NCBI GenBank assembly: GCA_945898055.1
Contig: CAMDGV010000005.1
Coordinates: forward strand, 1 to 64,000
Origin: Akkermansia muciniphila
Lineage (GTDB): Bacteria > Verrucomicrobiota > Verrucomicrobiia > Limisphaerales > UBA9464
Length of the DNA stretch: 64,000 nt
Direction: 5' to 3'
Shown here: positions 1-64,000 of the stretch, piece by piece
How positions within the stretch are numbered: the stretch's first letter is position 1
Layout: each line of letters opens with the position of its first letter
Program-made: the position numbers and the translations under genes
The notes under the pieces: model-generated
Seen by the model: only the letters and a program-made list of their open reading frames with translations
The model's database searches: none
Told to the model about the DNA's origin: nothing

Positions 1-2
1 GG

Positions 3-314
3 GACTGCATTCGCGAAGAGACCTGCCGCAGCAATGGAACGTCCATGGAAACTATCGTGGGACGGCTTAATCGCCGTCTGAAAGGATGGTATGGATACTT
101 CCAAGGCGGCGTGGAAAACGTTTATCGAACTGAGGACTCATGGATACGAAGCCGACTGCGGCACATCCTGCGATTCCGCGATAAACGTCAGGGTCTTTGT
201 CGTGGAGGCCTAGACCATCAACGCTATCCCAATGCGTTCTTCGAGAAGCTCGGGCTAATCTCTCTATACGCCTTAGCCCTAGCCAAACGTACCAGTCCCG
301 CCGCAATCGGGTGA
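3..314 (+). CDS. ltrA: Group II intron reverse transcriptase/maturase, C-terminal fragment
   Basis: This is the end of a maturase whose reading frame is open at the left window edge, so the catalytic RT domains lie outside. About 103 residues are visible. They carry the pattern of the maturase (X/thumb) and C-terminal region of intron-encoded proteins: a LNRRLKGWYGYF segment, a basic SWIRSRLRHILRFRDKRQG stretch, then DHQRYPNAFFEKLGLISL. The stop at 312-314 is followed at once by intron domain V, the normal arrangement for a group II intron ORF. The protein would help its own intron splice and reverse-transcribe it during retrohoming. Whether the whole element is intact cannot be judged from the tail alone. 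Confidence 0.85.
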   Translation, partial: DCIREETCRSNGTSMETIVGRLNRRLKGWYGYFQGGVENVYRTEDSWIRSRLRHILRFRDKRQGLCRGGLDHQRYPNAFFEKLGLISLYALALAKRTSPAAIG

Positions 315-400
315 CTCACCAACTGGAGAGCCGGATGCGGGAAATCCGCCAGTCCGGTTCGGAGGGAGGGGTGGCCGACAACGGCCATCCCTACCCCTAT
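315..400 (+). mobile_element. 3' end of group II intron RNA (domains V and VI)
   Basis: Right after the maturase stop lies a domain V-like hairpin at about 328-361: a 5' strand beginning gagccggatgcgg, a short gaaa-type turn, and a 3' strand ending agtccggttc. Domain VI follows as a second hairpin, with strands ggggtggccg and cggccatccc around an acaa loop. The intron probably ends at the ctacccctat near 400; that boundary is an estimate. Domain V is the catalytic core of the ribozyme, and its good pairing suggests this end has not decayed. Confidence 0.75.
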
Positions 401-797
401 TCTGGAAAAGGAGTGCAGGCATTTGCCTGCTTGGGAAGAAGATGGCAGGCGAACGTCAGCGTCACTCTGGAAAAGGGGTGCAGGCATCTTGCCAGCTCAC
501 CCACTCTCCTAGGGTCTTGGAAGTGAGTTCAACCGAGATCCTGATCCACCTCTTTCCCGGTGGCAGTTACAGCAGCGAATTTAAACGCAGGGTTAGTCAG
601 ACCCTCGAGACCATCAATCAGCGGCCACTGGCGCACCCGAAGCCCCCGGGCCGACGAGTCCGCTTTCGCCTCGCGCACCGTTCGGAACTCGACCTCAAAG
701 TCCAGATTGAAACCTGAGCAATCCGCAGCAAAATTACCCGAAATTAAGGGATTTGAAGTCTCACCTGATTTTGGAGATTTACCCCGAATTTTCTGAG
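401..797. other. Intergenic stretch with a short direct repeat; no convincing gene
   Basis: Directly downstream of the intron, the 22-base motif beginning tctggaaaagg and ending gtgcaggcat occurs at 401-422 and again at 466-487, a 65-base period. Each copy runs into a small inverted repeat (gcaggc/gcctgc at 415-430, imperfect in the second copy). The first copy is probably the 3' exon flank of the intron. Open frames here have no recognisable product and atypical composition. Confidence 0.4.
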
Positions 798-1215
798 GTC
801 TGCACTTTGGTTGATCTGGGTGGAACTTACGGAATGTCCGCAGAATTCCTCGACGATTTTGGTGACCTTTCTGGTGGAAACGCCTGAGATTTACCTTTCG
901 GCCATCGCGAGCTTGAGGGCCTTTTTACTGCGAATGCCTTTTTTTCAGAGAGATTGGATAAAAGGCGACGCCGTCCCGGACCTGAAGAACGCGGAATTCG
1001 ATGAGGCCCATGCGCGTGGCGAGGGTCTTCGGCTTGAACCGATTGGCGAGGCCAAGGCGAGCCTCAGAGCGCTCGTAAGGCTATGCTGGAAGGACGGCAA
1101 CCCGCTGCTGAAGCGGGGCCTCATTGACGAGTAGGCGGATACCTTCGGCCAAGCTTTCGGTGACTTCAGTGCTAAGAACACTTCCGTTGAAAGGTCCGAT
1201 GAAAGGTCTTGCAGT
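798..1215 (-). pseudogene. Decayed IS256-family (Mutator-type) transposase fragment
   Basis: Reading leftward from about 1215 gives a recognisable IS256-type N-terminal half. First comes GIRLLVNEAPLQQR, then an in-frame stop, then PYERSEARLGLANRFKPKT, RMGLIEFRVLQVRDG and FYPISLKK. A frameshift follows, then GIRSKKALKLAMAER, another stop, and GVSTRKVTKIVEEFCG followed by SVSSTQ. IS256 transposases carry these blocks in this order. The catalytic DDE part and the terminal inverted repeats are missing. Two stops, one frameshift and truncation mark an old dead insertion. The rightward open frame over the same bases is a shadow. Confidence 0.8.
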
Positions 1216-1252
1216 GTCGTAGCTGCTTTCCCTATGTTGTTTTTCCCGTTGT

Positions 1253-1329
1253 GCATCCGTAGCTCAATTGGATAGAGCAGCTGACTACGAATCAGCAGGT
1301 TCCAGGTTCGATTCCTGGCGGGTGCACCA
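1253..1329 (+). tRNA. tRNA-Arg (anticodon ACG)
   Basis: A full cloverleaf is visible. The acceptor strands gcatccg and cgggtgc pair with one G-T wobble, the D-arm is agctcaattggatagagc, and the anticodon stem gctga/tcagc encloses the loop ctacgaa with anticodon ACG at 1287-1289. The T-arm contains ggttcgattcc. Discriminator A1326 is followed by an encoded CCA at 1327-1329. After inosine modification it should read CGU, CGC and CGA. A hairpin downstream (tggttttt 1342-1349 / aaaaacca 1363-1370) may aid termination. The gene sits intact between two dead transposase genes. Confidence 0.95.
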
Positions 1330-1509
1330 CTCTTCCACAACTGGTTTTTTGATGTTTTTAAGAAAAACCATCAGCGCAGTCGAAGGCTCACGTTTTCGTG
1401 AGTTTCCCTCCGTAGGTCATCGAAAGGACTACCCGGCCAAGTGGACCGGTTGATGACAGGGATTTGCTGTTGACGCCTCGGCGGCCACACGAGGGTTTCA
1501 GGGGTGTTC

Positions 1510-2075
1510 ATCGCGACGATGGCCGTTGGTCAGGTGCCAGACTTAGCCGGCGCTGCCTATCGTCAGCCGTTGGGCAATCCACGACCGCGTCATTGTCGTC
1601 TTCCGGCGCAGGCGCGCGGCGAGGGTGACTTTCTCCGCGTCGCCTTTGGTACGCGCAGCCAGTTGGCTGCGGTCCTGCCAGTGGTGTTCATCCAATCTTG
1701 CCCAAGCCGTTCGGCCAAGTGTTCATCGGTTTCGTTGCGCTCGCGCGACTGTTCGTTGGACTGGCCGAGGCGACCAAGTCATTCGGAGAGGCATCTGGAC
1801 CAAATCTGCCGCGCCCACCCGCCAGTCGCGCCGGAGGGCGTCCCATTGGCCCGGGGGTCACCCTCGCCTCGGCGTTGTTCCAGTCGCTGCTGGAAATGGA
1901 TGCGCTCCCCGGCGTTGTCGGACCGGAGGCCGTGCGTGCACCGGGTTGAGAAGTGCGTAATCGCAGGCGGTACGGAGGTAGCCCGACTTCCGTCGACGAC
2001 GAGGGATTTGCCACGTTCGCTGAGGAGGTGTGTATGCGCTGGGGGTATTGGACTCTTAAGGGGCGGGGCATGGCA
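1510..2075 (-). pseudogene. Decayed REP-associated tyrosine transposase (RAYT, IS200-like)
   Basis: On the minus strand the start MPRPLRVQYP is typical of the IS200-like/RAYT family. Pieces of the family follow in shifting frames: SGYLRTACDYALLNPVHA (normally a YLRTACDYVHLNPVRAG-type block), then near the end DEHHWQDRSQLAARTKGD and ARLRRKTTMTRSWIAQRL, the C-terminal arginine-rich helix. The central catalytic HxH part is lost and frames are broken several times, so it cannot be active. RAYTs mobilise or maintain palindromic REP elements, and two matching hairpins occur elsewhere in the window (7967-7994 and 63563-63588). The long rightward open frame over this region is a shadow. Confidence 0.7.
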
Positions 2076-2416
2076 ACGATCTCAGCCCACCCGATCCCTA
2101 TTGTTAATTGTTAGAGCAGATCCCTCTCTAGATCCAGCTCCAATCGGCGCGAGCTTAAAGGAAGCTCAGCCAGCCACTGCAGAAAAACTTTCACTAATTT
2201 TGCCTGACCCCAATTTCTTAATTCCACTGCTTTAAGGTTGGACAAATCAACTCGGTATCACAACGATCATTTATCGCTTAATACTTCCTTGTCCGCTGGA
2301 AGAGTTTGTGCGGTCTGGTCACGGGCATGAACGAGAACTCGCAACAGGCAGACCAACGCTCTGCCGGTCCATCCTCTTCCCTGCGCGGGACCAGTGCTCA
2401 TTATTTTTACCGAAAC

Positions 2417-4870
2417 ATGCCTTCCTGTCGTCGCTTTAGTTCGTCATTCGCGGCGGCGCTTTTCTTTGCCGCCAGCCTTGGTTTGGCGGTGGCCGTTCGT
2501 GCCGCAGAGCCGTTTGAAGCCTTCCTTGAGAAACATTGTCTTCGCTGCCATGGCCCGGAGAAGGAGAAGGGTGACTTGAGGATCGACCGGCTCTCTCTCG
2601 ATTTTAAAGTGGGGGCAGACACGCACCACTGGGCGGAGATGATGGAGCAGGTCAATTCGGGCGAGATGCCGCCGAAGAAGGAGAAAAGGCCGACGCAGGA
2701 GGAGATCGCGGCGTTTGTGACGAGCCTTGATTCGCGAATCAAGGAGGGAAGTGCGGCGCGGATGGCGGCGAGGCCGGCGGTGGCGCATTATCGGCTGAGC
2801 CGGAAGGAGTATCAAAACACGGTCTATGACCTACTCGGAGTCCGTTACGATCCGGCGAAGCCGGGCGAACTGAACGAAGACACGCTGTGGCACGGGTTTG
2901 AACGCATCGGATCGGAGCTCTCGCTTTCGCCATCGCATGTCGACCGCTATTACCGCGCGGCGGAACTTGTGCTCGATCGCGCCTTCCCCACTGCGTCTGG
3001 TGAGGCTCGCAAAGTCCTCAAAAACGCCAAGGAACTACGGTACGGTGGTGGAAAGGAACAGCAGGCGGTGTTGGAGCGTTTCGGCATCAAGCGGCCGCTG
3101 CGTTACCTCCTCTTTCCCGGCCAGGTCCAGACCGCACTTTCGCCGAACTGGTTCGGCAAGACCGGCCCGGAGCACAGTGGTCTCTACAAAGTTCGCATTC
3201 AGGCCAGCGGCATCCGCCCGCCCCGAGGCCAACCGGCCCACTTAAGTATCGGCCACCGGACCGGAGAGGAGACGGTGGCCGGCCTCATCGAGTTTGACCT
3301 AACCGCACCGGAGGACAGTCCGCAGATTTATGAGTTCGAGTTGTTTCTCGAGATGCCTGCGACGCTGGATTTTTGCGTAGTAGCGACGGATGTGGTCGAC
3401 CGGCGACAAGGCGCGGCCTTCCGCAATGCACTGACCAGCCAAGGCTATATGTTCACGCATAGTAGCGAGACCCTGCTCCTGAACGCCACCGCACCGCAGA
3501 TGTTCGATGACAAGGGCAACGGCCTTTTCTCCACAGTGCTGCTCGATTGGATCGAATGGGAAGGGCCGCTGGTGTCTGAGGAGGAAAAGTCGCGGCGAGC
3601 CGGATTGGTACCGCCAAATGACGCGACGCCCGAGGTGGTCGCGGAGCATCTGCAACGTTTCGCCGAACGCGCTTGGCGCCGTCGGGTGAAGAATGATGAG
3701 TTGATGGAATATCTTAAGTCCTACCGTGCCGAGCGCGAGGCGGGTGAAAAGACCATCGACGCCTACCGTGTCGCCATGCACGGCGTGATGACCTCCAGAC
3801 ATTTCATCTACCTCGTCGAGGGGGAGCCGAAGGCCCGTGAACGTGTCACTGACTCGGAACTCGCCTCCCGGCTCTCGTATTTCCTCTGGAGTTCGATGCC
3901 CGACGCCGGTCTCGTCGTCACGGCCCAAGGCGGCAAGCTCAACGACGAAGGCCTGAGGAAGGAAGTGGACCGGATGCTGATGGACCGTAAAGTTGGCAGC
4001 TTCATCGACGATTTTGCGCGGCAGTGGCTGCAGCTGCACCGCCTCGGCATGTTCCCGCCGGACAAGAGGCTCTACCCGAACTACGACGCGTGGCTTGAGA
4101 CGAGCATGCGTGCCGAGCCCATCGAGTACTTCCGTGAGATGTTTGCGAAGAACATGGCCATCGACGGCTTTATCGATTCCGACTGGACCATGGCCAATAC
4201 CCGGCTCGCCGATTTTTATGAATTTCCGGAGATGAAGGCCGGCGGCTTCCAACGCGTTTCCCTTAAGCCCGAGGATCATCGCGGCGGTCTGCTGACAATG
4301 GGTGCCGTGCTCGGGCTGACCTCAGACGGCACGCGCCACCGCCCAGTTCATCGCGGAGTCTGGCTCAGCCAGGTGCTCCTTGGTAAGACGCCGCCTCCGC
4401 CTCCGGCGAATGTGCCGGCCATCGAACCCAATCCGCCGAAAAGCCCCAAGGCAACGCTTCGTGACAAACTGGAGGCGCACCGCAATGACGCGAACTGTGC
4501 GGCCTGCCATGCCAAGATCGACCCGATGGGACTCGCCTGGGACAACTACGACGCCATCGGCCGCTGGCGAACGCGGGAGAAGATCGCGGCGGGTGTCGGC
4601 GAGGATCCATTGATCAATCCCGCTGGCACGATGCCCGATGGGCGTCCGTTCAAGGATGCTGGTGATTTCAAACGACTGCTGCTCGACGACCGCGACAAGT
4701 ACGCGCGCGCCTTCATCGAGCATCTCTGCATCTACGGCCTTCGTCGCCCGCTCGCCTTTGACGACCAGTCCGACCTTACGTCCATCCAAACAGAAGCGAA
4801 GAAAAGCCAATATCGACTCAAGGACATCGTCCGCGCCGTGGCTTTGTCCGACCTGATGCGCAAACGATAA
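2417..4870 (+). CDS. Secreted DUF1592-family cytochrome c-like protein (PSCyt1/DUF1587/DUF1595/DUF1592/DUF1588/DUF1585)
   Basis: This is a large extracytoplasmic haem protein of the planctomycete/verrucomicrobial DUF1592 type. I take the ATG at 2417 (817 residues), because it starts a good signal peptide (arginines at 5-6, hydrophobic stretch to about residue 28, ARAA-like cleavage); an upstream TTG at 2306 would bury that leader. A CLRCH haem motif lies at residues 41-45 and a second motif, [10 protein letters not shown], at about 694, in the place expected for DUF1588. Blocks between them ([15 protein letters not shown], then [13 protein letters not shown], then [23 protein letters not shown]) follow the usual domain order. 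The substrate is unknown; electron transfer during polymer breakdown is a common guess. It leads an operon with the DUF1552 gene 23 bases downstream. Confidence 0.85.
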
Positions 4871-4893
4871 TTAACCCACGAAAGAGAATCTCT

Positions 4894-6270
4894 GTGAGCA
4901 ACTACCTATCCCAATCTTGGTTGATCAACCGCCGCCATGCTCTCCGCGCGCTGGGCAGTTTCATATCCCTGCCCCTGCTCGACTGCATGGTCCCGCTGTG
5001 CGCAGCAGAAAACTCGACTGCCACGCCTCGGCGCAGCGTCTTCATCTACCTTGCCAACGGCGTCCATTCGCTCAACTACCAGATCCTCACGTCCGGCAAG
5101 AACTACCCGTTCTCCCGGTCGCTGAAACCCCTAGAGAAACATCGCGACGTCATAACGCCCATTAGCGGGCTGCATCACCCGGGAGCCCTCAGCCACCACC
5201 ACAACTGCATCAATGTCTGGCTGACGGGCGGAAAGCTCGGCCCGTCCGATCGCAACACCATTTCACTGGACCAGAAGATGGCCGAGATCACTGCGCAACA
5301 CACGCGAGTCGCTTCGATGGAAGTTGCGCTCACGGGGGATTCTCTCGCCTGCACCGCCGATGGCGTGCGGTTGCCCGCGATGCGTCGTTGTAGCGAGATT
5401 TTCGACTCCCTGTTCGAGGAACCGAAGGGAGGTAAAATGGCCCAGCGTAGATCCTTGCGCCGCAAAGGCAGCGTGCTTGATGCCAACCTCGCAGAGGTGC
5501 GCCAACTCGAGAAGAAGATGGGCACCGCAGACAAGGGTCGCATGGAGCAATACCTCACCTCCGTGCGTGAGGCGGAAATTCGCACGCGTCGGGCTGATGC
5601 CTGGATCGACACGCCGCTGCCCGTCATCTCCGATGCCGATCGCAAACGCACCAACAGGGATATAGCCGCCACCTTGGCCGGAGACTATTTTCGCACCGTC
5701 TACGACCTCATGGTGCTCGCCTTCCAGACGGATGTGACGCGCGTCGCCACTTTCAGCTTGGGCGGAGAAGGGGATGCCTTCGCCATTCCCGAGATCGGAA
5801 TCACCGAGTCGCGCCATCAACTCAGCCACCACGGCGGCGATGCCGGCTACATGGAGAAGCTCACCAAGTACGACACCTTCGCCATCGAGCAGTTTAGCTA
5901 CTTCCTCACCCGGCTCGCGGAGACCAAGGACATGGGCGGCAAGCCGCTCCTCGGCTCCACAATGGCTCTCTTCGGCAGCGGCATGTGCTACGGCCACAGC
6001 CATGGCAATGCAAACCTTCCCCTTGTGCTCGCCGGCGGTTCCGACCTTCGCCTGAAGCACGGCAGCCACGTCGACTTCAACAAAGAGGCCTCGGGCTTCC
6101 AAGGCTACGCCGTCGGCGCGGACGGAGCGCTGAACACCGCACATTACCAACTGTGCAGCCGCCCGGCGAACTCGGATGCCCATATGAGCAATCTCCTTCT
6201 CCTCATGGCCCAGCGTATGGGGGTGGAGACCGACCGGTTTGGCGACAGCAACAAGGTGATTGGGCTATGA
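4894..6270 (+). CDS. DUF1552 protein with Tat-type leader
   Basis: The 458-residue product starts at GTG 4894, with a weak purine-rich site (aaagaga) ahead of it. An [11 protein letters not shown] leader with twin arginines at 13-14 and a hydrophobic run (FISLPLLD) points to Tat export. DUF1552 is the usual genomic partner of DUF1592 cytochromes and is related to DUF1501, which resembles the alkaline phosphatase/sulfatase fold. Visible features include the early [10 protein letters not shown] block, a [13 protein letters not shown] histidine cluster near residue 95, and [16 protein letters not shown] near the end. It lies 23 bases after the cytochrome gene and its stop overlaps the next start (ATGA). 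The activity is unproven. Confidence 0.85.
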
Positions 6271-7592
6271 TCCAGTTCCGGGTCTCTCCTTTCTGGTTCG
6301 TGGTTCCGCGTTCGTGGTTGTTGTTGGGTGCGTCTTGCCTAATTCAAGCCGCCGCCTTTTGCGAAGAGGCCAAAACAAAGAACCAAGAACAAAAATCCGA
6401 GGTTTTCCGACCCGAGGCGGGGAGATTTCCTCCGTTGGAAAAAGCCCACTCCTATCGCGGTGAACTCGTCTTCGTGGACCATGCGAACCGCCGCGGTAGC
6501 ATCCGGGTGCAGGGATCAGGGATGTTTTTCCGCAATGACCCGCACCCCTTCGCCATGCTGCCTTATGGCATCGTACGCTATCACGGTGCACCGGCCGATC
6601 TGCGGGATATCCCGCTAGGTACCGTGCTGCACGTTCGCGCCTTTCTCCCGCCCGACCCGAAGATTTCGGCTGTGCCGGTTTTGCCCGTCGACAACAAGAA
6701 GCTGGACGCAAACCACAATCGTGGCGCCGGCATTCTTCCTGCAGAAAACCATGTTCTCCTGCTCGAAGATGAAACCAGCCGCTGCCAGCGCTATGGATTG
6801 ATCTGGAAGCTCAAGGAAGTGGACATCAAGAACAATGAGGGAATGATTGTCGCGACCCTCGAAACGAAGCAAGGCGGAGACGGCAAAGCCGCCGAGGAAA
6901 GAATGACCTTCGATGCCGCCACCCGCGTCTGGCGCGCCCGCGAATGCCTCGCGATCAAGGAGCTAATTGCTGAAGGAGCATGGCCCGCCGATGGGAAGAA
7001 ATCCCTCGCTGGCCAAGCGGTCCTGCTCGGCATCACCTGGAAACCCACCCCGGATGGCGTGTTCGCGCGCTTTCACATTTCGGACATCTGGCTGGATGAC
7101 GCAGCAACGCAACGAGCTGCGCTGAATCAAACAGAAACCCACAAGTCGTTCATCCGTAGCCGCTGGATGCCCGCGTGGATTGACGCCGTCGAATATGTCA
7201 AGTTTGGCCGCGCCACCGTGACCGCGACCCTGTTCGGCGGCATGGACGATTCGCTATACGCCGATTTCAAAGATGGCGGCTCCGCCATGATGAATGCGGT
7301 CGAGAGCACACTGAAGCACACCCACGGTGCCTACGGACCCGCGCACATGGCCTCACGCGGGTCCATTCTGGATGTCACGAGATTGCCCGGCCCGGCGCCT
7401 CTGGGCAGCAGCGGCACCCAGATCCGTTTCGAGACCGACCTCATCATCGAGGGCATCCGCCCCGGCAGGACGGTGCGGGTTCGTCCCGGTAACTGGCCCC
7501 AGGTCCAGATACCTCGGGAGGAATACCTCAACGATGGGGCCGTCAGTACTGAGGAACGTTTTCCGAGCCCAGCCATCTTCCCCAAATACTGA
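6267..7592 (+). CDS. Secreted protein of unknown function, third gene of the DUF1592/DUF1552 operon
   Basis: The ATG at 6267 overlaps the stop of the DUF1552 gene (ATGA), indicating translational coupling. The 441-residue product begins with a signal peptide (hydrophobic [20 protein letters not shown]), so it should act outside the cytoplasm. [23 protein letters not shown] segment and the regular strand-rich look of residues 55-260 suggest small beta-barrel modules, but I recognise no named family. The later half contains one block ([20 protein letters not shown]) that could form a separate domain. Coupling to DUF1592/DUF1552 suggests it belongs to the same complex. Unlike its neighbours it has no CxxCH motif. 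A longer frame starting at 5985 only reads through the DUF1552 gene. Confidence 0.75.
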
Positions 7593-7966
7593 CGATGGAG
7601 TCTCGCCCGTGCCCCTCCATTTCCTAGCCGACGGAGTTCGCTCCCAGTTCATGGCTAGTCAGACGTGGAGAGCGTTGGCTGACGTGCAACTGGGGGCGCC
7701 GTGAAACCGCGGCCGGTTTCGGAACGTATCCACGGAGTCGAAGACGGCGATGAAGGGCAAGCGTACGCTCAACCCCAGAGTTCCCAATTCATCCTACTTG
7801 GGTATAGCCTGCGCGGAAGAACTCAATGGTACCGTCTCGGAAGTGTCGTGGTCTTGCTGAAATCCAGCTTCGGATCGCTGAGTTTAAAAACTCGGGGCAC
7901 TCTGGCCTGGCCTGACTCGGCGGATTCAGTTTTGAAGTTGCTGCGGCGGGTCTCGGCGACCCAGCG

Positions 7967-7994
7967 GCGCTCCGGCGGTGGACGTTCGGAGCGC
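7967..7994. repeat. REP-like hairpin, copy 1
   Basis: An 8-base perfect inverted repeat, gcgctccg (7967-7974) and cggagcgc (7987-7994), encloses a 12-base loop. The same stem with a 12-base loop recurs inverted at 63563-63588, with 8 of 12 loop bases shared when read in the same orientation. Together with the decayed RAYT at 1510-2075 this suggests a family of REP elements. Confidence 0.5.
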
Positions 7995-8362
7995 GCCTCT
8001 GCTGAAAACCAGTCGCAGCAGTATTGAATCAAAGGAGGCGTGAGAAAAGTCCACGTGACTTGGGTAAACTCGTTTCCCGTCGCGAGGGTACCGACATCAG
8101 TGATCAGGCTGGGGAAGAGACTGTGCCGCCCTCAACCTTTGTTCCCTCAGCTAGAATCGCTGACATCGTTTCCTTGGGCATCAGGTGAAGCTCCCCTCCC
8201 AAGTGGCATTGGAAATCGGTTCCGGCGTTGGCCGCATCGTGAAAACCTCGGCGAAATCGGCCGCAGTCAAATCCCGAACCGGCGCAGCGCTCGTCGAACT
8301 TCAGACCTCTTCGTGCACCGGGGGCCGCAGTATACCGTTTACGACCGGCTTGAGGAATGTTA

Positions 8363-8377
8363 ACTCAAGTCTTGAGT
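8363..8377. promoter_or_regulatory. Perfect palindrome next to the start codon of the 1280-residue cytochrome gene
   Basis: The sequence actcaag-t-cttgagt is a perfect 7+1+7 inverted repeat that ends one base before the ATG at 8379. At this position it could be an operator, or an RNA hairpin hiding the ribosome-binding region. No Shine-Dalgarno site is visible there. The function is inferred from position only. Confidence 0.35.
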
Positions 8378-8378
8378 C

Positions 8379-11300
8379 ATGAAAATCCACCTCTTCTTAA
8401 CTTCAGCCGCCCGCAGAGGGTTGGCTGTTTTCGCAGCAGTGGTGGCGGTTTGCTTCGGTTGGATTTCAGGGGCGGCGAGCCCAGTCCTAGAAACCGCTGA
8501 GGCCTTCACTTTTTTCGAGAACCGGATTCGCCCGGTATTGGTCGAGCATTGTTACTCCTGCCACAGCGCTGAGGCGAAGACGGTAAAAGGCGCATTCAAG
8601 CTCGATACAAAGGAAGATTTTTTCAAAGGCGGAACCGACGGAGTCGTCGTCGTTGCAGGACGGCCTGACCAGAGCCGGCTGATTCGGGCTGCCCGCCACG
8701 ACGATCCTGAGCTGCAGATGCCTCCAAAAGAAAGTGGTGGCAAAAAGCTGCCCGCTGCGGCCATTGCAGATCTTGTTCACTGGGTAAAGTTGGGCGCGCC
8801 TTACCCGGAAACTTCAACAAGTCGCAAAGCGGCCGCGCCCCAACATTGGGCTTTGGGAGCAGTCAAGGATCCGTCGCCGCCGACGGTGAAGAACAAGGCG
8901 TGGCCCTCTACTTCAATTGATGCATTCATCCTCGCGAAGATGGAGGAGCGCGGACTCCAACCAACCGCGCGTGCCGACCGGCAAGCTCTGATCCGGCGCG
9001 CAACATTTGATCTTACCGGCCTCCCGACGGCCACAGAAGAAGTGGACTCTTTCCTCGCGGATCGCTCGACGAATGCCTTCGCCCGAGTGGTGGAACGTCT
9101 CTTAAATTCCCCACGCTACGGCGAGCACTGGGGACGGCATTGGCTTGATGTGGTCCGCTATGCCGATACGGCAGGAGACACGGCGGATTATCCACTGCCG
9201 GAGGCTTGGCGCTATCGTAATTACGTCATTGATTCCTTCAACACTGACAAGCCTTACGACGAGTTTCTGCACGAACAAATTGCTGGCGACATTTTGGCTA
9301 AACAAGGGACGCGGGACCGTTATGCTGAACGGGTGGTGGCGACCGGTTATCTCGCACTGTCGCGACGGTTCGGCTTCGATTCGGAGAACTATCATCACCT
9401 CACCATCCAAGACACGATTGACACTCTGGGGCAGAGCGTTCTTGGGCTGACCCTTGGTTGCGCACGTTGTCACGACCACAAGTTCGATCCGCTTTCAGCG
9501 CAAGACTACTACGGTCTCTACGGCATCTTTAGCAGCACTCGGTACTCCTTCCCGGGCTCGGAGCAGAAAGGGCGTTACCGCGCCTTGGTGCCATTGGTGC
9601 CCGTCGAGGAATCTCGACCGCAGTGGCGAGAGCTGCAGTCGGGTTACGCTTCACGCGGGTTCGCACCCCCGTCCGTACTTCGGTCGTTGGATGACCTGGA
9701 CGGCGATTTCGAGATGCAACGCATCGCGGGCGGCGGCAGTTACGGAGTGCTCGTTCCCCCTTGGCTCTATGAGGGCAAAGTCTCCGCTTCGCAGAGGGCA
9801 CAGAGTCCATTCAAACATCTGCACCCCTTCGGCACCGTCGGCGCTAGCGTGGCACCTGAGGCGGCGGCTTATAGCATTCAGCAGACGTTCCATCTGGGGC
9901 GAACGAGCGGGAAAGTTCACATCAATTTAGAGTTCCGGGTCGCGACCAACGTGCCAGCCTCCATCGGCCATCATCAGTTCCGAGTTGGTTCCCACGGTGG
10001 CACTGCGGCGGTCGAACTGGGGCTGGCCTACGACTGCATCACCTTGCCGACAGGAGGCAAACCGCGAAGCGTTCGTCTACCCAATCCCGGTGGATGGCAT
10101 TGCCTTCAACTGACCCTCAATCTCAAGGCGCGCACCTTCACCGGACTCGTCGGTGTACCTGGAGACACGATTGACCTGGGTCAACAGCAGTTCGCCGCGG
10201 ACTGGAAGGGCGAAATAATTCACTTAAGCCTTAAGTCGACGGGGAAGACGGAAGCCCGGTTGCCTGATTTGGACGTGGACAACATCGGCGTGCAGACCGA
10301 GGCGATTCCGCCGGTATCAGTCCAACCGAGAGCTCTCGCTGTTGTAACCCTGAACCCAAGCACGACTGACTTGGAGACGGAGTTGAGATCGTTGGTGGGT
10401 ACGGATGGTGATCTCGAAGCGCAGGCCCTAGGAAAGGCGCCGACCGCGCCGTTTCACCCGGGCCCCAATAGCGCCGTAAGGAGTGTGGAAACCGCCCAGA
10501 GTTCGTACACGAATCTTTATCCAGCGGGGACACGCGGGATTCATCTGCCGATGACGGCCGAGGGTATTTACAACGGGTTTGGCAATAACATTGCGAATCC
10601 TTGGAAAGCGCAATCAACCGAAAAACTGAACGTCAGCTTTGATTTCCGTACGTCGAACAGTGGCTTCCCTACGCCTGGCACCTGGCGATTCCACATCGGC
10701 CGCTCCAGTTCCTCGGCGGCGGTCGAACTGGGCCTCGGTGCCACCGAGCTTTTTTGTCTGAACGGAAGCTCCCGCGAACGCGTTGCAATCCTCGAACCTG
10801 GCGAGTGGTATCAGGTACAACTAACTCTGAATTTAAAGCAAAACACCTACACCGGAACGGTGGTAAACCGAACGAAGCGCACGGAATTTGCTGGAACCTT
10901 CGCCCACGGGTGGGAAGGGACCATCGACTACTTCTTTATCGACAGCGGGGGCCACATTAAGGCGGCAAAGCCGGCCTTAGACTCGGACAATTTCATGGTG
11001 ACAGATCAACCTCTGCCTTCCATTGATGGACGGGCCACGTTCTATGCAGGTGGTTCGCGGGCTTCGGCTCAGGCGAGGATCAAAAGTCTACGGCAACAAG
11101 TGGAACAACGTGCCGTCGAGAATGAAGCCCACCGGCGGCAACTCGATAGACAACTCGCGATTGGTCCGGTTGCCTTAGCTTATGCCGTTTCTGAGGGAAC
11201 GCCGCACAATGCTCGGCTGCAACTTCGTGGAGAACCGGATCGCCCAGGCGTCGAGGTGCCGCGCGGTTTTATTCGCGTCATCGGAAACTCTCAACTGCCC

Positions 11301-12221
11301 AGTGGATCCAGTGGTAGCGGACGTCTGGAACTAGCACAGTGGCTAACACGGCCAGACAACCCGCTCACCGCCCGAGTCATGGTTAACCGAATCTGGCAAT
11401 ATCATTTCGGCCGCGCCCTCGTCAAAACCGCAAACGACTTCGGCACCCGCAGCCAGTCACCCTCGCATCCGGAACTGCTCGACCATCTCGCGACCCATTT
11501 CATTCGCAGCGGTTGGTCCATTAAAGCGATGCATCGTTTGATCATGTTGAGCACGACCTACCAGCAAGGATCACTCAGTACTCAACTGTATCCAACGGCG
11601 GTGCGCAGCGGCAAGGAGTCGCCGAAGACTGACCTGCCTCTTACGGACTACTTTTCTTCCTTCCCTCGCCGCCGCCTCAGCGCGGAAGAGATCCGCGACT
11701 CAATCTTGGCCGCCAGCGGAGCCCTCGATACTGCGATTGGGAAAGAGCATCCATTTCCGCCACCCTACCAATGGGGTTACACTCAGCACGGGCCCTTCTC
11801 TGCGGTCTATGAACATGACAAACGCAGCGTTTATTTGATGGTCCAACGAATTAAACGGCATCCGTTCTTGGCCTTGTTCGATGGTGCAGATCCGAATTCT
11901 TCCACGGCCGAGCGTCGGATCACCACCGTCCCGACGCAGGCCCTTTACTTTCTAAATGATCCGTTTGTCCATGCCAAGTCGCTCAAATTCGCGGAACGAC
12001 TTCAGTCCGCGCGACCGACCGAGAGTGGTCGGATTGAACTCGCGTCCCAGCTTGCTTTCGGCCGATCGGCGACCGCAGCCGAAACGATTGAGGCCGGAGA
12101 GTTTCTCACCCTCTGCCGATCTGAGCTAAGTTTGGCCAACCCCACCGACACCAATGTCTTGGCCCTGGCCGCTTATGTTCGCACGCTGTTTGCCAGCAAT
12201 GAATTTCTTCACTGCGACTGA
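8379..12221 (+). CDS. PSCyt1-DUF1549-DUF1553 cytochrome-like protein with two inserted lectin-like modules
   Basis: The 1280-residue secreted protein has a leader at residues 1-33. A PSCyt1 haem motif CYSCH lies at 58-62, followed by DUF1549 from about residue 150 (SIDAFILAKMEERGLQPT; RATFDLTGLP) with a second haem motif CARCH at 361-365, and DUF1553 from about 977 (LTARVMVNRIWQYHFG). Residues about 496-640 and 720-870 form an insert of two related beta-rich modules. Each contains an AAVELGL block followed by QLTLNLK and a closing D-x-DN motif, resembling concanavalin-type carbohydrate-binding folds. The family is usually 700-1050 residues, so the insert explains the extra length. It is followed three bases later by its DUF1501 partner. 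Surface binding and oxidation of a polymer is a reasonable but unproven role. Confidence 0.9.
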   Translation: MKIHLFLTSAARRGLAVFAAVVAVCFGWISGAASPVLETAEAFTFFENRIRPVLVEHCYSCHSAEAKTVKGAFKLDTKEDFFKGGTDGVVVVAGRPDQSRLIRAARHDDPELQMPPKESGGKKLPAAAIADLVHWVKLGAPYPETSTSRKAAAPQHWALGAVKDPSPPTVKNKAWPSTSIDAFILAKMEERGLQPTARADRQALIRRATFDLTGLPTATEEVDSFLADRSTNAFARVVERLLNSPRYGEHWGRHWLDVVRYADTAGDTADYPLPEAWRYRNYVIDSFNTDKPYDEFLHEQIAGDILAKQGTRDRYAERVVATGYLALSRRFGFDSENYHHLTIQDTIDTLGQSVLGLTLGCARCHDHKFDPLSAQDYYGLYGIFSSTRYSFPGSEQKGRYRALVPLVPVEESRPQWRELQSGYASRGFAPPSVLRSLDDLDGDFEMQRIAGGGSYGVLVPPWLYEGKVSASQRAQSPFKHLHPFGTVGASVAPEAAAYSIQQTFHLGRTSGKVHINLEFRVATNVPASIGHHQFRVGSHGGTAAVELGLAYDCITLPTGGKPRSVRLPNPGGWHCLQLTLNLKARTFTGLVGVPGDTIDLGQQQFAADWKGEIIHLSLKSTGKTEARLPDLDVDNIGVQTEAIPPVSVQPRALAVVTLNPSTTDLETELRSLVGTDGDLEAQALGKAPTAPFHPGPNSAVRSVETAQSSYTNLYPAGTRGIHLPMTAEGIYNGFGNNIANPWKAQSTEKLNVSFDFRTSNSGFPTPGTWRFHIGRSSSSAAVELGLGATELFCLNGSSRERVAILEPGEWYQVQLTLNLKQNTYTGTVVNRTKRTEFAGTFAHGWEGTIDYFFIDSGGHIKAAKPALDSDNFMVTDQPLPSIDGRATFYAGGSRASAQARIKSLRQQVEQRAVENEAHRRQLDRQLAIGPVALAYAVSEGTPHNARLQLRGEPDRPGVEVPRGFIRVIGNSQLPSGSSGSGRLELAQWLTRPDNPLTARVMVNRIWQYHFGRALVKTANDFGTRSQSPSHPELLDHLATHFIRSGWSIKAMHRLIMLSTTYQQGSLSTQLYPTAVRSGKESPKTDLPLTDYFSSFPRRRLSAEEIRDSILAASGALDTAIGKEHPFPPPYQWGYTQHGPFSAVYEHDKRSVYLMVQRIKRHPFLALFDGADPNSSTAERRITTVPTQALYFLNDPFVHAKSLKFAERLQSARPTESGRIELASQLAFGRSATAAETIEAGEFLTLCRSELSLANPTDTNVLALAAYVRTLFASNEFLHCD

Positions 12222-12224
12222 CCC

Positions 12225-13634
12225 ATGAAACCCACTGCACCCTTAGCCTTAAGCCGTCGCGGCATGTTATGTTCGGTGATCGCTGGCACCTCCATCTTAC
12301 CAGCCCTGCTCTCGCAAATGCTGGCGGAAGAAAGCGGCCAAGCTCCGGATCAATTGGCCCCACGGCTGACTCATTTTCCGGCCAAGGCCAAGCGGGTGAT
12401 TTTTCTGTTCATGGGTGGCGGAGTTTCACACGTTGATTCCTGGGACCCAAAACCTCGGCTGTTCAGCAAAGTGGGTCAGTCTGTTTCGATCGATGAGTGG
12501 CAAGGACGGAAGGGAGACTACAAAATGTATTTGACCCGCCCACTCTGGGAGTTTGGTCGTCACGGAAAATGTGGAACGGAAGTGAGTGCCCTTTTTCCCC
12601 ACACCGCTGGATGTGTCGATGACCTTTGTGTGATTCGCTCGATGCGATCCGACCATACGAACCACTATGAATCCACTCTGGGGATGCATACCGGCTCGTT
12701 TAACTTCGCCCGGCCCAGCATAGGTTCATGGGCCAGTTACGGTCTGGGGAGCGAGAACCGAAACCTGCCTTCATTCGTCGTCATCGCACCGCAGACGCCT
12801 TACGCGGGCAATCAGGTCTGGGCCAGCGACTTTTTGCCCGGCGCACATCAGGGCACCTTGATTGTGCCTGGAGTCGATCCCATCGCCAACATTCGCCGCC
12901 GCGCCACCACCTCGCACCTCCAGGAACTTGAATTACAGGCGATGGCTCGGAGGAATCGACAGCACCTGTTGACCCGCGCCGAAGACCCTCTTCTTTCGGC
13001 CAGAATCAAATCTTTTGAGACGGCCTTCGGCATGCAGATGGCGGCACCCGAGGTGTTTGATCTCTCAAAGGAAAGCGATGCGAGCCTGAGTCTTTACGGA
13101 TTGGAGCGTGGATCAACCAAGGGGTTTGGATGGCAATGTTTGGTCGCTCGAAGGCTGGCCGAACGTGGCGTGCGTTTCATCGAGTTGATTGACGGCGGTT
13201 CCAGCAACAATTGGGATTCGCACGGTGATATGAACGCGCACACCCCCTTGGCCAAAAACGTGGACCTACCCATCGCTGGGCTCCTCCGTGACCTGAAACA
13301 ACGGGGGATGCTCGACGACACACTGGTGGTCTGGACCACGGAGTTCGGGCGCACGCCCTTCAAGGAAGCCCCTGGCCAAGCCGGCCGCGAACACCATCAC
13401 TGGGTCTTTTCTTCTTGGATGGCCGGCGGCGGCGTAAAAGGCGGAACGGTCTATGGCGAATCCGATGACGCCGGCATCCGTGTAGCCAAAGACGAGGTGC
13501 ATGTGCACGACTTCCACGCCACTATCCTTCACCTGCTCGGGTTCGATCACGAACAACTCACCTACCGTCACAATGGCCGTGACTATCGCCTTACCGATGT
13601 GGCGGGGCAGGTCGTGAAAGGGGTTCTGGCCTGA
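12225..13634 (+). CDS. DUF1501 exported protein, partner of the upstream cytochrome
   Basis: The 469-residue product starts at ATG 12225, three bases after the DUF1549/DUF1553 gene stops. This is the standard pairing. The leader has SRRGMLCSVIAGTS followed by a hydrophobic run. Family landmarks are KRVIFLFMGGGVSHVDSWDP near residue 55, SFARPSIGSWASYGLGSEN-like text (here NFARPSIGSWASYGLGSEN), LARRLAERGVRFIEL-like text, WTTEFGRTPF, and the C-terminal HVHDFHATILHLLG. DUF1501 has an alkaline-phosphatase/sulfatase-like fold with conserved Asp and His residues that may bind metal. The reaction is unknown. Confidence 0.9.
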   Translation: MKPTAPLALSRRGMLCSVIAGTSILPALLSQMLAEESGQAPDQLAPRLTHFPAKAKRVIFLFMGGGVSHVDSWDPKPRLFSKVGQSVSIDEWQGRKGDYKMYLTRPLWEFGRHGKCGTEVSALFPHTAGCVDDLCVIRSMRSDHTNHYESTLGMHTGSFNFARPSIGSWASYGLGSENRNLPSFVVIAPQTPYAGNQVWASDFLPGAHQGTLIVPGVDPIANIRRRATTSHLQELELQAMARRNRQHLLTRAEDPLLSARIKSFETAFGMQMAAPEVFDLSKESDASLSLYGLERGSTKGFGWQCLVARRLAERGVRFIELIDGGSSNNWDSHGDMNAHTPLAKNVDLPIAGLLRDLKQRGMLDDTLVVWTTEFGRTPFKEAPGQAGREHHHWVFSSWMAGGGVKGGTVYGESDDAGIRVAKDEVHVHDFHATILHLLGFDHEQLTYRHNGRDYRLTDVAGQVVKGVLA

Positions 13635-13638
13635 TCCA

Positions 13639-13878
13639 TTGAGCATAGAGATCGGTCTCTACGATTTCGCCAGCGGCAAACGCTCGGTCGGATTGGCCAG
13701 AAAAGGACTCTTTGTTCCCAAGACTTCCGACCCGATCGACAAGGACGACGCGAGTTGGAGTTACGACGGGCGCTGGTTCAAGAGTGCCGATAAGTACAGG
13801 CATTCAAGGGATGCGCAGGAAGTTCTGCTCACCAACGAACGGTCTCCGCTCCTTTACTATGAATGCACGCCCACTTAA
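13639..13878 (+). CDS. Short hypothetical open frame between DUF1501 and hydrolase genes
   Basis: A 79-codon frame begins at TTG 13639, four bases after the DUF1501 stop, and overlaps the hydrolase start by 20 bases. Its sequence (IEIGLYDFASGKR; WSYDGRWFKSADKYRH) reads like real protein, but I recognise no family. It has neither a signal peptide nor a complete domain. It could be the stump of a gene deleted between DUF1501 and the hydrolase, or a small coupled protein. Confidence 0.3.
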   Translation: MSIEIGLYDFASGKRSVGLARKGLFVPKTSDPIDKDDASWSYDGRWFKSADKYRHSRDAQEVLLTNERSPLLYYECTPT

Positions 13879-15736
13879 CCGCCGCCTATTCCTCCAAAAC
13901 AGCAGGGCCCTTGCTGCACTGCCGTGGGTAGGCGATCTCCCCGTTCTTGCTGCTGATGCGATGCCGCAATCCGTGAAAGAGTTGTGGGCGGACTTTGATC
14001 CAAGCGCAGACGCACTCGAAGTCGAGCTCATCCGCGAGTGGAAGGAGGACGGTGGCGTGTTCCGGCATGTGCGTTATTTGATCGGTCACTTCAAAGGCAA
14101 ACCGGCGCGCATGGCGGCCATCTACGGTTTTCCCGAGGGTACGAAAGAAAAACTCCCCGCAGTAATGCACATCCATGGCGGCGGTCAGCGAGCATTCTTG
14201 CATGAGGTGAAGCTGCTGGTGGGACGTGGTTATGCCGCACTGTCAGTGAACTGGGGCGGCAGCGGCACCGGTAAACCGCCTTTCAACGCCTCCGAGAAAT
14301 CAGAGCTAGGCGATCCCAATACCGATTGGGGTGCGGTCGATCCCTCGCAGCTCAATGTTCAGGGCTACTTTACTCTGCTGCCGGGCCCGGGGCAGTTCTT
14401 TGAAGACCGCGAGCATCCCAAGAACAACAATTGGTATCTGCTCACGCTCGGTTGCCGTCGCGGGCTCACTTTTCTCGAACAACAACCGGAGGTCGATCCT
14501 CAGCGACTCGGAGTGCATGGCTACTCCATGGGAGGCAATCTCACGATGTATGTCGCCGGCACTGATGGCCGCGTAAAAGCCGCAGTGCCGGGCGTGGGCG
14601 GACAAGGCTGGCGCTGGAAGGCGCATGAATTCATCGGAGGAACAGCGCTGCAGGAACAGATCAAAGGCGATGTTGAGATCTTCCGCCGGACGATGAGCTT
14701 CGAGAGCTACGCACCGCTCATTCGCTGCCCCTTGCTCCATCGCAGTGCCACGAACGACTTCCATGGCTGGATGGACGATGTGTATCGCACGAATGCGCTG
14801 CTCGAAGGCCAACCCAGACGCTACAGTTGGTCGCCACATTTGAACCACCGGCTCACGCCCGAGGTGGCAGTGACGCTGCCGCTGTGGTTCGATCATTATT
14901 TGAAAGGCGGCCCTTCGTTGCCAGAGACGCCTAGAAGCATCCTCACCCTCGCCCCAACCCCGGTGCTGCGCGTCACCCCCGATTTCAAATCGCTGCCGGT
15001 TGCCCGAGTCGAGATCTTTTACAGCGTCGATTCTGATCCCCGTGCCCGCTTCTGGCGCAGGGCGAATGTCATTCGCGAAGGCGACGATTTTATCTCAACC
15101 CTTTCACTGCACACGCACGATCTGCCCCTTTTCTCCTTCGCAAACGTCGTCTACAGCTTACCCAAGCCCGAATCACTCGCCGCCATTCCAGGCTACGCCA
15201 AACCCGTGACCGAAGTGTGCATCAGCAGCCTGCTCCACTCGATCAGCGCGACCGAAGTTAAACAAGCCCATCCTCCGCTCACCGCGAAACCGACCCCACT
15301 CATTGACGACTTCTCCCACGGCTTGCGTGACTGGTATGTACTCAATGAAGGCAATGCAACGCATCAGCAGCTCTGGACCCGCAAAGTTACCGACCCCCTC
15401 TGGCGTGGCCCAGACGGATCAACTCTCCAAATTACACTCAAAATGCCCCAAGCAAACCGCATGAGTTTCGTGCTTCAGCAAAACGAATGGCGCAGCTATC
15501 GCGGCCGGCGTCGGACTTTCGTCTGCACGAAAGAAATCGAAGGCTCTGATGCCGAACAAACGCTCACACTCGCGCTGAAGGACTTCACCTCCGCCGATGG
15601 CTCACCAGCGAACTGGGTTGAAATCGACCAACTCGGCCTCTGCGCCCATTTCGCCGACCAAGGCCCCTCCGCCAACCAAGCCAAACTCTGGAAAGGATCC
15701 GCTCCTCAGTTCCTGCGTCTGGCTTGGAATGGCTAA
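13859..15736 (+). CDS. Secreted alpha/beta-hydrolase (acetyl xylan esterase/dienelactone-hydrolase-like)
   Basis: I place the start at ATG 13859 (625 residues), because it opens a Tat-like leader (MNARPLNRRLFLQNSRALAALP); the longer frame from 13712 has a non-leader, arginine-rich N-terminus. The core is an alpha/beta-hydrolase: a beta strand with HIHGGGQRAF near residue 105 (oxyanion region), the nucleophile elbow GYSMGG with Ser223, and a candidate catalytic His near 327-330 (HLNHRLTPE). A C-terminal region of about 150 residues, opening DDFSHGLRDWYVLNEGN, looks like a beta-sandwich appended for substrate binding. Deacetylation or de-esterification of a carbohydrate is likely. It is the third gene after the cytochrome/DUF1501 pair. 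Confidence 0.75.
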   Translation: MNARPLNRRLFLQNSRALAALPWVGDLPVLAADAMPQSVKELWADFDPSADALEVELIREWKEDGGVFRHVRYLIGHFKGKPARMAAIYGFPEGTKEKLPAVMHIHGGGQRAFLHEVKLLVGRGYAALSVNWGGSGTGKPPFNASEKSELGDPNTDWGAVDPSQLNVQGYFTLLPGPGQFFEDREHPKNNNWYLLTLGCRRGLTFLEQQPEVDPQRLGVHGYSMGGNLTMYVAGTDGRVKAAVPGVGGQGWRWKAHEFIGGTALQEQIKGDVEIFRRTMSFESYAPLIRCPLLHRSATNDFHGWMDDVYRTNALLEGQPRRYSWSPHLNHRLTPEVAVTLPLWFDHYLKGGPSLPETPRSILTLAPTPVLRVTPDFKSLPVARVEIFYSVDSDPRARFWRRANVIREGDDFISTLSLHTHDLPLFSFANVVYSLPKPESLAAIPGYAKPVTEVCISSLLHSISATEVKQAHPPLTAKPTPLIDDFSHGLRDWYVLNEGNATHQQLWTRKVTDPLWRGPDGSTLQITLKMPQANRMSFVLQQNEWRSYRGRRRTFVCTKEIEGSDAEQTLTLALKDFTSADGSPANWVEIDQLGLCAHFADQGPSANQAKLWKGSAPQFLRLAWNG

Positions 15737-15969
15737 ACCAGTTACAGCAGGAAAAGACCTTCTGATGCTCGAAGCTAAGATGAACGTGGCGGTGCTACCA
15801 TCAGCGTAAAAGCTTTCCACGAAAACGCCGCGCAGGTGATTTGGACATTTACTTTAAAATTTTACAGCTGTGCCTGTTCCGAAATAGCCCAAACCCCAAA
15901 AGCATTAAGGAGTCTGGCAGGGTAGGTCGACGGCTCAGGCGATCCTCCAAAATCTCGCCTCACCCACTC

Positions 15970-17508
15970 TTAGAGGAGCTCAGATAACCCTAGCTCGGTT
16001 AGTATCCAATCTAGGTTGTGTGAACAACTAAGTCTTATATTCGCGTCTTCTGTATCTTGGATTAATTTCTTCATTAAACAGATCAATCTTGGTCGCCACA
16101 CTGGATCGAGCGCTGCCTCGGGAGCCGTCCGCCCTTCTAAGGCGAGTAAAGATTCTGCATGCAGGCCAATCCTGGCGCGCTCCAAATCGTTTTTGTCTAA
16201 TTTAGGATTTGGCAGGAACCTTTGCAGATTTTGAATATCGAAAAGCTCTGAAGGAACCCCTTGCAGCAAACTCGGAGGCAAAGAAGGAGCGGTAGAAAGT
16301 TTCTCTAATGCTACCTCTGGAACAAAACCATCCGGCCCAAATTCTACGCTCATCCGGATCAGTTTCGCTTGAGATTGTAGGATTTTCTCAAAGCAATCTT
16401 GCAGTTTATACAGATCATCGCGGTCATCGGTTTCTAGACGAACTCCTTTAGTTTCTATTAGGAGGATTCCAAAGTTATCCTCTTCGTTATCATCCTCTTC
16501 GCTGTCATCCTCTTCGTTATCCGAATCAGTTTCATCCGATATTTTATCGTCGTTTAGCCGATCCATCGACTCACTCTTCAGGCAATCAAAGGTAAAAGCG
16601 GCAACATACCCGCTAGCCATTGCCTGAACGGTAAGTGGGATCTCCGAAAATTCTATCCGCTCTCTAATTAGAGCCAGAATTTGCTCGTCTGATATTTCTA
16701 GTGTATAGGCTGCCGAATGATTGGCTTGCATATAAGCCGGGTCTAAAAGTCGCGATCGTTCGCTATAGACAGCATCAATACAGTCGCGCAATCGCACTTG
16801 GTTTTCCATAAGCCAAGGCTGCAATTCTGGAAGGGTATCAGGCCCTCCTAAATGGCGCACAAGGGTCGTAAACCAATCAATCGGTTCGATGGTAGCGGGT
16901 TCCATAAGGAACATGGCTGCGTCCAATACATAAAGCTTTCCGCCCAAAGGATAGGCAGCCGCGAGCACCACCGTGAAACGGGGCAAGCCTTTGATGGGTA
17001 TCCCCCAAATCAGCCGCTGTGCGCCGAGTTCTGGGTTTAACAAATCAACTCCGCCAAACTCGAAGGTGGATACTCTGGTATCAATCTCAACGAGGATCAT
17101 GCGGGCTTGAGCCTTGGCCTTTAAGAGTAATCGTTCGTCGTTTGTGGTTTTCGGAAACCCCCGTTTCTCTAAACGCTCGATCAAAGTGCACCCGTCGGAA
17201 TCCCGCTTAAAAAGAGTCACCCAATCCTTCCACTGATTGAAAATAAAAGAATCTTGGTTATCTGCAGCGGTCTGCATCTCCAATTTAAGCCGTGGACTTT
17301 TGCGGGTTTCCGCAAAAATTTCTTCTTTAAAAATAGATTCCACCTTGTCATTTAATTCTATGAATCGATCCCGATTCACGGGTGCGAATGGACTAAAGAC
17401 GCAGTCGATGGGACAGACGAAACGATTTCCGCGACCTTCGGCACATTCCACTGAAGTGATCGCCTGCCCAAGAGCGGGACACTCCCGAATTTTAGAGTAT
17501 TTACTCAC
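15970..17508 (-). CDS. Hypothetical protein with Cys-rich N-terminus and acidic linker
   Basis: The 512-residue product starts at GTG 17508. The N-terminus has four cysteines (C10, C22, C32, C36) in the pattern CPALG, VECAEGRG, then FVCPIDCVF, which could bind a metal. The middle (residues 110-320) is mixed alpha/beta without a recognised motif. An acidic linker made almost only of D, E, N and S lies at about 335-355, then a helical C-terminus. No signal peptide or membrane segment is seen, so it is probably cytoplasmic. It stands alone in an otherwise rightward stretch. I cannot assign a function; related proteins may exist in Verrucomicrobiota. Confidence 0.7.
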   Translation of the reverse strand: MSKYSKIRECPALGQAITSVECAEGRGNRFVCPIDCVFSPFAPVNRDRFIELNDKVESIFKEEIFAETRKSPRLKLEMQTAADNQDSFIFNQWKDWVTLFKRDSDGCTLIERLEKRGFPKTTNDERLLLKAKAQARMILVEIDTRVSTFEFGGVDLLNPELGAQRLIWGIPIKGLPRFTVVLAAAYPLGGKLYVLDAAMFLMEPATIEPIDWFTTLVRHLGGPDTLPELQPWLMENQVRLRDCIDAVYSERSRLLDPAYMQANHSAAYTLEISDEQILALIRERIEFSEIPLTVQAMASGYVAAFTFDCLKSESMDRLNDDKISDETDSDNEEDDSEEDDNEEDNFGILLIETKGVRLETDDRDDLYKLQDCFEKILQSQAKLIRMSVEFGPDGFVPEVALEKLSTAPSLPPSLLQGVPSELFDIQNLQRFLPNPKLDKNDLERARIGLHAESLLALEGRTAPEAALDPVWRPRLICLMKKLIQDTEDANIRLSCSHNLDWILTELGLSELL

Positions 17509-17675
17509 GTAGGGAGTCTTTAGCCAAAAGCTCTCGAAGGCGAGAAAACAGATCGGTTAAAGCTGTCAGTTTAGGTGAAAATCGAGGTGGGCGCCACTCG
17601 CCCATCGACGTCGTCCGAAAAGGCGATGAAATGGTCAATGACCCAAAGGTCGCCTAATATTCTAATAAAAAAATC

Positions 17676-18260
17676 ATGGCCCGTTATCAACACTTCGAAG
17701 AACTCCCCGCTTGGCAGGAGGCTGCCACGCTCTACAACAACGTGCTCGATCTCATCGAGTTTCCTAATTGCCCAGTCCCAACCGGATGCCGCACTCAACT
17801 GGATCGCACCGCTCTCGCTGTCGGTTCTCATATTGCGGCTGGTTTCGAGGGATTCGGGACGCATCAACTTCTTTATCATCTGGATGCCGCTCGCGAGGCT
17901 GCCACGGAAATTCGTTCTCTTCTCGCCATCACTTTTGACCGACCACGCTTCAAACCGGCGTCCGAGATTATACAGCGCATTCGGATTTCAACAGAATCGT
18001 GTTCTAAACAATTGACCGCTTGGGTGGCAGCGATCGAAAAAGGGCCCTCACCCAATCGTCGGTCGGTATCAGAGGACGCTCCATCGGATTTCGAATCGAC
18101 AGAACCACCCCGTCGACCGGATCAACGCCCCCAACCTTCTCAGATGGAATCCCTGGATCGGGGGCGATCCACTGCCTCATCGGCAACTCCGGTCAATCCA
18201 CCGCGCCCTACTTCTCGCTCGGAAGCGATTCGCTCAATTCGACCGCCGGGAGGAGCCTAA
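17676..18260 (+). CDS. Four-helix-bundle protein (S23/IVP-like) with disordered tail
   Basis: Residues 1-115 fit the four-helix-bundle family (TIGR02436 type, first seen in 23S rRNA intervening sequences): FEELPAWQEAATLYNNV, then a helix containing QLDRTALAVGSHIAAGFEG, then YHLDAAREAATEIRSLL. Here it is an ordinary gene with no rRNA near it. Beyond residue 118 is a tail of about 75 residues rich in Pro, Ser and Arg, absent from the usual 115-130-residue members; it may be disordered or a read-through of non-coding sequence. The function of the family is unclear, possibly RNA or protein binding. Confidence 0.75.
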   Translation: MARYQHFEELPAWQEAATLYNNVLDLIEFPNCPVPTGCRTQLDRTALAVGSHIAAGFEGFGTHQLLYHLDAAREAATEIRSLLAITFDRPRFKPASEIIQRIRISTESCSKQLTAWVAAIEKGPSPNRRSVSEDAPSDFESTEPPRRPDQRPQPSQMESLDRGRSTASSATPVNPPRPTSRSEAIRSIRPPGGA

Positions 18261-18599
18261 GTTTGTTCGCATTCTAAACGAGGGAGCACCAACTCCTTGG
18301 TTAATTCTTAACTCAGACGATTAGCCTATGGATGTGCCTCCTTGTGTTGGCCTAACAATGCAAGGAGGGTTTAGATTGAGCAACTCACGCCCCGTCTACG
18401 GAAACAACAAGGGACTCCCGTGAATCGGTGAAACAGGGTGCGGGTGACGTTCGGTCGCCTGATGAATTCTCTCTGCGGATCAGCCGGATAAGATCGGGAA
18501 GTTAATTCCGAGTAGTCATTTTTGGCAGCCCTTAGAGATTTAAGGAGCTTTTTATTCGAACAAGGGTACCTTCAATTAAACCCTGTTTCTTAATGTTTT
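18261..18599. other. Intergenic leader region with a long hairpin; no gene
   Basis: No open frame of note is present. A strong inverted repeat, cctccttg (18337-18344) and caaggagg (18361-18368), has further inner pairing tgtt/aaca. It is not followed by a T run, so it is more likely a structured leader or operator than a classical terminator. The stretch just before the next gene is AT-rich and probably carries its promoter. Confidence 0.4.
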
Positions 18600-19976
18600 A
18601 TGTCGATTAACCCTAACCCGTTCATTGGCGGTCTGAAGATTTTTGGGGAGTCAAGTGGGCGACTTTGCGACGGAGTAAAGCGGCGTGATTTTTTGAAGAT
18701 TGGTGGCCTCGCCTTGGGCGGACTCTCGCTTCCGCAGTTGATCAAGGCCGAACAACTGGCCGGTATTCGTAAGTCGCACAAAGCGGTGATCATGATTTAT
18801 TTGGTCGGTGCGCCGCCGCATCAGGATATGTTCGACTTAAAGATGGACGCGCCACTGGAGATACGTGGGCCTCATCGGCCGATTCGCACGAATGTTCCGG
18901 GTATTCAGATCTCCGAACATATGCCGCGTTGTGCCAAGATTATGGATAAGCTGGTTCCTATCCGTACGATGTATGGATCACCTGGGGGCGATCACGACTC
19001 CTTTATTTGCTATACGGGAAGGCCGATTCCGAAACAACCGCCCGGCGGATGGCCCTCTCTAGGGGCGACTCTTTCCAAATTACAAGGACCTACCGATCCC
19101 ACCATTCCGTCCTTCGTCGGTCTTGCTCCCACTGCTGGACATCCCCCTTACGGATCACCGGGTCATCCCGGATTTCTCGGTCCTATTCACTCGGCTTTCC
19201 GGCCCAACGGCCCAGGTATGGATGATTTGGGTCTCAACGGGGTGACTCTTGATCGGCTCGCCGACCGCAAAGCTCTCTTATTGGGATTTGATAACTTCCG
19301 GCGTGACTTTGATCGAAGTGGCGTCGTCGAAGGATTCGATTCATTTCAGCAACAGGCTTTCAATATTCTGACCTCCAGTAAACTCATGGAGGCGCTCGAC
19401 CTGAGCAAAGAGTCCAGCGCGGTCCGTGAGCGTTATGGAAAAGGCGATCCGAAGAATTACGGTGATGGCGCCCCGAGAAACTGTGAACACTTTCTCATCG
19501 CTCGACGGTTGGTTGAAGCGGGCGCTCGTTGCGTCACTTTGAACTTTGGTCGTTGGGATTTTCACAGCAACAACCACAGTGAACTTTTGACCCATCTCCC
19601 TCTCTTTGACCAAGCGATGAGTGCACTCGTTGAGGATCTTCATGAACGTGGACTCGACAAGGATGTAGCTGTGGTTGCCTGGGGCGAATTTGGTCGTACG
19701 CCGCAAATTAACCCCGACGCGGGTCGCGATCACTGGCCACAGGTTGGCTGCGCGCTGCTTGCCGGTGGTGGAATGAAGACGGGGCAAGTAATCGGTGCGA
19801 CCGACCGATTGGGTGGAGAAATCGCCGATCGCGGTGTCCACTTTGGGGAAGTCTTCGCAACGCTTTACCACCAACTCGGCCTCGACCCAAATCAAGTTAC
19901 AGTTCCCGATCTGACGGGCCGCCCCCAATACTTAGTGGACGGTTGGCAGCCAATGCGTGAACTTATCTCCAGTTAA
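18600..19976 (+). CDS. DUF1501 exported protein without a cytochrome partner
   Basis: The 458-residue product has a Tat-type leader set back from the N-terminus (VKRRDFLKIGGLALGGLSLPQ, arginines at about 28-29). Landmarks are VIMIYLVGAPPHQDMFDLK, SEHMPRCAKIMDKLVPIRTM, LIARRLVEAGARCVTLNFG and AWGEFGRTPQIN. It differs clearly from the three paired DUF1501 proteins in the window, and no DUF1549/DUF1553 gene lies next to it. It therefore belongs to the solitary subtype. The leading bases before it are non-coding with a hairpin. The function is unknown. Confidence 0.85.
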   Translation: MSINPNPFIGGLKIFGESSGRLCDGVKRRDFLKIGGLALGGLSLPQLIKAEQLAGIRKSHKAVIMIYLVGAPPHQDMFDLKMDAPLEIRGPHRPIRTNVPGIQISEHMPRCAKIMDKLVPIRTMYGSPGGDHDSFICYTGRPIPKQPPGGWPSLGATLSKLQGPTDPTIPSFVGLAPTAGHPPYGSPGHPGFLGPIHSAFRPNGPGMDDLGLNGVTLDRLADRKALLLGFDNFRRDFDRSGVVEGFDSFQQQAFNILTSSKLMEALDLSKESSAVRERYGKGDPKNYGDGAPRNCEHFLIARRLVEAGARCVTLNFGRWDFHSNNHSELLTHLPLFDQAMSALVEDLHERGLDKDVAVVAWGEFGRTPQINPDAGRDHWPQVGCALLAGGGMKTGQVIGATDRLGGEIADRGVHFGEVFATLYHQLGLDPNQVTVPDLTGRPQYLVDGWQPMRELISS

Positions 19977-20136
19977 TCCAGTTGTTCGACGTGCCCACCT
20001 TTTTGAGAACTCGTTTCCAAAGCGGGGCGAGTCTCTCTAATAATAGGATCCGTGGCCGGCTCTATTTTGACAAACCTAGAGAGTGAGATCCATCTCAGCT
20101 GAGTGGATCTCCGCCAAAGTTTCTATTTGGGTAAAG

Positions 20137-20862
20137 TTAAACTGTTCCGTAAATCTTACGCAACATAGCCCCATTAAAACTGCGGACATTCCCTTCCTTG
20201 GTCTGAACCTTAAGGGATCCATCCACAATCTCCACGACCACTCCAGAGTAGCCTCTAATATCGACATGTTTGCCGAAGGCGCATTTCGGAAAATCAAGCT
20301 GAGTCGCGTATTGGCGAATGGGCCGTAAAGGCGCAACAAAATCGGGCTCCAAAATTCGCTCTCTTACCGGTCGGACAACGCGGCTTTCTTCTACGATCGT
20401 CTCCTCAGAAATCGAGGTCTTTGAGATTTCATCAATGCGCGTTGTTTGGGGAATTGGCGCCGGCTTGGTCCGCTCAGGTGGGGCAAACAATGTCCGGAGC
20501 CGACCCGCATTGAATCGTTGCGTGGTTTTGTCGGCAGCAATGACCTTGATGGAGTGACCGATGATGTCGGTCACAATACCGTCAAATCCATTAATACTTA
20601 CAAAAAGCCCAAGAGAACACTGAGGCCAGTCGGTTCGTTCGGTCATTTCGCCGATTGGAACGGAGGTGCCAGTAAAATCAAGAATCGGCGCCTCCCTTTT
20701 CGGGGTAGGGAAAAACGGAGTTTCTCTGTCAGGGATCGACGTTTCGTTTGACTGCATCAGTCGAGGAGTATTCTTCCTTAGCACCCGAGTAGCCAATGGA
20801 ATTTTACGAATACTCGCCGACTTTTTTTCTAACCGACTCAAAATCGTCACACCAGCAATCAC
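20137..20862 (-). CDS. Hypothetical protein with two KOW/SH3-like repeats
   Basis: The 241-residue product begins at GTG 20862. Two copies of a motif of about 47 residues occur near 78-125 and 193-240. Each begins with aromatic-P-x-C-x-x-G (WPQCSLG and FPKCAFG), continues through a GFDGIVTDI / GYSGVVVEI turn, then IKVIAADK / LKVQTKEG, and ends in RFNAGRLR / SFNGAMLR. The pattern suggests small SH3-like barrels such as KOW modules, which often bind nucleic acid or peptidoglycan. A linker of about 65 residues rich in Thr, Ile and Pro joins them. There is no clear signal peptide, though the N-terminus is basic. It is a single gene transcribed opposite to the DUF1501 gene. Confidence 0.6.
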   Translation of the reverse strand: MIAGVTILSRLEKKSASIRKIPLATRVLRKNTPRLMQSNETSIPDRETPFFPTPKREAPILDFTGTSVPIGEMTERTDWPQCSLGLFVSINGFDGIVTDIIGHSIKVIAADKTTQRFNAGRLRTLFAPPERTKPAPIPQTTRIDEISKTSISEETIVEESRVVRPVRERILEPDFVAPLRPIRQYATQLDFPKCAFGKHVDIRGYSGVVVEIVDGSLKVQTKEGNVRSFNGAMLRKIYGTV

Positions 20863-21127
20863 CTAAAGTGAAATTGGAGACAGCACTCATTTAAAATTTG
20901 AGGCTACGGCCGGCCCGCAGGGAGTGCTGGAAGTTGCGCGGAACGATGATAATAAGTGCAAAAGAAGGGGGAGGATCAACAGGAAGAAATCGAAGACCTT
21001 AAAAAGAAACGGTCGCCGACCAAAAAGTAACCAAGCAAAATGATTTAGCCTCTCTTCATCGTGCTCAGATCGGAAACCCTTGAAGACCAAGGGTGGGCTC
21101 TTTTTAAAACCACAGCGATCCCGACCT

Positions 21128-22576
21128 TCAAACCTTGACGGCGCGATAGACCACATCGCCATCATTGACGGTGGGCCGCTCGCTTCGACCGTTATGCGGA
21201 TAAGTCAGGCGCAAATGATCTAACCCCATCAGGTGCAGGATGGTCGCATGCAAATCGTGCACATGCACACGATCAGAGACGGCTCTCAATCCAAGGTCAT
21301 CGGTGGCTCCGACGATCGTTCCTGGATTCACCCCGCCGCCAGCCATCCACATCGAAAAGCCCCACGGATTGTGATCGCGCCCTTTGCCTTTTTCGTTGAA
21401 GGGTGTCCGCCCGAATTCGCCACCCCACACCACCAAGGTCTGATCCAAAAGACCGCGTGATTTAAGATCGGCTAATAAGCCTGCAATCGGTCGATCGGTC
21501 TCTCGACAACGCTTCGAATGATTCCCTTCCAAATCTTCATGGGCGTCCCACCCACTGCCGCTACCACTGAAGCAATGCACAAAGCGAACACCTCTCTCAA
21601 CTAATCGACGGGCGAGCAGACAATTCCCTCCGAACTTGCGGGTGACATCCTCATCAAGACCGTACATTCGGCGTGTGGCCGCTGTTTCCTTGGTGAAATC
21701 GACGGCCTCCGGTGCAGCAGACTGCATGCGCCAAGCCAATTCGTAGCTATTAAGTCGTGCAGCTAATTCTGTGTCCTCCGGCTTGTCAGCGCCGAAACGA
21801 GCATTCAACTGGCCCAGAAAATCCAGCTTCCCACGCTGTTGTTCCGGACCTGTTGTTGAGGGTGGCGCAAGATGAAAAATAGGAGGGCCCTCATTGCGGA
21901 ATTGGGTTCCCTGATAAACGGCAGGAAGAAATCCGCTACTCCAATTTTTTGACCCGCCAAACACCTCAGCACCATCGGTCAAAACCACGTAGGCCGGTAG
22001 ATTCTGATTAGCCGATCCCAGTCCGTACATCGTCCAAGCACCCAGCGAAGGGCGCCCAGCCAAAATATCACCCGTGCACATTTGACATACCGACCCCACA
22101 TGGTTCAAGCCGTCGGCATAGCAGGAACGCAAAATACAAAGATCATCGGCATGCTGAGCTACTTGATGATACCAATCACTGATCCAAATGCCTGATTGCC
22201 CATGCTGCTGCCACTGACGACGACTGGCCATGAGGGTGTTGCTCGCTGTTCCCATAGCCGTGATCGGTCGCCCATACGAATCGGGCATGGGTTGTCCTGA
22301 CAACCGATCTAGCAGAGGCTTCGGATCGAAGAGATCCAAATGACTCGGGCCACCTTCCATGAAGAGAAAAATAACCGACTTCGCTCGGGCTAGCGTCTGT
22401 CCAACCCGAGCAGTCAGTGGATTTAATCGGTCAATCGAGCTGACTCCTTCATCAGCTCTTAATCCCAAGTTATCTTGTAAAAGAAGGGACTTGAGAGCGA
22501 GCGAGCCCAACCCACCTCCGGCTCCAAAAAGGAAGTCGCGGCGAGAACCGGAAAAGGATCTTGGAGGCAGAGTCAT
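21128..22576 (-). CDS. DUF1501 exported protein, leftward pair
   Basis: I choose ATG 22576 (482 residues), six bases after the upstream stop; a TTG at 22585 overlapping that stop is possible. The leader (SFSGSRRDFLFGAGGGLGSLALKSLLLQ) is a clear Tat signal. Landmarks are KSVIFLFMEGGPSHLDLFDPKP, RPSLGAWTMYGLGSANQNLPAYVVL, LARRLVERGVRFVHCF and VWGGEFGRTPFNE, ending with HVHDLHATILHLMGLDH. It is the downstream member of an operon with the DUF1549/DUF1553 gene, in the same gene order as the pairs at 8.4 and 42 kb. The active role of the DUF1501 fold is not established. Confidence 0.9.
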   Translation of the reverse strand: MTLPPRSFSGSRRDFLFGAGGGLGSLALKSLLLQDNLGLRADEGVSSIDRLNPLTARVGQTLARAKSVIFLFMEGGPSHLDLFDPKPLLDRLSGQPMPDSYGRPITAMGTASNTLMASRRQWQQHGQSGIWISDWYHQVAQHADDLCILRSCYADGLNHVGSVCQMCTGDILAGRPSLGAWTMYGLGSANQNLPAYVVLTDGAEVFGGSKNWSSGFLPAVYQGTQFRNEGPPIFHLAPPSTTGPEQQRGKLDFLGQLNARFGADKPEDTELAARLNSYELAWRMQSAAPEAVDFTKETAATRRMYGLDEDVTRKFGGNCLLARRLVERGVRFVHCFSGSGSGWDAHEDLEGNHSKRCRETDRPIAGLLADLKSRGLLDQTLVVWGGEFGRTPFNEKGKGRDHNPWGFSMWMAGGGVNPGTIVGATDDLGLRAVSDRVHVHDLHATILHLMGLDHLRLTYPHNGRSERPTVNDGDVVYRAVKV

Positions 22577-22581
22577 TGGGA

Positions 22582-24915
22582 TCAATTACGATAAACAAAC
22601 TCGTTGGAGTTCATGAGGGCATGGCACAAATCAACTAAAGCCGCCGCATGATTTGAGGATTCACCTAACGGTAGAGGAGAAGGGACTCGCACAGCTTCCC
22701 CAGCCTGCTCCCTGACCGCAATCAGAGAACTTTGTGAAACAAAAAATGAACGCGCCAACTTTATCTCATTCGCATCGGGTAAGCGCCCATAGGCAAACTG
22801 CCAAGCCACCCTTACTTGAATCGATTCATCGGCGCCGGCTTGTCCAAGTACTCGGTCAGCAAACGATTCAGCCCAATCGTGGCTTAAGCGACTATTGAGC
22901 AGGGTGAGAGCCTGAACCGGGCTCGTAGTCACCATCCGGCGAGCACACGTTTCGTGGGTGTCAGGCATATCCAAGGATTCAAAGAGGGGATAACGAGTAT
23001 TTCGACGCACAAAAACATAGACACTGCGCCGGTCTCGAGCTGAAGGATCAGCACTGACCCGCCAACCCCCGCGGGTCTCAAGGCCCGGCGGTAATTCCGG
23101 AAAGACACTCTGACCACCTGACTCCAGATTGAGCCGCCCAGAAATCGCTAGCGCTGCATCTCGAATTATTTCTCCTTCCAATCGCGTTCGTGGGAAATGA
23201 CTTAGCAAATGGTTCTCAGGATCCCGAGCCTCGACCTCACCAGCTAGGTCCGCGCTCATCACCGAGGTCGTTTGGTAACAGGCCGAATGAACAATCACTC
23301 GATGGAGATGCTTGAGACTCCACCCATGGTCCATAAAATCTCGAGCCAACCAATCCAGCAATTCCGGATGCGTCGGCGCTTCGCCTTTGAGACCTAGATC
23401 GCTCGGAGTTCTGACGAGTCCCTGCCCAAAATGATGTTGCCACACTCGGTTGACAAGGACCCGTGCCGTGAGAGGGTTTTTCGGATGGGTAATCCACTCA
23501 GCCAAGGCACTACGCCGACCGGATCCTTTGGCAACTGAGCTTCGATTGACTGCAGGTATCACCCCAGTCGAAGGAGAGTTCAGAACACTAAAAATCCCAG
23601 GCTGAACCTCTTCCATCGGCGACTCCCAATTCCCTCGCCTCAGCACAAAAGTAGAGGGTGCCGTGGTGGCTACTTCGACAATACCCGAACCCAAAGGCAC
23701 GGGTCCCGGATGCAGTGAGGCAAACGTCTCCAACTGCCGCTTTAAGTCCTGCCATCGACTCTTCTTAGCGGTGGGCATTTGGGCCGCGCACGCTGAAGGC
23801 GGCGCTAAATATTGGTGAGAACTCGGATCTAGGTACAAGCGGGCCTTGGCCACCATCTGCTGTTCGAAAGGAGTCCGAGTTGCCGCCGATTTCTTAAGCG
23901 CCGCCTGTATTAATTCGGGATATTTGACAATGTAATCCTCGAGAATAGCCAACCGATGAGGTTGCTCTAGTTGGTTCATTTCCTCGCGAAGCTCTCGGGT
24001 CCGTGCCTCCCATTCCGTCAATCGACTCGCATGGCGATTCCCTGCCTCGGGCAACATTAAAGGGATTCGATCGTCCGCCGCGCTATTAGCAAAAAAAGCC
24101 TGAAAACGATAGTAATCAGCTTGAGTAATAGGGTCCCACTTGTGGTCATGGCACCGTGCGCAGGCTAAAGTCAGACCACAGAAAACTCCCGCCGCAGTAT
24201 CGGTCATATCGTTGAGAATATCCTGCCTCCGTTGCATCAAGTTCCGTGCATTAGATTCATCTGGATAGTGCCGATTAAACCCTGTAGCAACCCTCGCATC
24301 GGCATCTTCTGGCCATAATTCATCGCCGGCCAATTGCTCTCGAACAAAGCGGTCATACGGCTTATCTGCGTTCAATGAACGGATGACATAATCTCGATAA
24401 CGCCACGCGTTTGGACGAGTCTCATCCGCCTTAAACCCCTCACTCTCCGCGTACCGGGCCAAATCCAACCAGTGTCGGGCCCAACGCTCTCCGTACTGCG
24501 GCGAAGCTAACAAACGATCCACCACTCTTATAAAAGCATCCGGAGCCCGATCCACCTCAAACGCCAGCACCTCTCTTGGGCTGGGTGGCAGACCAATGAG
24601 ATCGAGATAGATCCGCCGCAGCAAAGTCCCTTTATCGGTTGGCGATGAGGAACGAAGTCCCCTTGCTTTCAAATGGGCGAGAATGAACGAATCGACAGGA
24701 TTCACTGCCCCTCTCACTGGGCTATTACCAGCCAAAGGAGGAATGACAACGTCCTTCAGAGGTTGCAAAGACCACAAGCCCACCTGTGCTGAATTAAAAA
24801 GGTTTGTTGTGGACAGATTACCTGCCCACGACTGCCGACCGAAACAACCCTGCAAGAGCCAAATTCGGAAAAGAATACGGATCCACCTTCGACCTCCTTG
24901 AAGAGAAAAAGTCAT
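22582..24915 (-). CDS. DUF1549-DUF1553 protein lacking the N-terminal PSCyt1 domain
   Basis: From ATG 24915 the product is 777 residues with a leader (RRWIRILFRIWLLQGCFG); a GTG at 24951 would add 12 residues. DUF1549 runs from about residue 55 (VDSFILAHLKARGLRSS; RRIYLDLIGLPPSPRE) to the single haem-type motif CARCHDHKWDP at about 252. DUF1553 starts near 470 (LTARVLVNRVWQHHFGQGL). Unlike the two larger relatives here, it has no N-terminal CxxCH domain and no carbohydrate-binding insert, so it is the minimal form. It is followed directly by its DUF1501 partner. It probably acts in the periplasm or at the outer membrane. Confidence 0.85.
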   Translation of the reverse strand: MTFSLQGGRRWIRILFRIWLLQGCFGRQSWAGNLSTTNLFNSAQVGLWSLQPLKDVVIPPLAGNSPVRGAVNPVDSFILAHLKARGLRSSSPTDKGTLLRRIYLDLIGLPPSPREVLAFEVDRAPDAFIRVVDRLLASPQYGERWARHWLDLARYAESEGFKADETRPNAWRYRDYVIRSLNADKPYDRFVREQLAGDELWPEDADARVATGFNRHYPDESNARNLMQRRQDILNDMTDTAAGVFCGLTLACARCHDHKWDPITQADYYRFQAFFANSAADDRIPLMLPEAGNRHASRLTEWEARTRELREEMNQLEQPHRLAILEDYIVKYPELIQAALKKSAATRTPFEQQMVAKARLYLDPSSHQYLAPPSACAAQMPTAKKSRWQDLKRQLETFASLHPGPVPLGSGIVEVATTAPSTFVLRRGNWESPMEEVQPGIFSVLNSPSTGVIPAVNRSSVAKGSGRRSALAEWITHPKNPLTARVLVNRVWQHHFGQGLVRTPSDLGLKGEAPTHPELLDWLARDFMDHGWSLKHLHRVIVHSACYQTTSVMSADLAGEVEARDPENHLLSHFPRTRLEGEIIRDAALAISGRLNLESGGQSVFPELPPGLETRGGWRVSADPSARDRRSVYVFVRRNTRYPLFESLDMPDTHETCARRMVTTSPVQALTLLNSRLSHDWAESFADRVLGQAGADESIQVRVAWQFAYGRLPDANEIKLARSFFVSQSSLIAVREQAGEAVRVPSPLPLGESSNHAAALVDLCHALMNSNEFVYRN

Positions 24916-24951
24916 GCGAGAAAATTCATAGGAGCTCGGTGAGACTTTCAC

Positions 24952-25486
24952 AGTTCTCGCGACTGTAAATCCGATTTTCTGACTTTTTCAATTCAACTCA
25001 AGGGGTAAAAAGGATGCGACTAGGGCGTTTAGCTGATAGATGGAAGGGGCCGATGAAAAGTGGGTAAAAGAAACGGCTAAACCTGAGCCGCTGAAAATGG
25101 GGTCGTACGCTGGTGATTACACCTGACGTTTTGAACAGCGAGAGTCAGGCGCTGCCGCTGGGTCGGAGGCGAGAGTTTCGGAAGCGGCTGCGGCTTGGGC
25201 CAGAAAGCGGTGGCGACGATAAGTCTCCAACGCGGTATTGAGAACGGCGGTCATGCTGGGGTCAGCGTCGCGAGCGAGTTGAGCGAGAAGGCTGCGGCCT
25301 GTATCTGCGATGCGGACGGTGGCTGGCAGAGAGTCGGTTCACCTTCGCGCGTACTTTTAGGCCTACTTTTAGGTCAACCCGCAGTCTTTGAGTCGCTCAC
25401 TTCGCCGCTGTGCCCTTGAGAGGCTCTTCAATCCTACGCTGGCTTTAAAACTGTGAGGTCCACATGAAGAAAGGGAGACTTAACGG
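24952..25486. other. Intergenic region between the leftward operon and tRNA-Arg(TCT)
   Basis: Holds the probable promoter of the leftward DUF1549/DUF1501 operon near 24950-25020 and the antitoxin-like remnant described separately. Nothing else is recognisable. Confidence 0.4.
25117..25329 (-). pseudogene. VapB/MazE-like antitoxin remnant without a start codon
   Basis: Reading leftward gives 70 residues ending in TAA at 25117-25119: LPATVRIADTGRSLLAQLA, then PSMTAVLNTALETYRRHRF, then AAAASETLASDP. This matches short antitoxins of the form TVRIS..S...L..LA...G..M..VLD.AL..YRR..F, normally about 80 residues. No ATG, GTG or TTG is in frame near the expected start; a stop lies four codons upstream and only CTG 25329 is available. 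No PIN or MazF toxin follows. It is probably a decayed toxin-antitoxin remnant. It falls below the usual ORF cut-off because it lacks a canonical start. Confidence 0.5.
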
Positions 25487-25563
25487 TGGTGCGCCCGACA
25501 GGGTTCGAACCTATGACCGTCCGCTTAGAAGGCGGATGCTCTATCCAACTGAGCTACGGGCGC
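25487..25563 (-). tRNA. tRNA-Arg (anticodon TCT)
   Basis: On the minus strand the acceptor 5' strand gcgcccg (from 25563) pairs fully with cgggcgc. The D-arm is tagctcagttggatagagca, the anticodon stem tccgc/gcgga encloses cttctaa with anticodon TCT (25527-25529), and the T-arm has ggttcgaaccc. Discriminator A is at 25490 and CCA is encoded at 25487-25489. It reads AGA and AGG. It lies at the edge of the housekeeping island, facing rph. Confidence 0.96.
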
Positions 25564-25717
25564 ATGGGTGGACCGACCCTCAGATTTTGACTCGATCCGA
25601 CCTTCTTGGCAACCGCGTTTCACTCCGATTTGCTTCAGAGACGGGAATCTTTCGAAGAATATCAGTAAGGGCAGAGGTTGCACCGACCTCCTTTCTTTCT
25701 TTAGCCTCCCAGCAACA

Positions 25718-26452
25718 ATGAGTGCCTCACCACGTGTCGACGGTCGCCTCCCAAACCAACTGCGACCTATCCGGTTCCAGAACAATATCGCGCCTCACGC
25801 TGCCGGCTCTACGCTCATTGAGTGGGGGAACACGCGAGTCATCTGCGCAGTGACTGTGGATGAGTCCGTCCCGCGCTGGATGAAGGATCAGAAGGTCTCC
25901 GGCGGATGGATTTCGGCAGAGTATTCCATGCTCCCTTACTCCACCTTAGACCGGAAAGCCCGTGACATTTCAAAACTCAAGCTGGATGGCCGATCTCAAG
26001 AAATTCAAAGGCTGATTGGCCGATCTCTCCGCGCTGTCATCGATCTTGAACGTCTCGGCCCACGTACTCTTTGGATTGATTGTGACGTACTTCAAGCTGA
26101 CGGCGGGACCCGAACCGCTTCCATCACCGGTGCCTACGTGGCTCTTGGATTGGCTTTCCGTAAATTGGAGGCTGAGGGCAAGATAACCGCTTCGCCACTC
26201 TCTGCTGGGGTTGCTGCAGTCAGTGTCGGAGTCTTTGAACAGCGCCCTTTATTGGATCTCAACTATATTGAAGACCGAGATGCCGCTGTTGATATGAACT
26301 TAGTGATGAACAGTCAGGGGCAGTTTATCGAACTCCAGGCCGCTGGGGAAGAAGCCACTTTCTCCGACACCGAGCTCGCTAATCTCCTGACTCTCGGTCG
26401 CGCCGGTATTCAACAACTTCTTGTTATGCAACAAGAAGCCCTCGGATTATGA
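25718..26452 (+). CDS. rph: Ribonuclease PH
   Basis: The 244-residue product is a phosphorolytic 3'-5' exoribonuclease that trims tRNA 3' ends, releasing nucleoside diphosphates. The frame from ATG 25718 opens with RVDGRLPNQLRPIRFQ, the RNase PH signature (R-x-D-G-R-x-x-x-x-R-P). It continues with GSTLIEWGNTRVICAVTV, the substrate-loop GGWISAEYSMLPYST, RDISKLKLDGRSQEIQRLIGRSLR, and DCDVLQADGGTRTASITGA, which contains phosphate-binding residues. The length matches the family. An upstream extension of the same frame runs through tRNA sequence and is not real. The stop overlaps the next start (ATGA), so the following phosphatase gene is co-translated. Confidence 0.97.
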   Translation: MSASPRVDGRLPNQLRPIRFQNNIAPHAAGSTLIEWGNTRVICAVTVDESVPRWMKDQKVSGGWISAEYSMLPYSTLDRKARDISKLKLDGRSQEIQRLIGRSLRAVIDLERLGPRTLWIDCDVLQADGGTRTASITGAYVALGLAFRKLEAEGKITASPLSAGVAAVSVGVFEQRPLLDLNYIEDRDAAVDMNLVMNSQGQFIELQAAGEEATFSDTELANLLTLGRAGIQQLLVMQQEALGL

Positions 26453-27072
26453 CCCGCCTGTTTCTTTGTCGTCACGCCGAGGTTGAAGAGCGGTATCATC
26501 GCGTCTTTGGAGGGCGCATCGATATGGGGCTCTCTTCTCAAGGACTCGCTCAAGCCGAGTCCTTGGCTCGGTGGTTATCGAAGCATCGTTTCGACTCGGT
26601 TTACGCCAGCCCGATGCAACGGGTTCAACTTACGATTGCCCCCTGCCTGCCCCAGTTTTCCCAATCACCGGTTTGTCTGGACACCTTACGCGAAGTTGAT
26701 TTCGGTGACTGGACCGGTTGCGGTTGGGATGAAATTCAAGAGCGTTTCGGTCGTAGCGCCTATGATTGGCTGCAGTTAATGGAATCCAACGCCATTCCCG
26801 GTTGCGAACCAGTCGATGATTTCCGTGCTCGAGTTAGTTCGAGTCTTCAGACCATTCTAGAGAATTCACTCGGTCAAAGGGTCGCCGTCTTTGCCCATGG
26901 CGGAGTGATCCGAATGCTTCTATCCATTCTCATCGACTTGCCTCTCAGCAAGTTTCAACATGTGGAGGTCGACTACGCTTCGGTCACCTGTGTGAACATC
27001 GGAGAAATTAAGGCGGGCCGTCCACGGACCGAAATTCAACTTCTCAACCTAACCCCTTGGCGCGATTTATGA
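26449..27072 (+). CDS. Histidine phosphatase family protein (phosphoglycerate-mutase-like)
   Basis: The 207-residue product has the RHA-type catalytic motif at residues 8-10 (LFLCRHAEVEE), where His9 would be phosphorylated. The substrate region is DMGLSSQGLAQAESLARWL with YASPMQRV, then LREVDFGDWTGCGWDEI, and the second catalytic His in VFAHGGVIRMLL near residue 150. This is the branch that includes CobC-type alpha-ribazole phosphatase and other small phosphatases; the substrate cannot be told from sequence. It overlaps rph at ATGA and prmA at ATGA (27069-27072), so the three form one operon. Confidence 0.88.
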   Translation: MTRLFLCRHAEVEERYHRVFGGRIDMGLSSQGLAQAESLARWLSKHRFDSVYASPMQRVQLTIAPCLPQFSQSPVCLDTLREVDFGDWTGCGWDEIQERFGRSAYDWLQLMESNAIPGCEPVDDFRARVSSSLQTILENSLGQRVAVFAHGGVIRMLLSILIDLPLSKFQHVEVDYASVTCVNIGEIKAGRPRTEIQLLNLTPWRDL

Positions 27073-27995
27073 TCCCCTGCCTTCGTCAAGTTTCTATTGT
27101 CACCAACGCGGAGGCGGAAGAAACCGTTTGCGCTCGCCTTGAGGAACTATTTCAGCAAACCCCCTCAATCTACACCGATGTCGCCACTGGACTATCGACG
27201 GTGACGGTCTATCAAGATTTGCCAGCGCCGCAAGTTGCTGGGGCTCGAACTCGACTTCGCGATGCCTTACGGCTTTTAAAAAACGAAGGCCTGGATGCTT
27301 CCCCCGGGCGAATCCGGATCCGCATTGTGCCGCCGCAGGATTGGAGTGAGTCGTGGAAACGCCACTTCAAACCGATTGAGGTCAGTCCGGCGTTGCTGGT
27401 AAAGCCGACTTGGAGTCGACGAAAACCCAAGCGCGGGCAGTCTGTGGTTATTTTAGATCCTGGTTTGAGCTTCGGTACAGGGCAACATGCCACCACCCTC
27501 TTTTGTTTGGAGCAAGTCGCCGCCTGCCGCTCCACTGCCTCTACTCAGTCCTTCCTCGATATCGGCACCGGTTCGGGCATCTTGGTTATTGCTGCTGCCA
27601 AATTAGGCTACTCACCCCTAGCTGCCTTTGACTTCGATCCCGCCTGCGTCCGCATCTCCAATAGCAACGTTGAACTCAATGAAGTGAGTGCCCTCGTGCA
27701 GCCGACTCTCGGTGATATTACCGCCGCAATTAAACGGGGAGCCCAACGGTATGACGTCGTTTGCGCTAATCTGATCCACGACTTGTTGATTGAGGCGAGA
27801 GATCGAATTCTCGCTCGGGTCGACGCCTCTGGGTCACTCGTCCTCGCCGGCATTTTGAAGACTCAGTTTGTCGCTGTCGAAGCTGCCTACTCCGAAGTTG
27901 GATGGATTTTAGTCAAAAAGAAGAATGAGCGAGAGTGGACTTCTGGCCTTTTTCGACAAATTCAATCTAAGCGCGCCAAGAGTCCCCCGACTTGA
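27069..27995 (+). CDS. prmA: Ribosomal protein L11 methyltransferase
   Basis: From ATG 27069 (308 residues), overlapping the previous stop. An in-frame TTG at 27057 is less likely. The N-terminal domain binds L11; the C-terminal half is a class I SAM methyltransferase. Visible motifs are DPGLSFGTGQHATTLFCL, then FLDIGTGSGILVIAAAKLG (SAM motif I), FDFDPACVRISNSN, and VVCANLIHDLL, where NL/NI-type residues sit in the catalytic NPPY-equivalent site. The enzyme trimethylates lysines and the N-terminus of L11. It is the third gene of the rph operon. Confidence 0.92.
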   Translation: MIPCLRQVSIVTNAEAEETVCARLEELFQQTPSIYTDVATGLSTVTVYQDLPAPQVAGARTRLRDALRLLKNEGLDASPGRIRIRIVPPQDWSESWKRHFKPIEVSPALLVKPTWSRRKPKRGQSVVILDPGLSFGTGQHATTLFCLEQVAACRSTASTQSFLDIGTGSGILVIAAAKLGYSPLAAFDFDPACVRISNSNVELNEVSALVQPTLGDITAAIKRGAQRYDVVCANLIHDLLIEARDRILARVDASGSLVLAGILKTQFVAVEAAYSEVGWILVKKKNEREWTSGLFRQIQSKRAKSPPT

Positions 27996-28067
27996 TTCGC
28001 TAAACTTGGAGTACCCGTATTCCACCAGTTGCATTCTCCGCGTTAAAAGCCTATTCACTCCGGTGAT

Positions 28068-29762
28068 ATGCCTCGTCTGATCCATTTTCTGGTTCTCATT
28101 TGCCTCGGCACCGTCCTTCTGCGGGGCGACGGGGCAGACGACGCCTACATCCGGATTTACAATGTCCTGCAACAAGGCGACGCCCATCTTGAATCGGCGC
28201 GACTGACCGAGGCGCGGGATGCCTATGCAGAAGCCCGGAAGGGGTTGCTCTCCCTGCAACAGAACTTCCCCGCTTGGAATGATCGCGTGGTCAATTACCG
28301 ACTGCGTTATATCTCTGAGAAATTGCAATTACTGAAGAACCAACTCGGACAAGCGCCCTCGGCCCCAAAGAATCTGGGAAGCACGAATGCCGTTCCCGGC
28401 CCTGCGTTGTTGGCAATCGATGGCGAAGTTCTGGCCCAGTTCGAGCGGTTCAATGTTCAGATCCGTCAACTGGACGGGGACAAAAAATTACTGGAAGCGA
28501 AACTTCGGGAGGCACTTACCTCGCAACCTGCCCCGGTCGATCCCCGCGAGTTCCAGTCTGCGATCGAACGAATCACCGCGCTCCAGTCCACCAACAAATT
28601 GCTCATGCAAAAACTCGAGTCTCAACAAAGCGAACGACAGAGTTTAGTGGATAAAGTTCTCGTGGAAGAGGCAAAACGGGCTCTCGGTGAAGCGAATCGC
28701 AAACTTCTCGAACAACAGGCTTCGAGCAAACGACTAGAGAAAGAACGGCAAGAAGTTGAGACCCGTCTAAAACGCTTACAAGACGGCACGGTTAAGTCGC
28801 TTCAAACCGAGAATTTAGCACTGAAACAGCAAGTTGGAGAATTAAAGACGGAGACAGATCGCGGCCGACAGGTGGCCGATCTCGCCGGTAAGATGTCTCG
28901 ACTCCAGACGGATCTAGAGGCAATCCGAGTAAAGAATGGGCAATTAGCTGCTGAAAAGGCGGCATTAGAGCGGCAGGTCGATGACTTTAAAGTCCGTTCG
29001 TCTGAGGAAGGGAGCGTCAAAATTCGTAAGCTCGAGACCAACCTAGCTGCCGCTCGGTTAACGGCTAACCGAAATAGCGCACAAGTCGAGTTAATGGCCG
29101 CCAGTCTCATCCAAGAGAAGAAAGTCCGTGGAGATCTTGAATTAGTAAATCGATCTCTCCAATCCCGTGTCGATGCCCTAACCCAAGGGATTACTCGCGA
29201 TGCGGTCGCGATGAAATCCTTTCAGTCTACTTTGGCAGCCGAACGTTTGGAACGAGACTCCTTACAAAGAGAACTCAAGACGACTGAAGCTCGCTTGGCC
29301 CAAATGGGGCGCGGAACAAACACCCTCGCAGTTAACTCGGTTTCCATTGCCGCCGATCTCACCCACGCCCTCGAGGAGGTTACTCGACTTCGCACCGCTC
29401 TCAAGGAAGGTGCGGAACGGTCGGCGCAACTGAGTACCACACTGCGGCAATCCGAAGATTGGCGAGTTCGGTTCCTTCGCGAAAAATTCGATCTAGAAAA
29501 GCGTCTCGCAGACTCTTTGCTCGTTCCTGTCCGACCCATTGCGACCCTCCCAGTTTCAGACCCTCAACCGGCTCCCTCGCCCGCCAAAGCACTTGCCCGT
29601 TTAGAATCCAAAGTACAAGATATGGAGAAGGAACGGAGCCTCCTGCAGAAACGGATCGAAGAACTGACCCGCGCCTCACAGAGCGGACTCTCAGTTCCCC
29701 GCGGTGGGAGGGTGTTGACTCCACGTCAACACATTGAGGAATTCAACCGCATCCACCGCTAG
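28068..29762 (+). CDS. Secreted long coiled-coil protein of unknown function
   Basis: The 564-residue product has a signal peptide (LIHFLVLICLGTVLLRGDGAD) followed by a helical, TPR-like segment at about 25-90 (YIRIYNVLQQGDAHLESARL; EARDAYAEARKGLLSL). Residues about 125-475 are almost continuous heptad-like Glu/Lys/Arg/Leu/Gln sequence, a long parallel coiled coil. A Pro-rich linker follows, then a short coiled segment near the end. It should be exported, perhaps as a periplasmic spacer or scaffold. It lies between prmA and the menaquinone methyltransferase gene, all rightward with short gaps. No enzymatic motif is visible. Confidence 0.8.
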   Translation: MPRLIHFLVLICLGTVLLRGDGADDAYIRIYNVLQQGDAHLESARLTEARDAYAEARKGLLSLQQNFPAWNDRVVNYRLRYISEKLQLLKNQLGQAPSAPKNLGSTNAVPGPALLAIDGEVLAQFERFNVQIRQLDGDKKLLEAKLREALTSQPAPVDPREFQSAIERITALQSTNKLLMQKLESQQSERQSLVDKVLVEEAKRALGEANRKLLEQQASSKRLEKERQEVETRLKRLQDGTVKSLQTENLALKQQVGELKTETDRGRQVADLAGKMSRLQTDLEAIRVKNGQLAAEKAALERQVDDFKVRSSEEGSVKIRKLETNLAAARLTANRNSAQVELMAASLIQEKKVRGDLELVNRSLQSRVDALTQGITRDAVAMKSFQSTLAAERLERDSLQRELKTTEARLAQMGRGTNTLAVNSVSIAADLTHALEEVTRLRTALKEGAERSAQLSTTLRQSEDWRVRFLREKFDLEKRLADSLLVPVRPIATLPVSDPQPAPSPAKALARLESKVQDMEKERSLLQKRIEELTRASQSGLSVPRGGRVLTPRQHIEEFNRIHR

Positions 29763-29792
29763 CTCGATCGATATCTCCGCCCTCGGGTCGCT

Positions 29793-30521
29793 ATGACTAA
29801 CAAATACTTCTCTAACGACCCGCAGCGAGCTGGAAAAGTTAATGACCTCTTCGCCATCGTGGCGCCTCGGTATGATTTCATCAATGACCTCCAAAGTTTC
29901 GGACTTCACCGTCTTTGGAAGGCGCAACTCATCCGCACCGCTGCCGTGAAACCGGGGGATGAAGCACTCGACGTCTGCTGCGGCACCGGAGATATTACCT
30001 TACGCTTGGCAGCTGCGGGTGCCCGTGCAACCGGTCTTGATTTTAGTCGCCCCATGTTGGATGTCGCGGAGAAGCGCGCAGCGATCCTACCAAAGCTCAT
30101 TCGGCCTCTTCACTTTATCCAAGGGGACGCCCTTCATCTGCCCTTTGAGTCGGCTCGCTTTGACATTGTCACGGTTAGCTATGGGCTACGAAATCTGGCT
30201 GACTTTGACGCTGGCCTCGGCGAACTGATCCGAGTCCTCCGGCCGGGCGGACGTCTTCTCATCCTCGACTTTGGTAAACCCGCTTGGGCCCCTTGGCGTT
30301 GGATTTATTTCCAATACCTCCGTTGGGCCTGTCCTGTTTTTGGGCGTCTTTTCTGCGGCGACGCCGATACCCACGGATATATTCTCGAATCTCTGAAAGC
30401 CTACCCGGCCCAGAACGGGGTTGATCAAGCCCTCGAGGCCTATGGCTTTCAGCAGCGGCGGATCTTTAATTTGGTCGGTGGCATGATGAGTCTTAATAGT
30501 GGCTGCAAACCACCCGCTTGA
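29793..30521 (+). CDS. ubiE: Demethylmenaquinone methyltransferase (UbiE/MenG)
   Basis: The 242-residue class I SAM methyltransferase has the UbiE family marks: VNDLFAIVAPRYDFINDLQSFGLHRLWK near the start, LDVCCGTGDITLRLA (motif I), GLDFSRPMLDVAE, SYGLRNLADFDAGLGELIRVLRPGGRLLILDFGKP, and a final GGMMSLNSG. It carries out the last C-methylation in menaquinone (or ubiquinone) biosynthesis at the membrane surface. Respiratory menaquinone use is likely in this group. The start is ATG 29793, 30 bases after the coiled-coil gene. Confidence 0.95.
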   Translation: MTNKYFSNDPQRAGKVNDLFAIVAPRYDFINDLQSFGLHRLWKAQLIRTAAVKPGDEALDVCCGTGDITLRLAAAGARATGLDFSRPMLDVAEKRAAILPKLIRPLHFIQGDALHLPFESARFDIVTVSYGLRNLADFDAGLGELIRVLRPGGRLLILDFGKPAWAPWRWIYFQYLRWACPVFGRLFCGDADTHGYILESLKAYPAQNGVDQALEAYGFQQRRIFNLVGGMMSLNSGCKPPA

Positions 30522-30591
30522 CCCTTATCTAAACCACTCGGAAACGCGACTGGTGAATTCTCAGGCGTTAGCATAACCTCCTCTTAAATCG

Positions 30592-31029
30592 ATGAAGATC
30601 CTGTTCCTCAATGGACCGAATCTAAACCTTCTAGGGACTCGTCAACCTGAGGTCTACGGCCATACCACACTGCCGATGATTGAGGCATCAGTGCGCCAAC
30701 GGGCCGCACTCTTGGGAGTTGAAGTGGAGTTCCTCCAATCCAATTGTGAAGGACAACTCGTCACTTGGATTCAGGAAGCTCAGGGACAATTTGACGCCAT
30801 TGCCTTGAACGCTGCGGCTTACACCCATACGAGTATTGCGCTCCGCGATGCGATTAGCGCCATCGAGCTTCCAGTGATCGAACTTCACATCTCTAATATC
30901 CACTCCCGAGAATCTTTTCGTCACACATCGGTCATCGCTCCGGTTTGTCGAGGCCAAATTAGTGGATTTGGCGCTGGATCTTACATTCTGGCCCTTGAAG
31001 CTGTCGTGATCGTTAAACAATCGGCGTAA
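30592..31029 (+). CDS. aroQ: 3-dehydroquinate dehydratase, type II
   Basis: The 145-residue enzyme of the shikimate pathway converts 3-dehydroquinate to 3-dehydroshikimate. The start [20 protein letters not shown] carries the invariant NGPNLNLLG, the flexible-loop Arg17 and catalytic Tyr22. [32 protein letters not shown] and [17 protein letters not shown] (with catalytic His) follow in the normal order. Its length matches the dodecameric class II enzyme. It sits upstream of accB and accC, an arrangement seen in many bacteria. Confidence 0.97.
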
Positions 31030-31226
31030 AGCTGACTTTTCAGACTGTTTGACGCGACAAAAGAGGTAGGAAGTGGTGCTTGACGCGTTTCCATTTCGGC
31101 TAATAAGTTCGTCCTTTGCACGATGCCGTGCGGTGGAGTCAGAATCTTCGACCCCTGCAAGGATCTGATTTTCTAGAAATTGAAAGAGTGCGGCTCGGTG
31201 CCGACTCAACTAACGAAGACTAAAAC

Positions 31227-31694
31227 GTGGACCTGAAAGAGATTAAAGCGATCATCGACCTGATGAAGAAGAATTCCCTCTCGGAATTTGAACTCGAAGA
31301 GAAGGATTTCAAGATCAAGCTGAAACGACCGATTGGCCATGTCATCGGCCCGGGTGTGACACCAGTGGATGATCCGGAGTTGACGGCCTTTGCTCCTTTA
31401 GTTCGCCATAATCCAAACGTCGCTCAACACATTCCTTCCTCGGCAACGGCGAACGATGCGGAGATTAAAAGTCCGATGATTGGGACGTTCTACCGAATGC
31501 CCTCCCCAGACGCCGCCCCCTACGCCGATGTTGGCAGCGAGGTGGGGCCTGACACCGTGGTTTGCCTGATTGAAGCCATGAAGGTCATGAATGAGATTAA
31601 GGCTGAGATCCGGGGTGTTATCACGGCCATTGTTGGCGAAAACGGGAAGCCGGTTGAGTTCGGTCAGACCTTATTCAAGATCCGCCCCCTCTGA
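31227..31694 (+). CDS. accB: Biotin carboxyl carrier protein of acetyl-CoA carboxylase
   Basis: The 155-residue product starts at GTG 31227 with DLKEIKAIIDLMKKNSLSEFELEE, the standard AccB N-terminus. A short variable linker leads to the biotinyl domain (IKSPMIGTFYRMPSPDAAPY) and the biotinylation site EAMKVMNEI with Lys119. Most family members have EAMKLMNEI, so the Val is a small variation. It carries the carboxybiotin used to make malonyl-CoA. It pairs with accC 93 bases downstream. Confidence 0.96.
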   Translation: MDLKEIKAIIDLMKKNSLSEFELEEKDFKIKLKRPIGHVIGPGVTPVDDPELTAFAPLVRHNPNVAQHIPSSATANDAEIKSPMIGTFYRMPSPDAAPYADVGSEVGPDTVVCLIEAMKVMNEIKAEIRGVITAIVGENGKPVEFGQTLFKIRPL

Positions 31695-31744
31695 TATGCC
31701 TCACCGTGTCACCCGCACAGTGCAGTTTTTCTCCCTGTAATAAG

Positions 31745-31756
31745 ACGACCGGTCGT
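31745..31756. promoter_or_regulatory. Perfect 12-base palindrome upstream of accC
   Basis: The sequence acgacc-ggtcgt is a perfect inverted repeat without spacer, 31 bases before the accC start and 50 bases after accB. Palindromes with an accggt core are common operators of TetR-type regulators, so separate control of accC is possible. No regulator gene is adjacent. Confidence 0.35.
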
Positions 31757-31787
31757 TAATGGCCCGTCCCCACTCGATTATTTATCC

Positions 31788-33173
31788 ATGTTCGAAAAAA
31801 TCCTGATCGCAAACCGTGGTGAAATTGCCATGCGGATCATCCGTGCGTGCCGGGAACTTAATATCAAAACGGTCGCCGTGTATTCGAAGGCTGATGCCAG
31901 TTCGATGCACGTTCAGGTGGCTGACGAAGCTGTTTGCATCGGCGAGGGGCCGTCCACGGATAGCTATTTGCGTATCGACAGATTGATCTCCGCGGCAGAA
32001 ATCACCGACGTCGATGCGATTCATCCAGGGTACGGATTTCTGAGTGAGAACGCGCATTTCGCCGATGTCTGCGAAAGTTGCAACATTCGCTTTATCGGAC
32101 CGAGATCTGCGGCAATGAACGCGTTGCACGACAAGTCCAGTAGCCGAAATCTAGCCAAGCGAGCAGGGGTTCCTACTCCTCCCGGTTCTGAGGGATTAGT
32201 CGAATCTGAACAGGAGGCCCTGTCCGTCGCCAAACGGATTGCCTATCCGGTGATGATCAAAGCGATCGCTGGAGGAGGAGGCCGTGGAATGCGGGCTGCT
32301 CACAACGATATTTCACTAATTAAGGGGTATCATGCCGCCCGAACCGAAGCCGAAAAAGCCTTCGGTAATTCCGGTGTCTACATCGAGAAACTCATCGAGA
32401 ACCCCCACCATATCGAGTTCCAAATCCTAGGAGATAATAAAGGAAATATTATCCATCTCGGTGAACGCGATTGCTCCATCCAACGGCGTCATCAAAAACT
32501 GATCGAAGAGACTCCTTCTCCTTTGTTCGATCGCAAGGAGTTCAAAGATCTGCGCAAAAAAATGAGCAGATCTGCGCTGAAAATTGCCGAGGTCGCCGGT
32601 TACACTAATGCCGGCACCGTTGAATTCATTGTCGATGACAACGGCAATTACTACTTTCTCGAAGTCAATAAACGGATTCAAGTCGAACATCCAATCACCG
32701 AAGAGGTCACTGGAGTCGATCTGGTGAAACAACAGATCCTGATTGCCTCTGGCGAAAAGCTGACCCTCTCCCAAAGCGATATCCTCTTTCGGGGTCATGC
32801 CATCGAGTGCCGCATCAATGCGGAGGATCCTTTCAACGACTTCCGACCCAGTCCAGGTCGCATCGAAATGTACTACTCCCCCGGCGGAGGCGGCATCCGT
32901 GTCGATTCCCATGCCTACGCCGGCTATACCATCCCTCCTCACTACGACTCCATGGTGGGTAAATTGATCGCCGTTGGGCGTGATCGAGCTGATGCCATCA
33001 ATAAAATGAGCCGAGCCCTCAGTGAGTTCATGATCACAGGAATCAAGACAACCATTCCTTTTGAAATGGCAATTCTTCAAGATGCTGATTTTCGCCGTGG
33101 ATACTATACAACAGCCTTTGTTGAACGTCTCCTGGGCGGTGCACGGAGAGAATTGATCCAGGAAAAGGGTTGA
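31788..33173 (+). CDS. accC: Biotin carboxylase subunit of acetyl-CoA carboxylase
   Basis: The 461-residue product uses ATP and bicarbonate to carboxylate the biotin on AccB, the first step of fatty-acid synthesis. It opens [25 protein letters not shown] and then has [20 protein letters not shown], the ATP-grasp glycine loop [55 protein letters not shown] (canonically EMNTRIQVEHPVTE; here VNKRIQ) and the C-terminal domain with [10 protein letters not shown]-like text (here [19 protein letters not shown]). Length and order are normal. Confidence 0.97.
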
Positions 33174-33279
33174 AATCCTAACCGCTGCCCCAGCCTCCGA
33201 GTGGCTAGATCAATTCCGATTCAGGTTACTGGAATAAAAACGGACTCGCAGATAGGTCCTGTTCTAGCCATCCTTAGTC

Positions 33280-34152
33280 ATGGTCCCTTCTATCTTGTTC
33301 CTGTGGATTCCAGTTGTTTGCCTCTTCATCGGGCGTTCTTTTGCCGACCCCACCCCTTCCACCACCGCACCACCCGCGGTGCTGGCTCCTCTCCCACTCA
33401 AGTCTCTAGTGGGGTCTTCGACGCCATTTGATCCCACGGCTTTGAAATGGGACTCCGTTGCCCAGCATCTCAAGGCCAATGAAGGACAAGCCTCCGTCGA
33501 TTTCTCCTTTCACTTCACCAACACTTCGACCAATGCAGTTACCATTCGCTCCACCCAGACCAGTTGCGGTTGCACGGTGACGAGACTCCCTAAGACACCT
33601 TGGATCATTAATCCGGGCGAATCGGGGGAAATCGGTGGGACAATGAACCTAGCCGGCAAAAGTGGGACGGTCACAAAATCGATCACTGTCTTACTTAATG
33701 GCGGTTCCTCTCTTTTGATGGTTACCGTGGATATTCCAGCACCCTCCACCGAGAAAATGCGGGAAGGAAATCGCCAACGAAATCTGGCGGTAGCCGGTGC
33801 GGATCGACAGGCCATCTTTCGTGGCGACTGCGCCAGTTGCCATGTCGCACCGACCGTCGGAAAAAAGGGGCGGGAGCTTTATAACACTGCCTGCGGTATC
33901 TGCCACGATGCGGTCCACAAAGCGTCCATGGTGCCCGCACTTCGGGAACTGAATCACCCCGTTGACTACGACTACTGGCTGACTTGGATCCAAAATGGTA
34001 AAATTAACTCACTGATGCCTGCCTTCGACCTGAAACAAGGTGGCATTCTTGACCAAGCCCAGATGGAATCCATTGCTGAATTCCTCGATGGACCGGAATT
34101 CATAAAGCGGACTATCCGCAGCAGTCTGCCGCTCGTTCCATCGACCAAGTAA
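33280..34152 (+). CDS. DUF1573 domain fused to a cytochrome c domain, secreted
   Basis: The 290-residue product has a signal peptide (LFLWIPVVCLFIGRSFA). Residues about 50-150 form an Ig-like DUF1573 domain (FHFTNTSTNAVTIRSTQTSCGCTV, with the typical SCGCTV). Residues 180-275 form a cytochrome c domain with two haem-type motifs only 23 residues apart, CASCH and CGICH, followed by LMPAF as a likely methionine ligand. The two motifs suggest either two haems or one haem plus a degenerate site. It may be an electron carrier held near the outer membrane. It lies convergent with ffh, 9 bases away. Confidence 0.85.
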   Translation: MVPSILFLWIPVVCLFIGRSFADPTPSTTAPPAVLAPLPLKSLVGSSTPFDPTALKWDSVAQHLKANEGQASVDFSFHFTNTSTNAVTIRSTQTSCGCTVTRLPKTPWIINPGESGEIGGTMNLAGKSGTVTKSITVLLNGGSSLLMVTVDIPAPSTEKMREGNRQRNLAVAGADRQAIFRGDCASCHVAPTVGKKGRELYNTACGICHDAVHKASMVPALRELNHPVDYDYWLTWIQNGKINSLMPAFDLKQGGILDQAQMESIAEFLDGPEFIKRTIRSSLPLVPSTK

Positions 34153-34161
34153 TGCGGAAGT

Positions 34162-35514
34162 TTATCGCCCCCCCATTAAGCCACCCATAAGGCCGCCTCC
34201 ACCCATTTTGGACATCATTTTTTGGAATTTGCCCATTTTTCGCATCATATCTTTCATATCGTCAAAGCGCTTCAGTAGGTTATTTACCTCCGAGACCGAA
34301 ACCCCTGATCCCTTGGCAATCCTCTGACGCCGGCGCGCATTCAATATCTGAGGGGTTCGCCGCTCTTGAAAGGTCATACCGCAAAGGATTCCTTCCATGC
34401 GCTTGAATTCCTTTTCGCTTTTGGAGAGATCCGCGTTCTTCAACATTTCACCTCCACCTGGCAGCAGACCCACTAGATCCTGCAGAGGGCCCATCTTCTT
34501 CATCTCCCGCAATTGACTCAGAAAATCGTCGAGGGTGAACTGCCCCTTTCTCATTTTCTCTTCGAGATCCATCGCCTTCGAGGCGTCAATCTTGTCGATA
34601 GCTTTTTCCACCAAAGAAACCACATCGCCCATTCCTAGAATCCGTTGGGCCATCCGTTCGGGATGGAATAATTCCAAGTCCTCGACCTTTTCGCCCACTC
34701 CCATGAACTTGATCGGTTTACCGACCACCTGACGGAAAGATAACGCCGCTCCACCCCGCGCATCGCCATCTAATTTACTGAGGATGGCTCCGGTAATTTG
34801 AAGTGCCTTGTCAAAGTGAACCGCTACATTCACCGCCTCCTGCCCAGTGGCCGCATCCAGAACCAGCAAGGTTTCCTGCGGTTGAATCAATTCCCTCAAA
34901 CGGATCAATTCCTGCACTAAGGGCTCGTCGATTTGTAAGCGGCCGGCCGTGTCAAAAATCAGGGTGTTGCGCTGGTGCGATGCTGCATAAGCCAAGGCTT
35001 CCCGTGCAATCTTGAGTACATCTGTCTCCCCCTTCAGCACAAAGACAGGCACATCAATCTTCGCACCGAGTGTGGCCAATTGTTCCATCGCCGCCGGGCG
35101 ATAAACATCAGCCGCCACAAGCAAGGGGAGTCGACCTTGTTTTACCAAGAATTGAGCCAATTTCGCTGAAGTGGTCGTCTTACCAGACCCATGAAGTCCA
35201 CACATCAAAATGCAGGAAGATCCACCTGATAACGCCAAGCTTTGATTCTCTGTCCCCAGCAGAGTCGCTAATTCATCGCTGATGATTTTGATCATCTGCT
35301 GACCCGGTTGGATCGACTGAACCACTTGGGCGCCCAACGCCTTGGACTTTACCGATTCGACAAAATCTTTTGCTACCTTGTAATGAACATCCGCCTCCAA
35401 GAGAGCCAAACGAACCTGCCTGAGTGATTCTGAAATATTAGTCTCTGAAATCGTTCCGAGTCCGCGCAGATCTCTAAAGACATTTTGAAACTTGCTAGTT
35501 AACGAATCGAACAT
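34162..35514 (-). CDS. ffh: Signal recognition particle protein Ffh (SRP54)
   Basis: The 450-residue GTPase binds 4.5S RNA and signal sequences and targets nascent chains to FtsY. The N domain (LTSKFQNVFRDLRGLGTISETNI) precedes the G domain with CGLHGSGKTTTSAKLA (P loop), DVYRPAAMEQL, DTAGRLQIDEPL, SKLDGDARGGAALS and GVGEKVEDLELFHPERM. The methionine-rich M domain has FLSQLREMKKMGPLQDLVGLLPG, and RRQRIAKGSG for RNA binding. It ends in a Gly/Met-rich tail (GGGGLMGGLMGG). It is leftward, upstream of no obvious partner; ATG 35514 is a clear start. Confidence 0.97.
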   Translation of the reverse strand: MFDSLTSKFQNVFRDLRGLGTISETNISESLRQVRLALLEADVHYKVAKDFVESVKSKALGAQVVQSIQPGQQMIKIISDELATLLGTENQSLALSGGSSCILMCGLHGSGKTTTSAKLAQFLVKQGRLPLLVAADVYRPAAMEQLATLGAKIDVPVFVLKGETDVLKIAREALAYAASHQRNTLIFDTAGRLQIDEPLVQELIRLRELIQPQETLLVLDAATGQEAVNVAVHFDKALQITGAILSKLDGDARGGAALSFRQVVGKPIKFMGVGEKVEDLELFHPERMAQRILGMGDVVSLVEKAIDKIDASKAMDLEEKMRKGQFTLDDFLSQLREMKKMGPLQDLVGLLPGGGEMLKNADLSKSEKEFKRMEGILCGMTFQERRTPQILNARRRQRIAKGSGVSVSEVNNLLKRFDDMKDMMRKMGKFQKMMSKMGGGGLMGGLMGGR

Positions 35515-35581
35515 GCGAGCAAGAATAGCTCTTCTTTCAAGAAGCGGAAAGCACTGAGAATGGAAGACCGCGGGCCGAAGC

Positions 35582-36130
35582 CTACTTGAACACCGTCAGA
35601 GCCAGCGTGGCGACTAATCCGCCCCAAGCAACACCTGAAAATCCTAAGGCCCGAACGCGAAGATCTTGATCAGCACACCAATTCAGCCAATCCCGCGCCC
35701 GCCAAGGCGATACGGCTAACCACATGCCGCCGATCACCCAAAGATACGCCCAAACAGTGATCAAATTCTTCAAAGGACTCGGATGCCATCGTTGAGCATC
35801 CAATACCACATCAGCCAAAAGACAAGCCACCAAAGCTAGTCCACGAACGGCTAAATAATCGCGAACAAAAAAACAACATCCAACACCTAACACCACGAAG
35901 CCTGTCAGTAAAATGGGTCGAAACTCGGCCAGATCAGAAATATCTGATTGGATTAAATTCCACTCAAACCAAGCCGTACCTAAAAGAACGAGGACGACTC
36001 CAATTGCGGTGTTGCGGGGAAATGCCCGTAGCCATTTACCGCAGGCTGCTGGCTGCACCAACGGCCACACATGAGCCGCCATGCAAGCTAAGCCCAAAAA
36101 CAAGGCAACTTTGGAAAGTGAAAATGTCAT
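35582..36130 (-). CDS. Small multi-pass membrane protein of unknown function
   Basis: The 182-residue product contains about six hydrophobic segments, for example VALFLGLACMAAHVW, NTAIGVVLVLLGTAWFEW, PILLTGFVVLGVGCCFFV, GLALVACLLADVVL, LITVWAYLWVIGGMWLAV and GVAWGGLVATLALTVF. No charged catalytic motif is visible. It lies 82 bases downstream of the isomerase gene and 67 bases upstream of ffh on the same strand and may be co-transcribed with them. I recognise no family. Confidence 0.7.
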   Translation of the reverse strand: MTFSLSKVALFLGLACMAAHVWPLVQPAACGKWLRAFPRNTAIGVVLVLLGTAWFEWNLIQSDISDLAEFRPILLTGFVVLGVGCCFFVRDYLAVRGLALVACLLADVVLDAQRWHPSPLKNLITVWAYLWVIGGMWLAVSPWRARDWLNWCADQDLRVRALGFSGVAWGGLVATLALTVFK

Positions 36131-36211
36131 CGACGTGAGAGCTTGAGTGTCAGCAAAATTCGACGGTGATCCAGAGAATACTCGCTGATCAGAAATCCCC
36201 GCAGCGTCCTA

Positions 36212-37123
36212 TCACCCCATAAAAGGTCGCATTGCCTCTAAGATCCGAGGCACCTCGATAAAGGGATTCTCAGGAAGTTCATACTCTAAAGTCACAAATC
36301 CTTGATAGCCTGAATCCCTCAGGATTTTAAAAGTCCGCGGATAATCTGCTTTCTGTTCCTTTTGTCCTGCCGGATGAATCTTGCCTTTAAACTGCACATT
36401 AACCGCCCAAGGTGCACATAAGGCAAGATCCCGATAGGGATCTTCAGAAAAGAAATTACCTGAATCTAAATTAATCCCCACCCAAGGATTCTGCACCGCG
36501 CGAACGATCTCCACCAAACTTTCCGCACGATGCACAATACCTCCGTGATTCTCTACACCGAGAAAAATACCTGCCTTTGCCGCCACTTCTCCGCATTCCT
36601 CTAGAGCAGCAATGGTCAATCTTTTCGCCTCTGCTTCCGATGTCTCGTGGAGAGAGCCAGCAAAAACTCGGATGTGTGGCGCCCCCAACAAGACTGCCCG
36701 TCGGATCCACTCTTTCACTGAAGCGATATTTGCGCTGCGCTTGGAACCGTTGGGATGACAAAAATCGTTTCCTACCGCTGTCCCACTAACCGTGACCCCC
36801 CGAAGATGGGCATGTCGACGAACCTGCAAAATCTCAGTATCCCCCACAGCCTCTGGAAAATAGTAACTCGTTAACTCCGCACCGTCGCAGTGGTGCTCCG
36901 CGCAGAAATCAATAAACCGGAACATATCCATCGCCCCCGGAACATCTTTTCCACTGTGCTTGAATTGATCCCGAAACGAATAGGCCGCCAACCCTAACCG
37001 CAATCGGGAAGGCCCTTTGTGCACAAAAGGTTCCACGGCCTGACTCTGAATTCCACTTATCAGGCTTACAACCGTGAGACCGCCGGAAGTGACAAAACCA
37101 CGACGATTTAACAGGGAAGGCAT
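36212..37123 (-). CDS. Sugar phosphate isomerase/epimerase-like TIM-barrel protein, Tat-exported
   Basis: The 303-residue product starts with SLLNRRGFVTSGGLTVVSLISGIQ, a Tat leader. The body is an AP-endonuclease-2-type TIM barrel: FIDFCAEHHCDGAELTSYYFPE near the start, IRVFAGSLHETSEAEAKRLTI, FLGVENHGGIVHRAESLVEIV (metal-binding Glu and His), VGINLDSGNFFSEDPYRDL (Asp) and FVTLEYELPENPF (Glu). These metal ligands appear in place, so it is probably an active isomerase, epimerase or lyase on a sugar-like compound in the periplasm. Such genes are abundant in Planctomycetes and Verrucomicrobiota. Confidence 0.85.
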   Translation of the reverse strand: MPSLLNRRGFVTSGGLTVVSLISGIQSQAVEPFVHKGPSRLRLGLAAYSFRDQFKHSGKDVPGAMDMFRFIDFCAEHHCDGAELTSYYFPEAVGDTEILQVRRHAHLRGVTVSGTAVGNDFCHPNGSKRSANIASVKEWIRRAVLLGAPHIRVFAGSLHETSEAEAKRLTIAALEECGEVAAKAGIFLGVENHGGIVHRAESLVEIVRAVQNPWVGINLDSGNFFSEDPYRDLALCAPWAVNVQFKGKIHPAGQKEQKADYPRTFKILRDSGYQGFVTLEYELPENPFIEVPRILEAMRPFMG

Positions 37124-37448
37124 TCCAAAGAGTACTCAAGATCGATTCTCGTAAGCAAGATCTCGATCCCCCTTAGCCCGAGGGTTGGGGATAGCACATT
37201 GATTTTTCTTGGATTTCGTAGCGGTAGACTGCGGTTGAAAGTCAGCCTACGGTTCCAGCCACATCGTGCAGTTAGCGTCTTCAGATCCTCACTGTTTTTA
37301 CTTTATATTCGAATCTGGTGTCGGGCGAACAAAGAGGGGAATTTGCCCGTTAATTTGCCTTCGTGTGTGTTGAAACAGTAAAAAATTAGGATGCGTTTCT
37401 AGGGAGAGAAGCCTACCTTAAATCTGCTTTGGGCGGCGGCTCACTCCT

Positions 37449-38939
37449 ATGTCATCTATGCTTTATTTGTTGGCGCGCTGGGGACGCCTTCGTTCAAAAT
37501 TAGTAGCCGAACAGAGGGTTTCAAATTCTTGCCCTCCCGCCTTCCCTCCGATGCCGAGGGCACGGCTCCGCTTGTTTCTAGCTTTGTGGCTTGTTCTCGC
37601 CGTTCATTCCTCCCCGGAGGGACCGCAGAATCGCAGATATCAACAACCTGCCCGATCCCTCGCCGATGCTGGAACCTTCCTAGTCCCTCCCGATGCTTCT
37701 GAGGCTCCCGATTTCCTTCAAACTCCAGTCGGCAAGTACGCCGTTGTGGCTCCTGGCCTGCCGCTGCTGCTCGCGCCCGTTCACGCCACGCTGAAGGCTT
37801 TCCTCCTCCCAATCCATGCCGGACCTGAGCATCCGCTGTGGCCAAAACTCTTCAGCATCGCCGCCTGCGGACTTATCATAGCTCCTCTCCTAGCGCTGGC
37901 GGGCGTTGCATTATTTGAGATCCTCGAGCAACTCGAACCACGCGTGTCGCACCGGATCGGTTGGGTCCTGTTGGCCATCTGCGGTTCGCCTGTGCTCTTT
38001 TACTCCAGTCAGGGAATTTGGTCGCATTCCGCAGCTGCGGCCGGCCTGTTGTTCGTGTTTTGGAGCTTGTGGCTCAAACAGAACCCTTTGCTTGCGGGGG
38101 TTCTCGTGGGTGCTGCGACAGCCGTTGATTACGCGACCGCGATTCCCTCGGGGACAATTATCCTCGCTTGGCTCGCTCACGAGCGGGCCAAGGGTCTCCA
38201 GGACAGGTTCCGCGATTTCTTCCTGCTCGGACTTGGAGTCCTCTTACCCTGCTGCGGACTTCTGCTTTACAACTACGCCATCACTGGATCGCCTTGGATG
38301 ACGCCGCAAAGCTTGCTCGCACAACAGCGGATCGCAGCAGGGCTCAGTCCCGAGTTGCAACTATTTGGCCTGCCCACACCCCACGCGCTTTGGGGCTTGG
38401 CCGCAAGCCCAGGAAGGGGCCTTGCATGGTATTTCCCTGCCTCACTGTTGCTGATTCCAGCGCTGGTACAGAGGTCATGGCGCAAGCAATCAATGGGGCT
38501 TTGCGCTTTGCTAGCGGCGGCGTCAATTTTCCTACTCAACGCGAGTTATGTGGCATGGCATGGGGACGTGTCGTTCGGTCCCCGCCACCTCACGCCCGCG
38601 ATTCCGTTCATCGTCATCGCGATCGCTGGCTCAGGAAAAATGGTTGGAGCGAAGCTTCACTTGGCACAGTCGCTGTTCGGAGTTTCGGCTTTGGTTGCGT
38701 TTGCGGGAGTTGCAACGGGCCCCTCGAGACACATCGGACAAAACCTTCTTCTGTTCTTCTACCGAGGTCCGCACCTGAATTCGCTGCGGTTTTTTAATCA
38801 GGAGTTTCTGCCGGCGTTTGCTGGAGCCCGCGTGGACCTCATGACGCCATTCTGGATCTATGCCGGGGCGGCGCTTGCGGTGTGGCGACTCCTGAAACCA
38901 ATGATGAGGGCCGATGATCAACCGGGGCAGTCGGGTTGA
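37449..38939 (+). CDS. Polytopic membrane protein, GT-C glycosyltransferase-like
   Basis: The 496-residue product has about ten hydrophobic segments. After the first comes an outside loop with QNRRYQQPARSLADAGTFLVPP and then TPVGKYAVVAPGLPLLLAPV, which resembles the first luminal loop of dolichyl/undecaprenyl-phosphate-sugar glycosyltransferases (GT-C, family 39-like), though the expected acidic pair is not obvious. Later segments include SQGIWSHSAAAAGLLFVFW and SFGPRHLTPAIPFIVIAIAG. ATG 37551 (MPRARLRLFLALW) is an alternative start giving 462 residues. The gene is more GC-rich than its surroundings. The function is inferred from topology and loop text only. Confidence 0.65.
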   Translation: MSSMLYLLARWGRLRSKLVAEQRVSNSCPPAFPPMPRARLRLFLALWLVLAVHSSPEGPQNRRYQQPARSLADAGTFLVPPDASEAPDFLQTPVGKYAVVAPGLPLLLAPVHATLKAFLLPIHAGPEHPLWPKLFSIAACGLIIAPLLALAGVALFEILEQLEPRVSHRIGWVLLAICGSPVLFYSSQGIWSHSAAAAGLLFVFWSLWLKQNPLLAGVLVGAATAVDYATAIPSGTIILAWLAHERAKGLQDRFRDFFLLGLGVLLPCCGLLLYNYAITGSPWMTPQSLLAQQRIAAGLSPELQLFGLPTPHALWGLAASPGRGLAWYFPASLLLIPALVQRSWRKQSMGLCALLAAASIFLLNASYVAWHGDVSFGPRHLTPAIPFIVIAIAGSGKMVGAKLHLAQSLFGVSALVAFAGVATGPSRHIGQNLLLFFYRGPHLNSLRFFNQEFLPAFAGARVDLMTPFWIYAGAALAVWRLLKPMMRADDQPGQSG

Positions 38940-39620
38940 ACTCACAGACCCGGTCAGCGGCCCGACAAGACGAAGAAGGAAGGCTGGAGGCAGTCGCATA
39001 CCTAGAACTTTACAGCGTTAAGGAATGAAAGGCACTCGGTGGGAGGGTGAACCTCCGCATTACGGTATTTCGATGCGATTTAGGATCCTGTTCTTCAGGT
39101 CAAAACTACTTAAAACGAGGAACGTCTTTCTCCTCCCGTAGAAGGTCTGATCTTGCACGGAGCGGCCTTGATGGGTGATGCGCTGGAGCTCTGAGTGCGG
39201 AGGAGGCCGACTAGAAAAAAATGAACTTCCCCTTTTTCCTGCACTTTACCTGCTTGTTTATTCAGGCTCTGCTTAAGAAGGATCCCGCTTAAATCGACCT
39301 GGACACTCCTACTAAGATCTCGCCCCGCTGACTCTACAAAAAATTCTTTAGCAAGAGCGTCAGCAAGGAGACTTTGTCTAGGAATCATCTTGCGCCGACT
39401 ATTTATCAACCGGTCGATGAGTCGGAAGCGGGGTCCCTGTTCGGTCAGACAAGGGTGAAAGTCTCAAGGAAAGGAACCTTGAGCCATCCCCTGCGGCAGT
39501 GGAATCTCGGGAGCACTGAGCCGTTGGGTATTTTCATTGTGGTTTGGCTCAAAGGAAATCTAGGAAGGCAGAAGGGAACCTTGTTGTGATAAGAATCCAC
39601 GCTTAGGGTGTCCGAAACAC
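38940..39620. other. Intergenic region with structured, intron-like text near 39.4-39.6 kb; no convincing gene
   Basis: A leftward frame at 39110-39409 (VESAGRDLSRSVQVDLSGILL) has no recognised product and no leader or motif. From 39420 to 39600 the sequence includes caagggtgaaagtctc and a hairpin, ctcaagg (39463-39469) / ccttgag (39477-39483), followed by catcccctgcggcagtgg. The gggtgaaagtc text resembles the 5' part of group II introns, so an intron scrap is possible. Otherwise it would be the leader of the AraC gene. Confidence 0.35.
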
Positions 39621-40595
39621 ATGGGATCCATTGGGAAAAAGGAACAAAGCGTCTTTGAAGGCGAGGCAGATATCTGGCGGGTAGTGGGTGCCGGTTGGAA
39701 ACAGCTTTCGGGTAGTTTTGCTGATTTAGGGTTTAGCTTCGAGTGGCATAATTTTAACGCCGCTGAGCCTCCCGATTGGGCTCGGAGTTTTCACCCTGGG
39801 AGTCTTGAACTTTGCTTAAATTTAACGGGGACAGGTGTGGTGAAAACTAACACAAGTTTCGCTGAATTTACCCCTAGGACGGCTGGCTTTTATTTACAGG
39901 GCCAAGTGCCATTGATCGCACACCGGAAACCGAATGAAACCCATCAATTTATCACAGTCGAATTTCGACCCGACTTTTTGCAGCGCCACTTGTCGGGTTG
40001 TTCGAACTTACTGGATCCTCTGGTAAGCTCCGTTTTTGCGGGGGGCACTTTGGAGTCAGGTGTCTCCACACCTCTCGCACTCACCGCTCGACAACGCGAT
40101 TTTATCTCCGCACTTCGTCAACCACCGGTGCAGGCCGGCGCGCAAGTTCTATGGTATAAAGCCAAGTCGTTAGAGTTGATTAGTGAGTTTTTTTTCAACT
40201 CGCGACCCGATACTGAACTGTTTTGTCGCCGTCAACAACGTGTTGCTCTAGACCGTGTATCGAGGGTAATTGCTCTGCTTAAGATGGATCTGGTGGCCCC
40301 TCCGTCCTTGGAACAAATTGCCCGAGAAGTGGCGTGTAGCTCGTTCTATCTGAGTCGTACCTTTTCTAAAGAAATGGGGCAGACCATTCCCCAATATGTG
40401 CGTCAGTTACGAATGGAAAAGGCAGCCCTGCTCCTTCGTTCGGGTGAATACAATGTCACTGAGGCTGCCTTGGAAGTGGGCTACAATAGTCTGAGTCATT
40501 TTAGTTCGGCATTTCATCAAATCTACGGTTGCTGCCCTGGCTTGTATCCGATGGCAACATCCACCCAAGAAGTCGTCCGGAGCCGAAATCGCTAG
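39621..40595 (+). CDS. AraC-family transcriptional regulator
   Basis: The 324-residue product has an N-terminal effector-binding region (about 1-220), in which SLELCLNLTGTGVV and FYLQGQVPLIAHRKPNETHQF suggest a cupin-like fold. The C-terminal 100 residues carry a double helix-turn-helix: IARLLKMDLVAPPSLEQIAREVACSSFYLSRTF-like text (here VIALLKMDLVAPPSLEQIAR), YVRQLRMEKAALLLRSGEYNVTEAALEVGYNSLSHFSSAFHQIYGCCPG. It probably binds the region before the downstream oxidoreductase gene and activates the 40.7-46.5 kb locus on sensing a sugar-like ligand. The gap to that gene is 105 bases. Confidence 0.9.
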   Translation: MGSIGKKEQSVFEGEADIWRVVGAGWKQLSGSFADLGFSFEWHNFNAAEPPDWARSFHPGSLELCLNLTGTGVVKTNTSFAEFTPRTAGFYLQGQVPLIAHRKPNETHQFITVEFRPDFLQRHLSGCSNLLDPLVSSVFAGGTLESGVSTPLALTARQRDFISALRQPPVQAGAQVLWYKAKSLELISEFFFNSRPDTELFCRRQQRVALDRVSRVIALLKMDLVAPPSLEQIAREVACSSFYLSRTFSKEMGQTIPQYVRQLRMEKAALLLRSGEYNVTEAALEVGYNSLSHFSSAFHQIYGCCPGLYPMATSTQEVVRSRNR

Positions 40596-40700
40596 CCGAT
40601 CAACAACGAGGTCAATCGGTTGAACTCTTCTAATAAAACTGATCCAGCTAATTAAGTTCTTTGCTCTGGGGCTTTTGACCGTTAAAAATTTGGAACCCTT

Positions 40701-41993
40701 ATGTCTAGCTCCCTTTCTCGCCGCCGATTTCTGAAGCGCGCCGCTCAGACGGTTGCAGTGACTCGCCTTCTCAGTTATGCCGGTCCAGCTTGGGCTATTT
40801 CGCCTAACGAGAAGTTGAACCTAGCCGTCATAGGTTGTGCCAACCAAGCCCGCTACGATTTGGATAATGTCGCTCACGAGAACATTGTGGTCCTTTGCGA
40901 TGTTGATGAACTTTTTCTGAATAAGGCTGCGGCAACCTATACAGGTGCCAAGAAGGCGCGCGATTTTCGACGCGTTCTGGACTTAAAGGGGATTGACGCC
41001 GTGGTGGTGGGCACGCCCGATCATACCCATGCGGTCATTAGTGCTGCCGCTCTTCATTCTGGGCGTCACGTTTATTGCGAGAAACCACTGGCTCGGACCA
41101 TCAGCGAAGTGCGGGCCGTGACGGAACTGGCTCGTAAGAAGAAATTGGTCACCCAAATCGGGACCCAGATCCATGGGGGGGCGAATTATCGGCGGGTTGT
41201 GGAACTGATTCAGGCGGGTGCCATCGGAACAGTGGCTGAGGTGCATGTTTGGGTTGGGGGCGGCTTTGGTGGTCGCCGACGGCCAACCGCCACGCCTCCA
41301 GTACCGAAAAATCTCGAGTATGATCTCTGGCTTGGGCCGGTTGAAAAACGACCTTATTCGCCCGAGTATCTTCCCTTCGATTGGCGCCATTGGTGGGCTT
41401 TCGGCGGCGGCACCCTCGCAGACCTCGGGTGTCATCACTTTGACCTTTCGCATTGGGCACTCGGACTTCAGTCACCGGAACGTGTCCGGGTGGTCGATGG
41501 CCCAACTCCCGATCCGGAATGCCCCCCACCGTGGCTTATTGTTGAGTATACTTACCCCGCTCGAGGTGCGAAGCCGCCGGTCAAGCTTCGATGGTATCAC
41601 GGTGACAAACGGCCGCCACACTTTGCCGAAGGTAAGCTACCCAAATGGGGCAATGGCACACTTTTCGTTGGCAGCAAAGGAATGCTGCTCGCCGACTATG
41701 GTAGCCTCGCACTTTTGCCCGAACAGGATTTTGCTGGCTACCAACGTCCGGCCAAATCAATTGCTGACTCTATCGGACACCACCGCGAATGGACTGAAGC
41801 CTGCAAACATGGGGGAAGACCGCTCTGCAGCTTCGACTACTCTGGTCCACTCAGTGAGAGTGTTTTGTTGGGAAATGTTGCTCATCGAACGGGTAAAGAA
41901 ATTATTTGGAACTCGGCAAAAATGAAGGCGGTAGGCGTACCTGAAGCCGACGCTTTCATTCATCACAAGTATCGTAAGGGTTGGAAACTTTGA
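40701..41993 (+). CDS. Gfo/Idh/MocA-family oxidoreductase with Tat leader
   Basis: The 430-residue product begins SSSLSRRRFLKRAAQTVAV, a Tat signal. The NAD(P)-binding domain has LNLAVIGCANQARYD and VVVGTPDHTHAVISAAALHSGRHVYCEKPLARTISE, with the EKP lysine typical of the family. The C-terminal domain contains FDWRHWWAFGGGTLADLGCHHFDLSHWALGLQ, which includes the DLGxHxxD-type catalytic block (GTLADLGCHHFDL). Exported members often act on sugars or glycosides with a tightly held nicotinamide cofactor. It sits between the AraC gene and the DUF1549/DUF1553 cytochrome, so it is likely in the same catabolic operon. Confidence 0.9.
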   Translation: MSSSLSRRRFLKRAAQTVAVTRLLSYAGPAWAISPNEKLNLAVIGCANQARYDLDNVAHENIVVLCDVDELFLNKAAATYTGAKKARDFRRVLDLKGIDAVVVGTPDHTHAVISAAALHSGRHVYCEKPLARTISEVRAVTELARKKKLVTQIGTQIHGGANYRRVVELIQAGAIGTVAEVHVWVGGGFGGRRRPTATPPVPKNLEYDLWLGPVEKRPYSPEYLPFDWRHWWAFGGGTLADLGCHHFDLSHWALGLQSPERVRVVDGPTPDPECPPPWLIVEYTYPARGAKPPVKLRWYHGDKRPPHFAEGKLPKWGNGTLFVGSKGMLLADYGSLALLPEQDFAGYQRPAKSIADSIGHHREWTEACKHGGRPLCSFDYSGPLSESVLLGNVAHRTGKEIIWNSAKMKAVGVPEADAFIHHKYRKGWKL

Positions 41994-42048
41994 ACGATAG
42001 AGCGGGTCCTTTCCCCTGGTAAACTCGGTTAAGTACCTCCCTTTGTGT

Positions 42049-45000
42049 ATGTCCCTTCTTTATTTTAAATCCCTGCGAAGTCTCGTGCAGACCCTCTCTC
42101 AGAGGGCTGTTATGGCCTTGGCAATGGTCCCTTTGGCTCTCCTTCAAGCGGCTCCTTCCGCGGCATTGAAGCGAGTCGATTTCAATCAAGAGATTCGTCC
42201 ACTCTTGGCTGAGTATTGTTACCAATGCCACGGACCAGATTTAGCCAAGCGTAAGGGAGGGTTGCGCTTGGACCAACAGACGGGGGCTATGGCTCGGCTA
42301 GACTCTGGCGTGCGGGCGATCGTGGCGGGTAAACCGACTGAATCACGCCTGCTCCAAGTGATCAGCAGTCAGGATCCTGAGGAACACATGCCGCCGATCA
42401 AGACCGGTAAACAAATGAAGCCGGCCCAAGTCGCTCTCTTGACCCGCTGGATCAGTGAGGGAGCCGACTGGAAGGCTCATTGGTCCTATATTTCTCCAGA
42501 GATCCCACCCCTTCCGGCAGTCCAAAAAAAGGGATGGGGCCGCAACGAAATCGATCGATTCGTCCAACTGAGTCACGAGAAAAACGGACTTAAATCCGCA
42601 CCGGAGGCCGACCGAAGAACTCTCGCGCGGCGGGTGACCCTCGATCTGACTGGCCTGCCGCCGACGGTTGAAGAAGTGGACGCCTTCCTAGCCGACCGGA
42701 ACGGGACAGCGTACGAGGCCCTAGTCGATCGTTTGCTGGCTTCCGAGGCGTATGGGGAACGTATGGCCGTACCGTGGTTGGATCTGGCTCGGTTCGCCGA
42801 TAGCGATGGCTATCACAACGACGCGGCCCGTTCCATGTGGCAGTATCGCGATTGGGTCATCCGAGCTTTCAATGCGAACCAACCCTTCGACCAATTCATT
42901 ATTGACCAACTCGCCGGTGATCTTTTACCCAACGCCACACTCGATCAAAAAGTCGCCACCGCCTTCAATCGAAACGGAATGTCGAGTACCGAAGGGGGCG
43001 CGGATCCAGACGAGTATCTCAATAAATATGTCACCGACCGAGTGAACACCTTTGGGACCGTTTTCTTGGGTTCCTCAATCCAGTGCGCTGAGTGCCACAA
43101 CCACAAGTACGATCCCTTTACCCAGCGCGAGTATTATCAACTTTACGACTTCTTCAATCGCATCCCCGAACGCGGCTTGGATAGCGATCCGGCGCCGCCC
43201 TTTCTCAAGGTTCCGACTCTAGCGCAGGCAACGGAATTAATTACCGCAATCGCTGCCGCTAAAACTCTCACGGCTGAACACCAAAACAGTCTCGATGCAG
43301 CCAATCCTACTTGGGAGGCCGCACAAACGGCTTGGGAGCTTGGTTTTGGATTAGGTACTGATGGCACCAATGCTCTTCAAATAGGGCCTTGGTTTATGGC
43401 AGGACCCTTCCTTGTGCCGGATGGAAAGGGGGCCTACAGCCGAGATTTCGGACCGGAAAATGGATTCAATGCCAACGCCAAATTTAGCGACGGTAAAATC
43501 GCTTGGACGGTTCAGAAAACGTGGAAAGATGGGGCGATTCAAGGGCTCGATTCTGCGGTTGGCGCGACCTATTTGCATCGAACGATCAGTTCTGATCAGG
43601 TGCGGACCCAAGTCTTTTATTTTGGAAGCGACGACGGCCTACGGGTCTGGTTTAACGGTAAGGAAGTGCTTGCCAAAGACCTCACTCGGGGTGTGGCAGC
43701 CAATCAAGATGAAGTTCGGGTCTCCTTAAAGGCTGGGGAAAATCATTTGCTCCTGAAGGTTATCAATTTGGGAGGATCCTGTGGATTTTACTTTGCTACC
43801 GACCGAGATGCGGCCGATCCAAAGATTCTTTCACTTCGAGAACTAGCTCGTCGTGCCTCGGGTCAACGCACAAAGGAACAGTCGACTCAACTTCGCCATC
43901 ATTACCGGGAGACCCGAGTCCCAGAGGTCATCGATCTGGCTCTTCGATCGACGGTTGCCAGAAAGCGCGAAGCTGATGGTGATCGTGCCATTCCGACCTT
44001 GCGGGTGATGGAAGAAATGGCGAAGCCGCGTCCGAGCCATATTCGAATTCGAGGCGATTACCGAGCAAAAGGTGAACTAGTCACGGCGGATGTCCCGACC
44101 AGTTGCCTCCCACCGGCCCGCTTCGGCCCTGCGACCAATCGACTCGACCTCGCCCGCTGGGTGGTTGATCCCTCGAACCCGCTCACCGCGCGGGTGGCTG
44201 TGAATCGATTCTGGGGGTTGTTTTTCCCGAATTCCATTGTTCGAACTGGAAATGAATTTGGCACTAATGGCGAACCCCCAACCCATCCAGAATTGCTCGA
44301 TTGGTTGGCACGCCGATTTGTGGAAGACCGATGGGATGTAAAAGCTATGATGAAACGTATCGTCACCAGTGCTACCTACCGCCAGTCGTCACATGTCAGC
44401 GCTCAGCTTGTTGCTCAAGATCCGGATAATCATCTGCTCGCTCGAGGTCCCCGATTCCGGATGCCGGCCGAGATGCTCCGTGACAATGCTTTGGCGGTGA
44501 GTGGCCTCCTCATCCGCCGACTCGGCGGGCCGAGTGTGAGGCCGTATCAACCTCCAGGCTTGTGGGAGGAAAAAATGTTTGGAGGTAACAAATACGAAGT
44601 CGGCAAGGGAGATGAACTTTATCGACGGAGCCTCTACACACTCTGGAAACGGACAGTGCCCAACCCTACTTTGCAGACCTTTGATGCCCCAGACCGAGCT
44701 TTGTGTACGGTTCAACGTTCTTCAACCTGCACGCCTCTCCAAGCGTTTGTCACGATGAACGACGTCACCTTTCTCGAAGCCGCTCGGGTCTTTGCTCAGA
44801 AGGTTCTCCGAGATGTTCCTACTGGGACGCCACAGGCGAGGATCCAATTGGCCTTTCAAACCGTTCTTGCACGTCAAGCTACTCCTAAGGAGCTCAAGTC
44901 ACTCACCCGACTTGTCAGCGATCTTCAGGCTTCTTATACAGCTGACACGAAAGCAGCTGAGGCCATGACTCGGATTGGGCAAAGTCCGCGTTTAGAAAAA

Positions 45001-45081
45001 GTGCGACCTGCCGAACTTGCTGCCTGGACAGGCCTAGCAAGTGTTGTTTTAAATTTGGATGAAGCTGTCACCCGCGAGTAG
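42049..45081 (+). CDS. PSCyt1-DUF1549-DUF1553 cytochrome-like protein with PA14-like insert
   Basis: I use ATG 42049 (1010 residues); a TTG two codons upstream is possible. A leader (VMALAMVPLALLQAAPSAAL) is followed by PSCyt1 with CYQCH at 57-61, then DUF1549 (LSHEKNGLKSAPEADRRTLA; RRVTLDLTGLPPTVEE) to the second haem motif CAECH at about 346. Between 444 and 584 is a beta-rich insert with GPWFMAGPF, FYFGSDDGLRVWFNGK and LKAGENHLLLKVIN, typical of PA14-like or galactose-binding-like modules that bind carbohydrate. DUF1553 begins near 694 (LTARVAVNRFWGLFF). It is followed two bases later by DUF1501. Likely secreted or surface-bound. Confidence 0.9.
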   Translation: MSLLYFKSLRSLVQTLSQRAVMALAMVPLALLQAAPSAALKRVDFNQEIRPLLAEYCYQCHGPDLAKRKGGLRLDQQTGAMARLDSGVRAIVAGKPTESRLLQVISSQDPEEHMPPIKTGKQMKPAQVALLTRWISEGADWKAHWSYISPEIPPLPAVQKKGWGRNEIDRFVQLSHEKNGLKSAPEADRRTLARRVTLDLTGLPPTVEEVDAFLADRNGTAYEALVDRLLASEAYGERMAVPWLDLARFADSDGYHNDAARSMWQYRDWVIRAFNANQPFDQFIIDQLAGDLLPNATLDQKVATAFNRNGMSSTEGGADPDEYLNKYVTDRVNTFGTVFLGSSIQCAECHNHKYDPFTQREYYQLYDFFNRIPERGLDSDPAPPFLKVPTLAQATELITAIAAAKTLTAEHQNSLDAANPTWEAAQTAWELGFGLGTDGTNALQIGPWFMAGPFLVPDGKGAYSRDFGPENGFNANAKFSDGKIAWTVQKTWKDGAIQGLDSAVGATYLHRTISSDQVRTQVFYFGSDDGLRVWFNGKEVLAKDLTRGVAANQDEVRVSLKAGENHLLLKVINLGGSCGFYFATDRDAADPKILSLRELARRASGQRTKEQSTQLRHHYRETRVPEVIDLALRSTVARKREADGDRAIPTLRVMEEMAKPRPSHIRIRGDYRAKGELVTADVPTSCLPPARFGPATNRLDLARWVVDPSNPLTARVAVNRFWGLFFPNSIVRTGNEFGTNGEPPTHPELLDWLARRFVEDRWDVKAMMKRIVTSATYRQSSHVSAQLVAQDPDNHLLARGPRFRMPAEMLRDNALAVSGLLIRRLGGPSVRPYQPPGLWEEKMFGGNKYEVGKGDELYRRSLYTLWKRTVPNPTLQTFDAPDRALCTVQRSSTCTPLQAFVTMNDVTFLEAARVFAQKVLRDVPTGTPQARIQLAFQTVLARQATPKELKSLTRLVSDLQASYTADTKAAEAMTRIGQSPRLEKVRPAELAAWTGLASVVLNLDEAVTRE

Positions 45082-45083
45082 CC

Positions 45084-46541
45084 ATGAACCCACCCGACTC
45101 CATTGCCGCCCTCCTAACTCGGCGTCATTTTTTTAATCGAAGCGCGCGCGGGATTGGTACAGCGGCACTTGCCTCGTTGTTGAATCCATCGGCGGTTCTT
45201 CAAGCGGCCACGGCCGCTGCTAAGATCACCGCCAATTCCAACGGAATACTCCAACCGACCCCCCACGCACCCAAGGCTAAACGGGTGATCTACCTCTTCC
45301 AATCGGGTGCTCCCTCGCATCTCGATCTCTTTGACCCCAAACCCAAACTTATCGAGATGAACGGCAAACCTATGCCGGAAAGTCTGACCAAGGGCCAACG
45401 AATCGCTCAGCTTATGGGGCAACCACTCAACTGCGTGGGAAGCCGCTTCAAGTTCAAACGCTATGGAAAGTCTGGGACAGAAATTTCTGAACTTCTTCCC
45501 CATATTGGTTCGGTCGCCGACGAATTTGCCTTGATCCGATCGATGCATACCGAAGCCATTAATCATGATCCTGGGGTCACATTGATGCAGACGGGTCATC
45601 AACAAGCAGGACGCCCCGCAATGGGGTCTTGGGTTTCCTACGGTTTGGGCAGCGAGAACAATCAATTGCCGGCTTTCGTCGTGCTCTCCTCGGGGCATGG
45701 ACAAGATCAACCGTTGCTTTCTCGGTATTGGGGAAGTGGCTTCTTGCCCACCAATCATCAAGGTGTTGAGTTCCGTTCCGGCGCTGAACCTATCCTTTTT
45801 GTTAATAATCCGCAGGGGATTAGTCCAGAAATCCGACGTCGCCTCATTGATGGGACTCGAGAGATTAATAGTGAGCATTTGCGTACAGTCGGAGACCCAG
45901 AGATTGCCACACGAATCGCCTCCTTTGAAATGGCTTACCGGATGCAAACCAGTGTGCCGGAGTTAATGGATATCTCGAAAGAGTCTGGTGCGGTCCTCGA
46001 TATGTACGGCGCCGAACCGGGGAAGGTCTCTTTTGCTAATAATTGTCTTTTGGCACGGCGACTCGCCGAGCGCGGGGTTCGCTTTATCCAATTGTATCAT
46101 CGCGGATGGGATCATCATAACAATCTTCCCGCTGATATTGCCAAGACTTCGAAGGTCGTGGATCAACCCTCGGCTGCGCTGATCCGAGATCTCAAACAAC
46201 GAGGGTTGCTCGACGACACATTAGTGGTTTGGGGCGGTGAATTCGGTCGAACTCCGATGAACCAAGGCGACACTGCGGGTGGTAATTACGGCCGTGATCA
46301 CCATATGAAGGCCTTCTCCCTTTGGATGGCGGGCGGAGGTGTTCAGGGGGGCATGACGTACGGTTCGACCGATGATTTCGGATATAATACAGCTGCAAAT
46401 CCGGTTCATGCCAATGATTTTCAAGCCACGCTTCTTCACTTACTAGGCATTGATCACACCCGTTTCACCCACCGTTTCCAAGGGCGAGACTATCGCCTTA
46501 CTGACATAGGAGGCGAGGTGGTACGATCCATTTTGACTTAA
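45084..46541 (+). CDS. DUF1501 exported protein, partner of the PA14-bearing cytochrome
   Basis: The 485-residue product starts at ATG 45084, two bases after the cytochrome stop. The leader (LLTRRHFFNRSARGIGTAALASLL) is a Tat signal. Family landmarks are KRVIYLFQSGAPSHLDLFDPKP, RPAMGSWVSYGLGSENNQLPAFVV, LARRLAERGVRFIQLYHRGWDHH and VWGGEFGRTPMNQ, ending HANDFQATLLHLLGIDH. The text around IQLYHRGWDHHNNL holds a histidine-rich candidate metal site. It closes the AraC-Gfo-cytochrome-DUF1501 locus. Confidence 0.9.
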   Translation: MNPPDSIAALLTRRHFFNRSARGIGTAALASLLNPSAVLQAATAAAKITANSNGILQPTPHAPKAKRVIYLFQSGAPSHLDLFDPKPKLIEMNGKPMPESLTKGQRIAQLMGQPLNCVGSRFKFKRYGKSGTEISELLPHIGSVADEFALIRSMHTEAINHDPGVTLMQTGHQQAGRPAMGSWVSYGLGSENNQLPAFVVLSSGHGQDQPLLSRYWGSGFLPTNHQGVEFRSGAEPILFVNNPQGISPEIRRRLIDGTREINSEHLRTVGDPEIATRIASFEMAYRMQTSVPELMDISKESGAVLDMYGAEPGKVSFANNCLLARRLAERGVRFIQLYHRGWDHHNNLPADIAKTSKVVDQPSAALIRDLKQRGLLDDTLVVWGGEFGRTPMNQGDTAGGNYGRDHHMKAFSLWMAGGGVQGGMTYGSTDDFGYNTAANPVHANDFQATLLHLLGIDHTRFTHRFQGRDYRLTDIGGEVVRSILT

Positions 46542-47015
46542 GCGTGAATTTGGAAGTTGAGTTTCCCTTTTAGAGTACCTGTACCTTTGTAGTAAATTTT
46601 GAGTCTTGGCTTAAGTTTGAGGGGGCTGTCCCTCTTGGTTGCACTTCCTCCTCTTCCTCCTGCAACCACTTTGAATCTTGTCGTCACAATCTGCCGTATC
46701 GGCAACGATAGCGCGGTGTTATCGCCCTGTTATTAGGGTGGTCGCTACGGGAAACACGCGGTAAAAAGCCCTATTCCATTCACTTTTTTCGGAGTCTCAA
46801 AAAATTAGGCGAGCAGCATGAACTCAGTTTTTCACCGTAAACTCAACGTCACCATCAATCCGCGGTATCGTCTAGGGGGCTGAGCAGTGACGGTTTCAGG
46901 TGCTTTTAGCCTCTAAAAACCGTTCGGCTTTGAACAAGCGCCGATAAAATGAAATAATTTTCTTTACGGACAACTCCTGATTTGAAACCTTAGTGGGACT
47001 AAATTAAATCTGACT
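46542..47015. other. Intergenic region with consecutive hairpins; no gene
   Basis: No open frame. A hairpin with pyrimidine-rich loop (ggttgca 46637-46643 / tgcaacc 46661-46667) is followed by three short stem-loops in a row: tgccg/cggca (46692-46704), cgata/tatcg (46706-46724) and ccct/aggg (46725-46738). This could be the transcription end of the locus or a structured leader for the next gene, 280 bases away. Confidence 0.35.
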
Positions 47016-47600
47016 ATGAGCCCATTTAAATCTTTGGCCCGGACTACTTCCTTGATCGGTCTTTCTGCCTGTCTTTTTTCTTCTCATCTTTCAGCTCTTT
47101 CAATTATTGAGTCTGAGAGTATCAATCGAGAGATTGTCGGTGCAAAAACGTCGGTAGTTCCGACTGTTGTTTGTGCGATAATTTCCAAGTCAGCGGCTGC
47201 GGGACGACTTGAAACATGTAAGTTTGCCGTTGAATCTGTGGCCAAATATAAGCCAACCACTCTTTCTATGGTTATTTCTGCAGTGCTCCGGGAAAATCCT
47301 GAGGCAACTGAGTCTGTTGTTACTGCTGCCCTTTCTGTTGCTCCAGAGATGACCAAGACGATTGTTTCCGCTGCTATGTTTGCCACCGGCGAGGAGCAAC
47401 TAATTGTGAAGACAGCCGAGAAAATCGTTCCGAGTTTAGTTCCTGCTGTTCGTTCTTCAATTGTCAGCGCTAAGTCTGCTAGGGCCCTGTCTGCCGATAA
47501 GCGTAGGCCTAACGCTCCGGTGGTAGTGGTGAACAACCCCTCTGCTAACAAACCGGTTGTGGTCAAAGCTTACGCCTCAAGAGATCCGAATCGTCCCTGA
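47016..47600 (+). CDS. Secreted small helical-repeat protein of unknown function
   Basis: The 194-residue product has a signal peptide (TTSLIGLSACLFSSHLSALS). The mature part is mostly short amphipathic helices in an irregular repeat of about 25 residues (VVPTVVCAIISKS; TTLSMVISAVLRENPE; SVVTAALSVAPEMTKTIVSAAM; KIVPSLVPAVRSSIVSA). A Pro/Val/Asn-rich tail follows (PNAPVVVVNNPSANKPVVVK). Two cysteines (VVC and ETC) might form a disulfide. It is a single gene with long non-coding flanks. I do not recognise a family. Confidence 0.65.
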   Translation: MSPFKSLARTTSLIGLSACLFSSHLSALSIIESESINREIVGAKTSVVPTVVCAIISKSAAAGRLETCKFAVESVAKYKPTTLSMVISAVLRENPEATESVVTAALSVAPEMTKTIVSAAMFATGEEQLIVKTAEKIVPSLVPAVRSSIVSAKSARALSADKRRPNAPVVVVNNPSANKPVVVKAYASRDPNRP

Positions 47601-48492
47601 TTTATTCTGCGGTTTACTTTTCAGTGTCAGTCTTGGATAAATCTGCAATGTTTCGTAGGTAACCACTTCAGGATTTTCATTTGGAGTGGTTTGTAAGGAT
47701 TAGGTTGAAAGAGGTCAGAACCCGAAGGTGCCAAAACCCGCAGGGCAAATTACTCTGGGCTTGCGGGGGTGGTATTCCTAAAGCCTTGCTGAGTTTTGAC
47801 ATTTCGGATGAGTGTTGGAGAGTTTTGGTGGGCAGGCGTGAAACTAGTCGGCTCGCCGGTGTAGGCTTCGTGACAGAAATCAACTATCACAGAGTTGCCC
47901 ACAACTCAAATTAGTTGCTCGACGACCGACCTTGACACCTTCTCCACTCAGTTGTCGGGCTGGTGGCGACAGTCGATCCTCATGCGATTGCCCAGTGCGA
48001 CAGGGGCAGAACTATGGGGCAGGTTAGGGGTGGGATTGGGAAGATGTCTTGAACCTCGATCGCAGGGCATCTCCACTTTAGGGAGTCGCGATCTCGGAAA
48101 ATCACTTCGTGGATCATCCCGTGTAGTTTGGACGCTGTGGTGAGTATCGAGCAACTCACTCATCAAGTTCGAATGTTTATAGGCCAACCCTACCGCTCTT
48201 CCCGCAGTTCCTCAGGCATCCGCCAGTTCGCTGAAAATGCCTAAAATGGCCGTAGGCTTTTCGCTGCCCTACTAGCTAGGCTATTCTCTTCAGTCTTCCT
48301 CCACTGATCACAGGCAGCAGCGGCCCTTGCAGAGGAGACAGCACTATGGGGCAGGCTGTCGATGGGGGAGGGCGCACAACGAAGGCTTTGAAAGGATTGA
48401 TGCTATCAGTAGGGCGATATCCAGACCCGTCTCGATACTTTTTTGGCTTCGTCCTTTTCTAGTGAACCAGCATCCTCAACCTACTGTCCTAT
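47601..48492. other. Long intergenic region without recognisable gene
   Basis: About 890 bases carry short frames on both strands with no family resemblance. The text actatggggcagg occurs twice (near 48010 and 48344), once in each of two similar G-rich stretches, which hints at degraded repeats. The last 60 bases probably hold the promoter of the oxidoreductase gene. Confidence 0.35.
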
Positions 48493-49569
48493 ATGAAAAA
48501 ACGAATATGGAAAATCGCCGGCATCAACTTCGACCACTTCCACATGGGCGATCTTTTACGCTATGCTCATGAGCATCCTAATGCGGAGATTGTAGGGATT
48601 AGTGACGAGCAACCTGAACGGATGGAGGAAGCGGTTAAGAAAGGGTTAGTCCCGCGGGATCGAGCTTTTACCGACTATCGGGAGTGTCTTGAGAAAACGA
48701 AGCCGGATGTCGTCCTTCTTTGTCCCGCCGCTTCTAAGCATGGGGAGTGGGTGAAGAAGGTGGCTCCGTACGGGCCGCATCTCATGGTAGAAAAACCCTT
48801 TGCAGCATCAATCAAAGAGGCCGATGCGATGGCTAAGGCGATGGCCCAAGATCAAACGTTGATGATTAACTGGCCGCTTCAATGGGTCGCCTCGCACCGG
48901 AAATCTTTCGAAATTATTTCCAAAGGCGTGATCGGTGAGGTGTTGAACGTGTGGCATATGGGTGGCAACCGAGGTCCGCTCTGGCACGGGGCTGACAAGG
49001 ATGAGAAGACGTCGGCTCAAGTAGACAGCGAGAAGCCCACGTCTTGGTTTTATAAAAAGGCTCACGGCGGCGGGTCATTACTCGATTATTTGGGATATGG
49101 CACAACTTTGGGGACGTGGTATCAGGGTGGACGCCGTCCCTTAGAGGTGACGGCAACGGTGGATGCAACTGAAGGATTGGAAGTCGACGAGCACAGCATT
49201 GTGGTGGCTCGGTATGCGAATGGATTATCCAAGTTTGAAACGCGCTGGGGCCTGTTCACTGATCCCTGGATTATCCAACCTCAACCGCGATGCGGATTTG
49301 TTATTCACGGATCTGAAGGGACGGTGAGTAGTTTTGACTACGACGATCACGTGACTGTGCAGACCCGAAAGAAGCGTGAACCGCACCTAGTCTCGGCAGC
49401 AGCAACCAAAGCTCCCCATCAGAATCCGGTACAGTACCTGTTGCATTGCCTCAATAACGGGCAGGCTTTGGAGGGCCCCGTTAGCCTAAAGATTAGCCGC
49501 ATTGGCCAAGAAATTGTCGATGCCGCAGTGAAGAGCGCCCTTTTAAAGCGCACCGTAAAATTGACTTGA
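48493..49569 (+). CDS. Gfo/Idh/MocA-family oxidoreductase (cytoplasmic)
   Basis: The 358-residue product has no leader. The Rossmann domain opens RIWKIAGINFDHFHMGDLL, and PDVVLLCPAASKHGEWVKKVAPYGPHLMVEKPFAASIKEAD carries the family EKP motif. The second domain has KAHGGGSLLDYLGYGTTLGTWYQGG and RYANGLSKFETRWG. The usual GGG-x-L-x-D block is present (GGGSLLDYLG), with Tyr and Gly where His and D often sit, so the catalysis may differ. It probably oxidises or reduces a sugar or inositol derivative with NAD(P). It is convergent with the CE15-like gene, 34 bases apart. Confidence 0.88.
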   Translation: MKKRIWKIAGINFDHFHMGDLLRYAHEHPNAEIVGISDEQPERMEEAVKKGLVPRDRAFTDYRECLEKTKPDVVLLCPAASKHGEWVKKVAPYGPHLMVEKPFAASIKEADAMAKAMAQDQTLMINWPLQWVASHRKSFEIISKGVIGEVLNVWHMGGNRGPLWHGADKDEKTSAQVDSEKPTSWFYKKAHGGGSLLDYLGYGTTLGTWYQGGRRPLEVTATVDATEGLEVDEHSIVVARYANGLSKFETRWGLFTDPWIIQPQPRCGFVIHGSEGTVSSFDYDDHVTVQTRKKREPHLVSAAATKAPHQNPVQYLLHCLNNGQALEGPVSLKISRIGQEIVDAAVKSALLKRTVKLT

Positions 49570-49603
49570 ACCGAGCGATGGATTGAGGAAAGCGGGCCGA
49601 TCG

Positions 49604-50887
49604 TCAGTGTTTCAAATGACGGTCGGCAAAATTTAAATAGTGGCCCCAATCAGCCGAGGTCAGAGCATGTTTACCGGAGCGGATATGGTAGCCGACGGCG
49701 TCGCCGACCGAACTATTTAAAGCGGGCATGGAAGCTGAGGGTAGCCCTTGGAGTCCGAGCAACTGGTACACGGGTGTGGCGTGCCAACCGGCGAGGTACT
49801 CGCCCTTGGGATCGGCCCAAAGATCCTCCTGAGCGCTGGCAATGTAGACAGGGCGTGGGGCGATGAGGGCAATGAGTTCGTGCTGGTCTATTGGAAGAGT
49901 CTCCGTGGCGCGACTGTAGTTCTTGAATCGACCACAAAACCAATGTGGAAAGCTGGTGGTGATACGCAAGATGGTTTCACCGAATTCACGACGGGCCAGT
50001 GCCGCGCCCCCTTCCCCCGATTCATTGGCTACTATCAGCGCAAATCGAGGGTCTCGGGCTCCGGCCCAGAGAGCGGTCTTACCTAGGCGTGAATGGCCCA
50101 GCAAAGCAACCCGTTTGGAATCAATCAATGGATCTTCAGCTAGAGCATCGAAGGCCCGTGATAATCCCCATGACCAAGCGCTGATGGCTCCCCAATCTTC
50201 TGGGGCGAATCCAGAGCGAGTATGGCCGGATAAAGCTCGCCCTCGTACCCCTTTCCTCCATCCACCATCGAAGTCTGGCTCGATGTCAGAATAGTGTGCG
50301 GTCGCAAATCCATACCCGCGTGCGAGAATCTGCTCGATCGGCCAAGCGGCCGAATCAGTTCCGCGCGACGCCTCGGTGGCAATGTGGTTTGTTGCACCAG
50401 TAGCTGACTTAGGAAGCCATCCGCCAGAAAGTGGGACGTCGGTTTCAAGGGTGACCGTATGGTTGCCAGAGAAGTTTAAACCAAGGAAGATGGGAACCGC
50501 TGAAGTCGCGTTCTTAGGCAGATACACCATAAGTTCCATAAGGACCGGAGAGGGATCGTCGGTCAGTGGCACTTGCAGAATCTTGCGTATGGCCAATCCA
50601 TTCAGTGCATCAGACCGGATTGACACAGGCCTCGGGGAACGACGAGTGAGGCCGGCAGGGATTGTACCGTAGACGTGGGCTTCAAATAACCGTAGGAGTT
50701 CTCGGCGGCGCCGTGCCCAATCGTTTGGAGAACTCACCGAGGAACCATCGGAGAACTGCAGCGGATCAGGAAGAGTGTAAGGCGGTACCTTTTCCTCAAC
50801 TTGATTGATGAGTACTTTTTCCTGTGCCATGGCGGTTATTCCAGTGATGCCGAGTGCTGCAGCAAGCAGGAGGCTGCGATGAATCAT
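49604..50887 (-). CDS. Glucuronoyl esterase-like alpha/beta-hydrolase (CE15 family)
   Basis: The 427-residue product has a signal peptide (HRSLLLAAALGITGITAMAQ). The nucleophile elbow GHSRLGK puts the catalytic Ser at 266. Glu289 in the NESGEGGAALARR block and His416 in SADWGHYLNF complete a CE15-like triad, with spacing close to characterised bacterial glucuronoyl esterases. WEFNFSGNHT-like text (here LGLNFSGNHT), LPIDQHELIALIAPRPVYIASA and WADPKGEYLAGWHATPVYQLLG are also typical. The enzyme would cleave ester links between glucuronoxylan and lignin, or related uronic acid esters. It fits a plant-polymer lifestyle with the nearby sugar oxidoreductase. Confidence 0.85.
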   Translation of the reverse strand: MIHRSLLLAAALGITGITAMAQEKVLINQVEEKVPPYTLPDPLQFSDGSSVSSPNDWARRRRELLRLFEAHVYGTIPAGLTRRSPRPVSIRSDALNGLAIRKILQVPLTDDPSPVLMELMVYLPKNATSAVPIFLGLNFSGNHTVTLETDVPLSGGWLPKSATGATNHIATEASRGTDSAAWPIEQILARGYGFATAHYSDIEPDFDGGWRKGVRGRALSGHTRSGFAPEDWGAISAWSWGLSRAFDALAEDPLIDSKRVALLGHSRLGKTALWAGARDPRFALIVANESGEGGAALARREFGETILRITTSFPHWFCGRFKNYSRATETLPIDQHELIALIAPRPVYIASAQEDLWADPKGEYLAGWHATPVYQLLGLQGLPSASMPALNSSVGDAVGYHIRSGKHALTSADWGHYLNFADRHLKH

Positions 50888-51062
50888 GAGTCAAATCTGT
50901 TCTCAGAGCCGAGTCGGGTCAATTCCGTTGATAAAAAGAAGAAAGATTCTGCATCGCTCAAAGATCTTACCCTCGCAGCGCTGAGTCCCTTAATAAGTGA
51001 GTTCGCGTTCAGAAGCCTTTGCTTCCATTTTTCGTCTGTCCACTCTTGAACGTGCCATGGAA

Positions 51063-52202
51063 TTAGCAACCAAGATAGACCCGAGGAAGCCGTTGCCGCC
51101 ACCCCGTAAGTAAGTCGTAGCTGACACTTCGTTTCAAAAGAGCCAGATCTTGTGCCGTAATTTCCTCTGCCCCTTGGCGTCCCATCAGGACAGCCTCTTC
51201 ACCGACCTCGACTAAGGGTAAATCGGTGAGGTCAACCATCAAAGCGTCCATGGTCACACCGCCGACTAAAGGTGCCCGTGTTCCCTGAATTAGAGCGTGG
51301 CCTTCATTTCTGAGCCGAGGAAAACCATCGCCGTAGCCTAGCGGCAGCACGCCGATCCGACTGGGTCGCTCTGCGCGCCAGCGCATACCGTAGCCAACGG
51401 TGTCCCCTGGAACCAGCGTTTGAATGGCAACCACTCGAGCCTTGACTGTCATTACCGGTCGTAGGTCTGGTAACCGACCGCAAACCAAAGAGGGATAGAT
51501 CCCGTGAGCGAGCAATCCAACGCGAACGATATCGAGATGAGCCTCAGGCAGATCCAAGACGCCGCCCGAGTTGCACTGGTGTAAGCAGCGAGGGGTTAAT
51601 CCATTCTGGCGAAGCTGGTTAACGCAGTTTTGAAAGCGTTGGATTTGCGATCGAGCCACGGTTTTATCGAGTTCATCGCTTTGTGCAAAATGAGTCATGG
51701 CACCAGCGAAATCAAGCTCCCGGAGAACTGCAAGTTGCGGTCCCCAATCGGTGACGGTCCGCCAAGAGAAGCCAAACCGATTCATCCCAGTATTTATCTT
51801 TAAATGGACTGAAATAAGACGGCCTTGGGAGCGAGCCAGTTCATTGAAGGCACGTGCTATCTCGACCCGGCCAAGACACGGTTCGAGGTCGAGCGAGAGG
51901 ACCCACGGCAGCTCTTCTTTCAGCCGTTCTCCAAACAGAAGAATCGGGGCAGTGATGCCAGCATGGCGAAGAGTGCGGGCCTCCTCCAAAGTGAAAACAG
52001 CGAGTCTGGTGGCCCCAGAGCTCAGAGCCACTCGCGCCGCCGTGACCGCGCCGAGTCCATAGGCATCGTCTTTGGCCACATAAAGAAGTTCGGTTGAGTC
52101 AGGTACGTGGCTGCGAATAGAGACAAAATTATGTCTCAGGGCGGTGAGATCCACTTCGATCCAAGCGGAGCGAGGTAAGGCAGGTGTGAAATCTAATCCC
52201 AT
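51063..52202 (-). CDS. alr: Alanine racemase
   Basis: From ATG 52202 the enzyme has 379 residues; a GTG (52238) or TTG (52256) further up would overlap the ATP-grasp gene. It interconverts L- and D-alanine with PLP, supplying peptidoglycan. RSAWIEVDLTALRHNF is typical, and the PLP lysine is in YVAKDDAYGLG (Lys44), where most enzymes read VKADAYGHG. LKINTGMNRFGF, CNSGGVLDLPEAHLDIVRVGLLAHGIYP and DTVGYGMRWRAERPSRIGVLPLGYGDGFPR follow, the last holding the second catalytic Tyr. The start site is uncertain, but the family is clear. It is downstream of, and close to, the PurD-like gene. Confidence 0.93.
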   Translation of the reverse strand: MGLDFTPALPRSAWIEVDLTALRHNFVSIRSHVPDSTELLYVAKDDAYGLGAVTAARVALSSGATRLAVFTLEEARTLRHAGITAPILLFGERLKEELPWVLSLDLEPCLGRVEIARAFNELARSQGRLISVHLKINTGMNRFGFSWRTVTDWGPQLAVLRELDFAGAMTHFAQSDELDKTVARSQIQRFQNCVNQLRQNGLTPRCLHQCNSGGVLDLPEAHLDIVRVGLLAHGIYPSLVCGRLPDLRPVMTVKARVVAIQTLVPGDTVGYGMRWRAERPSRIGVLPLGYGDGFPRLRNEGHALIQGTRAPLVGGVTMDALMVDLTDLPLVEVGEEAVLMGRQGAEEITAQDLALLKRSVSYDLLTGWRQRLPRVYLGC

Positions 52203-52234
52203 CGATGAGACTGGGTTGCTAGAGATGGAGGGGG

Positions 52235-53509
52235 TCACGCGTTTCCTGGTGGCCAAAGGGATCTGCCGACATCAGTCCGGAAGTAGCTCCCGAGAGAACG
52301 AATTTTCCGTATTGTTGTATAGGCGCGCTCAATCGCCTCAGGAAGCGTAGGCGCTAACGCGGCAACATCGCAAAGGCGGTGTCCCGTAGCCTCAAGCAAT
52401 CCGTCGGGAGACGACTCGACCTCTTGCCACCAGATATCGCAGGTCGGTGCTCCGTCGACTGTAATCGGTACGCGCGGTCCAGTGAGTTGAATAAAAGGGT
52501 AACCGTAGCCAGCGAGTGTCAGATTACAGCCGAAGGTCAGTCCCGGGCGCCATCGAAGTTTCAAAGCCTCGTTCCGCGCACAGTTACCAAAGGTCTCGAG
52601 AGGGTTCTCCAGCATGCGAGCTATCATCGGTCCGCTGGTAACTCCTAAACGAACATTGTATTCGAGGACATGCCAGCGGCCTTTATATTGGATGCCAGTG
52701 ACTTGTACAGGGCCGTGAAAATTCGTCTCTTGGAACCAAGGGAGAAGTGGGGCAAGAAGCTGATCCGCTAACCCGTACTTATCGTTTGGATCTCGCTCGA
52801 TCAGTCCCCCTAAAGGGGCCCCAGCGACGATGCCCATATTGCCATCGAAGGCACGCTTGTATTCTTGGTTGGTGACCAAAGGATAGATCTCACCGTTACT
52901 GATCAAGGCGATATGGCCCGCCTCGCGGCGACCGAGATATTCTTGGAGAAAAATGCCCTCAGAATCATCCAAACGAGGGAGCCAAGCCAATGTGTCTTCG
53001 AGTGTCTCACAAACCATCGTGTGGATGGGACTAGTCGGTGAGCAGAGTGGGTTCTTGAGTACGAAAGGACGACGCTCTGATCGAACAAGGGTATCGGCCT
53101 CGGCCCGAGTCTGGACAAAGTGAGCTCGTGGAAAAGGAATCTTGAATCGGTCGCAAAGGGATCGAGCAAAATCCCTTTCTCGCTCCAGTCGAAGACCTTC
53201 GCCAGTGGGGCAGAGGAAGGGGAGCTTCAGTTCGAGAAATTCTTGGGTCCAAGATTGCAAAGCCCATTCCAACGACATAGGCACGATCAGGCTAGGCGGT
53301 TCCTTTCTGAGCCAATCGCAGGGATTGGGTTGATCCTGGGCGCTAATGCAACGGGCCTCGCTCCGGGGGCCATAATGCCCGTAGGCTCGGGTCAGATAGG
53401 CAGACACCTCCCCACCCTCTTCCGCTAAAATACGAAGCATTGCTTGGGTAAATGCCCCAATACCCAACACTACCACCCGATTTGATTTGGAAGTATCCAT
53501 GGAGAACAT
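52235..53509 (-). CDS. PurD-like ATP-grasp ligase paired with alanine racemase
   Basis: The 424-residue product (ATG 53509; ATG 53500 also possible) has the domain plan of phosphoribosylamine-glycine ligase. A Rossmann start (RVVVLGIGAFTQAMLRILAEE), an ATP-grasp core (PFVLKNPLCSP; EGIFLQEYLGRREAGHIALI; GRWHVLEYNVRLGVTSGPM) and a C-terminal GARS-like domain (ATGHRLCDVAALAPTLPEAIERAYTTIRKI, then SYFRTDVG) are visible. The canonical VKADGLAAGKGV loop and RFGDPE motif are replaced (VLKNPLCSP, VRLGVTSG), so the substrate may differ. It is encoded directly upstream of alr, which suggests an amino acid ligase acting with alanine rather than purine synthesis; this is inference. Confidence 0.7.
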   Translation of the reverse strand: MFSMDTSKSNRVVVLGIGAFTQAMLRILAEEGGEVSAYLTRAYGHYGPRSEARCISAQDQPNPCDWLRKEPPSLIVPMSLEWALQSWTQEFLELKLPFLCPTGEGLRLERERDFARSLCDRFKIPFPRAHFVQTRAEADTLVRSERRPFVLKNPLCSPTSPIHTMVCETLEDTLAWLPRLDDSEGIFLQEYLGRREAGHIALISNGEIYPLVTNQEYKRAFDGNMGIVAGAPLGGLIERDPNDKYGLADQLLAPLLPWFQETNFHGPVQVTGIQYKGRWHVLEYNVRLGVTSGPMIARMLENPLETFGNCARNEALKLRWRPGLTFGCNLTLAGYGYPFIQLTGPRVPITVDGAPTCDIWWQEVESSPDGLLEATGHRLCDVAALAPTLPEAIERAYTTIRKIRSLGSYFRTDVGRSLWPPGNA

Positions 53510-53656
53510 CAAAGGGGGGAACGCTAGAAACCTTCAGGATTGCGACAAAGAGATTTCCTCCGCTAAATGACAAATTCTTCAGAGTGCCACAATCAAGGAG
53601 CAGCCCTTTGCTCTCACTTTGAATCATCCAACCTACTGCGGATCGCCCTCCAGAAA

Positions 53657-54229
53657 TTATAACCGCTTGAGTCGGATACGTCGATACTCCATCTGACCGT
53701 GATCAGCCTCAAGCCCAATTGGGCCGGTCGCCGGAAGTTTGAGGGCCTCTTGCAGTATCTCCCCATTACAGGTGCAATGGGCTACTCCGTCCCTTACGAT
53801 AACTTCAATCGAATTCCAATCCTGAGCCCGGTACTTCTTCAGATCTTTGTAGGGGCCAGCAACCAGATAATCGCGGCACTGCAACTGGGGTTCACGAATG
53901 AAAATACCGCTGTCAGCATTGACCGCTGCACGGAACTCAAGTCTGAGGATGAAGTTCCCGGAAAAGCTCTCAAGGGTCCACAATTGTCGAAGATGAGGGC
54001 CCTTTGCTTTGTCGAAATCATTGACGACGAGAGTTCCGTTAAGTGCGGTGTAGCGTCCGTCGCTCGCTTCCTTTTTACCGTTCAAGGGAGCCTCTGTCTT
54101 ATACCTCCAACCGGTGAGATCCTTACCGTTGAACAGGCTAATGAAGCCTCGGTCGGTTGTTGAGGAAACGCACCCTGAGCAGAGCAGCAGGAGAGCAATG
54201 AGATATCGAGGGGTAAGAGTGCAGCGCAT
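53657..54229 (-). CDS. DUF1080 lipoprotein (3-keto-disaccharide hydrolase-like)
   Basis: The 190-residue product has a lipoprotein signal: a short hydrophobic run, LIALLLLCSGC, with lipobox Cys18. The mature part is a concanavalin-like DUF1080 domain: FISLFNGKDLTGWRYK, LNGTLVVNDFDKAKGPHLRQLWT, FILRLEFRAAVNADSGIFIREP, and WNSIEVIVRDGVAHCTCNGEIL. DUF1080 proteins of this phylum have been linked to 3-keto-disaccharide hydrolysis and binding of sugar polymers. It should be anchored in a membrane facing the periplasm. Confidence 0.9.
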   Translation of the reverse strand: MRCTLTPRYLIALLLLCSGCVSSTTDRGFISLFNGKDLTGWRYKTEAPLNGKKEASDGRYTALNGTLVVNDFDKAKGPHLRQLWTLESFSGNFILRLEFRAAVNADSGIFIREPQLQCRDYLVAGPYKDLKKYRAQDWNSIEVIVRDGVAHCTCNGEILQEALKLPATGPIGLEADHGQMEYRRIRLKRL

Positions 54230-54615
54230 AACGAAGGGTCAATTAAAAATGAATAATCATCTTAGGTTTATCAATCGATCAAGGGTGAAAAAATCTTTAT
54301 GAATCCGCTTTGGACTCCCAAAAACCTGAATGTCTTAATTAAACCCAGATAGCGGCAAACAACACGCCGCCTGTGCTCCCAAGAATGCAACGGGCTGTAA
54401 CGCGTTCGCCTCGAGAGCCACTGGAATAAGTGAACTCCAGAAATTGAACCGGACAGGGCGGGTTAGACAGGTCAACTTAAGGGGTTACACTCCGCCCTAA
54501 GCAGAAAAAGTGCAGTCGCTGTTAGGATGTGGCCAAATGAAAACGGCTTGAATAAGCGGTGCTCCGTCAGATTAAAAGTCTCAATCAACAAACAATTAAA
54601 GCCTCAACAGTTTAA

Positions 54616-54639
54616 TTAACTTAAAGTGTAGTAAGTTAA
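54616..54639. promoter_or_regulatory. Inverted repeat upstream of the giant gene, element 1
   Basis: ttaactt (54616-54622) and aagttaa (54633-54639) form a 7-base inverted repeat with a 10-base spacer, about 330 bases before the start codon. The size suits a dimeric regulator, or a weak RNA hairpin. Confidence 0.3.
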
Positions 54640-54663
54640 ATAGAGGTTGGACCTTTGCCCAAT

Positions 54664-54693
54664 TTGACATCATCGGCTGGGGAGAGATGTCAA
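54664..54693. promoter_or_regulatory. Inverted repeat upstream of the giant gene, element 2
   Basis: ttgacat (54664-54670) and atgtcaa (54687-54693) form a 7-base inverted repeat with a 16-base spacer. Its left arm also reads as a -35-like hexamer (ttgaca), so the site could overlap the promoter. It lies 24 bases after element 1. Confidence 0.3.
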
Positions 54694-54971
54694 TTCTCTG
54701 GTTTACTAAACGAGTCCTTAAACAACGGATTTTAGGGGTATTTCCGCACTTTGGCTCTCGTTGTTAATAAAAAACCATCAACGGTTGCTAATAATCGTGG
54801 TAAAAACTCCTCGCTCTCGAATCTCCCACTGCCCCTCTAACTTTTGCCCTCGGTTGCGACACCCAGATTCATTGGTGCTCTCTCAATGTAAAAATATATT
54901 TACCTTCTTGTTCGATTCTGATCAGGTTCTCCCCACCGAGTGACTTGAAAACAAAATCTTAAGAAAATTAA

Positions 54972-57900
54972 GTGAAAACTATGTCCTTCCCGATTCGAGC
55001 CGAAATAAATAAACCTCCACAGATGCCTCCCAAAATTACTCGCCTAAACCCTAGCCTTAAGCAGCAGCCAATAAGTCGAATTTGCTCCTTATTTGGGCTA
55101 ATCTTAGCGGCCAACTGTGCTGCGCTGCCCAACCTTTCGGCAGCCGCTCCCACCTTGTCGGTCGCCCAAAAAACCTTATTAGAGGACGGCTCTGTCACCT
55201 ACGCTGCTCTTGATTTTACTTTCACCGCTGGGAACGCAGGGGCGTTTGAATCCGTCAAAGTCATCGGGAATCCAACGAAAGGTGACCTCAGTCTGTCGGG
55301 TTCCGCAGTGACCAATAATCAGGTCATTTCTTCTGCAAACCTCGCGAACCTGAAATATACACCTCGGGCGAATGAAAATGGAGCTGCCTATGTCGACTTG
55401 GTCGCCATTGAAGTAGGGAATAGTGTCGCTAGCTCTGTGTTCAGGGCTAATTTCGACATTACACCGGTGAATGATGTTCCGAGTGTCAGTCTCACTGCTG
55501 TCACCAACCTCGCCGGTGTTACTTGGGGCGCCACGGCCGCCTCCCAAGAACTTTGGCAGTCGCTTGCCTCTTCTTCCAACGGTCAGAAATTGGTTGGGGT
55601 CGTGGACGGCGGCCGTATTTACACATCGTCTGACGCCGGGATCAATTGGGTAGCACGCGATTCAAACCGAAACTGGCAGGATGTTGCTTCCTCCGCCGAC
55701 GGAGCCAAACTGGTCGCGGTCGTTCAAGGTGGGCTGGTTTACACCTCCGCAGACTCTGGAGCTACTTGGATCAACCGGGACGCTGCGGGTTCCCGCGCGT
55801 GGTCATCAGTGGCCTCCTCGGCCGATGGATCTGCGATTGTAGCGACGGTAAGCGCTGGTAAAATCTACTCCTCCTCCGACAGTGGCGCCACTTGGATCTC
55901 TCGCGCCACAGACTTAAATTGGAGCGATATTGCCTCATCAAACGATGGGACTAACCTAGTTGCTTCAGTCAATGGTGGTAATGGTGGTTTCATTTATACT
56001 TCAACCGACCGTGGGACGAATTGGACTCAACGTGCTTCTGAGAAGCTCTGGACCGCAGTGTCCTCCTCAGCCAATGGTTCAAAGCTAGTTGCGGCAGTAC
56101 AAAACGGCGCAATCAGCACCTCCTCCGACGGCGGAGTCAACTGGGTTGTGCAGGCGAGTGCAGGAGATCAGGACTGGAGTTCCCTTGCTTCTTCAGCGGA
56201 TGGCGCTGAACTTATTGGGAGCGTCTTCGGTGGTAAACTCTACACCTCCCTAGACAGTGGTGTAACTTGGACCGCGCGTGCCGACGCTCGTAATTGGTCT
56301 GCCGTCGCCGCTTCCGCGGATGGTGGCGCCTTGGTAGCTAGCGTCTATGGTGGCTTGCTTTATAGGTCTTCCGATGAGGTTGTGCCCTCCTCTGTTACTT
56401 TTGCTGAAGATAGTGGTCAGTTTACGAAGGCGAATTTCTTCCTGGCCTCTTCGGCGGGGCCCGCAAACGAAATTGACCAAACTCTCAGTTTTGGTCTGAG
56501 CGGCTTCAATGCGGGTTCCTTCTTGGTGGCCCCGGCAATCAGTTCTGCTGGAACCTTAACCTTCACTCCTGCAACCAACTTCATCGGAACTGAAATCGTC
56601 ACCGTCAAAGTTAGTGACAATGGTGGTACTGCCAATACCGGGGTGGACACTGCAGACCCGACTGGGATGAAACAATTCAAGATCGTCATTACCAATACGG
56701 ACGATGCCCCAGTCTTGGCCGCTTTCAGGATCAATGGCACAGAAGATGTCGTCGTAGCATTTACCTCGTCTACCCTCACGACTAACTACACGACAATTGA
56801 CACGGTTGCTCTTAAACCTGCGGTGAGCTACACGATTCAGACCTTACCTGCTCGGGGAGCGCTTTTCATCTCTGGTGCACCGATAGTTGCATCGCAGGTT
56901 ATTACTGCCGCCAATGTCACAAATCTGACCTACGTGCCGCAGTTAAACACGAGCGGAACAAATACCTTTCAAGTCAGCGCTTCCGACGGTGTTTTGTCCT
57001 CCACGAATGCAGTCGTGACGTTGGTCTTCAGTCCAGTCAACAACCCTCCAGTGGCTGTTGCTCAAGTTCTCAACGCGACAGAGGATGTTGCGCTTCCGAT
57101 AGTGTTGTCGGGAACCGACGCAGACCGTGATGATCTGACGATTACAGTCGTGGACCTACCGACCAACGGTACCTTATCTGGAACTTACGTCTATACCCCG
57201 AAAGCTAACTATTCGGGTCCAGACCGCTTCACTTTTAAGGTCAAAGACGCTGCGCTCTTCTCCGTCTTGGAGACCGTTAGTATCACAGTGCTCCCTGTTA
57301 ATGACGGGCCAGAATTAGGATCAGTGGTCGTGGCAGGTACTGAGGAAACCACTCTATCCTTCACCACGGCGATGTTTTCCTCGAGATACACCGATATTGA
57401 AGGTGATCCATTCACCAGTATTACCGTCAAAACCCTCCCAGCGACCGGTACCCTCAAGTTGGGCGAGGCAGTCGTGACTCCGTCGCAGGTGATCGCAGTC
57501 GCACAATTGTCTGCTTTGACCTACACGCCGGCCACTAACGAGTTCGGATCCAAGAGCTTCACGGTTGTTGCCTCGGACGGTGTCACTCTGTCGGCTCCGA
57601 CTACCGTGACCGTGGTTCTGGCCAATACCCCTGACGCCCCAGTTTTAGGTTCTTTCTCAAAGAGCGAGAATGAGGATGTTGTCATAACCTTTCTTCCGGC
57701 CGATTTCACATCGAAGTACACCGACTTAGATGCGGGTGGAGCGACTCTTACAGCAATCAAGATACTAACTTTACCGACGGTCGGTGTGCTCAAAAACACA
57801 ACTACAAATGCGGTGATCGATTTGGTATTGACGACTGCCCAGATTACCAATCTTTCCTACACCCGCGGGGCCGACTTATTCGGTGATGATTCATTTACTG

Positions 57901-60900
57901 TAAGTGGCTCAGATGGGACTCGCACGAGTCTGCCGGCCGTGGTGACCTTGACCGTCGTTCCGGTGAATGATGCACCCAGCGCTACGATTCCGGCGTTGAC
58001 CCAGAAGTATGTTGGACAAAATTTAACCGGTATCACGCCGGTCTTGTTGGACTCTGTTAACGCTTGGAAGTCAGTAGCGTCTTCTTCTGATGCTTCGATC
58101 CTCGCCGCAGTGAACGACAACGATCTAATCTACGTCTCGACCAACTCGGGTACGAATTGGACACCGCGTGCAAGTACCCGTCAGTGGAACAGCGTTGCGA
58201 TCTCGACCAACGGTCAGTTGGGAGCAGCTACGGTTAAGAATGGTAAAATCTACGTGTCGGGTGACTCAGGAACGAATTGGATTGCACGTGATTCCGATCG
58301 GGCTTGGCGCTCGATCGCCATCTCAAGTACGACTAATGGCACCATTATGGCTGCGGTCGTTAATAATGGTCAGATCTATGTCTCCTTAGATTCTGGTACA
58401 AACTGGACGGCTCGGGCGACAAGTCAGCTTTGGAACTCCGTGGCTGTGTCTGCCGATGGAAGTCGGTTGTTGGCCTCAGTGTTCGGCGGTTCACTCTATA
58501 CTTCATCTGATAAGGGTACAAACTGGACGGCAGTGGCTACTCCGATGTTCTGGAGTTCTGTGGCACTGAATACTAATGGCTCCAAGATGGTTGCAACTGA
58601 GTCTGGTCGGCAGATTTGGACTTCCGCTGACTCTGGAGCCACTTGGACTGCCAGTGCGAATGCTGGAAATCGGAACTGGTCGTCCGTGGCAATGTCCGCT
58701 GATGGCAGTCGAATCTTGGCGGCGGTAAATGGCGGTAAGCTTTACCTCTCAATCAATGGCGGGATCGCCTGGCTCGAGCAAAATGAAAACGTAAGTTGGA
58801 ATTCTGTGGCCGGCTCGTCGGACCTCAAGAAAGTTGTCGCCTCGGCCACCGAAGGTATCGCCACCTCCTCTGACTTCACTATTCCTTTGGAGATTGCCTT
58901 GGCTGAAGACAGTGGAACCTACACCTCTGATAACTTTGCAACCAGTCCTTCAACCGGACCGGCCAACGAAGCGTCACAGACTATTAGCTACTCGGTAACC
59001 GTGACCAATTTGTCTCTCCTTGGTGGAACAAACTTATTTGAAGGTACGCCAACGATTGACCCCAGTGGTAAGCTAAGCTTCAAGACAGCGACGAATGGGT
59101 TTGGGTCGGCAAACCTGATCGTGACTGTCAAAGACAACGGCGGGGTGACCAACACCTTGAACACGCTATTAGGTAAGGACTCGAAAGAAGTGGGCATCTT
59201 CAAGGTTAGCGTGAGTGAGGTCAATGATACCCCGACTGCAATCGCTCAAGCTGTTGTTCTGACTGAGGACGCCACTAAGGCGATTACTCTGACTGGGACC
59301 GATCCAGAGAATGCTGCCTTAGCCTTTAGGATTGTTTCCCTTCCTACCAAAGGCACTGTGAGCGGTACTAACTCCGCGTCCCTTAATTATATCCCCAACG
59401 CAAACGCGGTCGGCGCTGATAGCTTTAACTTCTATGTGGCTGACGGTACCTCTACATCGGCAGTCGCTACAGTTTCACTCACCATCACCAACGTGAATGA
59501 TCTTCCCGTGGCAACACCCCAACTCGTCAGTGCCGAAGAGGATATCCCCAGGACGATCACCTTGACTGGCACGGACGTTGACGGGGACACTCTGACCTAC
59601 ACCGTTCTGACCCAACCAACCAAAGGTGTCTTAACCGGAACTGGGTCGGCCCGCGTGTATACGCCGAATAAGGATATCTTTGGTTCGGATAGCTTCACTT
59701 TTAAGGTGAACGATGGCACTGTTGATTCCGCTGTCATCGCAACGATATCGATCAATATCGCCGATCTCAATGACCCACCAACTGCTCTAAGTCAGACGAA
59801 TAACCTTATCGAGGGTGGCTTTAAAAACGTGGTTCTGACCGGAACTAGTCCTGAAGCGGGCCGAACTCTTGTCTACACGGTACTCACGCAACCGACAAAA
59901 GGTGTGCTCACTGGAGCGCTGACTGGGACGACTGTTTCCTTAGGTTACACCCCGTCGGCAAAGCAATCTGGGACCGATTCATTCACCTTTAAAGTGAACG
60001 ATGGCTTCGACAACTCTGGGGTTGGGACCGTCACTCTCAATATCACCAACATCAATGATATTCCGACCTTCGATATACCGGTCACCAAGAAGTCGGGTGG
60101 TGAGAATCCAGTCTGGGCAAAACTTCCCAATGCCAGTGCGGCGTGGAATGGTATTTCGGTCTCCATTAACGGCAGCGTGGTCGCTGTTAGTTCATCCACC
60201 TCGCTCCTTGTTTCGACAGATAGCGGTAATACCTCCACCAATGCGCTGTTGCCAGGAAGTGGTGCTCACAAAGCCGTGGCAGTCTCAGCCGACGGTTCAA
60301 AGATCCTGGCCGCTCGCGGCAATCAGTTGTACGCCTATGCAAGTGGCGTTTGGAACTCGCCAGTAACGACGACGTCCAATACTCCTCCCTCAGCGTCTTG
60401 GATGTCAGTTGCCTCGTCAGCAGATGGAGTAAAGTTGGCGGCGGTGGGCTCCAACGCGAAGCCTTATGTGTCAACCAACTCGGGCAGTACTTGGACTGCA
60501 GTTGGTACAGCTCAAGATTGGCAGGCGATAGCCTCCTCATCGGACGGTAGCAAACTTGCGGCCGCTGCCTACAATGGAGCGATCTACACCACAGTGGACG
60601 GTGGAACGAATTGGACGACCCGCACGGTGGTCGGTAGTGCTAATCGGTACTGGTCCTCGATCGCCTCCTCCGCCGACGGTCTAAAATTGGTTGCCACAGA
60701 ACTTAACGACCAGATCTTCACCTCAGTCGATGGCGGTAGTACGTGGACTGCTCGTGACTCAAAGCGCGCTTGGTCCTCAGTTTCATCATCGAGTGATGGT
60801 AAAAACCTGCTGGCTTCTGTTTACGGTGGTAAACTTTACTACTCGGAGAACTCCGGTTTGACTTGGGCTGCCAAGGATGAGGATCGGGTCTGGGGTGCAG

Positions 60901-63398
60901 TTGGGATCGCTGGCGATAGCGGTAACGCTCTTGCCGCCGTTATTGACGGGGCCTTGTACCGCGCACTTGGCTACGATACGGAATCAACACTCACCGTATT
61001 GGAAGACGAAGTGACCAACTACGCTGGTTTTGCCACCAACATCTCTGCCGGCCCCCCAAGTGAGTCAAAGCAAGTGCTGACTTTTGTTCTCACCAGTAGC
61101 AACCCGAGCCTCTTCTTGGCTGGCCCATCAATCAGTGCTTCTGGCACCCTCTCCTTCACCCCGGCTGCGAACGTAAGCGGCACGGCATCGGTTGAAATCT
61201 ACCTTCAAGATGACGGTGGCACCGCCTTTGGTGGGGTTGACCGCTCGGTAAAGAAGAAGTTCAACCTCGTCGTCACGGCAGTGAATGACGCGCCGGTGGC
61301 TAACTCCCAGACCATCACAACTTCAGAAGATGCGGCTAAGGTTATCACCTTGACTGGTACTGATGTTGAGAGTTCACCGTTGATCTACACGATTGTGCGA
61401 TCACCGGCTAAGGGCACCTTGAGCGGGACTGGTGCTAACCAAGTCTACACCCCGTTCGCAAACGCAAACGGCGCTGATAACTTCACCTTTAAGGTGAGCG
61501 ACGGGGAACTCGATTCAACCGCTTCCTCAGTCACAGTGGTGATTTCTGCGGTAGACGATCAACCGATTGTCTCCAATCAGTCGTTGCTGACCGATGAGGA
61601 TAGTGCTCTGCCCATTACTCTAGCCGGCAGTGACGTCGATGGCGACACATTGACCTACACGGTGCTGACGCTCCCCAATCTGGGTGCGCTGTCCGGGACT
61701 GCACCCAATTTGGTGTACTTGCCGAACCAGAATATCTCGGGCACCGACAGTTTCACTTACAAAGTGAACGGCGCAGGGGTCGACTCAATCGTTGCGACGG
61801 TCTCAATCACTATCGCTGCAGTTAATGACGCTCCGCTAGCAAACGCCTTGTTTGTTGAAACGGTGGAAGACACGGCTAAGGAGATCACACTTGCAGGACT
61901 CGACTTGGATGGATCGACACTGACCTACACGTTAGTGCGTCCTCCGACCAAGGGCGTCTTGAGTGGCACTGCCCCCGCCCTGACTTACACCCCAAATAGG
62001 GATGCCAATGGTGTTGATAGCTTCACCTACAAGGTAAGTGATGGTTTCCTTGACTCAGCCCTGTCGACGGTGTCCATCACGGTCACTGCAGTAAACGACG
62101 CTCCAGTCGCGAACAGCCTGACTGTTGAGGCGGTGGAAGACACGGCCAGTGCTGTGGTCCTAGCCGGGACTGACGTGGAGGGAGATGCTCTTTCCTACAC
62201 CATCGTGTCTGGTCCTGTGAAGGGAACCTTAACGGGTACCGCACCGGCCTTGGTTTACACTCCGAACTCAGACGTGTCTGGTACGGACAGCTTCACCTAC
62301 ACGGTAAATGATGGTTCCCTTGACTCAGTCTTGTCGACGGTATCAATCACGGTCGCTGGCGTAAACGACGCCCCAGTCGCGAACAGTCTGACCGTTGCGG
62401 CTTTGGAAGACACGGCAAAGGCTGTGGTCCTAGCCGGGACTGACCTAGAGGGAGATGTTCTCTCCTACACAATTGTGGATGGTCCTGTGAGCGGAACCTT
62501 GACGGGTACCGCACCAGACCTTCTCTACACTCCGAACTCAGAGGTGTCTGGTACGGACAGTTTCACCTACAAGGTAAATGATGGCACGGCTGACTCGGCT
62601 GTCGCGACAGTGTCGATCACCGTTGCTGCGGTGAACGATGCGCCGGTGGCAATTCCGTTGACCGTTGATACTACCGAAAACACCTCAGTTGCAATCACGC
62701 TGACCGCGTTCGATGTGGATGGTTCTGAATTGAACTACGTGGTGTCTACCGAGCCGAAGAACGGTGTCTTAACTGGCACCGCTCCGAACCTTGTCTACAC
62801 GCCGAAACCCAGTATATCGGGATCAGACAGTTTCACTTTCACTGTCAATGACGGTACGGATAACTCACAAGAGACGACGGTGGTAATTGAAGTCTCTGGG
62901 ATGAATGACGCTCCTGAGGCCTTCAATGTCTCGGTGAAAACCGAAGAAGGTTCCCGTACAGAATTCCGGCTGGTGGGATCGGACCCTGAGGGTTCTCAAT
63001 TATCCTACACCGTGCTGACAGAGCCGACCAAGGGTACCCTTTCTGGTACTGCACCCGACTTAATTTACTCCCCGAACCCAGGAGCATCCGGAGTGGATAC
63101 AATCACCTACAGTGTCAATGACGGTGCTTTGGATTCCGCGATTGCAACGGTAACAGTTGAGATCGCTTCCAACGAACCGCCAACGATCACATTCAATTCG
63201 AGCAATGGGGTTAACCTGCTGCTGGAAGTCCGTGCACCGATCGGTGTGGAGGTAACGGTTGAGGCTTCAACAGACCTAGGGGTCTGGAGTGCAACCGAAT
63301 CCAAGGCCATCGGGCAGGGCATGGACGTGGCTGTTCCTCTTACATTAGAGATCGATCCGAATGTCTCGGTTCGGTTCTGGCGCCTAAAAGGACTGTAA
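54972..63398 (+). CDS. Giant secreted protein with three Asp-box propellers and tandem cadherin-like domains
   Basis: The 2808-residue product probably starts at GTG 54972; ATG 54981 or 55023 would give a shorter, cleaner leader (SRICSLFGLILAANCAA). After one cadherin-like domain come three blocks at about 195-468, 1032-1301 and 1725-2002. Each block has seven repeats of about 40 residues with the Asp-box form S/T-x-D-x-G-x-x-W (TSSDAGINW, TSADSGATW), so each should fold as a seven-bladed propeller. Each is followed by a special domain with an EDSG- or LEDE-type start and a GPxxExxQ block, then cadherin-like domains: four at 580-1000, three at 1410-1715, and seven exact 90-residue repeats at 2104-2733 (VNDAPVANSL start, FTYKVNDG end). 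A terminal beta domain ends EASTDLGVW...RFWRLKGL. It may be an adhesin or cell-surface sugar-binding protein. Confidence 0.85.
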   Translation: MKTMSFPIRAEINKPPQMPPKITRLNPSLKQQPISRICSLFGLILAANCAALPNLSAAAPTLSVAQKTLLEDGSVTYAALDFTFTAGNAGAFESVKVIGNPTKGDLSLSGSAVTNNQVISSANLANLKYTPRANENGAAYVDLVAIEVGNSVASSVFRANFDITPVNDVPSVSLTAVTNLAGVTWGATAASQELWQSLASSSNGQKLVGVVDGGRIYTSSDAGINWVARDSNRNWQDVASSADGAKLVAVVQGGLVYTSADSGATWINRDAAGSRAWSSVASSADGSAIVATVSAGKIYSSSDSGATWISRATDLNWSDIASSNDGTNLVASVNGGNGGFIYTSTDRGTNWTQRASEKLWTAVSSSANGSKLVAAVQNGAISTSSDGGVNWVVQASAGDQDWSSLASSADGAELIGSVFGGKLYTSLDSGVTWTARADARNWSAVAASADGGALVASVYGGLLYRSSDEVVPSSVTFAEDSGQFTKANFFLASSAGPANEIDQTLSFGLSGFNAGSFLVAPAISSAGTLTFTPATNFIGTEIVTVKVSDNGGTANTGVDTADPTGMKQFKIVITNTDDAPVLAAFRINGTEDVVVAFTSSTLTTNYTTIDTVALKPAVSYTIQTLPARGALFISGAPIVASQVITAANVTNLTYVPQLNTSGTNTFQVSASDGVLSSTNAVVTLVFSPVNNPPVAVAQVLNATEDVALPIVLSGTDADRDDLTITVVDLPTNGTLSGTYVYTPKANYSGPDRFTFKVKDAALFSVLETVSITVLPVNDGPELGSVVVAGTEETTLSFTTAMFSSRYTDIEGDPFTSITVKTLPATGTLKLGEAVVTPSQVIAVAQLSALTYTPATNEFGSKSFTVVASDGVTLSAPTTVTVVLANTPDAPVLGSFSKSENEDVVITFLPADFTSKYTDLDAGGATLTAIKILTLPTVGVLKNTTTNAVIDLVLTTAQITNLSYTRGADLFGDDSFTVSGSDGTRTSLPAVVTLTVVPVNDAPSATIPALTQKYVGQNLTGITPVLLDSVNAWKSVASSSDASILAAVNDNDLIYVSTNSGTNWTPRASTRQWNSVAISTNGQLGAATVKNGKIYVSGDSGTNWIARDSDRAWRSIAISSTTNGTIMAAVVNNGQIYVSLDSGTNWTARATSQLWNSVAVSADGSRLLASVFGGSLYTSSDKGTNWTAVATPMFWSSVALNTNGSKMVATESGRQIWTSADSGATWTASANAGNRNWSSVAMSADGSRILAAVNGGKLYLSINGGIAWLEQNENVSWNSVAGSSDLKKVVASATEGIATSSDFTIPLEIALAEDSGTYTSDNFATSPSTGPANEASQTISYSVTVTNLSLLGGTNLFEGTPTIDPSGKLSFKTATNGFGSANLIVTVKDNGGVTNTLNTLLGKDSKEVGIFKVSVSEVNDTPTAIAQAVVLTEDATKAITLTGTDPENAALAFRIVSLPTKGTVSGTNSASLNYIPNANAVGADSFNFYVADGTSTSAVATVSLTITNVNDLPVATPQLVSAEEDIPRTITLTGTDVDGDTLTYTVLTQPTKGVLTGTGSARVYTPNKDIFGSDSFTFKVNDGTVDSAVIATISINIADLNDPPTALSQTNNLIEGGFKNVVLTGTSPEAGRTLVYTVLTQPTKGVLTGALTGTTVSLGYTPSAKQSGTDSFTFKVNDGFDNSGVGTVTLNITNINDIPTFDIPVTKKSGGENPVWAKLPNASAAWNGISVSINGSVVAVSSSTSLLVSTDSGNTSTNALLPGSGAHKAVAVSADGSKILAARGNQLYAYASGVWNSPVTTTSNTPPSASWMSVASSADGVKLAAVGSNAKPYVSTNSGSTWTAVGTAQDWQAIASSSDGSKLAAAAYNGAIYTTVDGGTNWTTRTVVGSANRYWSSIASSADGLKLVATELNDQIFTSVDGGSTWTARDSKRAWSSVSSSSDGKNLLASVYGGKLYYSENSGLTWAAKDEDRVWGAVGIAGDSGNALAAVIDGALYRALGYDTESTLTVLEDEVTNYAGFATNISAGPPSESKQVLTFVLTSSNPSLFLAGPSISASGTLSFTPAANVSGTASVEIYLQDDGGTAFGGVDRSVKKKFNLVVTAVNDAPVANSQTITTSEDAAKVITLTGTDVESSPLIYTIVRSPAKGTLSGTGANQVYTPFANANGADNFTFKVSDGELDSTASSVTVVISAVDDQPIVSNQSLLTDEDSALPITLAGSDVDGDTLTYTVLTLPNLGALSGTAPNLVYLPNQNISGTDSFTYKVNGAGVDSIVATVSITIAAVNDAPLANALFVETVEDTAKEITLAGLDLDGSTLTYTLVRPPTKGVLSGTAPALTYTPNRDANGVDSFTYKVSDGFLDSALSTVSITVTAVNDAPVANSLTVEAVEDTASAVVLAGTDVEGDALSYTIVSGPVKGTLTGTAPALVYTPNSDVSGTDSFTYTVNDGSLDSVLSTVSITVAGVNDAPVANSLTVAALEDTAKAVVLAGTDLEGDVLSYTIVDGPVSGTLTGTAPDLLYTPNSEVSGTDSFTYKVNDGTADSAVATVSITVAAVNDAPVAIPLTVDTTENTSVAITLTAFDVDGSELNYVVSTEPKNGVLTGTAPNLVYTPKPSISGSDSFTFTVNDGTDNSQETTVVIEVSGMNDAPEAFNVSVKTEEGSRTEFRLVGSDPEGSQLSYTVLTEPTKGTLSGTAPDLIYSPNPGASGVDTITYSVNDGALDSAIATVTVEIASNEPPTITFNSSNGVNLLLEVRAPIGVEVTVEASTDLGVWSATESKAIGQGMDVAVPLTLEIDPNVSVRFWRLKGL
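62091..62630 (+). repeat. Recent tandem duplication of a 270-base unit inside the giant gene
   Basis: Units 62091-62360 and 62361-62630 are each exactly 270 bases (90 codons) and share most of their bases, including long identical stretches such as the one around gtggtcctagccgggactga. They are much closer to each other than to the neighbouring repeats of the same series, which suggests a recent duplication. Confidence 0.7.
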
Positions 63399-63445
63399 GA
63401 TCGGTACTCGGTCTCTTCAGGTTACGCTGAATAGACAAATCCAAG

Positions 63446-63479
63446 CGCGTCCGGTAGGGAAACCTCCGGACGCGTTTTT
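63446..63479 (+). terminator. Rho-independent terminator after the giant gene
   Basis: A stem of cgcgtccgg-agg against cct-ccggacgcg, with one bulged t and a short gaaa-type loop, is followed by ttttta. It starts 48 bases after the stop codon. It is the clearest terminator in the window. Confidence 0.85.
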
Positions 63480-64000
63480 AATTTCGCGGATGGCTCAAAC
63501 TGCAACTCGCTAGAGCCACCCTTTGCTTCAAGTACGGCTGCGGCTGCCTTTCAGCACATTCACGCTCCGAACGCCTGCCGTCGGAGCGCCCTTGGCAGGG
63601 GGGCCAATGGAAGCGAACTGCAAAGAACCCCGGCCAGCGGATCGAAGGGGTTGCGAAGATCGGTCTGACCGACCTCGAGATAGACCCGAAGGTTGGAGAG
63701 AAAGCTCAGCATTTGGGAAGAAGATCAAGAATTGACCGCAAGGTTGAGGGATCCAAACCTGGGGGTAGTCGGAGGGCTCAACCGGATGGGGCAACACTTT
63801 CCAACCAGTCAGCAGAACTCTCCGAGGCTCACGGCGTGCAGAGCACAGGAACAAAGGCTGAACTGTTTTGGGAGGCGATGGAATGGGTGGGCTGCGGTGA
63901 CTGGGTTGGATGAGTGATCCGTAGCCAGCGATCCGCAGTCGGATTTCAGCAAGGCCACGACGCTTCCGATGGCACCATTGAGTTCATCCCCGCAGACTAC
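63480..64000. other. Window-end non-coding region with REP-like hairpin; no convincing gene
   Basis: Short frames on both strands lack recognisable products. The minus-strand text ending SVNVLKGSRSRT looks like a chance translation of a dispersed element. Contains the hairpin described at 63563-63588. Confidence 0.4.
63563..63588. repeat. REP-like hairpin, copy 2 (inverted relative to copy 1)
   Basis: cgctccg (63563-63569) and cggagcg (63582-63588) enclose a 12-base loop, the same stem core and loop length as the element at 7967-7994. Read on the minus strand the loop shares 8 of 12 bases with that of copy 1. Confidence 0.5.

Follow-up and report, generated by a model that had tools for sequence, protein, structure and literature searches.

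A 2808-residue protein that carries three blocks of regularly spaced repeats raises the question of what these blocks fold into, how they are built into the chain and what they might serve for. The window, by which we mean the whole stretch of 64,000 nucleotides that was analysed, comes from a draft genome of 4.63 Mb in 136 contigs. As the original prediction had stated, positions 54972-63398 of the window hold the gene of a single protein of 2808 residues: the open reading frame on the + strand matches exactly, starts with GTG, is complete and contains no internal stops. Based on the sequence, a Sec signal peptide probably lies at residues about 34-59 and the protein is probably secreted. The features of the gene, in which the cadherin-like domains that flank the predicted propellers are called host domains, are as follows.

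54972..63398, + strand: whole gene of the three-propeller protein, GTG start; residues 4 and 18 are in-frame ATG codons and alternative starts
55071..55148, + strand: putative Sec signal peptide, residues about 34-59, read from the sequence by eye
55455..55502, + strand: host cadherin-like domain 1, N-terminal part, residues 162-177, with VNDVPSVSL
55506..56378, + strand: predicted propeller 1, residues about 179-469; closing strand, then 7 blades starting at residue 195
56394..56717, + strand: host cadherin-like domain 1, C-terminal part, residues about 475-582
57966..58013, + strand: host cadherin-like domain 2, N-terminal part, residues 999-1014
57993..58877, + strand: predicted propeller 2, residues about 1008-1302, with 7 blades starting at residue 1032; from the blade HMM and a model range of up to 17-311
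58884..59291, + strand: host cadherin-like domain 2, C-terminal part, residues about 1305-1440
60045..60092, + strand: host cadherin-like domain 3, N-terminal part, residues 1692-1707
60075..60986, + strand: predicted propeller 3, residues about 1702-2005, with 7 blades starting at residue 1725; from the blade HMM and a model range of about 711-1014
60984..61322, + strand: host cadherin-like domain 3, C-terminal part, residues about 2005-2117
61323..63170, + strand: stalk, a run of tandem-95 / Big_9 cadherin-like domains, from Pfam and NCBIfam matches
63171..63395, + strand: C-terminal domain of 75 residues, 61% identical to that of a single paralogue

The stalk was recognised with both profile libraries. 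The whole protein scored 517 bits against Big_9 (PF17963; cut-off 23.6) and 567 bits against the tandem-95 repeat NF012211 (cut-off 90), each in 17 stretches of which the searches place only the best, and these matches, together with the predicted folds, agree with the earlier proposal that the propellers lie in a chain of cadherin-like domains. Further tandem-95 / Big_9-like stretches, with boundaries drawn by eye, cover about residues 60-165, 583-998 and 1440-1690. Neighbouring tandem-95 units at about residues 2370-2560 are closely alike by eye and were perhaps duplicated recently. The repeat pattern of RTX / type I secreted adhesins, GG.G.D, is absent from the whole protein. We considered the C-terminal 75 residues as a general sorting domain and rejected this, as their only convincing match is the single paralogue; the other two matches in the same genome are weak (E 0.03 and 0.05).

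To count the blades, we used a blade HMM that was built from 21 hand-cut units of the window's own blocks and is thus circular; it found 21 units, seven in each of the ranges 195-481, 1032-1314 and 1725-2011, and none elsewhere in the protein. The units scored 26.8-65.9 bits, with the lowest scores of propeller 3 in its first, second and last units, while the highest of 473 matches in 200 shuffled copies reached 7.0 bits. A less circular HMM from block 1 alone recovered every unit of blocks 2 and 3 except the first and the last of block 3 (12 of 14). The original count of three blocks of seven units is thereby upheld, but its wording, exactly seven copies of the full motif per block, was too strong. 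The strict Asp-box, S-x-D-x-G-x-x-W, occurs in 11 copies, all in blade register and distributed 6 + 4 + 1 over blocks 1, 2 and 3; with relaxed forms that end in W, the motif list gives 16 boxes, strict copies included. The seventh unit of every block has no Asp-box. In the strand order of the block 1 prediction, the Asp-box hairpin sits between blade strands 3 and 4, and six boxes in the seven blades of block 1 equal the stated maximum of n-1. A fitting fourth strand precedes the first unit, for example GVTWGATAASQELW ahead of block 1, and likewise in many relatives; in 81 of 91 relatives, a Trp stands at most 17 residues ahead of blade 1. In the parts of a 2009 survey that were available (PMC2716378), a 1+3 velcro closure is described for all known Asp-box propellers except one. 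By sequence and model, the strand ahead of the first unit appears to be placed to close the ring in the way of those propellers.

Seven units also recur beyond this protein. Clusters of at least three blade units numbered 122 in 78 loci: 92 with seven units, nine with 14, two with 21, eight with eight and 11 with other numbers. Because many of these were picked by the search itself (76, of which 52 have seven units, eight have eight and nine have 14), we considered selection bias as the source of the seven-blade count. When the 76 search-picked clusters and six others cut by locus ends were left out, 38 of the remaining 40 had exactly seven units, near copies (L095/L108) and the window's own family included, and the other two had three and four detected units; selection bias was rejected on this ground. 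Blade counts are quantised. Unbroken runs of 14 units occur in L066, L068, L081, L084, L097, L100, L103, L106 and L114, and runs of 21 units in L082 and L089; in sequence, they look as if whole rings had been duplicated head to tail. One chain of 4486 residues, at L062 2462-15919 (+), holds eight seven-unit blocks with IPT/TIG-like domains between them by eye.

Structure prediction gave seven blades in all three blocks, as had been proposed, although the model is weaker in blocks 2 and 3. The model of block 1 and its host domain, made from 58 sequences, had a mean pLDDT of 90.1; ten-residue means were 86-98 over model residues 21-300 and only 64-67 in the first 20 residues, the host part ahead of the propeller. 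In VIA-align, block 1 aligned to seven-bladed propellers; its four best matches had Z 30.0-30.4 and rmsd 2.4-2.6 over 268-279 aligned residues, and three of the four begin at model residue 17 or 21 and end at 305-307, with the closing strand included. The joint model of blocks 2 and 3, made from four sequences only, had a mean pLDDT of 66.7 (70-87 in most blades), and each block aligned separately to propellers with Z 27.9-29.2 among the matches shown. By E-value, the top Foldseek match of the block 1 model was Ycf48 (3.0e-13). Since WD40 propellers rank equal to or above Asp-box propellers in these comparisons, the fold argues for the ring and not for the family, and the assignment to the Asp-box family is based on the sequence motif. 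Considering model and sequence together, we describe the blocks as three closed seven-bladed Asp-box propellers.

The best solved profile relatives are the Asp-box propellers of GH74, Ycf48 and sortilin. PSII_BNR (PF14870) was absent from the 12 Pfam families that match the whole protein at E up to 10. PF14870 was matched by 13 of the 58 members of the propeller alignment (best 1.2e-08), which comprises 24 of 25 host-type references, 31 of 65 other references and the three window blocks. Among the Pfam and NCBIfam models seen, none covers the propeller family end to end.

The flanks of each block read as one cadherin-like domain (host A) that is split: NDxP(S/T)(F/V/A), the propeller and, after it, a segment that contains ED and S(A/T)GPxxE. 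Unsplit copies of this host exist, six in L065, whose chain also holds two split ones, and one in L078, and they have a spacer of about 8-9 residues at the propeller site; in this alignment we ignored the rows L078_230, a wrong-frame fragment, and L065_817, which repeats L065_818. Sequence and model thus support that each propeller is nested in a cadherin-like domain at one fixed loop rather than strung between stalk domains. A second host, B, lies towards the C-terminus of other proteins and reads GGWKIAQNAGQSI, propeller, GTAGYxxGxQYDAIELQYIG. Brevifollis gellanilyticus NBRC 108608, for example, has a single propeller in this host (L083 7082-10981). The host B alignment was typed from the joined flanks of six of nine loci, and its split matches are there by construction; the control for insertion is therefore given by full-length unsplit copies, which were found in four places, two of them read. 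In those two, L144 and L145, a split copy is followed further on in the same chain by an unsplit one. A text pattern for the unsplit copy returned no line from L143 or L146. Unsplit copies of host C were not found with one text pattern, and the same kind of pattern had first missed those of B too. Host D, with IPT/TIG neighbours, looks from its sequence like a linker rather than an insertion. Since host copies occur both split and unsplit, we regard the propeller as a module inside other domains, an arrangement that its adjacent ends permit.

By record labels, host A is confined to Verrucomicrobiota and records called Planctomycetota, and host B occurs in six phyla, Pseudomonadota, Acidobacteriota, Verrucomicrobiota, Thermodesulfobacteriota, Myxococcota and Hydrogenedentota; the labels of metagenome-assembled genomes are those of their depositors, and some seem doubtful. 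Text patterns assigned the hosts of 91 propellers as A 24, B 19, C 7, D 4, doubtful 13 and none 24 (54 of 91 firm). For the tree of 95 propellers, doubtful and unlabelled loci were assigned by eye and four propellers of the own genome were added as host A, giving A 35, B 25, C 7, D 11 and other 17. These labels need 25 changes on the quick tree, on which the direction of insertion is unrooted, against a mean of 51 when shuffled, and they are therefore clustered; hosts A, C and D may have a single origin. The permutation is not uniform: the last unit of L071 has its own Asp-box, and by eye those of L091 and L115 do too. Tentatively, and a shade on the doubtful side, we suggest a mobile plug-in binding ring: one seven-bladed Asp-box family would have entered a single fixed loop in each of at least two different extracellular domains, of which one is found in Verrucomicrobia and another in six phyla, usually with the circular permutation unchanged. 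Two diversified positions in every blade, 14 in a whole ring, would set its specificity, making it a ring-shaped counterpart of other repeat binders.

The original prediction had called the three-propeller architecture unfamiliar. It is not a singleton: three seven-unit blocks in one chain also occur in assembly L041 and, among the 18 other genomes of the genus, in G003, G008, G014 and G018. In these five relatives the spacing is nearly equal, with block starts in the open frame at residues 192-209, 1021-1043 and 1711-1779. Other chains carry two to eight seven-unit blocks, and single blocks are found in G005, G009, G010 and G016, partly on contig ends. One scan returned 306 relatives of the propeller. 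Matches at 1e-20 were obtained in eight of 288 genomes of a phylum sample, with at most eight candidates scored per genome, and at 1e-10 in 36 of 59 relatives, this genome being included in both counts.

The closest relative of the gene is that of G008, placed in the same genus, with dN 0.17 against dS 0.55. Blades of the window are 79% identical to their counterparts in G008 and 58-60% to those in L041, G018 and G014. Across the family, orthologous blades are 64.5% identical (315 pairs), or 62.1% (294 pairs) without the pair G003/G018, which are near copies at this locus, whereas different blades of one block are only 38.2% identical (378 pairs). In the tree, block 2 of the window groups with its counterparts from other genomes (four rows), block 3 with its counterparts including the paralogue from the own genome (five rows) and block 1 with block 1 of L040 (two rows), each with SH-aLRT 100. 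From the far greater likeness of orthologous blades, the tree and dN/dS, we conclude that the three rings are distinct and have been kept distinct. Recent amplification of identical blades was rejected, as orthologous blades are much more alike than blades within one ring.

When 660 units were aligned, blade positions 2 and 18 (of 40) had the highest entropies, 3.79 and 3.76 bits, followed by 3.09 bits. In the strands of the block 1 prediction, these positions fall where strand 1 begins and where strand 2 ends, two sites that adjoin on the top face of a propeller. Placed by strand order in the model, the two most variable positions would therefore be neighbours on the top face. In the three-propeller family, orthologous blades share the residue at position 18 in 47% of cases, against 11% for blades within one propeller; at position 2 the values are 45% and 12%. 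Positions 21, 35 and 38 behave in the same way, as does position 11 on the other face. At positions 2, 18 and 21, orthologues agree in only 41-47% of cases, less than at most scaffold positions, so that the variation there may partly be drift. The interaction hotspots on the top face of WD40 propellers, as far as the available part of the source describes them (PMC3419727), lie at these same two strand ends. It is this comparison, together with the variable top-face positions, that suggests a candidate binding role. The regular spacing, from which sugar or peptide binding had originally been proposed, does not carry that claim, because spacing alone reflects only the repeat fold. By analogy and from sequence patterns, the propellers may nevertheless bind sugar or peptide.

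The surroundings of the gene are variable. The next gene upstream, 53657-54229 (-), matches 3-keto-disaccharide hydrolase; PSCyt/PSD1 and DUF1501 genes lie farther away, and the neighbours of the G008 orthologue were read as acpS and pdxJ. A conserved operon was rejected, as the neighbours differ between the genomes read (window, G008 and G018). The only paralogue found in the genome, of 1841 residues at L009 7825-13350, has at its N-terminus two near-identical blocks that look by eye like beta-helices. It shares with the window protein the tandem-95 repeats, the C-terminal domain and a propeller nested in host A, of which it has only one; this propeller is 61% identical over residues 1672-2182. 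Beside it on contig C3, L009 4551-7643 is an open reading frame of 1030 residues with a TonB-like N-terminus and a TonB-dependent receptor (plug and barrel), preceded by genes for ExbB (3319-4095) and an ExbD-like protein (4092-4541). By eye, its N-terminus has a membrane segment with S-x-x-x-H and then a Lys-Pro-rich stretch; its first 170 residues had no NCBIfam match. From residues 1-3 to 348-350, it was matched in one frame in 15 of the 18 other genomes of the genus, although the matching frames in G008 and G018 have only 455 and 466 residues. If real, it would unite an energy transducer and the outer-membrane receptor that it serves in one chain, a fusion for which we found no paper in the open literature.

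Our preferred explanation, which we consider rather likely, is that an extracellular cadherin-like stalk presents three ligand-binding discs. The protein would be exported, and its long cadherin-like rod would lie at or outside the cell surface, with three predicted seven-bladed Asp-box propellers inserted in three domains of the rod. The closing strand would join the N- and C-terminal ends of each propeller at the rim of the last blade, so that the disc would stand sideways on an unbroken rod. On each presumed top face, the top ends of strands 1 and 2 vary between blades and between propellers, and scaffold residues change much less. Such faces could bind extracellular polysaccharide or protein, and one chain would then offer three different discs for attachment or capture.

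The discs might instead be purely structural, as rigid discs or spacers, or sites at which rods associate with themselves, with no specific foreign ligand. The strong conservation of scaffold residues and the near seven-fold symmetry fit this, as do the Saccharophagus cadherin-like surface proteins that are cited, in the available part of one source, for homophilic and heterophilic association (PMC12153261). We consider it unlikely, given that orthologous blades agree at positions 2 and 18 about four times as often as blades of the same ring do and that a pure spacer by itself leaves the shared face of the two most variable positions unexplained. Still less probable, in our estimate, is a glycoside hydrolase or lyase in which one or more propellers carry a polysaccharide active site, as in GH33 or GH74, and the rod serves as a tether. 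GH74 xyloglucanases are the best solved profile relatives (E 5.9e-16), above Ycf48 and sortilin, and the nearest NCBIfam model, NF045728 (F510_1955 family glycosylhydrolase), matches 57 of the 58 alignment members; its cut-off of 175 bits was not reached by the whole protein (113.1) or by block 1 (56). Also in its favour, all six family members have conserved a Glu at position 17 of blade 5, usually Val or Ala, in their blocks 2 and 3, and four of them have it in block 1 as well, though the window's block 1 is without it; against it, this Glu is present in only 22 of 96 propellers. Across the 96 propellers, no blade or position departed from the pooled letters by more than 0.45 bits, a test that omits positions 26-40 of blade 7, the exit of the chain from the ring; no blade therefore stands out with a constant residue of its own. 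GH33 sialidases are marked by the Arg-Ile-Pro motif, [FY]R[IVL]P, which is absent from the protein, and a sialidase or other hydrolase was rejected on these two grounds. In addition, GH74 propellers are joined directly, according to the survey text available (PMC2716378), whereas stalk domains lie between those of the window protein. We think, from its sequence, that the protein is not an enzyme.

A part in the energised TonB/ExbBD machinery of the envelope, for example as the surface partner of a receptor, appears very improbable. The paralogue adjoins genes for ExbB, ExbD and a TonB-dependent receptor, and ExbD/ExbB genes also lie downstream of the window gene on the other strand, but these are convergent with it and so do not form one operon, and the neighbourhood differs at both orthologous loci read (G008 and G018).

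The fold is known; what is new is the nested arrangement and its recurrence. The 2009 survey, in the parts available, distinguishes four organisational types of Asp-box propellers from known structures (PMC2716378); a whole propeller inserted in another domain lies outside the types given there, and three per rod would be a further type. No description of the architecture was found by title and abstract opening in the open literature, partly among the best 12 of 147 and the best 10 of 22 papers, with subscription papers and preprints outside this range. If positions 2 and 18 set the ligand, it would become possible to tell from sequence alone that many uncharacterised proteins differ in specificity, and the ring would lend itself as a template for the design of symmetric binders.

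Among known systems, Ycf48 is seven-bladed like the blocks described here. Ycf48 / HCF136 (PDB 5oj3, 5ojr, 2xbg) is likewise an Asp-box propeller, is among the best profile matches (8am5, 2.7e-13) and is 15-18% identical to block 1 in Foldseek; it is, however, a single propeller and a photosystem II assembly factor, whereas here three are predicted to be inserted in a Verrucomicrobium stalk protein. Sortilin / Vps10 (PF15902) likewise has Asp-box blades, and the whole protein scores 66.3 bits against a cut-off of 33 in six partial stretches, the best of which spans residues 1174-1284 and profile positions 2-128 of 446. The 10CC domain of sortilin is cysteine-rich; the window protein has only two Cys, at residues 38 and 49, and does not belong to the Sortilin / Vps10 family. 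In the available survey text (PMC2716378), sortilin has ten blades and GH33 sialidase six, in contrast with seven per block here, and the protein is not placed in GH33 either. GH74 xyloglucanases (PDB 2cn3, 5fkq), which were matched by both Foldseek and the profile search, likewise have seven-bladed Asp-box propellers, two per chain, but these follow each other immediately (same source and extent), whereas about 400 and 540 stalk residues separate the propellers of the window protein, in whose sequence we found no conserved site. A cadherin-like/Big_9 rod with a predicted beta-propeller is also seen in BapP, a biofilm adhesin of Pseudoalteromonas tunicata (EAR30327); the available part of its description (PMC12153261) gives one N-terminal five-bladed propeller and possible type I secretion and does not describe an insertion. 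Highly repetitive prokaryotic WD40 proteins, as far as the accessible text goes (PMC5587647), likewise combine conserved blades with highly diverse potential interaction hotspots, although their repeats are of the WD40 type and those of the window protein are Asp-box repeats.
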